Shown here: one piece after another, positions 1 through 54,307 of the stretch | Layout of the letters: each line of letters starts with the position of its first letter | Position numbering within the stretch: position 1 is the stretch's first letter | The notes under the pieces: generated by a model | Seen by the model: only the letters and a program-made list of their open reading frames with translations | What the model was told of the DNA's origin: nothing | Databases searched by the model: none | Source of the DNA: Acidobacteriota bacterium | Lineage (GTDB): Bacteria > Actinomycetota > Acidimicrobiia > Acidimicrobiales > CADCSY01 | Length of the DNA: 54,307 bases | Assembly: GCA_019510095.1 (NCBI GenBank) | Contig: JAEKLB010000023.1 | Span: 1-54,307 of the forward strand | Direction: 5' to 3' | Position numbers and translations under genes: made by a program

Positions 1-1
1 G

Positions 2-124
2 TCGGCCACCGCCACGTGGAACGGCGAGCCTGCCGTCGTGATCGTCCTCCGCAGCGGCGGCGCCGAGCACGCCGACGTCATGACGACGAGTACCTGCGAG
101 ATCGTCGAGTCGGTCGACCTCTAG
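2..124 (+). CDS. C-terminal end of an unidentified protein, possibly anti-sigma-factor-like
   Basis: Reading frame 2 is open from the left edge to a TAG at 122-124 and encodes 40 residues ending in CEIVESVDL. The pattern WNGEPAVVIVLRSG resembles the C-terminal tail of secreted or membrane-anchored domains found after zinc-finger anti-sigma factors. In many actinobacteria a sigma/anti-sigma pair lies just upstream of trxB, which fits this position. Only the tail is visible, so the family is a guess from context. The stop codon overlaps the stop of the convergent minus-strand gene by 2 bases. Confidence 0.5.
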   Translation, partial: SATATWNGEPAVVIVLRSGGAEHADVMTTSTCEIVESVDL

Positions 125-450
125 CGAACCGACACCGGGCGCAACCGGGCGCCGGCGGTGACCGCGGCTAGGGCCACGCCAACCCACGCGGTTCCCCGAA
201 TCGGCTCGAGCCCCCGGCCCGAGTCGATCCAGGCGGCCCACACGATCGAGGCGGCGGCAAGGACGGCGACGGCAGCCGCCGGCGCCGCGCCCCGTTGGCG
301 GCCGACCGCCAGCGCGATCTCACCCAGCGCCAGCCCAACCCCGACACCGGCAGCGACCGCCGTGAAGAGGGTGAGCTGGTACTCCCCCAGGATCAACGCG
401 CTCAATGCGGCGGCCCCGGTGACCGCCACCAGGGCAAGGATGGCCCGCAC
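121..450 (-). CDS. Small hydrophobic membrane protein, function unknown
   Basis: The 109-residue product starts at GTG (448-450). It is almost entirely hydrophobic, with about four predicted membrane segments (residues about 2-22, 27-48, 58-74 and 86-101) separated by short polar turns such as GRQRG and DSGRG. It is convergent with the upstream gene tail and divergent from the next gene, with 23 bases between the two starts. I do not recognise a family. Its length and hydrophobicity favour a real integral membrane protein over a shadow ORF. Confidence 0.6.
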   Translation of the reverse strand: MRAILALVAVTGAAALSALILGEYQLTLFTAVAAGVGVGLALGEIALAVGRQRGAAPAAAVAVLAAASIVWAAWIDSGRGLEPIRGTAWVGVALAAVTAGARLRPVSVR

Positions 451-473
451 GGGGCCGAGGGTAGGCTCCGGGA

Positions 474-770
474 GTGGCAGGCACCGACTGGGCGGCCCAG
501 GCTGCCGACACCATCGACCGGGTCGTGCTCGCCGTGCGCGGGAAGACCACGGCGCCGCTCGAGCGACTCGCTCGCGTCCTGGTGTTCGGCCTGCTCGCCG
601 CCATCGTCGGCGTCGCCGCCTTGGTCCTCTTCGCCATCTTGTGGGTCCGGGCCCTCGACATCGTCATCCCCGGCGAGGTGTGGTCGGCCGACCTGGTGGC
701 CGGGGGAATCTTCACCGTGGCTGGGCTGTTCCTGTGGCGGAAGCGAACCGTCAAGACCGTCAAGCTGTAG
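474..770 (+). CDS. Small membrane protein upstream of trxB
   Basis: This 98-residue protein starts at GTG. An amphipathic N-terminus (about residues 1-35) is followed by two hydrophobic segments (about 36-60 and 72-90) and a basic tail, WRKRTVKTVKL, expected on the cytoplasmic side. Its end is 27 bases from trxB on the same strand, so co-transcription is likely. The arrangement recalls the small phage-holin-like or DUF1469-like membrane proteins of actinobacteria, but no diagnostic motif is visible and no function is assigned. Confidence 0.65.
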   Translation: MAGTDWAAQAADTIDRVVLAVRGKTTAPLERLARVLVFGLLAAIVGVAALVLFAILWVRALDIVIPGEVWSADLVAGGIFTVAGLFLWRKRTVKTVKL

Positions 771-797
771 TTCCCGACGTTCACGACTGAGGAACCC

Positions 798-1796
798 GTG
801 CCCGATCCCCGCAACGTCATCATCCTCGGCTCCGGCCCGGCCGGGCTGACTGCCGCCATCTACTCGGCGCGCGCCAACCTGGCGCCGCTGGTCCTCGAGG
901 GCGAGCTGTCGTCCACCAGCGACCAGCCCGGCGGCCAGCTCATGCTCACCACCGAGGTCGAGAACTTCCCGGGCTTCGTCGACGGGATCCAGGGCCCCGA
1001 GCTCATGGCCAACTTCCGGGCCCAGGCCGCCCGGTTCGGCACCGAGTTCGTCCAGGAGCGGGCCACCAGGGTCGACATGTCCTCCCGGCCGTTCAAGGTC
1101 TGGACCGGCGACCCCTCGGCGCCGGAGCCCTCCTACACGGCCCATGCCGTGATCGTCGCCACCGGCGCCCGCTCGCTGATGCTCGACATCGAGGCCGAGC
1201 GCCGCCTGCTCGGCCACGGACTCTCGACCTGTGCCACCTGCGACGGGTTCTTCTTCCGCGGCCACGAGATCGCCGTGGTGGGCGGCGGCGACTCCGCCAT
1301 CGAGGAGGCCATCTTCCTCACCAAGTTCGCCGACCGGGTCACCATCGTGCACCGGCGGGGCGAGCTGCGGGCGTCGAAGATCATGCAGGAGCGGGCGTTC
1401 AAGAACGACAAGATCACCTTCCTCTGGCACCACACCGTCGACGACCTCGTCGGTGAGAAGAGCCTCGAGGGCGCCGTGGTCCGCGACGTCCGGACCGGGG
1501 AGACCCACGTGCTGCCGGTGACCGGCCTGTTCGTGGCCATCGGCCACCGGCCCAACTCCGACCTGTTCACCGATCTGCTCGACATGGACGAGGCCGGGTA
1601 CCTCAAGACCGTGCCCGGTCGCAGCCTCACCAACGTCGTCGGCGTCTTCGCCTGCGGCGACGTCCAGGACCACACCTACCGCCAGGCGATCACCGCTGCC
1701 GGGAGCGGCTGCATGGCTGCGATCGACGCCGAGCGCTGGCTCGAAGCGGTGGGCGACGCCCCCGAGACGATCAACGAGACGCCCACCGAATGGTGA
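798..1796 (+). CDS. trxB: Thioredoxin reductase
   Basis: This 332-residue FAD- and NADPH-dependent flavoenzyme transfers electrons from NADPH to thioredoxin in the cytoplasm. The N-terminal FAD-binding loop [10 protein letters not shown] is at about residues 12-21. The redox-active CATC pair is Cys145/Cys148, and the NADPH-binding [10 protein letters not shown] follows. The C-terminal FAD motif CGDVQD is also present. Length and motif order match the low-molecular-weight TrxB family. The start is GTG. trxA begins 35 bases downstream of the stop, the usual actinobacterial trxB-trxA pairing beside the origin. Confidence 0.97.
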
Positions 1797-1831
1797 GCGG
1801 CCATCCTTCTGCATCACCCGAGAGGAGCCCC

Positions 1832-2155
1832 ATGGGAACGACCATCACGCTGACCGACGCCACCTTCGACGAGGAGGTCAAGGGCGCGAGCGAGGCCGTC
1901 GTCGTCGACTTCTGGGCCGAGTGGTGTGGGCCGTGCAAGCTCATCGCCCCCGTGCTCGACGAGATCGCCGCCGAGCAGGCCGGCAAGGTCCGCATCGCCA
2001 AGCTCAACGTCGACGAGAACCCCGAGCTGGCTCGCCGGTTCGACGTCATGAGCATCCCGACCCTGATCGTCTTCAAGGACGGCGAGGCCAAGAAGCGCCT
2101 CGTGGGCGCCAAGGGCAAGGGCCAACTGCTCGAAGAGCTGGCTGAGTTCCTGTAA
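1832..2155 (+). CDS. trxA: Thioredoxin
   Basis: The 107-residue product is a cytoplasmic disulfide reductase and the substrate of the adjacent TrxB. The active site WCGPCK has Cys32 and Cys35, and the conserved cis-Pro segment [10 protein letters not shown] follows at about residues 72-81. The ORF track opens 14 codons earlier. ATG 1832 is chosen because it gives the family's usual N-terminus and has a ribosome-binding site (AGAGGAG) just upstream, about 5 bases away. It is convergent with parB; the gap between them holds DnaA-box-like words. Confidence 0.97.
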
Positions 2156-2192
2156 AAGGCCTGGTCAGACGTCGAACATCAGTTCGGCACCA

Positions 2193-2213
2193 GAATCCAC
2201 AGAATTGTCCACA
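2193..2213 (+). promoter_or_regulatory. DnaA boxes between trxA and parB
   Basis: TTGTCCACA at 2205-2213 exactly matches the actinobacterial DnaA-box consensus. GAATCCACA at 2193-2201 is a 7/9 match in the same orientation, 12 bases away. They lie between the 3' ends of convergent genes, so a promoter role is unlikely. DnaA binding linked to the nearby origin is the natural inference. Confidence 0.55.
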
Positions 2214-2244
2214 GGGTGTGGGTGGAGTGAAGGGTGAGGCAGTC

Positions 2245-3138
2245 TCAACCCTCAGCTGAGGGTCGGGGCTCGGTCATCGCCCGGTAGATCCGCTCCAGGT
2301 CGTCGAGATCGGCAAAGGTGACGACGACCTTGCCGCCGCTCTTGGCGACCTCCTGGACCTTGACCCTCGTCGAGAGGTGCTCGGACAGGAGCTGCTCGAG
2401 CTCGTGCATGCCCGCCTGGCGGAGACGGGGCCCGCTCGACGGCTTCGGCTCGCTGGTCGGGTCGAGCTCGACCCGGGCCCGCACGGCGTCCTCGACCGCT
2501 CGGACCGAGAGGCTCTCCTTGACCGCCCGGGTCGCCAGTGCCTCCTGGAACGAGCGGTCGGGCGTGCCGAGCAACGCCCGGGCATGACCGCCGGACAGCG
2601 ACCCCTCCCCCACCAGCTTCTGGATCGACGGCGGCAGCTGGAACAGTCGCAGCATGTTGGTGACCGTCGCCCGGCTCTTGCCGACCCTGGTCGCGACCTG
2701 GTCGTGGGTGAGCGAGAAGTCCTCGATGAGCTGCTGGTAGGCGGCGGCCTCCTCCAGCGAGTTCAGGTCCTGGCGGTGGAAGTTCTCCACCACCGCCTGC
2801 TCCAGTGAGGCCTGGTTGTCGGCCGTCCTGACCAGCACCGGGATGGTCGTCAGCCCGGCCCGCTTGGCCGCCCGCCAGCGGCGCTCGCCGGCAATGAGCT
2901 CGTAGTCGCCGTCGGCGACCTCCCTGACCAGCACCGGCTGGAGGACGCCGAGCTCCCGGATGGAGGCGGAGAGGGAGCTCAGCGACTCCTCGTCGAAGTG
3001 GCGGCGAGGTTGGTGGGGGTTGGGGCGGATGCTGGCCACCGGGACGTCACGAAAGGCTGAGTCGGTGGCCGGTGCGCTGGGGGAGTCGGGGGGGATGAGC
3101 GCCCCGAGTCCCCTACCGAGCCCGCTGCGGCGTGCCAC
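2245..3138 (-). CDS. parB: Chromosome-partitioning protein ParB (CTPase, parS-binding)
   Basis: This 297-residue protein loads at parS and spreads as a CTP-dependent clamp to organise and segregate the origin. The N-terminal arginine-rich ParA-interaction segment (SGLGRGLGALIP) comes first. The ParB/Srx domain has the CTP-binding GERRWRA box at about residues 84-90 and the VVENFHRQDLN box. A helix-turn-helix for parS (DQVATRVGKSRATVTNMLRL) and a C-terminal dimerisation region complete it. The GTG start lies 26 bases inside the 3' end of parA, so the two genes are translationally coupled. Confidence 0.96.
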   Translation of the reverse strand: MARRSGLGRGLGALIPPDSPSAPATDSAFRDVPVASIRPNPHQPRRHFDEESLSSLSASIRELGVLQPVLVREVADGDYELIAGERRWRAAKRAGLTTIPVLVRTADNQASLEQAVVENFHRQDLNSLEEAAAYQQLIEDFSLTHDQVATRVGKSRATVTNMLRLFQLPPSIQKLVGEGSLSGGHARALLGTPDRSFQEALATRAVKESLSVRAVEDAVRARVELDPTSEPKPSSGPRLRQAGMHELEQLLSEHLSTRVKVQEVAKSGGKVVVTFADLDDLERIYRAMTEPRPSAEG

Positions 3139-4117
3139 CGCTCACCTCCTTGGCCAGCTCGCGATAGGCGATGGCGCCCCGCGAGGTCGGGTCGAACGCG
3201 ATGATGGGCTGCCCGAACGACGGCGCCTCGGACAGGCGAACCGTCCGGGGCACCACGTTCCGGCACACCTTGTCGCCGAAATGGGTCCTGACCTCGGCCA
3301 CCACCTGGTCGGAGAGCTTGGTCCTGGCGTCGTACATGACGCAGACGATGGCGCTGACCTCGAGCTGGGGGTTGAGGTTGCGCTGTACCAGGGCCACGTT
3401 CCGCAGCAGCTGGCCCAGGCCCTCGAGGGCGTAGTACTCGCACTGGATCGGCACGACCACCTCGGTGGCAGCGGCCAGGCCGTTCACCGTCAGGAGCCCC
3501 AGCGACGGGGGGCAGTCGATGAGGACGAAGTCGTAGTCGTCGGCCACGGCCTCCAACGCCCGCTTCAGTCGTAGCTCTCGACTGAAGGCCGGCACCAGCT
3601 CGATCTCGGCGCCGGCCAGATCGAGGCTGGCCGGGGCGACGAACAGGTTGCGCACCGACGACGGCTCGACGCAGTCCTCCAAGGGGACGTCGTTGAGGAT
3701 GACGTCGTACATCGACGACGTCAGGTTGCGAGGGTTGAGCCCGAGGCCGGTGGTGGCGTTGCCCTGGGGGTCGAGATCGCAGACCAGCACCCGGTAGCCC
3801 AGGTCAGCGAGGCAGGCACCCAGGTTGACGGCCGTGGTGGTCTTCCCGACGCCGCCCTTCTGGTTGGCCACCGCCATGATCCGGGGCAGGGGCCGGGCGA
3901 AGTGCGAGGGCGAGCGGGCTTCGTCGGGGATGGCGACCGGCTCCGGGGGAGCGGGGACGACCAACTCGTCGGCCGCCACCGTTGGCAACGGTCGAGCTTC
4001 GGTGGGCGCCGGGGGAGCGGGGGCCGCAGGGGGGGCAGGGGCGGCGGCCGCCTCGGCCTCGTCGGCCCGCAGCCGCTCGAAGATCGACGCTGCCGATTCC
4101 GGCGAACCCTCAACCAC
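3113..4117 (-). CDS. parA: Chromosome-partitioning ATPase ParA (Soj family)
   Basis: This Walker ATPase works with ParB in origin segregation. After an Ala/Pro-rich N-terminal extension, the deviant Walker A motif KGGVGKTTT appears, followed by CDLDPQGN, the Walker B LIDCPPSLG, and typical C-terminal ParA sequence to the stop. The track ORF extends far into rsmG and is overlong. GTG 4117 gives 334 residues; TTG 4153, with a weak GGGA ahead of it, would add 12. Neither has a strong ribosome-binding site. Two parS-like sites sit between this gene and rsmG. Confidence 0.94.
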   Translation of the reverse strand: MVEGSPESAASIFERLRADEAEAAAAPAPPAAPAPPAPTEARPLPTVAADELVVPAPPEPVAIPDEARSPSHFARPLPRIMAVANQKGGVGKTTTAVNLGACLADLGYRVLVCDLDPQGNATTGLGLNPRNLTSSMYDVILNDVPLEDCVEPSSVRNLFVAPASLDLAGAEIELVPAFSRELRLKRALEAVADDYDFVLIDCPPSLGLLTVNGLAAATEVVVPIQCEYYALEGLGQLLRNVALVQRNLNPQLEVSAIVCVMYDARTKLSDQVVAEVRTHFGDKVCRNVVPRTVRLSEAPSFGQPIIAFDPTSRGAIAYRELAKEVSGGTPQRAR

Positions 4118-4165
4118 GGGCGCGATACTGACCGCTTGGGCCCGGTTCCGCAAGGACTGTCCCGA

Positions 4166-4181
4166 TGTTTCCCGTGAAACG
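4166..4181 (+). promoter_or_regulatory. parS-like ParB-binding site 1
   Basis: TGTTTCCCGTGAAACG matches the bacterial parS consensus TGTTTCACGTGAAACA at 14 of 16 positions. The mismatches are a central A-to-C change and the last base. It lies just upstream of parA. Confidence 0.75.
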
Positions 4182-4214
4182 TCAGTCGAGGGTCGGCGCC
4201 GCCTGTCCCGGCGA

Positions 4215-4230
4215 TGTTTCCCGTGAAACG
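4215..4230 (+). promoter_or_regulatory. parS-like ParB-binding site 2
   Basis: This is an identical 16-base copy of site 1, 49 bases further on, 10 bases beyond the rsmG stop on the parA side. It has the same two deviations from consensus, so the variant may be the form preferred by this organism's ParB. Confidence 0.75.
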
Positions 4231-4239
4231 TCGAGCGGC

Positions 4240-4839
4240 CTACCAGAGCGGGCGCTTGGCCGGTACGCCGACCCGGCGGGGAAACCGGGAGGGGGTGGCC
4301 TCGACCTTGGCCAGGACCGCGAGTGCCGGGGGACCGGGGTGGATCACCGGCGGCGCAAACCCCAGCTCGGCCAGCGGGCCGGTCACCCACCGTCCGGGCT
4401 CCCCGCCCGGCGGCTCGGAGACCACCAGCCGACCGCCTGGCCGCACCCAACCGGCGGCGCACTCGGCCAGCACCGGTGGCGGCCCGAAGCCCCGGGCCGT
4501 CACGGCGTCGGCCAGCTCTCGCCGGTCAGCCGGGACGACCTCGGCCCGCCCGGCGTGCACCGCCACTCGGTCGCCCAGCCCGAGCTGTGCCACCGCCTCG
4601 ATCAGGAAGTCGGTCCGGCGCTGGCCACCGTCGACCAGCAACCAGGTCGTCGCCGGCAGGAGCACCGCCAGGACGAGGCCGGGCACGCCACCGCCGCTCC
4701 CGAGGTCGACGCAGACACCCGTCGCCGGAAGGGCGCCGGCGAAGGCCCGCGCATGGTCGATGTGGTCCTCGACCGGGCCCGGGCCGAGAAAGCCCAGGTG
4801 ACGAGCGGTTCCGAGGACATCCCGGACCGCTGACAGCAA
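4240..4839 (-). CDS. rsmG: 16S rRNA (guanine-N7) methyltransferase RsmG (GidB)
   Basis: RsmG methylates G527 of 16S rRNA (E. coli numbering) using S-adenosylmethionine. The SAM-binding motif VDLGSGGGVPGLVLA is clear, and HLGFLGPGPVEDHIDHA is the usual family N-terminus. No ATG or GTG lies at the right place. TTG 4839 gives 199 residues, the usual family length, 4 bases after the jag stop. It has no good ribosome-binding site, so coupling to jag is likely. Its place between jag and parA is the classic actinobacterial order. Confidence 0.9.
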   Translation of the reverse strand: MLSAVRDVLGTARHLGFLGPGPVEDHIDHARAFAGALPATGVCVDLGSGGGVPGLVLAVLLPATTWLLVDGGQRRTDFLIEAVAQLGLGDRVAVHAGRAEVVPADRRELADAVTARGFGPPPVLAECAAGWVRPGGRLVVSEPPGGEPGRWVTGPLAELGFAPPVIHPGPPALAVLAKVEATPSRFPRRVGVPAKRPLW

Positions 4840-4843
4840 GGGA

Positions 4844-5689
4844 TCAGGCGTCGGGGAGGATGACCACGCGGCGCCGCGGCTCTTCGCCTTCGGACGTGGT
4901 CCGGACGCCATCGATGGTGTTGGCGGTGTCGTGCACGACCTTGCGGTCGGCCGCCCCCATAGCCTCGAGGGCGGTGGCGTTCCCGCTGGCCAGCACCTGC
5001 TCGGCGACCGATCGGGTGAACTTCTCCAGCGCCTCCCGGCGGCGCTCGCGGTAGCCACCGACGTCGATGCGCAGGCGGGTCGACGAGCCATGGGCGACCG
5101 CGCTGCGGGCCAGCTCCTGCAGGGCAGTGAGCGTCGCCCCCTTCGGGCCGATCAGCAGGCCGACGTCGTCCCCGGTGACCAGGCCTTCCACGACCTCGTC
5201 GTCCAGCGTGGCGACCGCCACCTCACCCTCGATGTCGAAGGCATCGATGACGCCTTCCAGGAAGGTCCGCAGGCCGGCGGCCACGGTCGGCAGATCGGGC
5301 GCATCGTCCACGGTGTCTCCTTTGACGGCGGCAGGCGCCGGCGCCGTTGCTCGGGGCGCACGGGGCGCTCGCTTGGGCCTTGCCGGCGCCGGCGCCGAGG
5401 GGGATCCCTCATCGTCGGCACCATCGGCGGTGTCCTTCGGGCGGCGCTCAGCACGCTCGCCGGTCCGGTCGCTCCGACGCTTGCGATCCCGCCGTTCGAC
5501 CTTCGGCCGGGGCGTGGTCGGGCGCACCCGCGCCCGCACCCGCGCCTCCGAGCGCAGGCGGCCGAAAAGTCCGCTCCTGGGCTCCTCGAGGACCTCGAAC
5601 TCGGCATCCTGCTCGTCGACCCCGAGTTGATCGAGGGCCGCTTCCTTCGCTTCGTCGAGGGTTCGCCCCGTCGTTTCAACCCACTCCAT
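4844..5689 (-). CDS. khpB: Jag/KhpB RNA-binding protein
   Basis: The 281-residue protein has an N-terminal Jag_N domain (MEWVETTGRTLDEAKEAAL, ending near FGRLRSEARV). A long low-complexity Arg/Pro/Ala linker (about residues 55-130) follows, then a KH-like domain with GPKGATLTALQELAR, and a C-terminal R3H domain ending ADRKVVHDTAN. The family (also called SpoIIIJ-associated protein or EloR) binds RNA and is linked to cell elongation in other bacteria. It is 5 bases downstream of yidC, its usual partner. Confidence 0.93.
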   Translation of the reverse strand: MEWVETTGRTLDEAKEAALDQLGVDEQDAEFEVLEEPRSGLFGRLRSEARVRARVRPTTPRPKVERRDRKRRSDRTGERAERRPKDTADGADDEGSPSAPAPARPKRAPRAPRATAPAPAAVKGDTVDDAPDLPTVAAGLRTFLEGVIDAFDIEGEVAVATLDDEVVEGLVTGDDVGLLIGPKGATLTALQELARSAVAHGSSTRLRIDVGGYRERRREALEKFTRSVAEQVLASGNATALEAMGAADRKVVHDTANTIDGVRTTSEGEEPRRRVVILPDA

Positions 5690-5694
5690 TGGTG

Positions 5695-6579
5695 CTACTT
5701 CCGCTTGCGCCGGCGATGTTGGGGCTGTCCGGCGGAGGTCACTCGGCCCGTCGAGTAGTTCGTGGTGCCCTTGGGTGTGGGCTTGGCCTTCCCGTTGGGG
5801 CTGGGAGGCGGCTTGATCGGCGGCGGCGTCTTGATGGGCGGGGCGTCACCGCCGTACTCCAGCTTGGTGACCACCGCCTGCTGGCCGACACGCATGGCGT
5901 TCGAGATGAGCATGTAGATCACCACGCCGGCCGGCATGGCGATGGCGAACGGCAACATGATGAACGGCATGATCTTGGTCATCATCTGCTGTTGAGGGTT
6001 GGTGATCGCCGAAGGGTTGCGGCCCTGGATCTGGCGCTGCTGGTACCACTGGGTGGCCACGACCAGCACCACCAGGACGAAGAACGGCAAGGCGGTGCCC
6101 AACCCGCGATCGGTGAGCTCCTGCGTCGCGCTCCGGGACAGGTCCATCCCGAACGACATCATCTTCTTGGTGTGGGACAGGGCCTGGTAGAGGTCCGACT
6201 GGTGGTCGAGATACGACGGGCGGAAGAAGCCGCTGGTGACGTCCTTGTGGCCGGTGAGGCCCCGCAAGATGCGGAAGAGCACGAAGAACACCGGCATCTG
6301 GAGCACCATCGGCAGGCACGACGCCATGGGATTGACGTTGTTGGCCTGGTAGAAGGCCATCATCTCCCGGTTGAGGGCTTCGCGGTCGCCCTTGTACTGC
6401 TGCTGCAGCCGCTTCATCTCCGGCTGGAGCCGCTGCATCCGGATCATCGATCGCGTGCTCTTGATCGACAGCGGCGTGGTGAACGCCATGATCGCCAGGG
6501 TGAACAGCACGATGGCCCCGCCGTACGACGGCCACAGCTTGTAGAAGAAGGCCAGGACACCGGCCAGCGCGTTGAACAT
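5695..6579 (-). CDS. yidC: Membrane protein insertase YidC/Oxa1
   Basis: The 294-residue integral membrane protein inserts and folds proteins in the cytoplasmic membrane, alone or with SecYEG. An N-terminal hydrophobic stretch (FFYKLWPSYGGAIVLFTLAIM) is followed by the cytoplasmic helical hairpin (IRMQRLQPEMKRLQQQYKGD). The core segments include NPMASCLPMVLQMPVFFVLF and MPFIMLPFAIAMPAGVVIYM. The proline- and lysine-rich tail ending RRRKRK would face the ribosome. The protein lacks the large periplasmic domain of proteobacterial YidC, as expected in Gram-positives. Confidence 0.96.
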   Translation of the reverse strand: MFNALAGVLAFFYKLWPSYGGAIVLFTLAIMAFTTPLSIKSTRSMIRMQRLQPEMKRLQQQYKGDREALNREMMAFYQANNVNPMASCLPMVLQMPVFFVLFRILRGLTGHKDVTSGFFRPSYLDHQSDLYQALSHTKKMMSFGMDLSRSATQELTDRGLGTALPFFVLVVLVVATQWYQQRQIQGRNPSAITNPQQQMMTKIMPFIMLPFAIAMPAGVVIYMLISNAMRVGQQAVVTKLEYGGDAPPIKTPPPIKPPPSPNGKAKPTPKGTTNYSTGRVTSAGQPQHRRRKRK

Positions 6580-6825
6580 CTACGCCATCCTCCGCTCGGG
6601 CACCGGGTCCCACCCCGACCGACCGAAGGGCCGGCATCGACCGAGGCGACGGAGAGTGAGCCAGCCACCACGGACTGCGCCGTGAGCGGCCACTGCCTCG
6701 AGCCCGTACTCCGAGCAGGTCGGGGCGAAGCGGCAGGGGGAGGGCTTGCCCGAGCGCACCAGCTGCCAGCCCCGGAACAGTCCGAGCAGCGCACGGGCGG
6801 GGGGGCTGGGGCGGCGGGCGCTCAT
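6580..6825 (-). CDS. yidD: YidD membrane-insertion efficiency factor
   Basis: This 81-residue peripheral protein aids YidC-dependent insertion. Family signatures are the [17 protein letters not shown] core and [15 protein letters not shown] near the end. The track ORF is overextended. ATG 6825 is preceded by GGAG and overlaps the rnpA stop as ATGA, so it is the likely start. The stop abuts the yidC start directly, so rpmH-rnpA-yidD-yidC-jag-rsmG-parA-parB reads as one minus-strand operon. Confidence 0.93.
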
Positions 6826-7166
6826 GACCGCTCCGGCGCGGCCACGGCGTGTTCGATGGCGGTTCTCACGTGCTGTTCCAATGCTCGATGATCGATGGTG
6901 GCGACGGATGGCGACGCTCGCACCAGGTAGGCCCCCGCCGGCAACGTTTCCGACAGATCGGCGAAGATGGCACGAACCCGACGACGGGTGCGATTCCTGA
7001 CCACCGCGCCACCGACCTGGCGGTTGATGGCGCACGCCAACCGGGGCGGGCCGACGGGTGCGGGCAGCCAGGTGACCGACACCGAACCCGCTCGTCCCCG
7101 GCGACCGTGCCGGCGAAGCTCAGCGAAGGTCGATCGATCGCGGATGCGCCAGACCTCAGCGGCCAT
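6822..7166 (-). CDS. rnpA: Ribonuclease P protein component
   Basis: RnpA is the basic protein subunit that assists the RNase P ribozyme in 5' tRNA maturation. The product from ATG 7166 is 114 residues. It contains [20 protein letters not shown] at the start and the family signature [11 protein letters not shown] in the RNR helix region. The track ORF (233 aa) runs backwards across rpmH and is rejected as the true start. The start is 14 bases from the rpmH stop. The gene for the RNA subunit is not in the window. Confidence 0.93.
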
Positions 7167-7180
7167 CACTCCCGCCGGCA

Positions 7181-7315
7181 CTACGCCGACAGGCGGTGGC
7201 GGCCCTTGCGGCGCCGGGCGGCCAGGATGGCCCGGCCGGCGCGAGTGGACATACGGTGCCTGAACCCGTGGTTCTTGGCCCGCTTGCGGTTGTTGGGCTG
7301 AAACGTGCGCTTCAC
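7181..7315 (-). CDS. rpmH: 50S ribosomal protein L34
   Basis: This gene is too short for the ORF track. From GTG (7313-7315) it encodes 44 residues beginning [18 protein letters not shown] and ending [11 protein letters not shown], an unmistakable bacterial L34. A ribosome-binding site (GAGAGGGA) precedes the start. It heads the minus-strand operon running away from dnaA, as in nearly all bacteria. Confidence 0.97.
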
Positions 7316-7630
7316 GACGCGTCCCTCTCTGGACGGAAAATGCAACGACGTGGCGCGACGGAACCAGGGGTCGCAGCCGACGTCCCAGCGGCCAGGCTAG
7401 AGCCTGCGGGCGGCGCGCGGCAACCGGGGAAGATTCCTCCGAAAACCCTGGTACGAGCCCTTGCTTTCGGCGGGGACGCCGGTGGTACCGTGCGCCTTCG
7501 TTCACTCGCCGGCACGCGTCCACCGGGGGGAGCGGGCCGGCCTGAGGCCGGGAACCCGGCGTTTTCCACAGGTGTGGACGGGTTTGTGGGTTCTCTGGGC
7601 GGCAGGGTCGGTGGCAGGGAGTACGAGCGA
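7316..7630 (+). promoter_or_regulatory. rpmH-dnaA divergent control region with DnaA-box-like words
   Basis: This 315-bp gap has no credible gene. Near the dnaA side, TTTTCCACA (7562-7570) faces TGTGGACGG (7573-7581), forming a nearly palindromic pair, and TTTGTGGGT follows. This suggests DnaA autoregulation or an origin sub-region. A possible dnaA promoter is TTGCTT (about 7461) with TACCGT about 19 bases later; this is weak. The rpmH ribosome-binding site lies on the minus strand at about 7318-7331. Confidence 0.55.
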
Positions 7631-9019
7631 GTGGTCGAGGCGGAAGAGCTGTGGAGCGCCTGCGCAGAGGCCTTGCGAGCCGACGTGCCGGAGTCGGTGT
7701 GGAACAGCTGCTTCCAGGCCGCGGTCGGGGTCTCGTTGGAGAAGGACCTGTTGGTCGTGGCCGTGCCCTCGACGCTGGTCAAGGAGCGGCTGGAGAGTCG
7801 CTGGCTCGCCCCGGTCACCAGCGCGCTGGCTGACCTCGGCCGGCCCGGCCTGACCGTGGCCCTCGAGGTCCGCACCGACCAGCACCAGGAGGACGAGCCC
7901 ACCGTCGCCGCCGCCGGCTTCGCCAGTGCCCCGGCGCCGGCGAATGGCCAAACCCAGCTGGCGCTGACCGAGACCCGGGCCGACGAGCCCCGCCCCCAGA
8001 CGCTGAACCCCCGATACACCTTCGACGCCTTCGTCACCGGTGCGTCGAACCGCTTCGCCCACGCGGCGGCGCTGGCAGTGGCCGAGACGCCGGCCCGGTC
8101 GTACAACCCGCTGTTCATCTACGGCGTCGCCGGCCTGGGCAAGACCCACCTCCTCCACGGCATCGCCCACTACGTGCAGGAGAACTATCCGGCGTACAAG
8201 GTCCGCTACGTCTCCACCGAGGCGTTCCTGAACGACTACGTCGACGGCATCCGTACCAACTCGATGACCGCGTTCAAGCGCAAGTACCGGGAGAACGACG
8301 TCCTCCTGGTCGACGACATCCAGTTCATGGAGGGCAAGGAGGGGCTCCAGGAGGAGTTCTTCCACACGTTCAACCAGCTCCACGGGGCCAACCGCCAGAT
8401 CGTCCTGTCGTCGGACCGGCCGCCCCGGGCCATCGCCACCCTGGAGGACCGCCTCCGCAGCAGGTTCGAGTGGGGCCTCATCACCGACATCCAGCCGCCC
8501 GACCTCGAGACCCGGCTCGCCATCGTGCGCAAGAAGGCCGAGCGCGAGCCGATCCCGCCGCCGGCCGAGGTGCTGGAGTTCATCGCGACCCACATCACGA
8601 ACAACATCCGCGAGCTCGAGGGCGCCCTCATCCGGGTCTCGGCCTTCGCCAGCCTCAACCGGGCACCGATGACCGCCGAGCTCGCCGCCCAGGTGCTGGG
8701 TGACATCCTCACCGACTCACAGCCCCGGGCGATCACCGCCGGCATCATCCTGGACGCCACGTCGAAGATGTTCGGGTTCCCCGTCGAGGAGCTCCAGGGC
8801 AAGAGCCGGCGCCGCCCGCTCGTCACCGCCCGGCAGGTCGGCATGTACGTCTGCCGCGAGCTGACCGACCTCAGCTACCCGGCCATCGCCCGTGAGTACG
8901 GCGGGCGTGATCACACCACGGTGATCCACGCCGTGGAGAAGATCGGTGCCCTCATGAAGGAGCGTCGGCAGATCTACGACCAGGTCACCGAGCTCATCCA
9001 GTCGATCCGCTCCGGGTGA
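7631..9019 (+). CDS. dnaA: Chromosomal replication initiator DnaA
   Basis: DnaA is the AAA+ initiator that binds DnaA boxes and melts the origin. From GTG 7631 (GGGAG 9 bases upstream) it is 462 residues. Domain I starts [21 protein letters not shown] short acidic linker follows. The Walker A motif [13 protein letters not shown] is at about residue 165 (Ala replaces the more common Gly/Val), and Walker B is [11 protein letters not shown]. The C-terminal DNA-binding signature is [20 protein letters not shown]. The track start at 7196 crosses rpmH and is not used. Confidence 0.97.
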
Positions 9020-9299
9020 CTGACCAGGCACAGGTAGTCCCTGTGGATGACCACCGCGCGACGGACAACCTTGTGCAGAGCCCTGTGGATGACTTGTGGG
9101 TAGCGGCGCTGACCACACAGGATCGGAACGAAGGTCACCGTTCGTGTCACACCGCTGTGCGACGCTGGGGACAGAGGTCGGACAGTGAAAGTGACTCCCA
9201 GCAGCCACATCGCGGAGTTATCCACGATCCACAGGTCTTACTGTTGTCACTAGAGAGATCTCTCCTTAGTAAGAGCAATAACCGAGGACAGGAGCGACG
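9020..9299 (+). other. Probable oriC (dnaA-dnaN intergenic region)
   Basis: The 280-bp non-coding gap holds several DnaA-box-like words: TGTGGATGA at 9042-9050 and 9084-9092 (TCATCCACA on the other strand, 8/9), TTGTGGGTA at 9094, TTATCCACG at 9218-9226, and GATCCACAG adjoining it. An A/T-rich stretch just before dnaN (about 9236-9282) carries the perfect palindrome GAGAGATCTCTC (9253-9264) inside flanking CTTACT...AGTAAG arms. It is a plausible unwinding element. The position between dnaA and dnaN is the standard actinobacterial origin site. Confidence 0.8.
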
Positions 9300-10391
9300 G
9301 TGAAGTTCCGCTGTGAGCGTGACGTGCTCGTCGAGGCGTTGGGCACCGCGACTCGGGCCGTCGCGAGTCGCGGTGGCGCGCTGCCGGTGCTCTCGGGCGT
9401 CAAGGCCGAGCTGATCGGCAACCGGTTGGTGCTCTCCGGCAGCGATCTCGACCTGACCATCCAGGTCGGCGTCGAGGTCGCCGGTCAGGCCGACGGGGTG
9501 GCCGTGCTGCCGGCGCGGCTGACCGCCGACATCGTGCGGGCGCTCGAGCCGGGTGCGGTCCACATCGAGGTCGAGGGCGAGGAGGGGCGCATCTCGTCGG
9601 GCCGCTCGCAGTTCGCCGTTCGCCTGTTGCCGGCCGACGACTTCCCGCGGCTGGCCGAGTCGGCAGCCGACGAGGTGACCCTCGACGCCGCGGCACTGGC
9701 CGAGGCCCTGCGCCAGGTGGTGCGGGCCGCCAGCCACGACGATGCCCGACCGATCCTCACCGGCGTGCTCATGGCGGCCGAAGGCGATGGGCTGCGCCTG
9801 GTGGCGACCGACTCCTATCGCCTCGCCGTGCGTGATCTGCCGGGTGCCAGTGTCCTCCGTGAGGGCCAGGCGGTGCTGGTGCCTTCCAAGGCACTGGGCG
9901 AGCTCGGTCGGGTGTTGACGACCGGCACGGTCACGCTGCGGCTCGGTGAGCGCGACGCCACCTTCGTGGTGGGCGACACGCGCCTCACCACCCGCCTGAT
10001 CGAGGGCGAGTTCCCCAACTACCGCCAGCTCATCCCGTCGACGCATCCCAACCGGCTCACCGTCGGGCGGGAGCCGCTGCTCGACGCCCTGCGCCGGGTC
10101 AAGCTCCTGGCCCGGGAGGCCACGCCGGTGCGCATCACGCTCAAGGGCGAGGGCATCGAGCTCACCGCCATCACCCAGGACGTCGGTCAGGCGCACGAGG
10201 ACCTCGATGCCAAGTACGAGGGCACCGAGATGGTGATCGCCTTCAACCCGGAGTACCTCGCCGATGGCGTCGAGGCCGTCGAAGGTGACGAGGTCACCCT
10301 GGAGACGGTCGATGCCCTCAAGCCGGCGGTCGTTCGCTCGGTCGAGAGCCAGGACTACCTGTACCTGTTGATGCCCGTCCGGGTGTCGTGA
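9300..10391 (+). CDS. dnaN: DNA polymerase III beta sliding clamp
   Basis: The 363-residue processivity clamp encircles DNA and tethers polymerase III and other partners. The sequence begins MKFRCERDVLVEALGTATRAV and ends YLYLLMPVRVS, the conserved C-terminus near the peptide-binding pocket. Three repeated clamp folds fit the length. The start is GTG, with AGGAGCG just upstream. recF follows after 4 bases. Confidence 0.97.
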   Translation: MKFRCERDVLVEALGTATRAVASRGGALPVLSGVKAELIGNRLVLSGSDLDLTIQVGVEVAGQADGVAVLPARLTADIVRALEPGAVHIEVEGEEGRISSGRSQFAVRLLPADDFPRLAESAADEVTLDAAALAEALRQVVRAASHDDARPILTGVLMAAEGDGLRLVATDSYRLAVRDLPGASVLREGQAVLVPSKALGELGRVLTTGTVTLRLGERDATFVVGDTRLTTRLIEGEFPNYRQLIPSTHPNRLTVGREPLLDALRRVKLLAREATPVRITLKGEGIELTAITQDVGQAHEDLDAKYEGTEMVIAFNPEYLADGVEAVEGDEVTLETVDALKPAVVRSVESQDYLYLLMPVRVS

Positions 10392-10395
10392 CGGT

Positions 10396-11472
10396 GTGTT
10401 CCTCCGTCATCTCTGGCTGACCGACTTCCGGAACTACGCCACTGCCGAGCTGGCGCCGGCCACCGGTCTCACCGCCATCGTCGGTGACAACGGCGAGGGC
10501 AAGACGAACCTGCTCGAGGCGATCGGCTACCTCGCCACGCTCTCGTCGTTCCGGGGGGCCCCGGGCGACGCGTTGCTGCGGTCGGGGTGTGAGCGGGCGA
10601 TCGTCCGGGCCGAGGTCGACAACGACGGTCGGGTGGCATCGGTCGAGGCCGAGCTCCACGCCATCGGTCGCGACCGGGTGCTGGTCAACCGCCAACCGTT
10701 GCGGCGGTCGCGCGACCTGCTGGGCACGGTGCGCACCACGGTGTTCTCCCCCGACGACCTCGCGCTGGTCAAAGGAGGGCCGGCCGAGCGGCGCCGGTTG
10801 CTCGATGACACCCTGGTCGCCTGCGCGGTCAAGCACGACGCCCTTCGCGCCGACGTCGATCGTGTGCTGCGCCAGCGCACCACTTTGCTCAAGCAGGCTG
10901 GGGGACGGCTCACGGCTGACATCGAGGCCACCCTCGAGGTCTGGGACGCCAAGTTGGCCGATGCCGGCGAACGGTTGGGTGACGCCCGCGACGAGCTCGC
11001 CACGCGCCTGGCCCCCTCAACCGCGGCTGCCTACGACGCCGTCGCCCCCCGCCCGGCCCGAGTGGGGCTGCGCTACGAGGCTCCGTGGCGGGACGAGGGA
11101 CTGGCCACCGCGCTGGCCAAGGCCCGGGCCGATGACGTCCGGCGCTCGGTGTCGACGGTCGGGCCCCACCGCGACGAGCTGGCCCTCTCGGTCGGTGGGT
11201 TGCCCGCCCGCACCCACGCCTCGCAGGGCGAGCAACGGTCGCTGGCGCTGGCATTGCGCCTGGCCACCCACGAGGTGGTGGGGGAGTCGGCCGGTAGCCC
11301 ACCCGTGCTCCTGCTCGACGACGTGTTCTCCGAGCTCGACGGCTTCCGCAGCGCCGCGTTGCTGCGCTCGCTGCCCGCGGGCCAAGCGTTGCTGACCACC
11401 GCGGGCGCCTTGCCGCCCGGCGCGGTGCCGGAGCTGCTCGTGCGCGTGCAGGGCGGCACGATCGTCCCGTGA
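10396..11472 (+). CDS. recF: DNA replication and repair protein RecF
   Basis: This 358-residue SMC-like ATPase helps load RecA at single-stranded gaps with RecO and RecR. The N-terminal MFLRHLWLTDFRNYATAEL is typical. Walker A is GDNGEGKTNLLEAIGYL (about residue 34), the ABC signature region is THASQGEQRSLALALRLA, and Walker B is PVLLLDDVFSELD. The start is GTG, 4 bases after dnaN. The stop overlaps the next gene as GTGA. Confidence 0.96.
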   Translation: MFLRHLWLTDFRNYATAELAPATGLTAIVGDNGEGKTNLLEAIGYLATLSSFRGAPGDALLRSGCERAIVRAEVDNDGRVASVEAELHAIGRDRVLVNRQPLRRSRDLLGTVRTTVFSPDDLALVKGGPAERRRLLDDTLVACAVKHDALRADVDRVLRQRTTLLKQAGGRLTADIEATLEVWDAKLADAGERLGDARDELATRLAPSTAAAYDAVAPRPARVGLRYEAPWRDEGLATALAKARADDVRRSVSTVGPHRDELALSVGGLPARTHASQGEQRSLALALRLATHEVVGESAGSPPVLLLDDVFSELDGFRSAALLRSLPAGQALLTTAGALPPGAVPELLVRVQGGTIVP

Positions 11473-11789
11473 TCCGCCCGCTGCCCGGTGATGGTCCCGG
11501 TCCTCGCCGGGTGGGGGACTCGCTCGACCGCGTCACGACGTCGCTCGGCGTCCCTCGGTCGAGCACCTTGGCCAAGGTGTTCGCCGCCTGGCCCGATCTG
11601 GTGGGGGAGTCGGTCGCCGCCAATGCCCGGCCCCGCTCGCTGCGTGCCGGGACGCTCGTCGTGGCCGTGGAGGAACCGGCGTGGGCCACCCAGCTGCGGT
11701 TCCTGGAAGCCGACCTCCTGGCCCGCCTGGCCGAGGTCTTGGGAAGCGGCGAAATCGCTCGAATCGAGGTCACGGTCGCGAGGCGCTGA
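11469..11789 (+). CDS. DUF721 protein (DciA-like)
   Basis: The 106-residue product contains STLAKVFAAWPDLVGESVAANARPRSLRAGTLVVAV and WATQLRFLEADLL, the core of the DUF721 family. Family members called DciA act as replicative helicase operators in bacteria that lack DnaC/DnaI. The gene sits between recF and gyrB, its usual actinobacterial place. The GTG start overlaps the recF stop. The helicase role is inferred from the family. Confidence 0.88.
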   Translation: MIRPLPGDGPGPRRVGDSLDRVTTSLGVPRSSTLAKVFAAWPDLVGESVAANARPRSLRAGTLVVAVEEPAWATQLRFLEADLLARLAEVLGSGEIARIEVTVARR

Positions 11790-11874
11790 CACACCTCGCT
11801 GGTACACTTTGGGCATTGCGAATCCGGCCGCTGACCTGCGATTTCACGCCGCAGCGGGCCTTCGCCTCGACTGA

Positions 11875-16283
<4,409 letters not shown>

Positions 16284-16331
16284 CCTCGTCTTCATCACTT
16301 CCCCCGCACAACCTGCGTTGACGGAGGACCG

Positions 16332-16679
16332 ATGGACACACGCGAGCGAGGCTCGATCATGCCGCTGGTGGCAGTGCTGGTGGTCGCCATGGGCGGCCTG
16401 TGCCTCCAGCTCGGACGGTTCGGCGGCCGCCTCGATGATGCCGCCCGGGCCCAGACGGCGGCCGACGCCGCGGCCTTGGCCGGCGCCGCCGACGGCCGTC
16501 GGGCGGCCACTGAGCTGGCCCAGGCCAACCACGGCGACCTGGTGGCGTACCGCCAGTCGGGATCCAAGGTCGCCGTCCGGGTGCAGGTCGGCGACTCCGT
16601 CGCCCGGGCCACGGCGGTAGCGGTCCCCCGGTTCGCCCCCGCTACGCTGACCCCCCGCTCGCCGGGTTCAGGAAGGTGA
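16332..16679 (+). CDS. TadE/TadG-like membrane protein
   Basis: The 115-residue product has one N-terminal hydrophobic helix (MPLVAVLVVAMGGLCLQLGRF) followed by ARAQTAADAAALAGAADGRRAA. That helix is characteristic of TadE/TadG-like pseudopilin-associated proteins. No other tad genes are nearby, so a pilus role is uncertain. It may be one of the solitary Rv3654c-like proteins of actinobacteria. The start is ATG and the gene ends 39 bases before tRNA-Ile. Confidence 0.75.
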   Translation: MDTRERGSIMPLVAVLVVAMGGLCLQLGRFGGRLDDAARAQTAADAAALAGAADGRRAATELAQANHGDLVAYRQSGSKVAVRVQVGDSVARATAVAVPRFAPATLTPRSPGSGR

Positions 16680-16718
16680 CGCCCGGTTTCCGGGACTGAG
16701 CCTCCAGAACTCGGGGTT

Positions 16719-16792
16719 GGGGCTATAGCTCAGTCGGTTAGAGCGCATCCCTGATAAGGATGAGGTCGCAAGTTCGATTCTTGCTAGCCCCA
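16719..16792 (+). tRNA. tRNA-Ile (anticodon GAT)
   Basis: The 7-bp acceptor GGGGCTA pairs with TAGCCCC. The D-arm is AGCTCAGTCGGTTAGAGC, the anticodon loop CTGATAA has anticodon GAT, and the T-loop is GTTCGATTC. The discriminator is A and CCA is not encoded. Location just after gyrA is common in actinobacteria. Confidence 0.96.
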
Positions 16793-16828
16793 CTCGCACG
16801 TTCCCGGTCGCCGCTAGCTTCACCGCCG

Positions 16829-17638
16829 GTGCGCGTTCCCCGGTACTCCATCTGCCAGGCCGTTGTGCGGGGACACGACTTCGCCACCGATGTTGCGTGG
16901 ACAGCCGCCGCAGGGGCGACGGGGATCTGCCTCGCCGGTGATGCGGTCGAGGCCCACGGCGTCGAGGCGACCAAGGCGTTGCTCGCCGAGCACGGGTTGG
17001 CGGTGTCGAGCATCGAGCGGGCCGTCGGCTCGGTGTTGGCCGATGACCCGATCGAGGTGCAGGAGCAGCAGGTGGCCCGGGCGGTGGAGCTCTGCGTCGC
17101 GTTGGGCGCGCCGGCCGTGCTGATCACCACTGGTCCGATCGACGGGTCGGGCACCAGTGCGGTCGAGGCCGACCGCCAGTGCCGAGCGTGGTTCGAACGG
17201 ATGGCGCCGATCGCGGTGGCGGGCGGCGTGCGACTCATGCTCGAGCCGGTGCACCCGCTGCTGCGCTGGGTGAGCTACGTCCACACGCTTCGCCACGCGG
17301 TGGACCTCACCGGCGCGGCACCGGGCACCGGTGTGCTGGTCGACGTCGGCCATCTCTGGTGGGACCGCGATGTGCTCGACGACATCGCCACCCTTGCCGA
17401 CCAGATCGTGTCGGTCCAGATCGACGACGTCGATCCGGTGACGTTGCGCGAGTTCCGTTACACCCGTCTCCAACTCGGTGACGGCGCCATCCCGTTGCCC
17501 ACCCTGGTCGGGGCCCTCGAGGCTGCCGGCTACACCGGCTGGTACGAGAACGAGAACGGCATGCGCATGAAGCGCGAGGACCGGATCGAGTTCTTCCGTG
17601 AGGGTGGCCGTCGACTGGCCGAGCTGCTCGGCGGCTGA
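16829..17638 (+). CDS. Sugar phosphate isomerase/epimerase-like TIM-barrel protein
   Basis: The 269-residue protein from GTG 16829 has the AP-endonuclease-2/xylose-isomerase-like barrel. Metal-ligand motifs include LMLEPVHPL (Glu), VLVDVGHLWW (Asp/His), SVQIDDVD and WYENENGM near the end. The substrate cannot be told from the sequence; related enzymes epimerise keto-sugars or dehydrate inosose. The track start at 16760 lies inside tRNA-Ile and is rejected. Confidence 0.85.
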   Translation: MRVPRYSICQAVVRGHDFATDVAWTAAAGATGICLAGDAVEAHGVEATKALLAEHGLAVSSIERAVGSVLADDPIEVQEQQVARAVELCVALGAPAVLITTGPIDGSGTSAVEADRQCRAWFERMAPIAVAGGVRLMLEPVHPLLRWVSYVHTLRHAVDLTGAAPGTGVLVDVGHLWWDRDVLDDIATLADQIVSVQIDDVDPVTLREFRYTRLQLGDGAIPLPTLVGALEAAGYTGWYENENGMRMKREDRIEFFREGGRRLAELLGG

Positions 17639-17813
17639 CACACCCCCGCCGCACCGAGAAGATCATCGGCGGCCACGAATGCCGTCGTTCCGGCGGCACC
17701 CCCGCACGGACCGTGCGGCCGGCATCTTCCTGTGCGTTTGCGTTCCTCACGTTGTTGGGCACGCGAGCGCGCGCCCTCATCGCGAGAGCCAGCGACACAG
17801 CAGGAGGTTGGCG

Positions 17814-18629
17814 ATGGGAAGGAAGCACTGGATCAGTGCTGCGGCGGTCGGCTTGGCCGTCGCGGTGCCCTTCTTGGACGTGCCGGGAACGACTGCGGCG
17901 ACCCCGGCCGTGGCCATGGCGGCCGCTGCAGGCGGCGATGGCATCTGGGTGGCCGATGCCGGCGGTGGCGTCACGACGCATGGCGCCGCTGCGGGGTTCT
18001 ACGGGTCGGCGTCGCCAGCGGCACCGCGGAAGCCGATCACCGGCATCGCCAGGACGGTGTCGGGCAAGGGGTACTGGCTGGCAGGTGAGGACGGGAGCGT
18101 CTTCACCTATGGCGATGCCCCGTTCCACGGCTCGATGGGCGGCGTGCGGCTGGCGAAGAAGATCGTCGGCATGGCTGCCGACCCGGCCGGTCGTGGGTAT
18201 TGGCTGACCGGAGCCGACGGTGGTGTGTTCAGCTTCGGTGCGCCGTACTTCGGCTCGAGTGGTGCCATCAAGCTGCAGCAGGACGTGACCGGAATGGCTT
18301 CGACAGCGACGGGCAAGGGCTACTGGCTCGTCGCCAAGGACGGTGGCGTCTTCACCTACGGCGATGCCCGCTTCTCCGGCTCGACGGCGTCGATGCATCT
18401 CAAGCAGGCGGTCGTGGCCATGGCGCCCGACCCTGATGGCGTCGGTTACTGGCTCGCCACCGCTGACGGCGCGGTGTACTCCTTCGACGCCGCCTTCCAT
18501 GGCGCAGGCGTCGGCCGACTGGCCGCCGGCGATCGCGTCGTCGGCATGGTCGCCGCGCCCAACGACGGCTACTGGCTGCTGACAGCCAGCGGCAGCCTGC
18601 TGGCCTTCGGGGGGGCCCGCACGCTCTGA
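17814..18629 (+). CDS. Secreted GYWL-repeat protein (beta-propeller-like)
   Basis: The 271-residue protein starts at ATG 17814 with an excellent AGGAGG ribosome-binding site. A signal peptide (RKHWISAAAVGLAVAVPFLDV, then TTAATPAVA) is followed by at least five imperfect repeats of about 40-45 residues. Each contains a GxGYWL core, a DGGVFTYG-like strand and an F-GS turn. I know similar repeats from many secreted Acidimicrobiia proteins. The fold is probably a beta-propeller and the ligand is unknown. The track ORF starts 72 codons too early. Confidence 0.85.
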   Translation: MGRKHWISAAAVGLAVAVPFLDVPGTTAATPAVAMAAAAGGDGIWVADAGGGVTTHGAAAGFYGSASPAAPRKPITGIARTVSGKGYWLAGEDGSVFTYGDAPFHGSMGGVRLAKKIVGMAADPAGRGYWLTGADGGVFSFGAPYFGSSGAIKLQQDVTGMASTATGKGYWLVAKDGGVFTYGDARFSGSTASMHLKQAVVAMAPDPDGVGYWLATADGAVYSFDAAFHGAGVGRLAAGDRVVGMVAAPNDGYWLLTASGSLLAFGGARTL

Positions 18630-18734
18630 CGTGCGGGAGCGCGGGCACCGATCCTTGGCGGGGTCGGTGCCCGCGTCGGCACCGAGCATCCCGCTGCCCT
18701 CCAGTCGGTTGCGAGCGGGGTACCGTCGGCACCC

Positions 18735-18872
18735 ATGCGATTCCTGCGACGGGCCCTGGTCGCCCTCGGCGTGACGGGACTGATCGCCGCCGTCCTGCGG
18801 CTACGGGGCACCGGTGGCGTGCCGCCCCAGTCGGGAGGCTGGCGGGAGCTCAGCGGTCCCGACCTTCGCTGA
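18735..18872 (+). CDS. Small single-helix membrane protein (45 aa)
   Basis: This ORF is too short for the track. ATG 18735 encodes MRFLRRALVALGVTGLIAAVLRLR, a basic end plus one hydrophobic helix, and then a Gly/Pro-rich tail ending WRELSGPDLR. It stops 9 bases before the next gene, so it may be co-transcribed and act as a leader or accessory membrane peptide. No clear ribosome-binding site is visible, which lowers confidence. Confidence 0.5.
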   Translation: MRFLRRALVALGVTGLIAAVLRLRGTGGVPPQSGGWRELSGPDLR

Positions 18873-18881
18873 GGTGACCCG

Positions 18882-19880
18882 ATGAGGATCGCGGTCCTGG
18901 GTGCCGGCGCCGTCGGCGCCCGGACGGCACGCCAGCTGGCGTCGACCGACGCCGTCGAGTCCGTACAGGTCGCTGATGCCATCGGCCGGCGGGCCGAGTC
19001 GGTGGCCGATGCCATCGACGACCGGTCGCGGGTGCGGGCCGTGCCGTACGACAGCTGGGCCGACGGTGCCGACGTCGTCGTCCTGTGCCACCCCGGCGGC
19101 GATCACGGCGCCCTTGCCGAGGGTTTCGTGCAGGCCGGGGTGAGCGTGGTGTCGGTGAGCGACGATGTCGACGACGTCCAGGCCCTGCTGGCCCTCGATG
19201 GCGCGGCTCGGCGCGCGGAGGTCTCGGTGGTAGCCGGGGCCGGCTTCGCGCCCGGGCTCACCGACGTGTTGGCAGCCCATGCCGCCGCCCAGTTCGACGG
19301 CGTCGACGAGGTGCACGTAGCCAAGGTGGGTACCGGCGGCCCCGCCTGCGCCCGGGCCCACCATGGCGCCCTCGCCGGCGAGGCCACCGATTGGCGGGAC
19401 GGGGTCTGGCAGCACCGGCGGGCGGGCACCGGTCGGGAGCTGTGCTGGTTCCCCGACCCGGTGCGGGCCCAGGACTGCTACCGGGCTGCTGCGCCCGATG
19501 CGCTGCTGCTGGTGCCGGCGTTTCCCGGTGTGTCGAGGGTGACGGCGCGCGTCGCGGCCAACCGCCGTGACCGCCTCACCGCCCGCCTCCCGATGCTGCG
19601 GCCGCCCCATCCCGAAGGCGGCATCGGCGCCATCCGGGTCGAGCTGCGCGGGCGGCGGGGCCCGGTCCGGGAGGTCGTGGTGTTCGGGGTCATGGACCGC
19701 CCGGCGGTGGCGGCCGGCGCGGTGGCCGCCCTCGCCGCCGTGGAGGCTGGGGCCGGACGGCTGCGCCGCGCCGGGGCGGCCGGGTTGGCCGAGCTGGTGG
19801 AGCCGGTGCCGTTCCTGGCCGAGCTCGCCCGCCGTGGGGTCAAGGCCGCCGTGTTCGAGGGGTCGGCCCCCGGCCTCTAG
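18882..19880 (+). CDS. Saccharopine-dehydrogenase-like NAD(P)-binding protein
   Basis: The 332-residue product has an N-terminal Rossmann fold starting MRIAVLGAGAVGARTARQL, followed by ADVVVLCHPGGDH and GAGFAPGLTDVLA, features of the saccharopine dehydrogenase/LysW-reductase superfamily. The C-terminal half is Ala/Arg-rich with no family-specific catalytic motif I can point to, so the substrate is unknown. ATG 18882 follows a GAGGTGA ribosome-binding site. Confidence 0.8.
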   Translation: MRIAVLGAGAVGARTARQLASTDAVESVQVADAIGRRAESVADAIDDRSRVRAVPYDSWADGADVVVLCHPGGDHGALAEGFVQAGVSVVSVSDDVDDVQALLALDGAARRAEVSVVAGAGFAPGLTDVLAAHAAAQFDGVDEVHVAKVGTGGPACARAHHGALAGEATDWRDGVWQHRRAGTGRELCWFPDPVRAQDCYRAAAPDALLLVPAFPGVSRVTARVAANRRDRLTARLPMLRPPHPEGGIGAIRVELRGRRGPVREVVVFGVMDRPAVAAGAVAALAAVEAGAGRLRRAGAAGLAELVEPVPFLAELARRGVKAAVFEGSAPGL

Positions 19881-19889
19881 ACGTCCAGC

Positions 19890-19910
19890 TGTAACTGTGT
19901 AATTCTGTAA
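19890..19910 (+). promoter_or_regulatory. Three TGTAA direct repeats with 8-bp period (candidate operator)
   Basis: TGTAA occurs at 19890-19894, 19898-19902 and 19906-19910, exactly 8 bases apart. This is an unusually A/T-rich island in GC-rich DNA, ending 1-3 bases before the start codon. The arrangement fits a tandem operator for a ribbon-helix-helix protein. It also contains TAATTCT, a possible -10 element for a leaderless transcript. Confidence 0.6.
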
Positions 19911-19913
19911 GTG

Positions 19914-20411
19914 ATGAGTGAGATCGCGGGATGGTTCACCGGCCGGCTGCCCGATGGGTGGTTCACCGCGCCGCCCGAGGTCGACGCCGACCGGGACGAG
20001 ATCCTGGTGGTGGGCACCCTCGTCCCGCCCGAGGTCGAGGGCAGCGACGACGCGGTGGCCGCGGCCTGTGCGGCCCGGGCCAAGCGGTTCCGCGAGGAGA
20101 CCCGAGCTACCCGGGTGGCGATCGCCGAGGAGGCCGAGCACCGGTTCGGGCGCAAGGTGGCCTGGGGCGTCGAGATCAGGGGCGACCGCTACCTGTTCAC
20201 TCATCTGGCCGTCCCGGTGATGACCCGCCTGCGGTTCAGCGAGCGGGTGGTGCTCGACACCCTCATCGACGCCGGCGTCGCCCGGAGCCGGAGCGAGGCG
20301 CTGGCCTGGTGCGTGCGGCTGGTCGACCGTCACCAGGGCGACTGGATCACCCAGCTCCGCGACGCGCTCGCCCACGTCGAGGAGGCCCGGCGGTCGGGCC
20401 CCGATCTGTAG
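19914..20411 (+). CDS. Conserved protein with ribbon-helix-helix-like segment
   Basis: The 165-residue protein starts at ATG 19914 (GTG 19911 is an alternative). The N-terminal half has acidic, charged sequence PPEVDADRDEILVVGTLVPPEVEG. The later segment LRFSERVVLDTLIDAGVARSRSEALAWCVRLV strongly resembles an RHH DNA-binding unit (beta strand, helix, SRSEAL turn, helix). Direct repeats next to its start suggest autoregulation. I do not recognise a named family, so the DNA-binding role is inferred. Confidence 0.75.
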   Translation: MSEIAGWFTGRLPDGWFTAPPEVDADRDEILVVGTLVPPEVEGSDDAVAAACAARAKRFREETRATRVAIAEEAEHRFGRKVAWGVEIRGDRYLFTHLAVPVMTRLRFSERVVLDTLIDAGVARSRSEALAWCVRLVDRHQGDWITQLRDALAHVEEARRSGPDL

Positions 20412-20421
20412 GAGCCGCTGG

Positions 20422-21063
20422 TTACGGCCGGGTGAGGCGCTCGAACAGGCCCAGCTGGTCGGGCTGGTGGCGCAGCAGCTCGGGGTGCCATTGGACGGCG
20501 GTGATGTGCGTCGCCTGCCTGACCTCGATCGCCTCGATCGTGCCGTCGTCGGACCAGGCCGTGACCGTGACGCCCGCCCCCGGCCGGTCGAGGGCCTGGT
20601 GATGCAGGGAGTTCACCTCGGCCTCGCGCCCGTCGTCGAAGGTGATGTGGTGGGTCACCGAGCGATGCCCGTCGATGTGCTGGATGAGCGAGCCGCCGAG
20701 GGCGACGTTGAGGATCTGGGCGCCCCGGCAGATGGCGAGGGCCGGCGTCCCATGCTCGAGGACGGCCTGCCAGAGGGCCACGTCGAACGCGTCCCGGTCG
20801 GTGTCGATGCCGTCGGTCTCGGGTTGCGTCTCCTGGCCGTACAAGGCGGGGTCGACGTCACCGCCCCCGGCGATGACCACGGCGTCGACCGACGCCAGCA
20901 GCTCGACGGCGTCGCTGGGGTCCACGACCGGGAGGAGCACGGGGAGGCCGCCGGCCTTGATGACCGAGCGGATGTAGGCGCGGGGCACGGTGTCGTTGGG
21001 CTCGTCGATCGTGCCGACGGGCACGTCGCGCGGCCAGGTCGTGATGCCGACCCGTTGCTTCAC
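20422..21063 (-). CDS. Class-I glutamine amidotransferase, peptidase C26 / gamma-Glu-GABA hydrolase-like
   Basis: The 213-residue enzyme from GTG 21063 contains VIAGGGDVDPALYG, the nucleophile elbow LAICRGAQILNVALGG (Cys) and AVQWHPE (His/Glu). It fits the PuuD-like peptidase C26 family, which hydrolyses gamma-glutamyl amides. The start overlaps the stop of the upstream methyltransferase (GTGA), so the two are a coupled pair. The much longer track ORF runs through that gene in another frame. Confidence 0.88.
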   Translation of the reverse strand: MKQRVGITTWPRDVPVGTIDEPNDTVPRAYIRSVIKAGGLPVLLPVVDPSDAVELLASVDAVVIAGGGDVDPALYGQETQPETDGIDTDRDAFDVALWQAVLEHGTPALAICRGAQILNVALGGSLIQHIDGHRSVTHHITFDDGREAEVNSLHHQALDRPGAGVTVTAWSDDGTIEAIEVRQATHITAVQWHPELLRHQPDQLGLFERLTRP

Positions 21064-21845
21064 GGCTTGGTTGCCTTGAGGCTGTACGAGAGCGGAACCG
21101 TCGAATCGGGCAGCGACCACATCCCATCCTCGCGGCGCACCATGGTGTCGTCGTTGAGGTTCCACGTCGTGGACGGCCACTCGTGCAGCCACTCGATGCG
21201 GAGCCCGGCTGTGGCCACCGCGGTCACCACGTCGCCGATGCCGTGGCTGAACTCCCAGCTGGCGTTGTGCTCGAACACCGCCTCGCGATCGGCGTAGGTG
21301 CCGTCGGGCTCGTCGAAGAACGCCGCTGAGCCCCCGCCGTACCCCTCGCCCCAGCGCAGCGCCGTCGCATACGGGTGCATCTCGGCGAGGTAGAGGAACC
21401 CAGCTGATCGCAGCAGCGACGCCACGGCCTTGGCCCACCGCCGGAGGTCGGGGAGCCAGATGAGAGCGCCCCACGACACGTAGACGATGTCGAAGTCGCC
21501 GTCGAGGGTGGCCCGGGCGTCCTCCACGGTCGACACCACGAAGCTGGCCCGGTCGGCGAGGTCGATCCGCATGGCCAGCTGCCGGGCGGCGTCGATAGCT
21601 GGCGCCGAGAAGTCGACGCCCACCGTCTCGGCGCCGAGTCGCGCCCAGGTGAGGGTGTCGAGCCCGAAGTGGCACTGGAGGTGGCACAGGCGCTTGCCGT
21701 CGACCGGTCCGACCTCGTCGACCTCGAACGGGGCGAGCGTCGAGCGGCCGGCGACGAAGCTGTCGACGTCGTAGAAGTCAGACGCGACGTGCGAGGGCAC
21801 CCGCTCGTCCCAGAGGCGCCGGTTGATCTCGACCCGCTCGTCCAT
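21060..21845 (-). CDS. Class-I SAM-dependent methyltransferase
   Basis: The 261-residue product starts MDERVEINRRLWDERVPSHV. The SAM-binding region is LCHLQCHFGLDTLTWARLGAETVGVDFS, with a later FDIVYVSWGALIWL strand (motif post-II). This resembles the general methyltransferase_25/UbiE-like fold. The substrate is unknown. The protein ends 3 bases before the amidotransferase start frame, so a shared small-molecule substrate is possible but unproven. ATG 21845 is used; the track extends into ligC. Confidence 0.86.
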   Translation of the reverse strand: MDERVEINRRLWDERVPSHVASDFYDVDSFVAGRSTLAPFEVDEVGPVDGKRLCHLQCHFGLDTLTWARLGAETVGVDFSAPAIDAARQLAMRIDLADRASFVVSTVEDARATLDGDFDIVYVSWGALIWLPDLRRWAKAVASLLRSAGFLYLAEMHPYATALRWGEGYGGGSAAFFDEPDGTYADREAVFEHNASWEFSHGIGDVVTAVATAGLRIEWLHEWPSTTWNLNDDTMVRREDGMWSLPDSTVPLSYSLKATKP

Positions 21846-21868
21846 GGCGAGCGCAGCGTAAAGGTCGG

Positions 21869-22942
21869 TCAGGACGGCCGGAACACGCTGGCCAGCTCTT
21901 CGGGCACCGGCCGGTCGAGCTGGTCGTAGGTGCACGAGGCCGGTTCGCGATCGGGGCGCCACCGCACGAACTTGGTGGCGTGGCGGAAGCGGTTGCCCTG
22001 GAGGTTGTCGTAGCCGACCTCGGCCACCTGCTCGACCCGCAGGGGCTCCCACGACATGTCCTTGTTGGCGTTCCACCGGTTGCCGGCGCCGGGAAGCCGT
22101 TGCCCCTGCTCGGCCATGACCGCGGTGGCCCAGTCGCGCCAGGGGTGCCCGTCGAGCGCGTTGTCCCGCAGTGGTGCCACCTCCTCGACCAGCTCTCGCC
22201 GGCGGGCGGCGGAGAACGATGTCGCCACGCCGACGTGGTTGAGGTGGCCGGCGTCGTCGTAGAGGCCGAGGAGGAGCGAGCCGATGCCTTCGCCGTCCTT
22301 GTGCCACCGGAAGCCAGCCACCGCGCAGTCGGCAGTGCGATCGTGCTTCACCTTCAGCATGACCCGCTTGTCCTCCTGGTACTGGAGGTCGACCGACTTG
22401 GCGACGACACCGTCGAGCCCGGCGCCCTCGAAGCGGTCGAACCAGTCGGAGGCCACGGTCGGGTCGGTCGTCGCCGGCGTGAGGTGCACCGGTGAGACGG
22501 CGTCGGCGAGCGCGGCTTCCAACGCGGCTCGGCGGTCGGAGAACGGTCGACCGCGGAGGTCGTCATCGCCGAGGGCGAGAAGGTCGAAGGCGACGAACGA
22601 CGCCGGCGTCTGCTCGGCCAGCAGCTTGATGCGTGATGCGGCCGGATGGATTCGCTGTTGGAGGGCGTCGAAGTCGAGCCCGTGGGAGGAGGCGATCACG
22701 ATCTCGCCATCGAGCACCACCCGATCGGGAAGCTGTTCACCGAGGGCGATCACCAGCTCGGGGAAGTAGCGGGTGAGCGGCTTCTCGTTGCGGCTGCCGA
22801 GCTCGATCTCGCTGCCGTCCTTGAACACGATGCAGCGGAAGCCGTCCCACTTGGGCTCGTAGACCAGGGAGTCGCCCGTCGGCAGCTCGCGGCTGAGCTT
22901 GGCCAGCATGGGCTTCACGGGGGGCATGACGGGGAGCTTCAC
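21869..22942 (-). CDS. ligC: ATP-dependent DNA ligase (LigC type)
   Basis: The 357-residue ligase matches the length and layout of mycobacterial LigC. It starts [17 protein letters not shown]. The adenylation motif [13 protein letters not shown] carries the catalytic lysine. Later motifs include [27 protein letters not shown] and [18 protein letters not shown], and an OB-fold follows. LigC enzymes act in base-excision repair or back up NHEJ; no Ku gene is seen here. The GTG start overlaps the glycosylase stop. Confidence 0.93.
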
Positions 22943-23775
22943 TTGAGCAACCTCGAGAGACGTCGGTCGGCCAGGACCTTGCCGTCGGTCTGGCACGCGG
23001 GGCAGTAGGTCACCTCGTACGACTCGTACGACACCCGTTGCATGGTCTCGCCGCACGCCGGGCACGGCTGGCCGTGCTTGTGGTGGACGATCCAGTGGTC
23101 GCCGACCTTGGCGGGCAGACCGCCACGCCTGGCCCGCTCGTGGTCAAGACCCTCCTCGAGGACCTCGTGGATGGCGGTCAGCAAGCCCTCCCGTTGCGGC
23201 GCGCTGAGCGAGGCGAGTGACGCGTAGGGCGAGAGCTTGGCCCGGTGAAGGGCGTCGTCGGTGTAGCCCCGGCCCATGCCGGCGACGGTGCGCTGGTCGC
23301 GGAGGATGGTGTGGACCCGGCGCCGGTCGTCGCTGTGGCGAACGAGCTCGGCGAACTCGTCGCTGGTTGCCTCTGGGCCCAACCCCGCCATCGGGCCGTC
23401 ATCGCCCGGGCCGAGCACCCACCACCCGGCCTTGCGCTCGGTGCCGAACTCCTTGACGAGCACCGAGGGGCGGCCGGTGAAGCGAAGGCGCACGACGCCT
23501 TGCTTGGGCTTGGTGGCCTTGGGTGGGTCCTCGACATCGACCCGCCCGCCCTGGGACAGATGGATCAGCAGCCGCAGCCCGGCACCGAAGTCCCACACGA
23601 GGTACTTGCCGCGCCGCCCGACGCCTTCGAGGGTGCGCCCCACGAGGGAGGCCGGGTCGGGGTCGAAGGTCTTGAGGGCGGCGAACTGCAAGGGCTGGTA
23701 ACCAGCGAGCTCGCCGCCCGCCACCGCGGCATCGAGTCGTTCGGCCAGCGCTTGCATCTCCGGCAGCTCAGGCAT
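22939..23775 (-). CDS. Fpg/Nei-family DNA glycosylase
   Basis: The 278-residue glycosylase/AP lyase removes oxidised bases. MPELPEMQ places the catalytic Pro and Glu at the N-terminus after Met removal, and [10 protein letters not shown] supplies the conserved lysine. The H2TH region reads [20 protein letters not shown], where Arg replaces the Asn usual in the GIGN motif. A zinc finger CPAC...CPAC ends near [11 protein letters not shown]. It is coupled to ligC (GTGA) and overlaps the upstream peptidase gene by 8 bases. Confidence 0.92.
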
Positions 23776-24847
23776 CGTCAGCTCCGAGGAGCTCGCGTGC
23801 CCGGGCGGCGCGTGACGCCAGGTTCTCCGGGAGCCCGTCGAGGGTGGGCGGCAGCCCGGAGGTGGCCAGCGACACCAGCAGCTCGACCTCGGCCAGCCAG
23901 TCGTCGACCAGCACCGTCTCTGGCGCGATCCCCTCGCCGGCGTCAGCGGCGTTGTGGTAGTTGCCGAGCGGCACCGCCAGGCCCGACGCCCGGTACCCGA
24001 GGGCCGAGAACACTGTCGCCTCGCACACGCCGCCGTCCATCAGCTTGCGGCGGTAGGGCACACCGGCGCGCTCGGCCGCGGCGCGGAGGGCCTCGGTGAG
24101 GCCGTTGTCGAACACGCTCATGCGATCACCGACGCGCACGATCACGCCCGCTCCTTGCGGCGCCTCGGGCAGCGCCTTCGAGCACTCGAGGGAGACGACG
24201 CTGGCGTTGCTCGGCACGGTGCCGAGCCGGGCCGCTTCGAACGCGCCGAGCAGCCCGTCCTCCTCCGCCCTGGTGAACAAGCCCCAGACCGGCACGGCCG
24301 GCTCGGGCACCCGGTCGAGGCAGGCGAGGATGGCGGCCACGCCGAGCAGGTCGTCGCAGACCCGCACGGTGATGCGGCCGTCGTCGATCGACCAGCCGGG
24401 AAAGCCCCACATGGCGAGGTCGCCGGCGCCGGCCTCACCCTCGAGGAGCTCGGCGGTGGCGCCGGTCAACGACCCGTCGGGCCGGAGCTCGGCGGCGGTC
24501 AGTCGGGCTCGCCCGGCACGGTCGACCTCGCCAGGGCGGAACACATCGACTGGTGTGCCGGCGATGTCGCCGACCGGGCGGACCCCGCCGCGGAACTCGA
24601 GGCTGACCTGGCCGGCATCGACCGAGGTGACGACGAAGCCGGGGTGGTCGAGGTGAGCGACGAGCACCAGCGGTGGCAGGCCGTTGGCGGCGCCCGACTT
24701 CACCAGCACGTTGCCGGCGGCGTCCCGGCTGGCGTCGAGCCCCCGCTCGGCTGCGAAGTCGACGCAGAACCCGGCGGTGAGGTCCTCGAGGAACGGCACC
24801 GTGGGCAGCGACAGGAGCGCTTCGGCGATGGCGAGGGGATCGGTCAC
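23768..24847 (-). CDS. M42-like metallopeptidase
   Basis: The 359-residue protein contains [50 protein letters not shown] and the late [15 protein letters not shown]. These are in the order of M42 (or related M20/M28) aminopeptidase motifs, with candidate zinc ligands His, Asp, Glu and His. It presumably cleaves N-terminal residues from peptides in the cytoplasm. GTG 24847 has no evident ribosome-binding site. The 3' end overlaps the glycosylase gene. Confidence 0.86.
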
Positions 24848-24879
24848 TCGCGGAGGAGGCTAGGGCCGCCCCGGGGCTC

Positions 24880-25665
24880 TCAGCCCGCGAACCGGCGGTG
24901 GAAGGCGATGGCCGCGGCCGTCGCCACGTTGAGCGAGTCGATCTCGCCGGCGAGCGGGATCCGCACGCGGACGTCGGCCGCGCTCAGGGCCGCATCGCTC
25001 AGGCCCGGGCCCTCGGCGCCGAGGACGAAGCACACCCGCTCCATGTCGTCGAGGTCGGCAATGGTGTGGTCGCCGCCTGGCGTGAGTGCGGCCACCGTGA
25101 GGCCCGCCCGCCGGGCCAGGTCGAGATCGCCAGGCCAGTCGCCCAGGCGGGTGAAGGGCACCGCCAGCACGTGACCGAGCGAGACCCGTACCGTGCGGCG
25201 ATAGAGCGGATCGGCGCAGGTCGGGTCGAGCAGCACGGCATCGACGCCGAGGGCGGCGGCGTTGCGGAACAGCACGCCGAGGTTCTCGTGGTTGTTGACC
25301 CCCTCGAGCACGGCCACGGTGCGGGCGCCGTGCAGCACCTCGTCGGGGTGGCGCAGGGGCGGGCGGTCGGCAACGGCGACGATGCCCCGATGCAGCGGGA
25401 AGCCGGCGACGGCGTCGAGGACCGGTTGGTCGGCGACGTACAGCGGGATGTCGATGCCGGCCAGCATGGAGGCCACCCCTGCGGCCCGGGACGGAGCGAC
25501 GAGAGCCGAGCGGAGGATCGCGCCGTTGGCGATCGCCCGTTCGAGCACGAGCCGTCCCTCGCAGACGAAGACATGGCCGGCCCGCTGGAGCTCGCCGTCG
25601 GTCATCCCGACGTAGTCGGCCACTCGCGGATCGCCGGGATCACCGATCGTCACGCTGGTGGCCAC
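24880..25665 (-). CDS. TrmH/SpoU-family RNA 2'-O-methyltransferase
   Basis: The 261-residue SPOUT enzyme has an N-terminal substrate-binding part (VFVCEGRLVLERAI). The trefoil-knot catalytic domain contains EGVNNHENLGVLFRNAAALG (motif 1), CFVLGAEGPGLSD (motif 2) and IPLAGEIDSLNVATAAAIAFH (motif 3). It probably methylates ribose in tRNA or rRNA; the target base cannot be deduced. It is divergent from the membrane gene at 25715. Confidence 0.92.
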   Translation of the reverse strand: MATSVTIGDPGDPRVADYVGMTDGELQRAGHVFVCEGRLVLERAIANGAILRSALVAPSRAAGVASMLAGIDIPLYVADQPVLDAVAGFPLHRGIVAVADRPPLRHPDEVLHGARTVAVLEGVNNHENLGVLFRNAAALGVDAVLLDPTCADPLYRRTVRVSLGHVLAVPFTRLGDWPGDLDLARRAGLTVAALTPGGDHTIADLDDMERVCFVLGAEGPGLSDAALSAADVRVRIPLAGEIDSLNVATAAAIAFHRRFAG

Positions 25666-25714
25666 CGCCGCGAGCGTGTCAGCTCCGGCGGCGGGGCGGG
25701 GTAGGGGCAGGACG

Positions 25715-27148
25715 ATGACGTGGCTGTGGTCGCCGGGCGACTGGTTGGGCCGGCTGCTCTTCCAGCGGGGGTTGGCGCTCGTCTACGTGCTCGCCTTCGT
25801 GGCGGCGGCCCGGCAAGGACCCGCGCTCCTCGGCGAGCGCGGCCTGTTGCCGGTGCCACAGTTCGTTCGGGGCCGCCGGTTCCGTGACCTCCCGAGCCTC
25901 TTCACGGTGCGGTACTCCGACCGGCTGTGGGTCACCGTCTCCTGGCTCGGTGCCGCGCTGGCAGCCGCCGCGCTGATCGGGGTGATCGACGCCGGACCGA
26001 TCGGGGTGTCGATGCTCGGCTGGTTCGTGCTGTGGGCGCTCTACCTGTCGATCGTCAACGTCGGTCAGCAGTGGTACGGCTTCGGCTGGGAGTCGTTGCT
26101 CCTGGAGACCGGCTTCCTCGCCATCTTCCTCGGCCCTCGCTCGATGGCGCCACCGTGGCTGGTGCTGCTGCTGCTCCGGTGGTTGCTCTTCCGCGTGGAG
26201 TTCGGGGCCGGCCTCATCAAGATCCGCGGCGACCAGTGCTGGCGCGATCTCACGTGCCTGCGGTACCACCACGAGACCCAGCCGATGCCGAACCCGCTCA
26301 GCTGGTACTTCCACCACCTCCCGATGTCGTTGCACCGCATCGAGGTGGGCGCCAACCACGTGACCCAGCTGGCGGTGCCCTTCCTGCTCTTCCTGCCGCA
26401 ACCCATCGCCGGCATCGGGGCCAGCGTCATGGTGATCACCCAGTGCTGGTTGCTGCTGAGTGGCAACTTCGCCTGGCTCAACACGGTCACGATCGTCGTG
26501 GGGCTCTCGGTGGTGGGCGGTCCGGTGGTGGGCCCGCTCCTCGGTGTGGACCCTCCAGCATTGGTGCACGACGGGCCGGGATGGTTCGCCGCCATCCTGG
26601 TCGCCGTCGCCGCCGTCATCGCGGTCCTGAGTCGCCGGCCGGCCCGCAACCTGGTGTCCCGCCGCCAGCTCATGAACGCCAGCTTCGACAAGCTCCACCT
26701 GGTCAACACCTATGGCGCCTTCGGCAGCATCACCAAGGTGCGCCACGAGATCATCGTGGAGGGCAGGCTCGGTTCCGAGTGGCGGCCCTACGAGTTCAAG
26801 GGCAAGCCGGGAGACGTCAACCGCCGCCCCCCGCAGGTGGCGCCCTACCACCTTCGGCTCGATTGGCTGCTGTGGTTCGCCGCCCTCTCACCTGGCTACG
26901 CCGAGCGATGGTGGCCCACCTTCGTCACCCGGCTGCTCGAGAACGACGAACCGACGCTCCGGCTCCTGCGCACCAACCCCTTCCCCGATCGACCCCCCGA
27001 GGAGATCAGAGCCCGGTTCTTTCGCTACCGCTACACGACGCCCGCCGAGCGGAAGGCAACCGGCGGCGCCTGGTGGCACCGCGACCTCGTCGGCGAGTTC
27101 ATGGCACCGGTCAGCCGTGCTGCCGAGGCCTCACGACCTCGCCGGTAG
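25715..27148 (+). CDS. Lipase-maturation-factor (LMF)-family membrane protein
   Basis: ATG 25715 (GGGGCAGGA upstream) gives 477 residues; the track GTG would add 19. It has many membrane segments, for example GLALVYVLAFVAAA and PPWLVLLLLRWLLFRVEFGAG, followed by KIRGDQCWRDLTCLRYHHETQPMPNPLSWYFHHLP and, after more helices, YGAFGSITKVRHEI. These are hallmarks of the LMF1-like family. Eukaryotic LMF1 helps lipases fold in the ER. The bacterial role is unknown and is not assumed to be the same. Confidence 0.88.
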   Translation: MTWLWSPGDWLGRLLFQRGLALVYVLAFVAAARQGPALLGERGLLPVPQFVRGRRFRDLPSLFTVRYSDRLWVTVSWLGAALAAAALIGVIDAGPIGVSMLGWFVLWALYLSIVNVGQQWYGFGWESLLLETGFLAIFLGPRSMAPPWLVLLLLRWLLFRVEFGAGLIKIRGDQCWRDLTCLRYHHETQPMPNPLSWYFHHLPMSLHRIEVGANHVTQLAVPFLLFLPQPIAGIGASVMVITQCWLLLSGNFAWLNTVTIVVGLSVVGGPVVGPLLGVDPPALVHDGPGWFAAILVAVAAVIAVLSRRPARNLVSRRQLMNASFDKLHLVNTYGAFGSITKVRHEIIVEGRLGSEWRPYEFKGKPGDVNRRPPQVAPYHLRLDWLLWFAALSPGYAERWWPTFVTRLLENDEPTLRLLRTNPFPDRPPEEIRARFFRYRYTTPAERKATGGAWWHRDLVGEFMAPVSRAAEASRPRR

Positions 27149-27165
27149 GCTCAGGAACCCAACTC

Positions 27166-27242
27166 GGGGACGTAGCTCAGCTGGCTAGAGCACCTGCTTT
27201 GCAAGCAGGGGGTCGTGGGTTCGAGTCCCATCGTCTCCACCA
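27166..27242 (+). tRNA. tRNA-Ala (anticodon TGC), CCA encoded
   Basis: The acceptor GGGGACG pairs with CGTCTCC. The D-arm is AGCTCAGCTGGCTAGAGC, the anticodon stem-loop is CCTGCTTTGCAAGCAGG with TGC, and the T-loop is TTCGAGTC. The discriminator A is followed by an encoded CCA (27240-27242). The 3' half is duplicated about 1.9 kb downstream. Confidence 0.96.
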
Positions 27243-27376
27243 CGAAGGGCCTGATCACGGCGCTGCGATCGCGTCGTGCTGGCGTCTCGGGCGGAGCCCC
27301 TGGCGTCCGCGTCCCACTTCCGTGCCACAACGGCCAGAGTACGACGGTTGGCGTGACGCGACGCGAGAATCCATGG

Positions 27377-27859
27377 ATGGATTCGGACGGGCTGGAACGC
27401 GAGAGAGCAGGGATCCAGGCGTTCAGGCCCGTAGCCGAGCGGTTCTGCACGCTGGTCGAGTCCGAGCGGGCTCCGCTACGGGCCATCCTGGCTTCTGCCG
27501 TTGCACTCATCGCAGCGGCGCTTGAGCTGCCGGACATCGAGCCGAGCGAGGCCGACTACGACGACCCCGACGACCTCGATGACGACTGCCGGCTCGTCGC
27601 TACTCGGATCGGCGAAGCGGTTCGAGGCCACGACCCCTACTGGGAGGTGTTCGACCCTCGGCTCATGGATGAGCCGGTCGCGGGCAGCCTGATCGACGAC
27701 CTGAGCGACATCTACCGTGATCTGCGCCGCGGCTTGGCGATCGCGTCAGCCGGCTTTGCACCTGACGCGCTCTGGGAATGGAGGTTCTCGTTCGAGAGCC
27801 ACTGGGGCAACCACGCCGTCGATGCGATTCGGGTCTTGCATCGTGTCGTGGTGGACTGA
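27377..27859 (+). CDS. DUF5063-family protein
   Basis: The 160-residue product starts MDSDGLERERAGIQAF. An acidic stretch (DYDDPDDLDDDCRL) is followed by YWEVFDPRLMDEPVAGSLIDDLSDIYRDLRRGL and ALWEWRFSFESHWGNHAVDAIRVLH, the conserved core of DUF5063. Function is unknown in the family. ATG 27377 is preferred because the track ORF begins inside the tRNA. It sits inside the tRNA-Ala island. Confidence 0.8.
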   Translation: MDSDGLERERAGIQAFRPVAERFCTLVESERAPLRAILASAVALIAAALELPDIEPSEADYDDPDDLDDDCRLVATRIGEAVRGHDPYWEVFDPRLMDEPVAGSLIDDLSDIYRDLRRGLAIASAGFAPDALWEWRFSFESHWGNHAVDAIRVLHRVVVD

Positions 27860-27875
27860 TCAGACTCACGGATCG

Positions 27876-28272
27876 ATGGACAAACTTCTCTCGCGTCCAC
27901 GACTGGCGACGAAAGCTGCGTTCATCGCCGTCGCCGTCCTTTCGGCGGCGTCGGTCTTGTGGCTCCGGCAGACCGCGGAAGCGCTTCTGCGCGTCGACTC
28001 CTTCGCCGGCGGTGTAGCCGAGGTCTTGTTCTGGGCCGCGCCTACGTTCGTCCTGTACATGCTGCTTGCGCGGTCCCGACTCGCGATTGTGATTGATGGC
28101 TGTGTCGTCATCGTGCTCTTGGTCTGGGGATGGTGGTCGTCCGCGACCGACTGGCACTCGACGGCATCGCTCGGGCCGGGAGGGGACGGGCTGGTTCCTC
28201 GGGCCGTTCCTCGTTGTCGTCGTCTGGTTCGCTGAGCGCGTTTACCGAGCGAGATCGGTGCGGAGTACCTGA
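27876..28272 (+). pseudogene. Small membrane protein interrupted by a frameshift
   Basis: From ATG 27876 the frame encodes three to four hydrophobic helices (AAFIAVAVLSAASVLWL, FWAAPTFVLYMLLA, AIVIDGCVVIVLLVWGWW). It then runs out of membrane-like sequence after SLGPGG. Skipping one G of the GGGG run at 28182-28185 restores GTGWFLGPFLVVVVWFAERVY and a TGA at 28270-28272 that abuts the next gene. A one-base insertion, biological or a sequencing error, is the simplest reading. Confidence 0.65.
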
Positions 28273-28641
28273 TCAGCCGATCGGCAGACGACGCACCCGA
28301 ATTCGATCGTTGCCGATGACGACGATCGCACCTTCGCTGAGATCGTCCGCTACCGCGTCGAGGTTCGCCAGAAGCAGGGCCGCCTGGCGCTCTGCTCGAC
28401 GGGTGAACTCGCCTCTGAACAACACGATGCTCGGCACCGTCGCGTGTGCGTGGGCCACGAGGGTGCCGAAGTCGGTGTCGAGGGTGATCAACACGCGCTG
28501 GTCCTGGACGGCGTGGCTGAGGATGACCGGATCGGGAGCGCTCTTCAGGTTGATGTCGCGCACGTGGAGAACGTCGTGACCCGCCTCGCCGAGCAAACCA
28601 GCGACGCGTGGCGAGAGTCCTTCGTCGAGGAGGAACCTCAA
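28273..28641 (-). CDS. DUF5615 PIN-like toxin
   Basis: The 122-residue product begins MRFLLDEGLSPRVAGLLGEAGHDV and contains ITLDTDFGTLVAHA, giving the acidic residues expected of a PIN-like nuclease. Such proteins form toxin-antitoxin pairs with DUF433 antitoxins. The ATG overlaps the DUF433 stop (ATGA), so antitoxin and toxin are translated together. RNA cleavage is inferred from the family. Confidence 0.85.
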   Translation of the reverse strand: MRFLLDEGLSPRVAGLLGEAGHDVLHVRDINLKSAPDPVILSHAVQDQRVLITLDTDFGTLVAHAHATVPSIVLFRGEFTRRAERQAALLLANLDAVADDLSEGAIVVIGNDRIRVRRLPIG

Positions 28642-28868
28642 GCGCCTTGGCGGAGTGGGAGCTCGCGCTCGCGGACGGCTTCAGCGGCGTACTCGAGCGC
28701 CTGGCGGATGTCATTAGCCTCGAGGTCCGGATAGTCGGAGAGGATCTCCTCGGAGGTCATGCCCTCCGCGACCATCCCGACGACGGTCGCGACGGGGATG
28801 CGCAGGCCGCGGATGCAGGGAACGCCGCCCATCTTGTCGGGCTCGATGGTGATCCGGTCGTAGCGCAT
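28638..28868 (-). CDS. DUF433 antitoxin
   Basis: The 76-residue protein reads MRYDRITIEPDKMGGVPCIRG, then IPVATVVGMVAEGMTSEEILSDYPDL, the diagnostic DUF433 helix-turn-helix-like core. It would bind and neutralise the downstream PIN-like toxin and probably repress the pair. It is the first intact gene of the module. A broken small gene ends 18 bases upstream. Confidence 0.88.
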   Translation of the reverse strand: MRYDRITIEPDKMGGVPCIRGLRIPVATVVGMVAEGMTSEEILSDYPDLEANDIRQALEYAAEAVRERELPLRQGA

Positions 28869-28886
28869 CGGTCGGTCCTCCTTGGC

Positions 28887-29053
28887 TCACAGCGTACGAC
28901 CCCGAGCCCGGGCGAGCTCTTCGAGAACGCCCGTCCCTCTTCCTCGCTCAGCTCGTCGATGACCATCTCGTCGTGCGGCGGCAGCGGACGAGCGCGGTCA
29001 AGCAACTCCTCGACGGGCAGCTCCATGCTCGGCTCGTCCTGCACGTCGATCAT
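28887..29053 (-). pseudogene. Small acidic protein gene with a one-base deletion
   Basis: From ATG 29053 the frame reads MIDVQDEPSMELPVEELLD, then RARPLPPHDEMVIDELSEEEGRAF, and then drifts into nonsense. Restoring one base near 28925 continues it as LEELARARGRTL and a TGA at 28887-28889, giving a compact 55-residue protein. It resembles small acidic proteins found in other actinobacteria beside accessory genes. The family is not recognised. It may have been the first gene of the DUF433/DUF5615 operon. Confidence 0.55.
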
Positions 29054-29126
29054 CCTGCCTCCTCACGCGGCCGCTTGATCAGGTCTTTCGCGCGAAACCG
29101 CTGGTAGCGGGATCAGGCGATCCCGG

Positions 29127-29171
29127 TTTGCAAGCAGGGGTCCTGGGTTCGAGTCCCATCGTCTCCACCAC
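29127..29171 (+). repeat. Partial copy of the tRNA-Ala 3' half (att-like)
   Basis: These 45 bases, from TTTGCAAGCAGGGG to GTCTCCACCAC, copy tRNA-Ala positions from the anticodon loop through CCA, with one deleted base and one substitution in the variable-loop region. No 5' half is present. It is immediately preceded by a 7-bp hairpin, CGGGATC-AGGC-GATCCCG (29108-29125). Confidence 0.85.
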
Positions 29172-29274
29172 ATCGGTCTCACGGCGCGACGACCTGGCCC
29201 CTTCTGCGGTCGGTACTGCGGCCGATGTGACCGGCGGGATCGGAACAGCGAGAGCACGATCCGAGGATCCTGGT

Positions 29275-29291
29275 GTCGAAGGTCCTTCGAC
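29275..29291 (+). promoter_or_regulatory. Perfect inverted repeat upstream of an LLM oxidoreductase
   Basis: GTCGAAGG-T-CCTTCGAC is an 8-bp perfect inverted repeat with a single central base, 15 bases before the start codon. It could be a dimeric repressor operator or an mRNA hairpin near the translation start. No regulator gene is adjacent. Confidence 0.5.
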
Positions 29292-29306
29292 CGGTAAGCA
29301 GACCGC

Positions 29307-30179
29307 ATGCATGTCACAGGTGTCGGCATCTGCGGGCCCGAGTTGCGATACAGCGACGAGGGCGAGCGTGCCGACGCGGCGGCCGAGCTCGAGTCGCTGG
29401 GCTTCACCGCGCTGTGGCTACCCGACACCGGCGGCGATCTGTTCGGGCCGCTCCGCCTTCTGCTCGGTGCGACCCAGTCGATCACCGTCGCCAGTGGCAT
29501 CCTCAACATCTGGCTGCACGACCCGGTTGCTGTCGCGACCGAGTTCGCCGACGTCGAGCGCGCGCATCCAGGGCGCCTCCTCCTCGGCCTTGGCGTCGGC
29601 CACGCATCCCTGGTCGATCGCACGACGGAGCCGGGCCGATACCGCCGTCCGCTTGCTGCGATGGAGGGCTTCCTCGACGCCCTCGACGGAGCGGCCTCGG
29701 TCGTACCCGTCGAGCGGCGGATGATCGCCGCGCTCAGCCCGAAGATGCTCGCGTTGGCGCGCGACCGGACCGCCGGCGCCTTCCCCAATCTCGTGCCCCC
29801 GTCGCACACCGCGTCGGCCCGCGCTGCCATCGGCGGCCAGCGCCAGCTGGCCGTGGAGCAGCACGCCGTCCTCGAAACCGACCCAGCAGCAGCGCGTGCA
29901 ACGGCACGGGCCACCCTGGAGGGCTACTTCCGCCTACCGAACTACGTGAACAGCTGGCGATCGCTCGGCTTCGGCGAAGAGGACCTCACCGGCGGCGGCA
30001 GCGATCGGCTCATCGACACCATCGTCGCGTGGGGCGACGAGCACGCCATCGCTTGCCGCGTGCAGGAGCACTTCGATGCTGGAGCGGACCACGTCGGCCT
30101 ACGCATCACCGATCCGTCGTCGCAACCAGGTCTGCCGCTCACCTCCTGGCGAAGGTTGGCGCCCGCGGTGAACAACTAG
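29307..30179 (+). CDS. LLM-class (probably F420-dependent) oxidoreductase
   Basis: The 290-residue luciferase-like barrel protein has LGFTALWLPDTGGDLFGPL, TVASGILNIWLHDPVAVATEFADVE and RLLLGLGVGH, typical of actinobacterial TIGR03620-like enzymes that use coenzyme F420. The substrate is unknown. ATG 29307 lacks a clear ribosome-binding site. It is the first gene to the right of the tRNA fragment, so it is likely part of the ancestral chromosome. Confidence 0.85.
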   Translation: MHVTGVGICGPELRYSDEGERADAAAELESLGFTALWLPDTGGDLFGPLRLLLGATQSITVASGILNIWLHDPVAVATEFADVERAHPGRLLLGLGVGHASLVDRTTEPGRYRRPLAAMEGFLDALDGAASVVPVERRMIAALSPKMLALARDRTAGAFPNLVPPSHTASARAAIGGQRQLAVEQHAVLETDPAAARATARATLEGYFRLPNYVNSWRSLGFGEEDLTGGGSDRLIDTIVAWGDEHAIACRVQEHFDAGADHVGLRITDPSSQPGLPLTSWRRLAPAVNN

Positions 30180-30260
30180 GCGCTGAGCCGTGCCGGCGGG
30201 GCCTCTCGCTGGCGGTTGGTGTTCGGTCGCGAGCAGCGGGGTACACACCACGCAGAGAAG

Positions 30261-30308
30261 TCCCCACCCTGTGGATGACGTTGTGCACAACGACGGTCCC
30301 GGTGGGGA
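30261..30308 (+). promoter_or_regulatory. Nested inverted repeat with DnaA-box-like words
   Basis: Outer arms TCCCCACC (30261-30268) and GGTGGGGA (30301-30308) enclose TGTGGATGA and a perfect 14-bp palindrome CGTTGTGCACAACG (30279-30292). TTGTGCACA reads as a DnaA-box-like word on both strands. The CCCTGTGGATGAC-TTGTG order closely resembles the dnaA-dnaN gap. It may be a DnaA-binding locus away from oriC. The rest of 30180-30360 has a further hairpin, CCAACC-GAAAA-GGTTGG (30330-30346), and no credible gene. Confidence 0.5.
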
Positions 30309-30360
30309 TTTCGAGCCGCGATCTGGGGACCAACCGAAAAGGTTGGGGGACAACCCTGTG

Positions 30361-30600
30361 ACTTAGAAAATAGGCCTTGACCAGGGCTTTCGCAGGGTGG
30401 ATCCTGTGCTTACGCCACCCACGCAGGGCCGGCTGGGACGGACCTGGCAACAGGAACGAGCCAGTCAGCCAAGGCAGGAGGCGGAGGGACGTCGGCCCGG
30501 GAGGGGCGCTCGCAAGAGCGACCCAACCACCCGGCGGACCGGGGGAGTGGGCCCCGAGAAGCGGGGTGGCTTCGGCCACTCGGCTACTCGGGGCCATCCT
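30361..30600 (+). ncRNA. Candidate structured non-coding RNA, class unknown
   Basis: The non-coding gap contains a chain of stable hairpins on the plus strand. GGGTGG/CCACCC is at 30395-30420. CCTG-GCAA-CAGG (30443-30454) sits inside GGCTG/CAGCC arms (30431-30470). CGCTC-GCAA-GAGCG (30507-30520) sits inside CCGGG/CCCGG. GTGGC-TTCG-GCCAC (30566-30579) sits inside a 9-bp GGCCCCGAG/CTCGGGGCC stem (30550-30595), followed by CGTTTT. Two GCAA (GNRA) loops and one TTCG loop mark the plus strand as the RNA strand. No riboswitch, RNase P, tmRNA or SRP core was recognised. Confidence 0.5.
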
Positions 30601-30620
30601 CGTTTTCGGCTGGCCTCTCC

Positions 30621-32429
30621 TCAGCGCTGCTCGGCGTAGAGCTGGTCGATCTCGGCTTCGTAGCGAGCGTGGATGCCCCGCCGCTTCAGCTTCAGCGTCG
30701 GCGTCAGCTCCTCCGAATCGGCCAACCACTCGTTCGGCAGGATCACGAACCGCTTCACCCGCTCGGCCTTGTTGAACGGCGCCATCGCCTCCTCGACGCC
30801 GGCTTCCACCTCGGCGATGAGGTCGGTGTTCGCTGCCAGCTCCGCCAGGGCTGCACCGGCGAGACCGTGGGCCGCGGCCCAGGCCCGTGCCGCGTCGGGG
30901 TCGAGCACCAACAGCGCACCCACATACGGCCGGTCGTCGCCGACCGCGCAGGCCTGGCCGACCAGCGGGATGGTCTTGAGCGCCGCCTCGAGGTTGGCCG
31001 GGGAGATGTTCTCCCCGCCGGCGGTGATCAGCAGCTCCTTCTTGCGATCGACGATCCGGAGGTAGCCGTCGTGGTCGAGCTCGCCGATGTCGCCGGTGTG
31101 TAGCCACCCGTCGGCATCGACCGACTCGGCGGTGCGCATCGGGTCCTCGAGGTAGCCGGCGAACACGTTGCCGCCCCGGCCCAGCACCTCGCCGTCGTCG
31201 GCGACCCGGATCTCACAGCCGGGCATCGCCCTTCCCACAGTGCCGAGCTTGCCGTCATCGAGGTTGCAGGTGAGCGGTCCGGTGAACTCCGACATGCCGT
31301 ACACCTCGAACAGCGGGACGCCGACGGCGATGAACCACTCGACGACCTGTCGAGGGATGGGCGCCGCGCTGGTGATCGGCAGCCGGCAGGCGTCGAGGCC
31401 GACCAGCTCGCGCACCTGGTTGAAGGCGACCTCGTCGAGGAAGTCGAGCGTGACCTCTTCGTCATGGGTCAACTCCCGCTGGCGTTGGGCCAGCCGCAGG
31501 GGCAGCGCTGCCTCCACACCCTCCTCGAATGCATGCGCCTTGTCGGGGTCGGCCGCTACCGCCGCCAGCACGCCCGCCCGCAGCTTCTCCCACACCCGTG
31601 GCACACCGAACAGCAGCTCGGGGTGCACCAGGCGGAGGTACTCACCGAGTTGGGCCAGGTCGGGGCAGGTCGTCACCTGGTACCCGGAGGCCAGCGCGTC
31701 GTAGTGGGTGACCATGCGCTCGGCGATGTGGGCCATCGGCAGGTAGCTGATGGCGCGGAAGCCGGCCGGGCGGCGACCGAAGGCGATCTCCTGGCTGGCC
31801 ACCGTCCAGGCCACGTTGTGGTGCGAGATCATGACGCCCTTGGGCGGGCCGGTGGTGCCGGACGTGTAGATGATGGTGGCGAGGTCGTTGGGGGTGACCC
31901 GGCCAGCAGTGGCGTGCATGTCGATGGGCTCACCCGAGGTCAGGTGCTCCCAGGGCATGCACTCGAGGCAGCCCTCGTCGACGACCACGATCTCGCGGAG
32001 CCCCGGGAGCTGGTCGCGAACCTCCAGGAACCGGTCGGCGATCGCCGGCCCGTCGACGATGGCCATGGTGGCCTGCGAGTGGTCGGCGAGGTAGCGGACC
32101 TGCTCTGGTGACGACGAGATGTAGATCGAGACTGGCGTACCGCCGGCGAAGACCACGCCGAGGTCGGCGATCTGGAAGGCGATGCGGTTGTGCAGCATCA
32201 GGATGACCCGGTCACCCCGCTCGAGTCCCGCGGCGCGGAGACCACCGGCGACGCGGGCAACCGCGTCGGCGTACTGGGTCCAGTTCAGCTCGGTCCACCC
32301 GTCGCCTGCACCGGCGCGCTCGCGCAGCGCCACGTAGTCGTCGCCCAGCTGCTCGACGGTGTCGAGGAAGAGGCTGGCGACCGTGTGGCCTTCGGCCAGG
32401 CTGTCGATCTTCTCCCGGGTCACGTCCAT
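30621..32429 (-). CDS. Long-chain acyl-CoA synthetase (AMP-forming)
   Basis: The 602-residue enzyme activates fatty acids to acyl-CoA through an acyl-adenylate. The phosphate-binding loop is YTSGTTGPPKGVMISH (about residue 190). VYGMSEFTGPLTCN, GWLHTGDIGELDHDGYLRIVDRKKELLITAGGENISP and the late LKLKRRG catalytic-lysine region follow. It resembles the FadD15-like group. A strong ribosome-binding site (GGAGGGA) lies in the 12-base gap after the kinase gene, so the two are probably one operon. Confidence 0.93.
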   Translation of the reverse strand: MDVTREKIDSLAEGHTVASLFLDTVEQLGDDYVALRERAGAGDGWTELNWTQYADAVARVAGGLRAAGLERGDRVILMLHNRIAFQIADLGVVFAGGTPVSIYISSSPEQVRYLADHSQATMAIVDGPAIADRFLEVRDQLPGLREIVVVDEGCLECMPWEHLTSGEPIDMHATAGRVTPNDLATIIYTSGTTGPPKGVMISHHNVAWTVASQEIAFGRRPAGFRAISYLPMAHIAERMVTHYDALASGYQVTTCPDLAQLGEYLRLVHPELLFGVPRVWEKLRAGVLAAVAADPDKAHAFEEGVEAALPLRLAQRQRELTHDEEVTLDFLDEVAFNQVRELVGLDACRLPITSAAPIPRQVVEWFIAVGVPLFEVYGMSEFTGPLTCNLDDGKLGTVGRAMPGCEIRVADDGEVLGRGGNVFAGYLEDPMRTAESVDADGWLHTGDIGELDHDGYLRIVDRKKELLITAGGENISPANLEAALKTIPLVGQACAVGDDRPYVGALLVLDPDAARAWAAAHGLAGAALAELAANTDLIAEVEAGVEEAMAPFNKAERVKRFVILPNEWLADSEELTPTLKLKRRGIHARYEAEIDQLYAEQR

Positions 32430-32441
32430 GCGGCGTCCCTC

Positions 32442-33656
32442 CTACAGCCGGATCACCATGCGGGTGCCCATCCCGTCGACCGGCTCGTCGAGGGTCAGGG
32501 CGGCACCGACCGCCCCCAACAGGGTCTGGGCCATCGGCAGCCCGAGCCCCATGCCCGGCACGGTGGTGTGCTCCTGGGACCGGGTGAATCGCTCGAAGAC
32601 ATGCGACCGCTCGTCGGGCCCGATGCCAGGCCCGTCGTCGACCACCTCGATCGACGGCTCCTCGGTCACGATCAGGCGGCACGACCCCGCGTACTTGAGG
32701 GCGTTGTCGACGAGGAATCCCACTGCCCGGCCGAGGAGGGCGGGGTCGGTGTCCACGATCACGTCCTTCGCCGGCACCTCGACGGTCACCTGCTCGGGGT
32801 GGCTCGACTGCCGGCAGGCATCGAAGGCCACCGGCCCCAGCCCAACGGGCCTGATCTCGGCGGCCACCACGCCGGCCTCGAGCCGGGCCAGCATCAGCAG
32901 CTCGTCGATGAGGCCGGACAGTCGGGCGGCGGCGCCGTCGATTCGCTGGAGCATCCGGCGGCGCTCGTCGGGGCCGAGTGCCTCGTCCTCGGTCAGCAGC
33001 GTGCTCACGAAGCCGCTGACGATGGTGATCGGCGTGCGCAGCTCGTGTGAGACCCGGGCGATGAAATCGCTCTTCATCACCTCGAGCTCGGCCACCGACT
33101 CGTAGCGGCGGGCGCTCTCGATGGCACCGGCCGCCTGGGTGGCGAGGGCCTCGAGGAACATCAGGTCGTCTTCGGTGAAGGCGTCGATCTCGGTGGTGGT
33201 GACCTGGAGCGTCCCGATCACCTGGCCGAGGGCCACGAGCGGCACGGCGAGGATCGACACCACGCCGGCGGCAGCGCTGCGCTCGGCTCCGTCGACGGCC
33301 ATCCGCGGATCGTCGGCCACGTTGCCCGACAGCAGCGGTTGGGCGGTCGCGAGCACCCGACCGGCGATGCCCTGCCCGATGGGGACGCGGTCCTGGTCGA
33401 GCTCGCGCCTGGTCGGTGGATCGGACGCCACCAGTTGTAGGCCGTCGTCGCCGAGGATGGCGATCGAGCCGGTGGTGAACGAGACGAGCGACCGCATGCC
33501 GTTGAGCACGATCTGGAGGACGGCCTGGAGGTTGAGTGCGGGCCCGATGTCGCGGCTGACCTGGTTGAGCACGCGCGACACCCGCTCGAGCCGCTCGTGG
33601 CGGTCGGGAAGCTTCTCGTCCGGCGGGGGGGACGATGTCGTCATCGTTGGGATCAT
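32442..33656 (-). CDS. GAF-domain histidine kinase
   Basis: ATG 33656 gives 404 residues (ATG 33644 would give 400). An N-terminal GAF sensor runs over about residues 30-190. The HisKA phospho-acceptor segment is FIARVSHELRTPITIVSG. The ATPase has LVDNALKYA (N box), EVVDDGPGIG (G1) and GMGLGLPMAQ (G2). No transmembrane helix is seen, so it is a soluble sensor. No response regulator is adjacent; its neighbour is the acyl-CoA synthetase, which suggests a link to lipid metabolism. Confidence 0.9.
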   Translation of the reverse strand: MIPTMTTSSPPPDEKLPDRHERLERVSRVLNQVSRDIGPALNLQAVLQIVLNGMRSLVSFTTGSIAILGDDGLQLVASDPPTRRELDQDRVPIGQGIAGRVLATAQPLLSGNVADDPRMAVDGAERSAAAGVVSILAVPLVALGQVIGTLQVTTTEIDAFTEDDLMFLEALATQAAGAIESARRYESVAELEVMKSDFIARVSHELRTPITIVSGFVSTLLTEDEALGPDERRRMLQRIDGAAARLSGLIDELLMLARLEAGVVAAEIRPVGLGPVAFDACRQSSHPEQVTVEVPAKDVIVDTDPALLGRAVGFLVDNALKYAGSCRLIVTEEPSIEVVDDGPGIGPDERSHVFERFTRSQEHTTVPGMGLGLPMAQTLLGAVGAALTLDEPVDGMGTRMVIRL

Positions 33657-33764
33657 TGTGGCGAATGGGACCCGCGGCCACCATGACCACGACGGGCCGT
33701 TCCTGTCATGGTCAACGGCGGTGCCGCACATGCGGTAGCGCGACGACGGGGCACATACTTGGTC

Positions 33765-34952
33765 ATGCCCACTGCAGTCATCATCGATGCCGTCCGGACC
33801 CCCGGTGGCAAGCGGAACGGCTCGCTGTCGGGATGGCACCCGGTCGAGCTGGCCGCCGAGACGTTGAACGCGCTCGTGGCCCGCAGCGGGATCGACCCAG
33901 GGCTCGTCGACGACGTGATCATGGGATGCGTCCACCAGGCGGGCCGGCAGGCGCTCAACATCGCTCGCAACGCCGTGCTGTCAGCGGGTTGGCCCGAGGG
34001 GGTGCCGGGCACCACGATCGATCGCCAGTGCGGCTCGTCCCAGCAGGCTGCCCACTTCGCGGCCCAGGGCGTGCTGGCTGGCGCCTACGACGTGGTGGTG
34101 GCCGCCGGCATCGAGGTCATGACCACGACGCCGTTCGGCTCGAACCTGGTGCCCGGCGTCTCGCCGTTCGGGCGGACCCTCGAGGCCCGCTACGAGCCGG
34201 CCGGCGGGCTGGTGCCGCAGGGCATCTCGGCGGAGCTGATCGCCGAGCGCTGGGGCTTCAGCCGGGAGCAGCTCGACGCCTTCGGTGCCGAGTCGCAACA
34301 GCGGGCTGCCCGGGCTCGTGACGAGGGCCGCTTCGACAACGAGATCGTGCCCATGGCCGGCAAGAAGTGGGACCAGGAGAAGGGCACCTCGGTGGGCCTG
34401 GGCACCACGGTCACCGCCGACGAGGGCATCCGGCCCGACACCACGGTCGAGACCCTCGCCAACCTCAAGCCCGCCTTCCTTCCCGAGGGCAGGATCACGG
34501 CCGGCAACTCGTCGCAGATCACCGACGGTGCCTCGGCGATGCTGATCACCAGCGAGGAGACGGCGTCGAAGCTCGGCCTCCGGCCCCGCGCCCGGTTCCA
34601 CAGCTTCGCCCTCGCCGGCGATGACCCCCGCCTCATGCTCACCGCCCCCATCCCCGCCACCGAGAAGATCCTGCGGAAGGCCGGGCTCACGCTCGACCAG
34701 ATCGACCGGGTGGAGATCAACGAGGCCTTCGCCTCGGTGGTGCTGGCCTGGGCGACCGAGCACCACGCCGACATGAGCAAGGTCAATGTGAACGGCGGGG
34801 CGATCGCCCTCGGTCACCCCCTCGGGGCCACCGGCGCCAAGCTGTTCGCCACTCTGCTCAACGAGCTCGAGCGCATCGACGGCCGCTATGGCCTGGTCAC
34901 CATGTGCGAAGGCGGTGGCACGGCCAACGCCACCATCATCGAGCGGCTCTGA
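33765..34952 (+). CDS. Acetyl-CoA acyltransferase (thiolase)
   Basis: The 395-residue thiolase cleaves or condenses acyl-CoAs. The nucleophile is Cys89 in RQCGSSQQAAHF. RVEINEAFASVVLAW, NVNGGAIALGHPLGATGAKL (His) and VTMCEGGGTANATII (second Cys) complete the active site. It starts MPTAVIIDAVRTPGGKRNGSL. Together with the divergent acyl-CoA synthetase it suggests fatty-acid degradation. The track ORF begins 19 codons too early. Confidence 0.94.
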   Translation: MPTAVIIDAVRTPGGKRNGSLSGWHPVELAAETLNALVARSGIDPGLVDDVIMGCVHQAGRQALNIARNAVLSAGWPEGVPGTTIDRQCGSSQQAAHFAAQGVLAGAYDVVVAAGIEVMTTTPFGSNLVPGVSPFGRTLEARYEPAGGLVPQGISAELIAERWGFSREQLDAFGAESQQRAARARDEGRFDNEIVPMAGKKWDQEKGTSVGLGTTVTADEGIRPDTTVETLANLKPAFLPEGRITAGNSSQITDGASAMLITSEETASKLGLRPRARFHSFALAGDDPRLMLTAPIPATEKILRKAGLTLDQIDRVEINEAFASVVLAWATEHHADMSKVNVNGGAIALGHPLGATGAKLFATLLNELERIDGRYGLVTMCEGGGTANATIIERL

Positions 34953-34969
34953 CCCCGTCTGACACTTTT

Positions 34970-34994
34970 CCCCAGCCTGTCAACAACCCTGGGG
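34970..34994. terminator. Possible bidirectional terminator between convergent genes
   Basis: CCCCAG and CTGGGG form a 6-bp stem with a 13-base loop in the gap between the thiolase and the convergent zinc-ribbon gene. No strong T-run follows, so the call is weak. Confidence 0.3.
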
Positions 34995-35034
34995 GTAGTC
35001 ACACGCTTGTAACTCGACGGTCACCTGACGTTGG

Positions 35035-35292
35035 TCAGTCGTCGAGGCGGGCGACCAGGTCCATCTCGTCCATGCAGTGACGGGGCGGGATCGGGTCGTC
35101 GAGCGGCGAGGACTCGATCCGGAGCTCCATCCCACAGGTGGGGCACCGGTACCGGAGCCTGACCTTGCGCAGCTCCCCGGCCGGTGGGGGCTCGGGCACG
35201 GGCCGGCCGAAGCCCCGCAGGAAGGTGATGCCGATCCGCACCATCAGCCACGCCGCACCCCCGGCCAGCAGGAGCTTCAGGGCAAACCACAT
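35035..35292 (-). CDS. Membrane-anchored zinc-ribbon-like protein
   Basis: The 85-residue product from ATG 35292 has one N-terminal hydrophobic helix (ALKLLLAGGAAWLMVRIGITFL), a proline-rich linker, and a small Cys cluster CPTCGMELR...RHCMDEM that could bind zinc. It follows crgA by 8 bases and is likely co-transcribed with it. The longer frames through this region in the track are not used. Function is unknown. Confidence 0.7.
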   Translation of the reverse strand: MWFALKLLLAGGAAWLMVRIGITFLRGFGRPVPEPPPAGELRKVRLRYRCPTCGMELRIESSPLDDPIPPRHCMDEMDLVARLDD

Positions 35293-35300
35293 GCCGCCGC

Positions 35301-35591
35301 CTAGTGGAAGTTGGTGGCGGTGATGAAGCCGGCGGTGATGAACACCAGGCCGAGGAGGAGGTACTTGTTGTCGGCGTCGCCCGGCAGCAGGTTGAGGTAG
35401 TTGAAGACGATCGTCACCACGCCCAGCCCCAGCAGGATGAACATCAGGACGGGGACCCACGTGGGGCTGACCCGCTCCTCGCGGGGAATCGGCGGGGTGT
35501 AGCGCCCCCTCGTGTCGGGTGCGCTCGGGCGGGCGCCGGGACGCGATCCGGCCTTCGGGGTGACGCGTCCGCCTTTTCTGCGCTCGGGCAT
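35301..35591 (-). CDS. crgA: Cell division protein CrgA
   Basis: The 96-residue product from ATG 35591 has a basic cytoplasmic N-terminus ([13 protein letters not shown]) and two membrane helices ([21 protein letters not shown] and [21 protein letters not shown]), the CrgA layout. In mycobacteria and Streptomyces CrgA bridges FtsZ and septal penicillin-binding proteins. Its place next to pabA and the pknB cluster is the conserved actinobacterial neighbourhood. Confidence 0.88.
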
Positions 35592-35619
35592 GGTGGGAGA
35601 GGATACAAAGGGGCCGGTC

Positions 35620-36195
35620 ATGGCTCGCGTGCTCGTCGTCGACAACTACGACTCCTTCGTCTACAACCTCGTCCAGTACCTCGGTGAGCTCGGCGCTGAG
35701 CCGGTCGTGCACCGCTGCGACCAGTTCACGCTCGACGACGCCGAGGCCATGGCTCCGGATGCCATCCTCATCTCGCCCGGTCCCGGGCGGCCCGAGGACG
35801 CCGGCCTCTCGAACGACCTCATCCGCACCTACGCCGGGCGGCTGCCGATCCTCGGCGTGTGCCTCGGCCATCAGTGCATCGGCCAGGTCTTCGGTGGCGA
35901 GGTGGTGCGGGCGCCGGCCGTCATGCACGGCAAGACCTCCCAGGTGCACCACACCGGGGTGGGTGTCTTCAGCGGCCTGCCCGACCCCATCGAGGCCACC
36001 CGCTACCACTCACTGGTGGTCGACCGGGCCAGCGTCCCCGCTGCCCTCGAGATCACCGCCGAGACCGACGACGGCATCGTGATGGGCCTTCGCCATCGTG
36101 AGCACGCGGTCGAAGGGGTGCAGTTCCATCCGGAGTCGATCCTCACCGGCTCCGGCCACGACCTCCTCCGCAACTTCCTCGCCCAGGTCGCCTAG
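35620..36195 (+). CDS. pabA: Glutamine amidotransferase subunit (PabA/TrpG type)
   Basis: The 191-residue enzyme supplies ammonia from glutamine for p-aminobenzoate or anthranilate synthesis. It starts [25 protein letters not shown]. It has [14 protein letters not shown], the nucleophile [16 protein letters not shown] (Cys) and [10 protein letters not shown] (His/Glu). In this position, beside crgA and pknB, actinobacterial copies are usually called pabA or trpG. The dual role cannot be settled here. It is divergent from crgA. Confidence 0.92.
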
Positions 36196-36212
36196 CCCGA
36201 GCCCGATCGGTT

Positions 36213-38162
36213 TCAGCCGGTGGCGGCCGTCGTCGTCGTGGAGCTCGACCCGTTGGTACGGAAGGAACCGACGGTGATGGTGACGGTCGAGCCCTCGGCC
36301 GCCTGCGTCCCGCCCGCGGGCGACTGGTTGAGCACGACGCCGTCCTGGCCGGGGTCGCTGACCTCCTGGAAGGTCCGCTGCACGCTGTAACCGGCGGCGC
36401 GCAGCTCGGCGCCCGCTTGGATGTGGTTCTCGCCGATGACGTTGGGCACCTCGGGTGCGGGGCCGCTCGACGTGTAGATGTGGACGTTCGATCCCTTGTC
36501 GGCCGCGGTACCGGCCGGCGGATCGGTGCGAGTGACCTTGCCCTCCTCGACGGTGTTGCTGGGCTCGTCGGTCGTGCTGCTGTCGGCCACGAAGCCGGCC
36601 CGGCCGAGCTGGTTGGCCGCGTCGGTCGGGCTGAGCCCGGTCACGTCGGGTATCTGCACCTGGCCCGGTCCCTGCGACACGGTGATGCGCACGGCCGAGC
36701 CCCGCTGGGCCTGCTCACCCGGTTGCGGGCTCTGGTCGAGCACCGTGCCCGGGTCATGGGCGTCGTCGTTGACGCGGCTGATGCCGGCCTCCAACCCGGC
36801 CGCCCGCAGCGCGGCGAGTGCATCGGCCTCCGTCCGGCCGACGAGATCCGGCACCGTGACCGGTCCCTTTCCGGTGCTCACCTTCACCGTCACCGAGCTG
36901 CCCTTGCCGGCGCTGGTGTTCGGCGCCGGGTCCTGGCTGATGACCGCCCCCTCGGGGACGGTGTCGCTCGACTCGTCCTGGAAGTCCGCGTGCAAGCCGG
37001 CGTCCTTCAGCTTGATCCGGGCGTCGTTCTTGGTGAGCCCGAGCACCGACGGAACGGTGACGGTGCCACCTCCGCCCCCTCCGTCGCCGCTGAGGCTGGC
37101 GGCGATGGCGGCCGCGCCACCGGCGATCAGCAGGGCGATCAGCCCGACGACGACGTAGAACAGCGGGCTGCGCCGGGCCGGAGGCGGTGCCGTGCCGCCA
37201 CCGACGCTGGTCATGACCCGGGTGGAGTCGGCGAGGGGGATTGCCCGGGTGGCCTCGCCGGCAGCGGTGGTCCCGACGGCCTGGGTGAAGTCCTCGGCCG
37301 CCAGCACCGACTCGGCCTGCACGGGAGCACCCTCGATGAACCGGCGCAGGTCGGCGGCGAAGTCGTCGGCGCTGTCGTAGCGGTTGGCCGGGTTCTTGGC
37401 GAGGGCCCGCATCGTCACCGCCTCGAGCGGTGCGGGGATGCGGGGGTTGCGCCGCCGGGGGAGCTCGGCCTGCTCCGACACGTGCTTGTAGGCCACCGAC
37501 ACCGGGCTGTCGCCGGTGAACGGCGGCGCGCCCACCAGCAGCTCGTAGAGCACGATGCCGAGCGAGTAGACGTCGCTGCGGGGATCGACCGGCTCGCCCC
37601 TGGCCTGCTCGGGCGAGAAGTAGGTCGCGGTACCCATGACCGTGCCGGTCTGGGTGAGGTTCTCGCTGGCTGAGACGGCGCGGGCGATGCCGAAGTCGGT
37701 GACCTTGACCTGGCCCTGTGGCGCCAGCAGCACGTTGCCCGGCTTCACGTCGCGGTGGATCACACCGTTGCGATGGGCGAAGCCGAGGGCGCCGGCGATC
37801 GACTGGGTGATCTCGGCCGCCCGGGTGGGCTCGAGCGGGCCCTCGTCGCGCACGATCTGCGACAGGCTGCGCCCGTCGATGTACTCCATGACGATGAAGT
37901 AGGTGCTCCCTTCCTCACCCCAGTCGTAGACGGCGACGATGTTCGGGTGGTTGAGGTTGGCGGCGGCCTGGGCCTCACGGCGGAACCGCTCGACGAACGA
38001 GTGGTCGGTCGCGAACTCGGGGAACAGGACCTTCAGGGCGACTGGGCGGTCGAGCAGCGTGTCGCGGGCGAGGTAGACGTCGGCCATCCCACCGCGTGCG
38101 AGCCGGCGCTCGATCTCGTAGCGGCCGCCGTAGACCTCCGGTCCGGATCCCGAGTCGGTCAT
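36213..38162 (-). CDS. pknB: PASTA-domain Ser/Thr protein kinase
   Basis: The 649-residue membrane kinase senses cell-wall fragments. The kinase domain (about residues 12-275) has ARGGMADVYLA, VALKVL, the catalytic HRDVKPGN, DFG in VTDFGIARA and an activation loop with TQTGTVMGTATYFSPEQ. A membrane helix (PLFYVVVGLIALLIAGGAAA, about residues 335-355) leads to four extracellular PASTA repeats and a Ser/Thr-rich tail. In this cluster it is expected to phosphorylate cell-division and wall-synthesis proteins. Confidence 0.96.
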   Translation of the reverse strand: MTDSGSGPEVYGGRYEIERRLARGGMADVYLARDTLLDRPVALKVLFPEFATDHSFVERFRREAQAAANLNHPNIVAVYDWGEEGSTYFIVMEYIDGRSLSQIVRDEGPLEPTRAAEITQSIAGALGFAHRNGVIHRDVKPGNVLLAPQGQVKVTDFGIARAVSASENLTQTGTVMGTATYFSPEQARGEPVDPRSDVYSLGIVLYELLVGAPPFTGDSPVSVAYKHVSEQAELPRRRNPRIPAPLEAVTMRALAKNPANRYDSADDFAADLRRFIEGAPVQAESVLAAEDFTQAVGTTAAGEATRAIPLADSTRVMTSVGGGTAPPPARRSPLFYVVVGLIALLIAGGAAAIAASLSGDGGGGGGTVTVPSVLGLTKNDARIKLKDAGLHADFQDESSDTVPEGAVISQDPAPNTSAGKGSSVTVKVSTGKGPVTVPDLVGRTEADALAALRAAGLEAGISRVNDDAHDPGTVLDQSPQPGEQAQRGSAVRITVSQGPGQVQIPDVTGLSPTDAANQLGRAGFVADSSTTDEPSNTVEEGKVTRTDPPAGTAADKGSNVHIYTSSGPAPEVPNVIGENHIQAGAELRAAGYSVQRTFQEVSDPGQDGVVLNQSPAGGTQAAEGSTVTITVGSFRTNGSSSTTTTAATG

Positions 38163-38178
38163 GAGGGCACCATAGGGG

Positions 38179-39642
38179 TCACTTGGTCACCGCCAGGGCC
38201 GCCTCCAGGACCGCTCGGCCGATGGGGGCGGCCACCCGCCCGCCTGTGGCCTCACTGGCACCGCGTTGGTTCTCGACGATCACCGCCACCGCGACGCGCG
38301 GGGCGTTGGCGGGGGCGAACCCCATGATCCAGGCATGCGAGCTGCCATTGCCGATCTGGGCAGTGCCGGTCTTGCCGGCTGTCGGGACGCCCGGCACGGC
38401 CAGTCGTCCCGCGGTGCCGTTGGTGACCACCCCGACCATGGCGTCGCGCAGGAGCGACGCCTCTTCGGGCGACATCGCCGTCGTCCACACCTCGGGGCGG
38501 AACCGGCGGATCACATCACCCTCGACGTCGTGCACCTCCTTCATGACATGGGGCGCCATCACCGAACCGCCGTTGGCGACCGCCGCCGCCACCAGCGCCA
38601 TCTGCAGGGGTGTCGCCCGCACGGTGGTCTGGCCGATGGCCGTGAACGCCAGCAGGGGTCGGTTGTGGGCGAAGAACCCGGCGTCGGCGATGGTCGACGC
38701 CGTGGCCTGGGGGAGGTCGAGCGGTGGTACCGAGCCGAAGCCGAAGCCATGGGCCGTCGACACCAGGGCGTCGCCGCCGATGTCGAGGCCCATCTGGCCG
38801 AACGAGGTGTTGCACGACACCCGGAGCACGTCGAACAGGGCGCCGCCGCAGCTCTCGTTGCCGAAGTTGGCGAGCGTCTCCTTGGTGTCGGGGAGGTCGA
38901 GCTCGCGCAGGTTCGGATAGACGGGCTGGGCCGGCGTCACCTTCCCGCTGGCAAGGCCGGCAGTCGCGGTGACCACCTTGAAGGTCGACCCCGGGAAGAA
39001 GGTCTCGCGGTAGCTGCGGGCGAGCAGCGGGTTGGCGGGGTTGGCGAGGAGGGCGTTCCGCCGGTCGCGTGCCGCGTTCTGGTCGAGCTGCGAGACGGTC
39101 TCGGGGTCGTACGACGGGAAGCTCCACATGGCGAGGATCGAGCCGTCGCGCGGGTCGATGGCGACGACCGAGCCCCGCCGGTTGCCGAGCGCGGCCTTGG
39201 CGACCTGTTGCACGCTCTTGCGGACGGTGAGCACCACGTCGTCGGTGGTCTCCTGGTCGCGGAGCAGGTCGACGAGGTGCTTGATCGACCGGGCCGGTCC
39301 CCGACCGGTGAGATCGGTGTTGTACGACTTCTCGACACCGTCGCTCCCGAAGGTGAAGGAGTACGAGCCGGTGATGTGCCCGAACAGGTCGTGCTCCGGG
39401 TAGAGGCGAGCGCGCCCGAAGTGGCTCCCGACGTCCTTCGAGCGGGCCAGCACGACACCGGGGTCGTCGCCGCTGATGATCTGGCCGCGCGGTCGCCCGA
39501 AGTCGCGCACCACGGCGCGCGTGTTGCGCGGGTCCTTGTTGTAGTGATCAGCGCGGAGCACCTGCACCACGTTGAGCCAGGCGAAGAGGACGCCGTAGAG
39601 CACGAGCATGGCGACGCCGAGGCGCCGGATCTGACGGTTCAC
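38179..39642 (-). CDS. pbpA: Penicillin-binding protein, class B (PbpA-like)
   Basis: The 487-residue transpeptidase crosslinks peptidoglycan. An N-terminal membrane anchor (RRLGVAMLVLYGVLFAWLNVVQVL) is followed by the catalytic FPGSTFKVVTA (SxxK), RVSCNTSFG (SxN) and AGKTGTAQIG (KTG). GTG 39642 gives the normal N-terminus. It overlaps the stop of the upstream SEDS gene as GTGA. The 716-aa track ORF runs backwards through that gene. Confidence 0.95.
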   Translation of the reverse strand: MNRQIRRLGVAMLVLYGVLFAWLNVVQVLRADHYNKDPRNTRAVVRDFGRPRGQIISGDDPGVVLARSKDVGSHFGRARLYPEHDLFGHITGSYSFTFGSDGVEKSYNTDLTGRGPARSIKHLVDLLRDQETTDDVVLTVRKSVQQVAKAALGNRRGSVVAIDPRDGSILAMWSFPSYDPETVSQLDQNAARDRRNALLANPANPLLARSYRETFFPGSTFKVVTATAGLASGKVTPAQPVYPNLRELDLPDTKETLANFGNESCGGALFDVLRVSCNTSFGQMGLDIGGDALVSTAHGFGFGSVPPLDLPQATASTIADAGFFAHNRPLLAFTAIGQTTVRATPLQMALVAAAVANGGSVMAPHVMKEVHDVEGDVIRRFRPEVWTTAMSPEEASLLRDAMVGVVTNGTAGRLAVPGVPTAGKTGTAQIGNGSSHAWIMGFAPANAPRVAVAVIVENQRGASEATGGRVAAPIGRAVLEAALAVTK

Positions 39643-40949
39643 GCCGCTCGGAGTGTGGTCTCGTCGATCGCTTCGGCCGCCTCGGTCGTCATGTCGCCGC
39701 TCGACATGCGCACCAGGAGCGCTAGCAGCACGTAGTTGGCGACCAGCGACGACCCGCCGTAGGAGACGAACGGCAACGTCACGCCCGTCAGCGGCACGAG
39801 TCGGGTGACGCCACCCATGATGATGAACGCCTGCACCGCGAGGATGGTGGTGAGCCCGGTGGCGAGAAGGGTCTCGAACGGCCGCTCGGCGCGGGTGGCG
39901 ATGCGGAACCCGGCACCAGCCATGAGCAGGAAGGCCATGAGCACCGCGGCGGCGCCCAGCAGGCCGAGCTCCTCGCCGATGGCGGCGTAGATGAAGTCGG
40001 TGGTCGCCGCGGGGATGCGGCCCGGACTGCCGAGCCCGGGCCCGGTGCCGGCGATGCCACCCCACGCAAGGGCGAAGGTGGCCTGCACCACCTGGAAGCC
40101 CTTGCTGTCGGCGACCGACCAGGGGTCGAACCACACCGACACCCGGTCGGCGACGTGCTGGAAGGACGCGATGGCGAAGAGGGCGCCGGCCATGAAGAGC
40201 ACGCCGCCGACGGCGAGGTACGAGGCCCGCTCGGTGGCGACCCACAGCAGCACGATGAAGAGGGCGAAGAACAGGAGCGACGAGCCGAGGTCGCGCTCGG
40301 ACACCATCACCACCACCGAGACGCCCCACGCCAACAGCACCGGTCCGAAGTGCCGCAGCTCCGGCAGGGAGATCGGCCCGATCCGGCGGGCGGCCACTCC
40401 CAGCAGCTCGCGACGCTCGACGAGATACGACGCGAAGAAGACGCCGAGGGCGATCTTGGCGAACTCACCCGGCTGGAAGTTGAGCGGGCCGAAGCTGACC
40501 CAGATGCGGGCGCCGTTGATGGTGCGGCCCAGCACCGGCACGAGCGGGAGCAGCAGCAGCCCGATGCCGATGAGCATGAAGGTGTAGCGGTACTGCTCGA
40601 GATCCCGCACCCGCCTGACCACCGCGAGGGTGGCGACGTAGGCGCCGACGCCGACCAACGTCCAGGTGGCTTGGAGCGCGGCCAGGTCCTGGTTGATCCG
40701 GGCGATGAACACGTAGCCGATGCCGTTGAGCAGGGCGGCGAGTGGCAGGAGCGTTGGGTCGGCGTTCGGCGCCAGTCGCCGGGTGGCGACGTGGGCGGCG
40801 ACGAGCAGCGCCACGATGGCCACGAGGAAGGGCACCAGGTTGGCCGGCAGGCTGGCGGTGCGACCCAGGGTGGCCAACGTGTAGAGGCCGGCGGTGATCA
40901 CCGCGCCGAGGACGATGAGGCCGAGCTCGGTCGTGCGCCGGGCGTTCAC
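39639..40949 (-). CDS. rodA: SEDS-family peptidoglycan glycosyltransferase (FtsW/RodA)
   Basis: The 436-residue protein with about ten membrane helices polymerises lipid II. Key sequences are NFQPGEFAKIALGVFFASYL, VSERDLGSSLLFFALFIVLLW and the late LVPLTGVTLPFVSYGGSSLVANY. SEDS enzymes pair with class B PBPs, here the coupled pbpA. The choice between RodA and FtsW rests on cluster context, because the mycobacterial homologue in this operon is RodA. GTG 40949 overlaps the phosphatase stop. Confidence 0.94.
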   Translation of the reverse strand: MNARRTTELGLIVLGAVITAGLYTLATLGRTASLPANLVPFLVAIVALLVAAHVATRRLAPNADPTLLPLAALLNGIGYVFIARINQDLAALQATWTLVGVGAYVATLAVVRRVRDLEQYRYTFMLIGIGLLLLPLVPVLGRTINGARIWVSFGPLNFQPGEFAKIALGVFFASYLVERRELLGVAARRIGPISLPELRHFGPVLLAWGVSVVVMVSERDLGSSLLFFALFIVLLWVATERASYLAVGGVLFMAGALFAIASFQHVADRVSVWFDPWSVADSKGFQVVQATFALAWGGIAGTGPGLGSPGRIPAATTDFIYAAIGEELGLLGAAAVLMAFLLMAGAGFRIATRAERPFETLLATGLTTILAVQAFIIMGGVTRLVPLTGVTLPFVSYGGSSLVANYVLLALLVRMSSGDMTTEAAEAIDETTLRAA

Positions 40950-42183
40950 GGCGTGCTGCTCGGCGTCGGCGCCGACGTCGGCGGGAGCACGGTCGTGCTC
41001 GTGGTGCCGGGCGTGGTGGTCGTGGTGGTCGTCGTCTCCTGGCGCAGCCGGTCGATGAACCGTTCGGCGGCGGCCTTGGTGGTGAACTCGTGCTGGTCCT
41101 CGACGGCCGCTCGGCGGGCCGGGGGGAGGTCGCCGAGCCGCAAGCCGGTGCGATGCTCGACGGTGGGATCGAGGAACAACACGCCGCCCGGCCGGCCCTG
41201 GAACAGCGTCACCCGGTGGCGGTCGATGCCCACGAAGTAGCCGGTGCGGGCGAACCACCACGTGCCGCCAGCGGCGCCGGCGACGATCGCCAACAGGGCG
41301 AGCACGAACAGCGCCGAGCGCCAGGTGAGGTGGCGTGTGGCCCGGCCCGCGCGCGGCCGCCGGTTCGAGGGTGCGGGTGCCGGCTCGGCGGGCTCGTCGT
41401 CGCGCACCACTCGCTCGACCGGCCGGCTCTTCGTGGTGGTGCCGGCCAGCGATGCCGACGCCGCCTCGGCCTTGCCGCCGTCGTCGACCACGTCGACGAG
41501 CACGACGGTGATGTTGTCGCGGCCACCTGCCTCGTTGGCCAGCGTCACCAGCTCGGCGGCGGCCTCGTTCGCGTCGGGCTCGCTGCGGAGCACGTGGACC
41601 ATGACGTCGTCGTCGACCATGTCGAACAGGCCGTCGCTGCACAGCAGCAGACGGTCACCGCGGAACGGGTCGAGCCAGAACTGGTCGACTTCCACGTCGG
41701 GCTCGTTGCCGAGCACGCGCGTCACGATGTTGCGCTGCGGGTGGACCTTGGCCTCTTCGGCGGTGAGGCGCCCGTCCCGCTCCATCTCCCCGACGAGGCT
41801 GTGGTCGTCGGTGAGCTGCACCAGCTCGCCGTCGCGTAACACATAGACGCGCGAGTCGCCCACGTTGGCGATGAGCAGCTGCGGCCGGCCGTCCTGCTCG
41901 ACGAGGGTGGCGGCGCACATGGTCGTGCCCATCCCCCGCAGGCTCGGGTCGTCGACTGCTCGCTCGAACACCGCCCGGTTCGCCAGCCGGACTGCCTCGG
42001 CGAGGCCCTGCCCGGCGTTGGTGCGCAGCGCGTCGATGGCGACCCGGCTGGCGACCTCGCCGGCGACGTGCCCGCCCATGCCGTCGGCCACCGCGAAGAG
42101 CCCGTCCTCGACCAGCGCCGAGTCCTCGTTGACCGAGCGCACCCGGCCGGTGTCGGTGGCAGCGCCCCACCGCAGCGAGATGG

Positions 42184-42187
<4 letters not shown>
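40946..42187 (-). CDS. pstP: PP2C-type Ser/Thr protein phosphatase (PstP)
   Basis: The 413-residue phosphatase reverses PknB phosphorylation. Metal-binding motifs are GRVRSVNEDSAL, FAVADGMGGHVAGEVAS, LLLCSDGLFDMV and GGRDNITVVLVD. A membrane helix near SALFVLALLAIVAGAAGGTWWF (about residue 305) links to an extracellular part ending in a Thr/Pro-rich tail. The layout matches mycobacterial PstP. The ATG overlaps the fhaB stop. Confidence 0.95.
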
Positions 42188-42651
<464 letters not shown>

Positions 42652-42653
42652 GG

Positions 42654-43316
42654 TCAGCCCGCTTCGAAGCGGATCGTCGTGTCGCCGATCGTGATGCTGT
42701 CGCCGTCGGCCAGCCGCCGCTCGGTGATGCCGCTGCCGTTGACCCTGGTGCCGTTGGTCGATCCGAGGTCGACCACCAGCCAGGCCCCGTCGCCGGCCGG
42801 GCGGATCTCGGCGTGCTGGCGGCTGACGCTGGTCTCGGTCAGGCGGATGGCGGCGTTGGCGGCGCGCCCGATGGTCACGACGCTGTCGGCCAAGGTGATC
42901 CGGCTGTCATCGGGCAGCAGGAGCGTGCCGCCGGCAGTGCCGCCGGGCCCTTCCTTGAACCGGGCCGAGAGGCCGAACGAGCCCACGCCCAGGTCGGTGT
43001 CCTTTTGGAGGACCACCTCGACCGGACCCAGGAAGGTGTAGCCCTGCTCCCGGGCGTGGGTGCGGGCCTCCTCGGCGAGGGCCCGCAGCAGGCTCTCCTC
43101 GATCTCGGTGAACTGGGCGTGGTCCTCGGGGCCGAGGGTGATGGTGAACAGGTTGGGGGCGACGACGTTGCCGCCGACGTGCACCGTGCGCTGGTCGTCC
43201 ATCTCCCGGATCAGGCGCCGACCCAGCTCGACGGGCCGGAGCGACGACTTGAAGGCGCGTGCGAACACTCCTTCGACGAGGCGCTCCAAGCGGCGCTCAA
43301 ACCCCTTGAGGCCCAT
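42654..43316 (-). CDS. fhaA: FHA-domain protein FhaA (DUF3662)
   Basis: The 220-residue product has an N-terminal DUF3662 domain (MGLKGFERRLERLVEGVFARAFKS...LGRRLIREMDD) and a C-terminal FHA domain (VTIGRAANAAIRLTETSVSRQHAEI, LGSTNGTRVNGSGI). In mycobacteria FhaA binds phosphorylated MviN and other wall-synthesis factors. It is the first gene of the minus-strand operon. The linker is shorter than in mycobacterial FhaA. Confidence 0.93.
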   Translation of the reverse strand: MGLKGFERRLERLVEGVFARAFKSSLRPVELGRRLIREMDDQRTVHVGGNVVAPNLFTITLGPEDHAQFTEIEESLLRALAEEARTHAREQGYTFLGPVEVVLQKDTDLGVGSFGLSARFKEGPGGTAGGTLLLPDDSRITLADSVVTIGRAANAAIRLTETSVSRQHAEIRPAGDGAWLVVDLGSTNGTRVNGSGITERRLADGDSITIGDTTIRFEAG

Positions 43317-43386
43317 CGCCGGCAGACTCTACCCAGGCCCCCCTCTAGGAACGCCCTGGTCGGTTGCTACCCTTGCGGCTCCACTC

Positions 43387-43469
43387 GGGCGAGTGGCGGA
43401 ATGGCAGACGCGCTGGCTTCAGGTGCCAGTGTCCGTAAGGACGTGGGGGTTCAAGTCCCCCCTCGCCCA
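43387..43469 (+). tRNA. tRNA-Leu (anticodon CAG)
   Basis: Acceptor GGGCGAG pairs with CTCGCCC. The anticodon loop TTCAGGT carries CAG. A long class-II variable arm (GTGTCCGTAAGGACGT) and T-arm GGGGGTTCAAGTCCCCC complete an 83-nt tRNA. CCA is not encoded. Confidence 0.95.
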
Positions 43470-43522
43470 CTCGAGCTTCGTGCCGCCAGGCCGGCCCTGG
43501 CTGCTCCGTCGAGTATCCGGTT

Positions 43523-43536
43523 GCACATATATGTGC
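43523..43536 (+). promoter_or_regulatory. Palindromic operator/promoter of the ArsR operon
   Basis: GCACATATATGTGC is a perfect 14-bp palindrome in otherwise GC-rich DNA, 1 base before ATG 43538. It has the size of an ArsR-family operator and includes a -10-like CATATAT. Autoregulation by the downstream repressor is inferred. Confidence 0.65.
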
Positions 43537-43537
43537 G

Positions 43538-43903
43538 ATGGCATATGTTGATCGGGTGCCCGGAAGCCTTGCCGCGCTGGACGTGATCGCCGAGCCGACC
43601 CGTCGCCGCATCCTCGATGCGGTGCGAGGCGGCGAGCGCTCCGTCGGGGAGCTGGTGGAGGAGGTGGGCATGCACCAGCCCGGGGTGTCGCGCCACCTCA
43701 AGGTGCTGCGCGACGCCGGCCTGGTCGAGGTGCGACGCGACGCGCAGCGCCGCCTCTATCGACTGCGCCTCGAGCCGCTCATGGAGCTCGATGCGTGGCT
43801 CGAGCCCTACCGCCTCGAGTGGGCCAACCGGCTCGACTCGCTGGAGCGACACCTCCGGGACACCACCGAGCGGATCCGACCGACCGAGAAGGACTCTGGA
43901 TGA
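43538..43903 (+). CDS. ArsR-family transcriptional regulator
   Basis: The 121-residue winged-helix protein contains LDVIAEPTRRRILDAVRGGERSVGELVEEV and HQPGVSRHLKVLRDAGLVEVRRDAQRRLYRL, the ArsR helix-turn-helix and wing. No metal-binding Cys pair is seen, so it is the type usually paired with SRPBCC proteins. ATG 43538 is next to the operator. GTG 43557 (MPGSLAALDV) is an alternative if the operator extends further. Confidence 0.9.
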   Translation: MAYVDRVPGSLAALDVIAEPTRRRILDAVRGGERSVGELVEEVGMHQPGVSRHLKVLRDAGLVEVRRDAQRRLYRLRLEPLMELDAWLEPYRLEWANRLDSLERHLRDTTERIRPTEKDSG

Positions 43904-44433
43904 CCGAGATCGCTGCGTCCCCCGATGGCACGCTGGAGCGCACCCCCGACGGCGGGGTGATCCGCTTCGAGCGGCGGCTCCCCTATCCCGTGGAAGCGGT
44001 GTGGAGCGCCATCACCGACTCCGACCGCCTGGCGGACTGGTGGTTGCCCTTCGACGCCGACATCTCCGTCGACCTGCGCGAGGGCGGCCAGATGGTCTTC
44101 GCCGCTCGCTCCGGTGAGCCGGGGCCGATGACCTGCACGGTGCTGCGTGTCGAGCCGCCGGTGCTGTTCGAGCACACCCACTTCGTCGACGGCGTCACCC
44201 TGCGCTGGGAGCTGGAGGCGGTGCCGGAGGGCACGGTGCTCCGCTTCCACCAACACGTGCCCAACGTCGACGAGGCCGTCGAGGGGTGCTGGCTCGTCGG
44301 GATGCACACGTCGTTGTCCCGCCTCGAGCCCGCACTCGCGGGCGCGCCCGTGCCGTGGGACTGGGATGCCTTCGGCGCCGCCCGGGCCCGCTACGCCGAG
44401 GTCGGCTTGGCTGCACCCGACACGGAGGCCTGA
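43900..44433 (+). CDS. SRPBCC (AHSA1-like) ligand-binding protein
   Basis: The 177-residue protein contains IRFERRLPYPVEAVWSAITDSDRLADWWLPFDA and LREGGQMVF, the START-like fold of AHSA1/CalC proteins that bind small hydrophobic ligands. The ATG overlaps the ArsR stop (ATGA). The pair ArsR-SRPBCC is a common autoregulated operon. The ligand is unknown. Confidence 0.88.
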   Translation: MTEIAASPDGTLERTPDGGVIRFERRLPYPVEAVWSAITDSDRLADWWLPFDADISVDLREGGQMVFAARSGEPGPMTCTVLRVEPPVLFEHTHFVDGVTLRWELEAVPEGTVLRFHQHVPNVDEAVEGCWLVGMHTSLSRLEPALAGAPVPWDWDAFGAARARYAEVGLAAPDTEA

Positions 44434-44435
44434 CG

Positions 44436-45080
44436 ATGACCCAGCTGCTTCGCTGCCACAACTTCATGCTCTCCCAGGACGGGTTCGGCTCGGGTGAGGG
44501 CCAGAGCCTCGAGCGTCCCTTCGGCCACGCCGACCCCGCTGTCCTCGCGAGCTGGGCCGTCGCCACCGCCAGCTGGCCCAACCGCGCCCAGCCCGGCGGT
44601 TCCCGCGGCCTCGACGACTACATGGTCCGGGACTTCCACCGGAACATCGGCGCCGAGATCATGGGTCGCAACAAGTTCGGTCCCCAGCGCGGCCCGTGGG
44701 AGAACCACGAGTGGCAGGGGTGGTGGGGCGACGTCCCACCGTTCCACACGCCGGTGTTCGTGCTCACGCACCACGCGCGGCCGTCGTTCTCGCTCGCCGA
44801 CACGACCTTCCACTTCATCGACGCCTCGCCGGCCGACGCGCTCGCCCAGGCGAAGGCCGCTGCCGATGGCAAGGACGTGCGCCTGGGGGGTGGCGTCCAG
44901 ACCGTTCGCGAGTTCCTCGCCGCTGATCTGGTCGACACGCTGCACGTCGCCGTGGTGCCCATCGACCTCGGCCGCGGCGAACGCCTCTGGGAGTCGCCCG
45001 ACGAGCTCCTCGACCGGTACCACTGCGACCGCGTCCCCAGCCCCAGCGGGGTCACCCACCTCCTCTGCTGGCGCCGCTGA
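44436..45080 (+). CDS. Dihydrofolate-reductase-like / RibD C-terminal domain protein
   Basis: The 214-residue product starts MTQLLRCHNFMLSQDGFGSG and contains EIMGRNKFGP, TPVFVLTHH and VRLGGGVQTVREFLAADLVDTLHVAVVPIDLG, the NADPH-binding RibD_C/DHFR-like fold. It follows the SRPBCC gene by 2 bases and completes an ArsR-SRPBCC-reductase operon. The substrate is unknown. Confidence 0.88.
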   Translation: MTQLLRCHNFMLSQDGFGSGEGQSLERPFGHADPAVLASWAVATASWPNRAQPGGSRGLDDYMVRDFHRNIGAEIMGRNKFGPQRGPWENHEWQGWWGDVPPFHTPVFVLTHHARPSFSLADTTFHFIDASPADALAQAKAAADGKDVRLGGGVQTVREFLAADLVDTLHVAVVPIDLGRGERLWESPDELLDRYHCDRVPSPSGVTHLLCWRR

Positions 45081-45110
45081 AGGTCCGACCCGGCCCCTCC
45101 CGCTCGGCGC

Positions 45111-46016
45111 CTACGCGCGAAGGCGGGGCATGACCTCGGTGGCGAACCGTTCGAGGCTGGCCAGGTCGAATGGGGCCCGCAGGGCGATGTTGATCCACTG
45201 CGCGCCGGCGGCGACGTACTGGCGCACCCGATCCTCGACCTGGTCGGGCGAGCCCACCAGGGTGCCGCCCAGCAGCCCCGGCGATGCTGCGCCGAATCGC
45301 CGGCGCAGCGCCTCCTCGGGGTCGTCGTCGCCCATGACGAGGTACAGGTTCACACCGGTGGCGAAACGCTCCGGGTCGGGGCACTCGCTCATCACCAGCT
45401 CGAGCTTGCGGGCGTAGTCCTCGGGGGAGGCGAACGGCGTGTTCCACGCGTCGCCGATGCGGCCAGCCTGGCGGAGCGCCCGCGGGCCGGTCGCGCCGAC
45501 CCAGATGCGCGGCGACGGTTGCTGGACGGGCTTGGTGTTGCAGCGGGCCCCGCGCAGCGTCCAGAACTCGCCGTCGTAGTCGACGACGTCCTGTGTCCAC
45601 AGCAGCCGCACGATCTCGACCGACTCGGCCAGCCGCCGGAGGCGCACCGCCGGCGACTCGAATGGCATGCCGTAGGCCTCGTACTCGGCCTGGTGCCAGC
45701 CGGCGCCGAGGCCCATCTCGAATCGGCCACCGGCGAGGTGGTCGATGGTCGCCCCCGCGTTGGCGAGCACCGCGGGATGGCGGTAGCCGGCGCTGTAGAC
45801 GAGACAGCCGATCCGCACGCGAGTGGTGAGGGCGGCCATCGCCGCTTGGCATGCGACAGCCTCGAAGCAATCGGCGTCGTTGCCGACGTGGGCCGGATAG
45901 AAGTGGTCCCACACGCTCAGCCACTCGAAGCCCCACTCCTCCGTGCGCGTCCACACGGCGCGGAGCTCGTCGATGGTGCACTCCTGGGGCCCGGCGTGCA
46001 CGCCGAAGTGCACCAT
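45111..46016 (-). CDS. LLM-class F420-dependent oxidoreductase
   Basis: The 301-residue luciferase-like barrel protein contains WGFEWLSVWDHFYPAHVGND, RVRIGCLVYSAGYRHPAVLANAGATID, GRFEMGLGAGWHQAEYEAYGMPF and LVGSPDQVEDRVRQYVAAG. These are typical of F420-dependent TIGR03560-like enzymes. The ATG overlaps the CoA-transferase stop, so the reductase and the transferase probably act in one acyl-CoA pathway. Confidence 0.92.
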   Translation of the reverse strand: MVHFGVHAGPQECTIDELRAVWTRTEEWGFEWLSVWDHFYPAHVGNDADCFEAVACQAAMAALTTRVRIGCLVYSAGYRHPAVLANAGATIDHLAGGRFEMGLGAGWHQAEYEAYGMPFESPAVRLRRLAESVEIVRLLWTQDVVDYDGEFWTLRGARCNTKPVQQPSPRIWVGATGPRALRQAGRIGDAWNTPFASPEDYARKLELVMSECPDPERFATGVNLYLVMGDDDPEEALRRRFGAASPGLLGGTLVGSPDQVEDRVRQYVAAGAQWINIALRAPFDLASLERFATEVMPRLRA

Positions 46017-48310
46017 CAGGTGGTGCTCGCGATCGGGGTCTCTGCGAGTGCGCCGGAGGCCAGCAGCCCGTCGATGCGCGCATCGTCCATGCCGATCTCG
46101 CGCAGGATCTCCCGGGTGTGCTCACCGATGGCCGGTGCGTGGCCTTCGTAGCCGACCTCGCAGCCTCGCCAGCTGGCGTAGCCGGACACGACCGTCGAGG
46201 TGCCGATGTCGGGCTGCTCGACCGTGTGGAAGAACCCGTTCTCGGCCAGCCACGGATCGGTGATGGCGAGCTGGCGGCGCAGGACGCTCGCCACGGTGAC
46301 GCCGATTGCCGCCAGTCGTTCGAGCACCTCGGCCGTCGTCTGCGCCGCGAAGCCTGCTTCGAGGTCAGCGGCACTCACTGCCCCGACCGCGTCGACGATT
46401 GGCGAGAGGGCGTCACCGTCGGCCGCCACCGCGACCCATCCATCGGCGCAGTGGTAGAGCCGACGCGTCGTGCTGGGGCCGGCCCAGTTGCGCCCGCCGA
46501 CGTCGGCGGGGCGGCGCCCGGCGAACCGCACGAGCTCGCCCGCCTGCAGCACCACCGACGAGCTGGCGAGCGAGAGCTTGACCTCCTGGCCCTCGCCGGT
46601 GCGGAGGCGTTGGTACAGGGCGGCGAGGATGCCGGCGGCGGCAAGGGTGCCGGTGCCGATGTCGTGAACGAGCATGGACGAGAAGACCGGATCGTCGTCG
46701 CCGCCCTGGGCGGCCATCAGCCCGCTGCGGGCCTGGATCAGCGGGTCGAACGCCTGGGTGTCGGCGAGCGGGCCGTGCTCGCCCCAGCCCGTCATCGAGC
46801 AACGCACCAGGCGGGGGTTGATCGCCCGCAGCGACTCGAACTCGATGCCGAGTCGAGCGCGGACGCCCGGGCGAGCGCTGTCGACGACGACGTCGGCCTG
46901 CCGGACCAGCTCGATGAAGGCGGCGTGGCCGTCGGGCTTCTTGAGGTCGAGGCCGAGGCCCCGCTTCGACTGGTTGAAGGCCGTCCACGACACCATGAAG
47001 CCGCGGTAGGGGTCGCCCGACGGTGTCTCGACCTTGATCACGTCGGCCCCGAGGTTGGCGAGGATCGAGGGCCCGAACGCGCCAGCGATGAACGAGCTGA
47101 GATCGAGCACGCGCAATCCCGCGAGCGGCCGGGCGCTCGTCGCCGATGCCGGCGCTGACGGACCCGGCTGGGCCCGCTCCTCGGTCCAGCACTCTCCCGC
47201 GGCGGCGCGGGGGCGGTCATCGGGTAGCGCCCGGATGCCGACGGTCGCGTCGGAGAACCAGAACGGGACCGCGGGGAGGTCGACCGCCCCCACGACGGGA
47301 TGAGACCGGTGCGCCCGCAGCCCGTTGGCGCTGATCGTCTCGCTGTCGAACCACGCCTCACGGGTGTCGACCGGCGCGCACGGCACGTCGACCGAGCGCA
47401 GCAGCTTGAGCCACTCGTCGCGATCGCGCTCGGCGAAGCGTTGCTCGAGCCGGGCGGTGACCGGTCGGGCCAGGGCAGGCACCATGAGGTTGGAGAACTC
47501 GCCGTCGATGCCCGGGGTCACCATCAGCTCGAGCAGCTCCATGGCGTCGAGGGCGGCGAGGAAGAACGGTTGGGTGAGCGAGCCGAGGTAGATCCACTGG
47601 CCGTCGGCGCAGCGGTAGTGCCGGTAGTGCGGCAGCGCGCTGGTGGCCGACTTGGGCCGCTCGACCATGCGCGGCGCGTCCGCTAGCACCGCCGCCAGCA
47701 TCGCCGCCACCGAATGCAGGCCCGAGACCACCACCGACTGGCCACCGTGGCCCTCGGCTCGCCGCAGCAGGCCGGCAATTGCCAGCGCGGCGCCGAGGGC
47801 GCCCTGCTCGTAGGCCAGCACCGGCACGACCGGGACGACCGGCACGTCCTCGGTCGCGTTGTACAAGTCGGACAAGCCCGTGACCACGGCCAAGACCATG
47901 GCGTCGGCGGGGAGCGAGCTCCACCGACCGCGCTCGCCGTACGGCGGCAACCAGACATGGATCACCGACGGGTTGTCCGCGAGCGAGCGGTCGGCGTCGA
48001 GTTGGTGCCGCTCGACGTCGGGCATGGGTTGGTCGACGACGACGACGTCGGTGGCGCCCAGGAGTCGCCGCGCCTCGGCGGCTCCGTCGCGTGCCTCGAC
48101 GTCGATGGTGACGAGGGTCTTGTTGCGATGCCAGCAGAGACGACCGGGATCGTCGTGCAGGTCGGGGCCGGCAGGCGGCTCGCCCCGCACGACATCGGCG
48201 CCGAGGTCGCCGAGCAGCATGGCCGCCATGGCGCCGGCGATGCCGGTCGAGAGGTCGAGCACCCGTACGCCGGCGAGGGGCCCGCCTTCGTCCAGGTCCT
48301 GGGCGATCAC
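46016..48310 (-). CDS. Double-domain CaiB/BaiF CoA-transferase
   Basis: The 764-residue protein carries two class-III CoA-transferase domains in tandem. The first starts GVRVLDLSTGIAGAMAAMLLGDLGADVV. The second, from about residue 390, starts GLRVLDLSSFIAGAFGPSILANLGADVIKVE and has the catalytic-region FDPLIQARSGLMA. Class-III enzymes are normally homodimers of one-domain chains that interlock, so the fusion could form that dimer in one chain. Substrate acids are unknown. Confidence 0.92.
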   Translation of the reverse strand: MIAQDLDEGGPLAGVRVLDLSTGIAGAMAAMLLGDLGADVVRGEPPAGPDLHDDPGRLCWHRNKTLVTIDVEARDGAAEARRLLGATDVVVVDQPMPDVERHQLDADRSLADNPSVIHVWLPPYGERGRWSSLPADAMVLAVVTGLSDLYNATEDVPVVPVVPVLAYEQGALGAALAIAGLLRRAEGHGGQSVVVSGLHSVAAMLAAVLADAPRMVERPKSATSALPHYRHYRCADGQWIYLGSLTQPFFLAALDAMELLELMVTPGIDGEFSNLMVPALARPVTARLEQRFAERDRDEWLKLLRSVDVPCAPVDTREAWFDSETISANGLRAHRSHPVVGAVDLPAVPFWFSDATVGIRALPDDRPRAAAGECWTEERAQPGPSAPASATSARPLAGLRVLDLSSFIAGAFGPSILANLGADVIKVETPSGDPYRGFMVSWTAFNQSKRGLGLDLKKPDGHAAFIELVRQADVVVDSARPGVRARLGIEFESLRAINPRLVRCSMTGWGEHGPLADTQAFDPLIQARSGLMAAQGGDDDPVFSSMLVHDIGTGTLAAAGILAALYQRLRTGEGQEVKLSLASSSVVLQAGELVRFAGRRPADVGGRNWAGPSTTRRLYHCADGWVAVAADGDALSPIVDAVGAVSAADLEAGFAAQTTAEVLERLAAIGVTVASVLRRQLAITDPWLAENGFFHTVEQPDIGTSTVVSGYASWRGCEVGYEGHAPAIGEHTREILREIGMDDARIDGLLASGALAETPIASTT

Positions 48311-48345
48311 GCGCGCAGGTTAGGGGCGCCTGTCACCATGGCGCA

Positions 48346-48525
48346 GTGCTCGACTTCGACTGCCCCCGGTGCCACCGACCCGTCAGCGAGGAGCTCTACG
48401 GTCCGTGTGCGCCCTGCCGCGACGAGCTCCGGTCGACGATGCAGCGAGCCGCTCGGTCGATGGCCGCGGCCGACTACGAGCCCAAGATGAACGTCGTCCC
48501 CAACCAGGTGGCGACCAAGGAGTAG
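48346..48525 (+). CDS. Small zinc-ribbon protein (59 aa)
   Basis: This gene is too short for the track. GTG 48346 encodes LDFDCPRCHRPVSEELYGPCAPCRDEL, then a helix, and ends YEPKMNVVPNQVATKE. Two CxxC pairs suggest a zinc ribbon. I believe this CPRC...YEPKMNV...NQVATK pattern is widely conserved in actinobacteria. Function is unknown. It is divergent from the CoA-transferase gene. Confidence 0.8.
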   Translation: MLDFDCPRCHRPVSEELYGPCAPCRDELRSTMQRAARSMAAADYEPKMNVVPNQVATKE

Positions 48526-48546
48526 CCGCCGGAGACTGCTGGCGAG

Positions 48547-48972
48547 TCAGCCGTTGAATCGGTAGCCGACGCCCCGCACGTTCTCGATGAACTCGCGGCC
48601 GCTCTCCTGCGCCAGCTTCTGGCGGATCCGCCGCACGTGCTCGGTGACCGTCGAGGCGACCTGCCACTCCACCGATGAGCTCCACACCTGAGCGAGCAGC
48701 TCGCCGCGGGAGAAAACTTGGCGGGGGTGGGCGGCGAGGAACGCCAACAGGTCGAACTCCCGCTTGGTCAGCGGCACTGGGCGCCCGTTGAGGGAGACCT
48801 CTCGGGCTTGGCAGTGGATCGAGAGCCCGCCGCGCTCGGCGGGAGCAGGACCGACCCCGAGCGCCTCGGTGATGGCGCCAAGGACCGTGCTGGGATCGAG
48901 CTCGACCGCCAGATCGAGGACGCGCGCCTCGTCGTCCCCGCTGAGGTGCAGGTGCACCGTGGTGATGGCCAT
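48547..48972 (-). CDS. Winged-helix (OmpR/PhoB-type output) DNA-binding protein without receiver
   Basis: The 141-residue product from ATG 48972 (GTG 48990 possible) ends with a full trans_reg_C domain: LTKREFDLLAFLAAHPRQVFSRGELLAQVW, then VTEHVRRIRQKL and ENVRGVGYRF. The first 55 residues (TTVHLHLSGDDEARVLDLAVELD...) are too short for a phospho-receiver and lack its Asp pocket. It is an orphan regulator and its partner signal is unknown. Confidence 0.85.
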   Translation of the reverse strand: MAITTVHLHLSGDDEARVLDLAVELDPSTVLGAITEALGVGPAPAERGGLSIHCQAREVSLNGRPVPLTKREFDLLAFLAAHPRQVFSRGELLAQVWSSSVEWQVASTVTEHVRRIRQKLAQESGREFIENVRGVGYRFNG

Positions 48973-49026
48973 CGGTCCGCACATCGGCACATTTCGCTGC
49001 CGACCTGACAGAAATTTTCGCAGGCG

Positions 49027-49398
49027 CTAACCGGCGACCACCACGATCAGGGCAATCAGGGCGAGACCAGCATTTCTGGCCAGCTCCCGGCCGGCTGGCA
49101 CCGGGCGGGCGGCACCGAAGCAGCCGCAGCCGACGTCGACGCCGCGTCGCCGCGCCAGCGCCAGGTGCACGCTGAAGCCGGCGAGCACGGCCAGGGCAGC
49201 GGTGGCTCCCCAGGCCGGGGCGACCAGCAGCAGTCCGGCCAGCACGATCTCGCCGGCCGGCACCGCGACGGCCAGCCTGGCCGGCGCGGGAAGCGCGGCC
49301 CCGGCGAACGCCCGGGTCGTTCCCGGTCGGTCGCGCAGCTTGGCGAAGGCGGCCCAGGCAAAGACGGCGGCGAGCAGGGCGGCGAGGAGCCGGCTCAC
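49027..49398 (-). CDS. MauE/DoxX-like membrane protein
   Basis: The 123-residue product from GTG 49398 has about four membrane helices and the motif VDVGCGCFGAARPV. Such a Cys pair is typical of MauE-like (methylamine utilisation) subfamily proteins thought to help disulfide formation. The GTG overlaps the larC stop. It is placed after larB-larC, so a link to the same cofactor pathway is possible. Confidence 0.75.
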   Translation of the reverse strand: MSRLLAALLAAVFAWAAFAKLRDRPGTTRAFAGAALPAPARLAVAVPAGEIVLAGLLLVAPAWGATAALAVLAGFSVHLALARRRGVDVGCGCFGAARPVPAGRELARNAGLALIALIVVVAG

Positions 49399-50579
49399 GC
49401 GGGGGACGGATCGGGCCGGCGCCGCCAGGCCTCCTCGGCCAGCGAGACGACCTCGCGGACGGGCAGCCCGGTTGCGTCGGCCGCGGCGGCGGCGTCGTCG
49501 TGCTCGACCTTGACCCGGCCGGCCGTGACCTTGACCCGGACGTTGTGGCCGTGCACCTCGACGGCGTCGAGCGTTCGGGCCGCGGGCCACCGGTCGATGG
49601 TCGAGCCCCGCACGCCGAGCGTGCCGGTCTCCTTGCGCAGGACGTCGGACACGGTGCCGGCCAACGCTGGGTCGGCGAGGGCGCTGACGGTGTGGGCGGG
49701 CCGGCCTTTCTTCATCACGATCGGCGTGATCCACGCGTCGTGGGCGCCGGCTGCGAGCAGCGCGCTGATGGCATGGGCCAGCGTCTCCCCGGTGGCGTCG
49801 TCGACGTTGGCCTCGAGCAGCACGACCGGCTGGCCCTGCGACCGCCCGGTCGTTGCCGCTGTGCCCACCACGACTTGGGTCATGTTCGGGGTGTCGGCGA
49901 ACTCGCGGCTGCCGGCGCCGAAGCCGCTGGCGGAGATGGTCATCGCCGGCAGTGGTCCCCACGACGTGGCCAACGCGGCGAGGATGCCGGCGCCGGTGGG
50001 GGTCGTGAGCTCGACGCCGATGTCGATGCCGTAAGTGGGTGCGCCCTCGAGCAGGCTCACGACGGCCGGCGCCGGGTTCGGTAGGAGGCCGTGGGCGGTG
50101 CGCACCATGCCCATGCCCGTCGCCACCGGGCTCGACGCGATCTCGTCGATGCCGAGCACCTCGAGGGCGGCGGCGACACCGACGACGTCGACGATCGCAT
50201 CGATCCCGCCGACCTCGTGGAAGTGCACCTGAGCCAGCTCCCGGCGGTGCAGCTCGCTCTCGACCCGGGCGATGGCGCCGAAGACGGCGAGGGCTCGCTC
50301 CCGCACACGGTCGGGAAGGCTGGCGTTCTCGATGATCGAGCAGATGTTGGCGTAGGTCCGCACCACCGTGGTGTCCTCCGCCGTCACCAGTGCCCGGGTG
50401 CCGGCCACCCCACCGCGCAGCACCGGCTCGGCGGTCAGCGACCAGCCCTCGACGCCGAGTCCCTGGAGCATGCCCAGCACCGCGTCGAGGTCGGCACCGG
50501 CATCGAGGAGCGACCCCAGTGCCATGTCACCGGCGATCCCGGAGAAGCAGTGGAACCACGCAACGGTCCGGTCAGCCAT
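49395..50579 (-). CDS. larC: Nickel-pincer cofactor synthesis protein LarC
   Basis: The 394-residue protein begins WFHCFSGIAGDMALGSLLDAGADL and contains VHFHEVGGIDAIVDVVGVAAAL, ELTTPTGAGILAAL and VVLLEANVDDATGETLAHAI, hallmarks of LarC (DUF111). LarC inserts nickel into the pyridinium dithiocarboxylate mononucleotide cofactor used by lactate racemase. The reading frame is complete; some bacteria split it into larC1/larC2. It overlaps larB by 8 bases. Confidence 0.92.
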   Translation of the reverse strand: MADRTVAWFHCFSGIAGDMALGSLLDAGADLDAVLGMLQGLGVEGWSLTAEPVLRGGVAGTRALVTAEDTTVVRTYANICSIIENASLPDRVRERALAVFGAIARVESELHRRELAQVHFHEVGGIDAIVDVVGVAAALEVLGIDEIASSPVATGMGMVRTAHGLLPNPAPAVVSLLEGAPTYGIDIGVELTTPTGAGILAALATSWGPLPAMTISASGFGAGSREFADTPNMTQVVVGTAATTGRSQGQPVVLLEANVDDATGETLAHAISALLAAGAHDAWITPIVMKKGRPAHTVSALADPALAGTVSDVLRKETGTLGVRGSTIDRWPAARTLDAVEVHGHNVRVKVTAGRVKVEHDDAAAAADATGLPVREVVSLAEEAWRRRPDPSPA

Positions 50580-51315
50580 GACGCTGCCGCACGCCGAGGA
50601 TCCGGGCCACTGCTGACGCCGCGCCGAAGCCGTTGTCGATGCCGACGACGGTGATGCCAGCCGCGCAGGAGGCGAGCATGCCGAGCAGCGCGGTGATGCC
50701 GTCGAGCCCGGCGCCGTAGCCCGCCGAGGTGGGCACGGCCACCACGACCGGCGCGGCGGCGATGCCGCCGACGACGCTGGCGAGCGCGCCTTCCATGCCG
50801 GCGACCACCACGACGGCGTCGGCTGCCGCGATGCGGTCGACCTCGGCGAGGAGGCGATGGATGCCGGCGACGCCGACGTCGCTCAGGCGGTCGGGGCCGA
50901 GGCCGAGGGCGGTGAGCGTCGCCGCGCACTCGTCGGCCACCGGGAGATCAGCGGTGCCAGCGGTGACCACCACGATCCGGAGCCCAGCGTCGGGTGCGTG
51001 GCGCCAGGTGACGGTGGTGCCCGTGACGGTGCCGGGCGGCACGGCGGCGATCTGCTCAGGGCTGGCCCGGGTCAGGATCACCGGCCCGCCCGCTCCCTCG
51101 AGCAGCTCGGTGACGATGGCCGCGGCCTGCTCCGGTGTCTTGCCCGGGCCGTAGACGGCCTCCTCCATCCCCTGGCGCAGCGCCCGGTGATGGTCGACCC
51201 GGGCGAAGCCGAGATCGACCCACGGGAGGCGGCGCAGCGCAGCCACCGCCTCGTCGGCGCTGACCGCACCGGACCGCACGTCGTCGAGCAAAGCCCGGAG
51301 GGCAGCCTCATCCAC
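50572..51315 (-). CDS. larB: Nickel-pincer cofactor biosynthesis protein LarB
   Basis: The 247-residue product is the carboxylase/hydrolase that starts nickel-pincer nucleotide synthesis from nicotinic acid adenine dinucleotide. It contains VVVTAGTADLPVADECAATL, VVVVAGMEGALASVVGGIAAAPVVVAVPTSAGYGAG and CAAGITVVGIDNGFGAA, the AIR-carboxylase-like (PurE) fold. GTG 51315 is chosen, because ATG 51336 would overlap the divergent pheA start. The third enzyme, LarE, is not in the window. Confidence 0.88.
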   Translation of the reverse strand: MDEAALRALLDDVRSGAVSADEAVAALRRLPWVDLGFARVDHHRALRQGMEEAVYGPGKTPEQAAAIVTELLEGAGGPVILTRASPEQIAAVPPGTVTGTTVTWRHAPDAGLRIVVVTAGTADLPVADECAATLTALGLGPDRLSDVGVAGIHRLLAEVDRIAAADAVVVVAGMEGALASVVGGIAAAPVVVAVPTSAGYGAGLDGITALLGMLASCAAGITVVGIDNGFGAASAVARILGVRQRHG

Positions 51316-51334
51316 AGCCGTATTGTGCTGCGCC

Positions 51335-52258
51335 ATGCCCCGCATCGGCTTCCTCGGGCCCCTCGGCACCTTCACCGAGCAGGCGCTGCTGAGCCAGCCC
51401 GACCTGGGGGCGATGGAGCTGGTGCCCATCCAGCCCATCCTCGACGTGCTGGCGGCGACCGAGGGCGGCACCGTCGACGTGGGCTTCGTGCCCATCGAGA
51501 ACGCCATCGAGGGCACCGTCAACGAGACGATCGACTCCCTGGCCTTCGAGCACGACCTGCTGATCCAGCGGGAGGTGGTGATCGGCATCCATCTCAACCT
51601 GATGGCGCCGGCCGGCACCGCGCTCGACGACATCCGCGAGGTCGTCTCCATGCCCGTGGCCTCGGCCCAGGTGCGGGGCTGGCTGGCCAAGCAGTTGCCC
51701 GGGGTCAAGGTGGTCGCCGCCAACTCGACCGCCGAGGCCGCCTCCCAGGTGGGGCGCGACCGGGTCCCGGGTGTGGCTGCCATCGCACCGGCGGTCGCCG
51801 CCGAGCTCTACGGCCTCGAGATCGTGGCCAAGGAGATCGAGGACCATCCCGAGAACAAGACCCGGTTCGTCGTCGTCACCCGCGAGGGCGTGCCCGCGCC
51901 CACGGGGCACGACAAGACCTCGATCGTGTGCTTCCAGTCGGCCGACCGGCCCGGCTCGCTGCTCGGCATCCTCCAGGAGTTCGCCGCGCGGGCCATCAAC
52001 CTCACCAAGCTCGAGTCGCGGCCGACCAAGCAGAGCCTGGGCGACTACTGCTTCATCATCGACTTCGAGGGCCACATCGCCGACGACGTGGTGGCCGACT
52101 GCCTCCGGGAGCTCAAGGCCAAGAACGGCGACGTGAAGTTCCTGGGCTCCTACCCGGCGGCCGGCGAGCACGGCGAGGCGGTCCGGCGGGACGCCCAGGC
52201 CTCATGGCGGGCGGCCGATGCCTGGGTCCAGGGCCTGCGGGGCGGCATCGACCGGTAG
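51335..52258 (+). CDS. pheA: Prephenate dehydratase
   Basis: The 307-residue enzyme converts prephenate to phenylpyruvate in phenylalanine synthesis. The catalytic domain starts [19 protein letters not shown] and includes [18 protein letters not shown] and the late ENKTRFVVV (T-R-F motif). A C-terminal ACT domain follows ([32 protein letters not shown]), with the ESRP motif that binds phenylalanine for feedback control. No mutase domain is present. ATG 51335 is 19 bases from the divergent larB start. Confidence 0.95.
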
Positions 52259-52268
52259 CGTCCGGCCC

Positions 52269-52353
52269 GGAGCGGTGGCAGAGCGGACGAATGCGCCGGT
52301 CTTGAAAACCGGAGACCCGCAAGGGTCCGGGGGTTCGAATCCCCCCCGCTCCG
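52269..52353 (+). tRNA. tRNA-Ser (anticodon TGA)
   Basis: Acceptor GGAGCGG pairs with CCGCTCC. The anticodon loop CTTGAAA carries TGA. The variable arm is ACCCGCAAGGGT and the T-arm is GGGGGTTCGAATCCCCC, giving an 85-nt class-II tRNA with discriminator G. Confidence 0.95.
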
Positions 52354-52422
52354 CGGAGAGGTGCACGTCACGCAGCAGTGATGACGGGTGCGGTCGTGGG
52401 AGGTCCTGGGTACGTGCCTGCC

Positions 52423-52581
52423 ATGGCTGATGAGCGGTTGGAGAAGGTCAAGGACGACATCGCGCGCGCCCGGAAGAAGGCTCAGGACGACGGTTTGCTC
52501 GACGATCCTGACGAGCCCACCTTCGCCGAGTCGGGCACGATCCATCCCGAGCTCGACGATCCGACGATCGCTCCGGGCTAG
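52423..52581 (+). CDS. Small charged protein (52 aa)
   Basis: From ATG 52423 the product is [29 protein letters not shown], an amphipathic helix, followed by an acidic tail ending [11 protein letters not shown]. It lies 69 bases after tRNA-Ser. The composition is protein-like, and I recall similar short proteins in actinobacteria, but no function is known. Confidence 0.65.
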
Positions 52582-52603
52582 CTCGGCCGGCGCCGCCCCC
52601 CAG

Positions 52604-52933
52604 TCAGGCGGGCGGCCTCGATCGCTGGTGGTTGCGGGCGTGGAAGGGGCGGTCGACGTCGAGGACGGGCTGCTCGCACTCGTCGCAGGTCCACAGGCGC
52701 CGGACCGCGTCGCGCTTCAGGAACACGATTCCACCGACGGCCTCACCGAAGACGTGACGACTCTCGGCCTGCACGACCACGAGGCGGTTGACGTCGGCGG
52801 CGTCGATCTCGTCGGCGGCGACGGTGCGCCGGGCGACGAGCGCGCCGGAATCGATGAGGTCGTAGACCGCAGACGTCGAGATGCCCAACCGACGGGCAAC
52901 CTCCGGGATGCTGAGCCATTTCGACTCGGCCAT
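52604..52933 (-). CDS. Excisionase/MerR-like helix-turn-helix protein
   Basis: The 109-residue product begins MAESKWLSIPEVARRLGISTSAVYDLIDSGALVARR, a clear HTH_17-type winged helix. The following part ends with a short CDEC motif and DRPFHAR. Such proteins include phage excisionases and small regulators. No integrase is adjacent, so a regulatory role is more likely. The ATG is well placed. Confidence 0.8.
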   Translation of the reverse strand: MAESKWLSIPEVARRLGISTSAVYDLIDSGALVARRTVAADEIDAADVNRLVVVQAESRHVFGEAVGGIVFLKRDAVRRLWTCDECEQPVLDVDRPFHARNHQRSRPPA

Positions 52934-52945
52934 CCCGGACCCGCC

Positions 52946-53089
52946 TCAGCCGGTCTGACCTGTGTCGCCGCCGTGGGATCGAGCGAGCTGGGTGTCGAGC
53001 TGCTGGAGGAGCTCGCGCGACTGGATCAACAGTCGGTCGGTGTGATCCAGCAGTTGGCCGGTGCTCTGTTCTCGGTCGTGGCTGTCCAC
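52946..53089 (-). CDS. Short helical ORF upstream of the HTH gene
   Basis: GTG 53089 to TGA gives 47 residues with a helical core LLDHTDRLLIQSRELLQQLDTQLARSH. It ends 12 bases before the HTH gene start on the same strand. The heptad-like leucine spacing looks protein-like, but no ribosome-binding site was confirmed. The much longer track frame 52946..53266 upstream of this is not supported. Confidence 0.4.
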   Translation of the reverse strand: MDSHDREQSTGQLLDHTDRLLIQSRELLQQLDTQLARSHGGDTGQTG

Positions 53090-53182
53090 GGCCAGGTGAG
53101 TACCCCGCCGCGATTGGCGCGAAACGCGGGGATCGCTGCCGCTGACCGCAGGTCCTTCGCGGATCGGGTGTATATCCCTTCG

Positions 53183-53377
53183 ATGGCGGCATGGGCGGTT
53201 CTGGCACTGGCGCTCGTCTGGGGGGCTGTGGTGCTCGCCCGGCGAGTCGTCGAGCGCCGTCGCCACCCGACGGGCATGACGATGGACGAGTGGCAGCGGG
53301 CGCTCGATGCGATGGCGCCAGCGACCGATCCGCCGGACGGGTCGGACCAGCCCGGGAACGACGGGCCGGCCACCTAG
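53183..53377 (+). CDS. Small membrane protein (64 aa)
   Basis: From ATG 53183 the product has one N-terminal hydrophobic helix (MAAWAVLALALVWGAVVLA) followed by RRVVERRRHPTGMTMDEWQRALDAMAP and an acidic, Pro-rich end. The track frame starts 265 codons earlier and is not credible as a whole. Type III-like single-span topology is likely; no function is recognised. Confidence 0.6.
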   Translation: MAAWAVLALALVWGAVVLARRVVERRRHPTGMTMDEWQRALDAMAPATDPPDGSDQPGNDGPAT

Positions 53378-53445
53378 ACCGGCGCGAACCGAACTGATTA
53401 GACTGGGCGAACGACCTGATTGCTTGATGATCCCGGGGGTGCACT

Positions 53446-54307
53446 GTGTCCGAGAAGCTTTGGTCCAATTCTGGTGACTCGCATTTCTCCGAGCCGCCCG
53501 ACCTCTGGCACGAGATCATGCCGAAGGCGCTGGCCGACCGCATGCCGAGGAGCGAGAAGGCGCCCGACGGGTCGAGCGAGACCGTCTACGTCGACGGCAA
53601 GAGCTTCACCCGGCCCATGCCAAAGCTCTCGCAGAAGAAGGATGCCCAGGGTCGCACGATCGGCGACCTGGTCATGTCGGCGCCGGGCGCCCGCGACCTC
53701 GAGCTGCGGATGAAGGACCTCGACTCCGAGGGCGTGTGGGCCGAGGTCATGTACGCCTCGCTCGGCCTGTGGGAGAACATGATCGAGGACCGCGACCTGA
53801 TCCGCGCCGCCACCAGGGCCGAGAACGAGTACAAGGTCGAGAAGATCCAGGGTCGGGCCCCCGACCGCCTGATCCCCGCGGCATCGATCCCGATGCTCGA
53901 CATCGACGATGCGGTGGCCGAGCTCCAGCACGCCGCCGAGATCGGCCTCCACTGCGCTTCACTCCCGACCGGCGTGCCCGGAGGCCTGCCCGATTACAAC
54001 CGCGATCACTGGGAGCCGCTGTGGGCGGCGGCCGAGGAGTGCGGGATGGTGCTGGGCTTCCACATCGGCTCCGACAACGACGGCAACGACAACACCAAGT
54101 TCAGCGGGCCGGGCGGTGCCGTCCTCAACTACGTGAACACCACCTTCGGCGGCCAGTTCGTCGCGCTCAAGATGGTGACCTCAGGTGCCCTCGATCGCCA
54201 TCCCAACTTGAAGATCCTGATCTCCGAGGGCGGCGCGACGTGGGTGCCGTTCATCGGCGATCGGATGAACGAGGGCTACCGCCAGCACAGCATGTTCGTG
54301 CGGCCTG
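53446..54307 (+). CDS. Amidohydrolase 2 family protein, 3' end beyond the window
   Basis: GTG 53446 opens a frame that runs off the right edge (287 codons seen), so it is absent from the ORF track. It contains GDSHFSEPPDLWHEIMPKAL near the start, VYASLGLW-like sequence, RLIPAASIPMLDIDDAVAEL, GFHIGSDNDGND and LKILISEGGATWVP. These fit the metal-dependent amidohydrolase-2 (TIM-barrel) family, often decarboxylases or hydrolases of aromatic acids. A TAGACT at about 53399 could be a -10 box. Confidence 0.88.
   Translation, partial: MSEKLWSNSGDSHFSEPPDLWHEIMPKALADRMPRSEKAPDGSSETVYVDGKSFTRPMPKLSQKKDAQGRTIGDLVMSAPGARDLELRMKDLDSEGVWAEVMYASLGLWENMIEDRDLIRAATRAENEYKVEKIQGRAPDRLIPAASIPMLDIDDAVAELQHAAEIGLHCASLPTGVPGGLPDYNRDHWEPLWAAAEECGMVLGFHIGSDNDGNDNTKFSGPGGAVLNYVNTTFGGQFVALKMVTSGALDRHPNLKILISEGGATWVPFIGDRMNEGYRQHSMFVRP

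Follow-up and report, generated by a model that had tools for sequence, protein, structure and literature searches.

What is the function of three phased TGTAA repeats placed immediately ahead of a gene, and which protein reads them? In the window (the whole 54,307-nucleotide stretch of DNA analysed here) the sequence TGTAANNNTGTAANNNTGTAA occupies positions 19890-19910 of the plus strand with no mismatch, exactly as the original prediction had read it. Dinucleotide shuffles yield 0.01 matches to this sequence, even with three mismatches tolerated, and the perfect triple has a chance expectation of approximately 1e-8 in a window of 70% GC. The repeats are part of three putative operator modules of 8 bp each, read from the sequence as TGTAACTG (19890-19897), TGTAATTC (19898-19905) and TGTAAGTG (19906-19913), all on the plus strand, in the same orientation and non-palindromic. 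Together they span 19890-19913 and are adjoined by an ATG at 19914. The third module includes an alternative GTG at 19911, the mechanical start of the open reading frame; the alignment of relatives makes ATG 19914 the more likely start. The array takes up 24 bp of the 33-bp intergenic gap 19881-19913, and the GC content of this gap, 42% compared to 70% for the window, agrees with the earlier remark that the site is A/T-rich in a GC-rich genome. Upstream lies a NAD-binding oxidoreductase-like gene (18882-19880, plus strand), codirectional with the gene downstream, its stop codon 9 bp before module 1.

The downstream gene (19914-20411, plus strand) encodes 165 amino acids from the ATG or 166 from the GTG. 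The protein scores 251 bits with NCBIfam model NF058631 (ATP-binding transcription factor AbmR), for which the cut-off is 160. The match covers positions 3-167 of 167 and passes the curated whole-protein cut-off, so by this model the product is predicted with confidence to be a member of the AbmR family. AbmR is Rv1265 of Mycobacterium tuberculosis; a review describes it as binding both ATP and DNA and as inducing the small RNA (sRNA) Mcr11 (PMC8628891). The original prediction had not recognised the protein as AbmR. The window protein alone gives no match in Pfam, a sequence comparison with the PDB gives nothing significant, and the same is true of a Foldseek search with the full-length model. 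Relatives are encoded by 31 of 98 order-level genomes and by 63 of 397 phylum-level genomes. Named genomes contribute at least 80 loci, including those of Streptomyces, Mycobacterium, Rhodococcus, Lentzea, Blastococcus, Gordonia and Actinomadura, together with metagenome-assembled genomes (MAGs) of Chloroflexi and Dormibacterota. Some relatives have two abmR copies (G087, contigs C34 and C59; G051, contigs C22 and C16).

Is the array peculiar to this locus or does it accompany the family? The regions upstream of homologues were compared, as the original prediction had proposed, over 117 AbmR loci dereplicated at 90% protein identity. Under a strict definition, which requires two GTAAY or RTTAC boxes at a separation of exactly 8 bp, 95 of the 117 loci carry an array; the mean for dinucleotide shuffles is 0.12 loci, and no such pair occurs in the gene bodies. 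Of the other 22 loci, most keep the register with GTAAG modules; only a few genuinely depart from the pattern, with a single box, an off-register pair or no box. With a relaxed definition, in which C, T or G (or the complement) is accepted at the sixth module position, 111 of the 117 loci carry, close to the start codon, an array of two to four modules of the type represented by module 1, spaced by exactly 8 bp. The comparison therefore comes out strongly in favour of the idea of a distinctive operator belonging to the downstream gene. When the loci are restricted to proteins all less than 60% identical to each other, 35 of 40 retain the array. Loci with the array extend from mycobacteria and Streptomyces to MAGs of Chloroflexi and one of Dormibacterota.

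The consensus module across AbmR loci is TGTAATCA, in which symmetry is confined to the TG and CA ends. In many loci the modules touch or overlap the start codon; the ATG begins on the last base of the array in 26 loci and follows directly after it in seven. The M. palustre array reads TGTAACGA TGTAATCA TGTAATCA then TG, and that of Streptomyces AGTAATGG TCATTACA TGATTACG, with the start codon spanning the second and third modules. TTGAC-like -35 hexamers are found at a fixed distance in few loci only. Streptomyces loci such as L114, L138 and L152 also share a conserved AAT(C/A)GGCCTGAAACATTCCG, tens of bases before the array. Searches with the box sequence returned unrelated papers only, and no published description of the operator was found in the literature searched, which did not extend to the papers defining AbmR; a prior description of the site there is conceivable.

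The spacing of the modules, written as TGTAATNN or the complement NNATTACA for the purpose of counting, is tightly constrained. Among same-orientation neighbours, 80 forward and 24 reverse pairs show the 8-bp step, and 16 bp is the next commonest separation. Opposite-orientation nearest neighbours within 26 bp are spaced by 8 bp in 26 of 38 cases, which come from about eight lineages less than 60% identical, and a binomial figure that ignores this relatedness is not a probability. Arrays in reversed or mixed orientation (+-, +--, --, ---- and others) mostly keep the register, a use of both orientations in homologues that the original prediction had not noticed. A module might flip without a shift in register because a symmetric dimer is centred on each one, and from the behaviour of the relatives we infer that the modules in the window may likewise be read with two-fold symmetry.

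Are such arrays used elsewhere in the same genomes? In the genome from which the window derives, the perfect double box GTAAYNNTGTAA occurs at this locus only. Relaxed direct boxes give one additional site (C29:1649) and the in-phase inverted pair another (C104:4298). A multi-gene regulon was rejected, since perfect double boxes in this genome are confined to the abmR locus. Outside abmR, the motif is about as frequent in the 98 order-level genomes as a reversed-pattern control, and on this ground a genome-wide promoter element was also rejected. In a hand tally of the matches listed, 15 of 25 occurrences of GTAAYNNTGTAAY in AbmR-bearing order-level genomes are at abmR itself; in order-level genomes with no detected AbmR, a hand count of the matches listed gives 46 compared to 40 for the reversed-pattern control. 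Three of 198 order-level genomes contain a triple with pyrimidine-ended boxes, which lies at abmR in two cases.

Most matches in 30 further AbmR genomes again fall at abmR, the exception being a site conserved in mycobacteria close to a FAD-oxidase-like gene. There, GTAATACTGTAAC lies directly before that gene, and a TetR-like gene runs divergently on its other side, in most of the Mycobacterium-type genomes searched (near position 1501 in L175, L177, L181, L183, L201 and L203), the gene names being taken from a reading of the translations. A second AbmR target is possible at this position, but the sequence is more likely the TetR-like regulator's own site.

The protein itself offers a candidate DNA-binding domain. 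The original prediction had drawn attention to an SRSEAL segment and to a ribbon-helix-helix (RHH) likeness. The segment is present in the open reading frame, at about residues 126-131, and the C-terminus does look RHH-like, but no single test of the fold reaches significance. The putative RHH segment (approximately 20217-20345, plus strand) runs through VMTRLRF, a helix, RSRSEAL and a long helix, and is suggested by the motif, the model and weak matches. In a 35-member alignment Thr105, Arg106 and Leu107, ahead of the SRSEAL segment, are invariant. The AlphaFold2 model is confident (pLDDT 90.7) and places helices at residues 109-120 and 127-162, with a low-confidence stretch at the place of the RHH strand, as a monomer would be expected to show. 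Weak Pfam matches to ParD and RHH families occur in six of the 35 members, the best with an E-value of 0.0045 (ParD). A Foldseek search with the C-terminal segment returns mostly RHH antitoxins as top matches, with a non-significant best E-value of 0.38. Profile comparison with members of RHH_1 is colinear with a P value of 0.008, or 0.036 with a wider alignment, values barely better than those of column-shuffled controls, and it was set aside as proof of the fold for that reason. The assignment draws on several weak signals, and the C-terminal segment probably adopts the RHH fold. The N-terminal domain (19914-20213) is confidently predicted and has no significant match to any solved structure.

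How might the array and the protein work together? The presence of the array, its conservation, register and specificity, and the family membership of the protein are directly established here, and we infer that AbmR itself binds the array with one dimer per 8 bp, cooperatively, to repress its gene under ligand control. One dimer of the C-terminal RHH segment would sit on each module and adjacent dimers, 8 bp apart, would bind cooperatively as in MetJ. Because the array overlies the start codon together with what is presumed to be the promoter or the initially transcribed region, an occupied array should keep abmR expression low. Such repression would be tuned by the ligand of the protein, as which ATP serves in M. 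tuberculosis AbmR. In broad terms the array is very probably the switch for AbmR control of its own gene, judged from sequence, and we regard this detailed scheme, a MetJ-like operator with all of the properties listed, as likely. The sign of regulation could differ, given that mycobacterial AbmR is reported as an activator of Mcr11.

In three Mycobacterium-type loci the Rfam sRNA RF02341 is found upstream of abmR on the minus strand, where some 125-150 bp separate its 5′ end from the array; from the expected position this is presumably Mcr11. At the window locus (L002) an Rfam search gives no sRNA match, and a diverged or unrelated sRNA would escape such a search. Mycobacteria also have a palindrome, TTCGCN5G(C/T)GAA, which begins some 32 bp before the array (approximately 1369-1384 in L164, with similar positions in L034, L036, L038, L044, L140 and L173). 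A putative CRP site upstream of MTS0997 has been placed at 107 bp (PMC3207917), and the palindrome lies at nearly that distance from the sRNA 5′ end.

Could the array serve a purpose other than autoregulation? The M. tuberculosis precedent (PMC8628891), with the proximity of RF02341 in three loci, might suggest that its main role is to activate a divergent sRNA. The window locus speaks against this, with no RF02341-type sRNA recognised by Rfam and an upstream gene that runs in the same direction as abmR and ends 9 bp short of the array; the array is moreover conserved in many taxa without a known sRNA. We consider this the least probable of the three alternatives, and remote. The modules might instead form the core of a leaderless promoter, as overlapping -10-like TGTAAT elements with no regulator involved. 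The resemblance of TGTAAT to a -10 hexamer and the abutment or overlap of modules with the start codon in the 26 and seven loci described fit such an arrangement. Yet a -10 element has no need of two to four exact 8-bp repeats, would not be expected in reversed or mixed orientations that keep the register, and should recur before many genes, whereas the array is near background elsewhere in the same genomes. A core promoter is decidedly unlikely.

The array might also be the operator of a different, unlinked regulator that controls abmR. Binding of the array by AbmR itself is a prediction, and the signals for an RHH segment are individually non-significant, both of which give this proposal some purchase. 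Against it, the array accompanies abmR across Actinomycetota as well as in Chloroflexi MAGs and a Dormibacterota MAG, and in relatives is near background away from the gene. Where a near single-target operator lies beside a gene that encodes a DNA-binding protein, autoregulation is usually indicated. An unlinked regulator therefore appears unlikely, and autoregulation by AbmR is the reading that we prefer.

AbmR is a poorly understood regulator of M. tuberculosis, tied to host-cell association and to Mcr11, and the conserved array supplies a concrete candidate DNA site together with a probable DNA-binding domain. It yields a direct prediction, autoregulation through cooperative 8-bp arrays, and offers a simple test of how RHH dimers read asymmetric boxes in either orientation. 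A wider proposal is that the AbmR proteins of Actinomycetota and neighbouring phyla form a distinct class of ligand-controlled RHH autoregulators, whose dimers occupy arrays of flippable, asymmetric 8-bp modules in register and have essentially one high-affinity target, their own gene. We judge the arguments for and against this generalization to be evenly balanced.

How does the system compare with those already known? The closest known system is AbmR (Rv1265) itself, which belongs with the window protein to NF058631, and mycobacterial loci have the same array; the window locus differs in having no recognised sRNA. The closest solved folds to the C-terminal segment are RHH antitoxins of the ParD/MazE type, M. 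tuberculosis ParD1 and Pseudoalteromonas ParD, although the structural match is non-significant. Antitoxins of this type bind operators at their own promoters. AbmR differs from them in carrying a 100-residue N-terminal domain.

MetJ, an RHH repressor, provides another parallel. The window protein lies outside the MetJ family, with no match between AbmR and that family in Pfam, NCBIfam or PDB searches. The original prediction had considered an 8-bp step unusual for stacked RHH dimers; on the contrary, it is the textbook case for one RHH protein, because MetJ operators consist of two or more tandem 8-bp boxes, AGACGTCT, and respond to a small-molecule co-repressor (PMC4239095). The gene metJ counts among the targets of its own product (PMC3274233). 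The abmR arrays resemble these operators in that their 8-bp boxes, two or more in number, adjoin one another and keep a strict register. They depart from them in the box itself, near-palindromic for MetJ, whereas the abmR consensus is asymmetric and found in both orientations. AbmR also differs from MetJ in combining a separate N-terminal domain with its C-terminal RHH-like segment, and its own gene seems to be its one main target.
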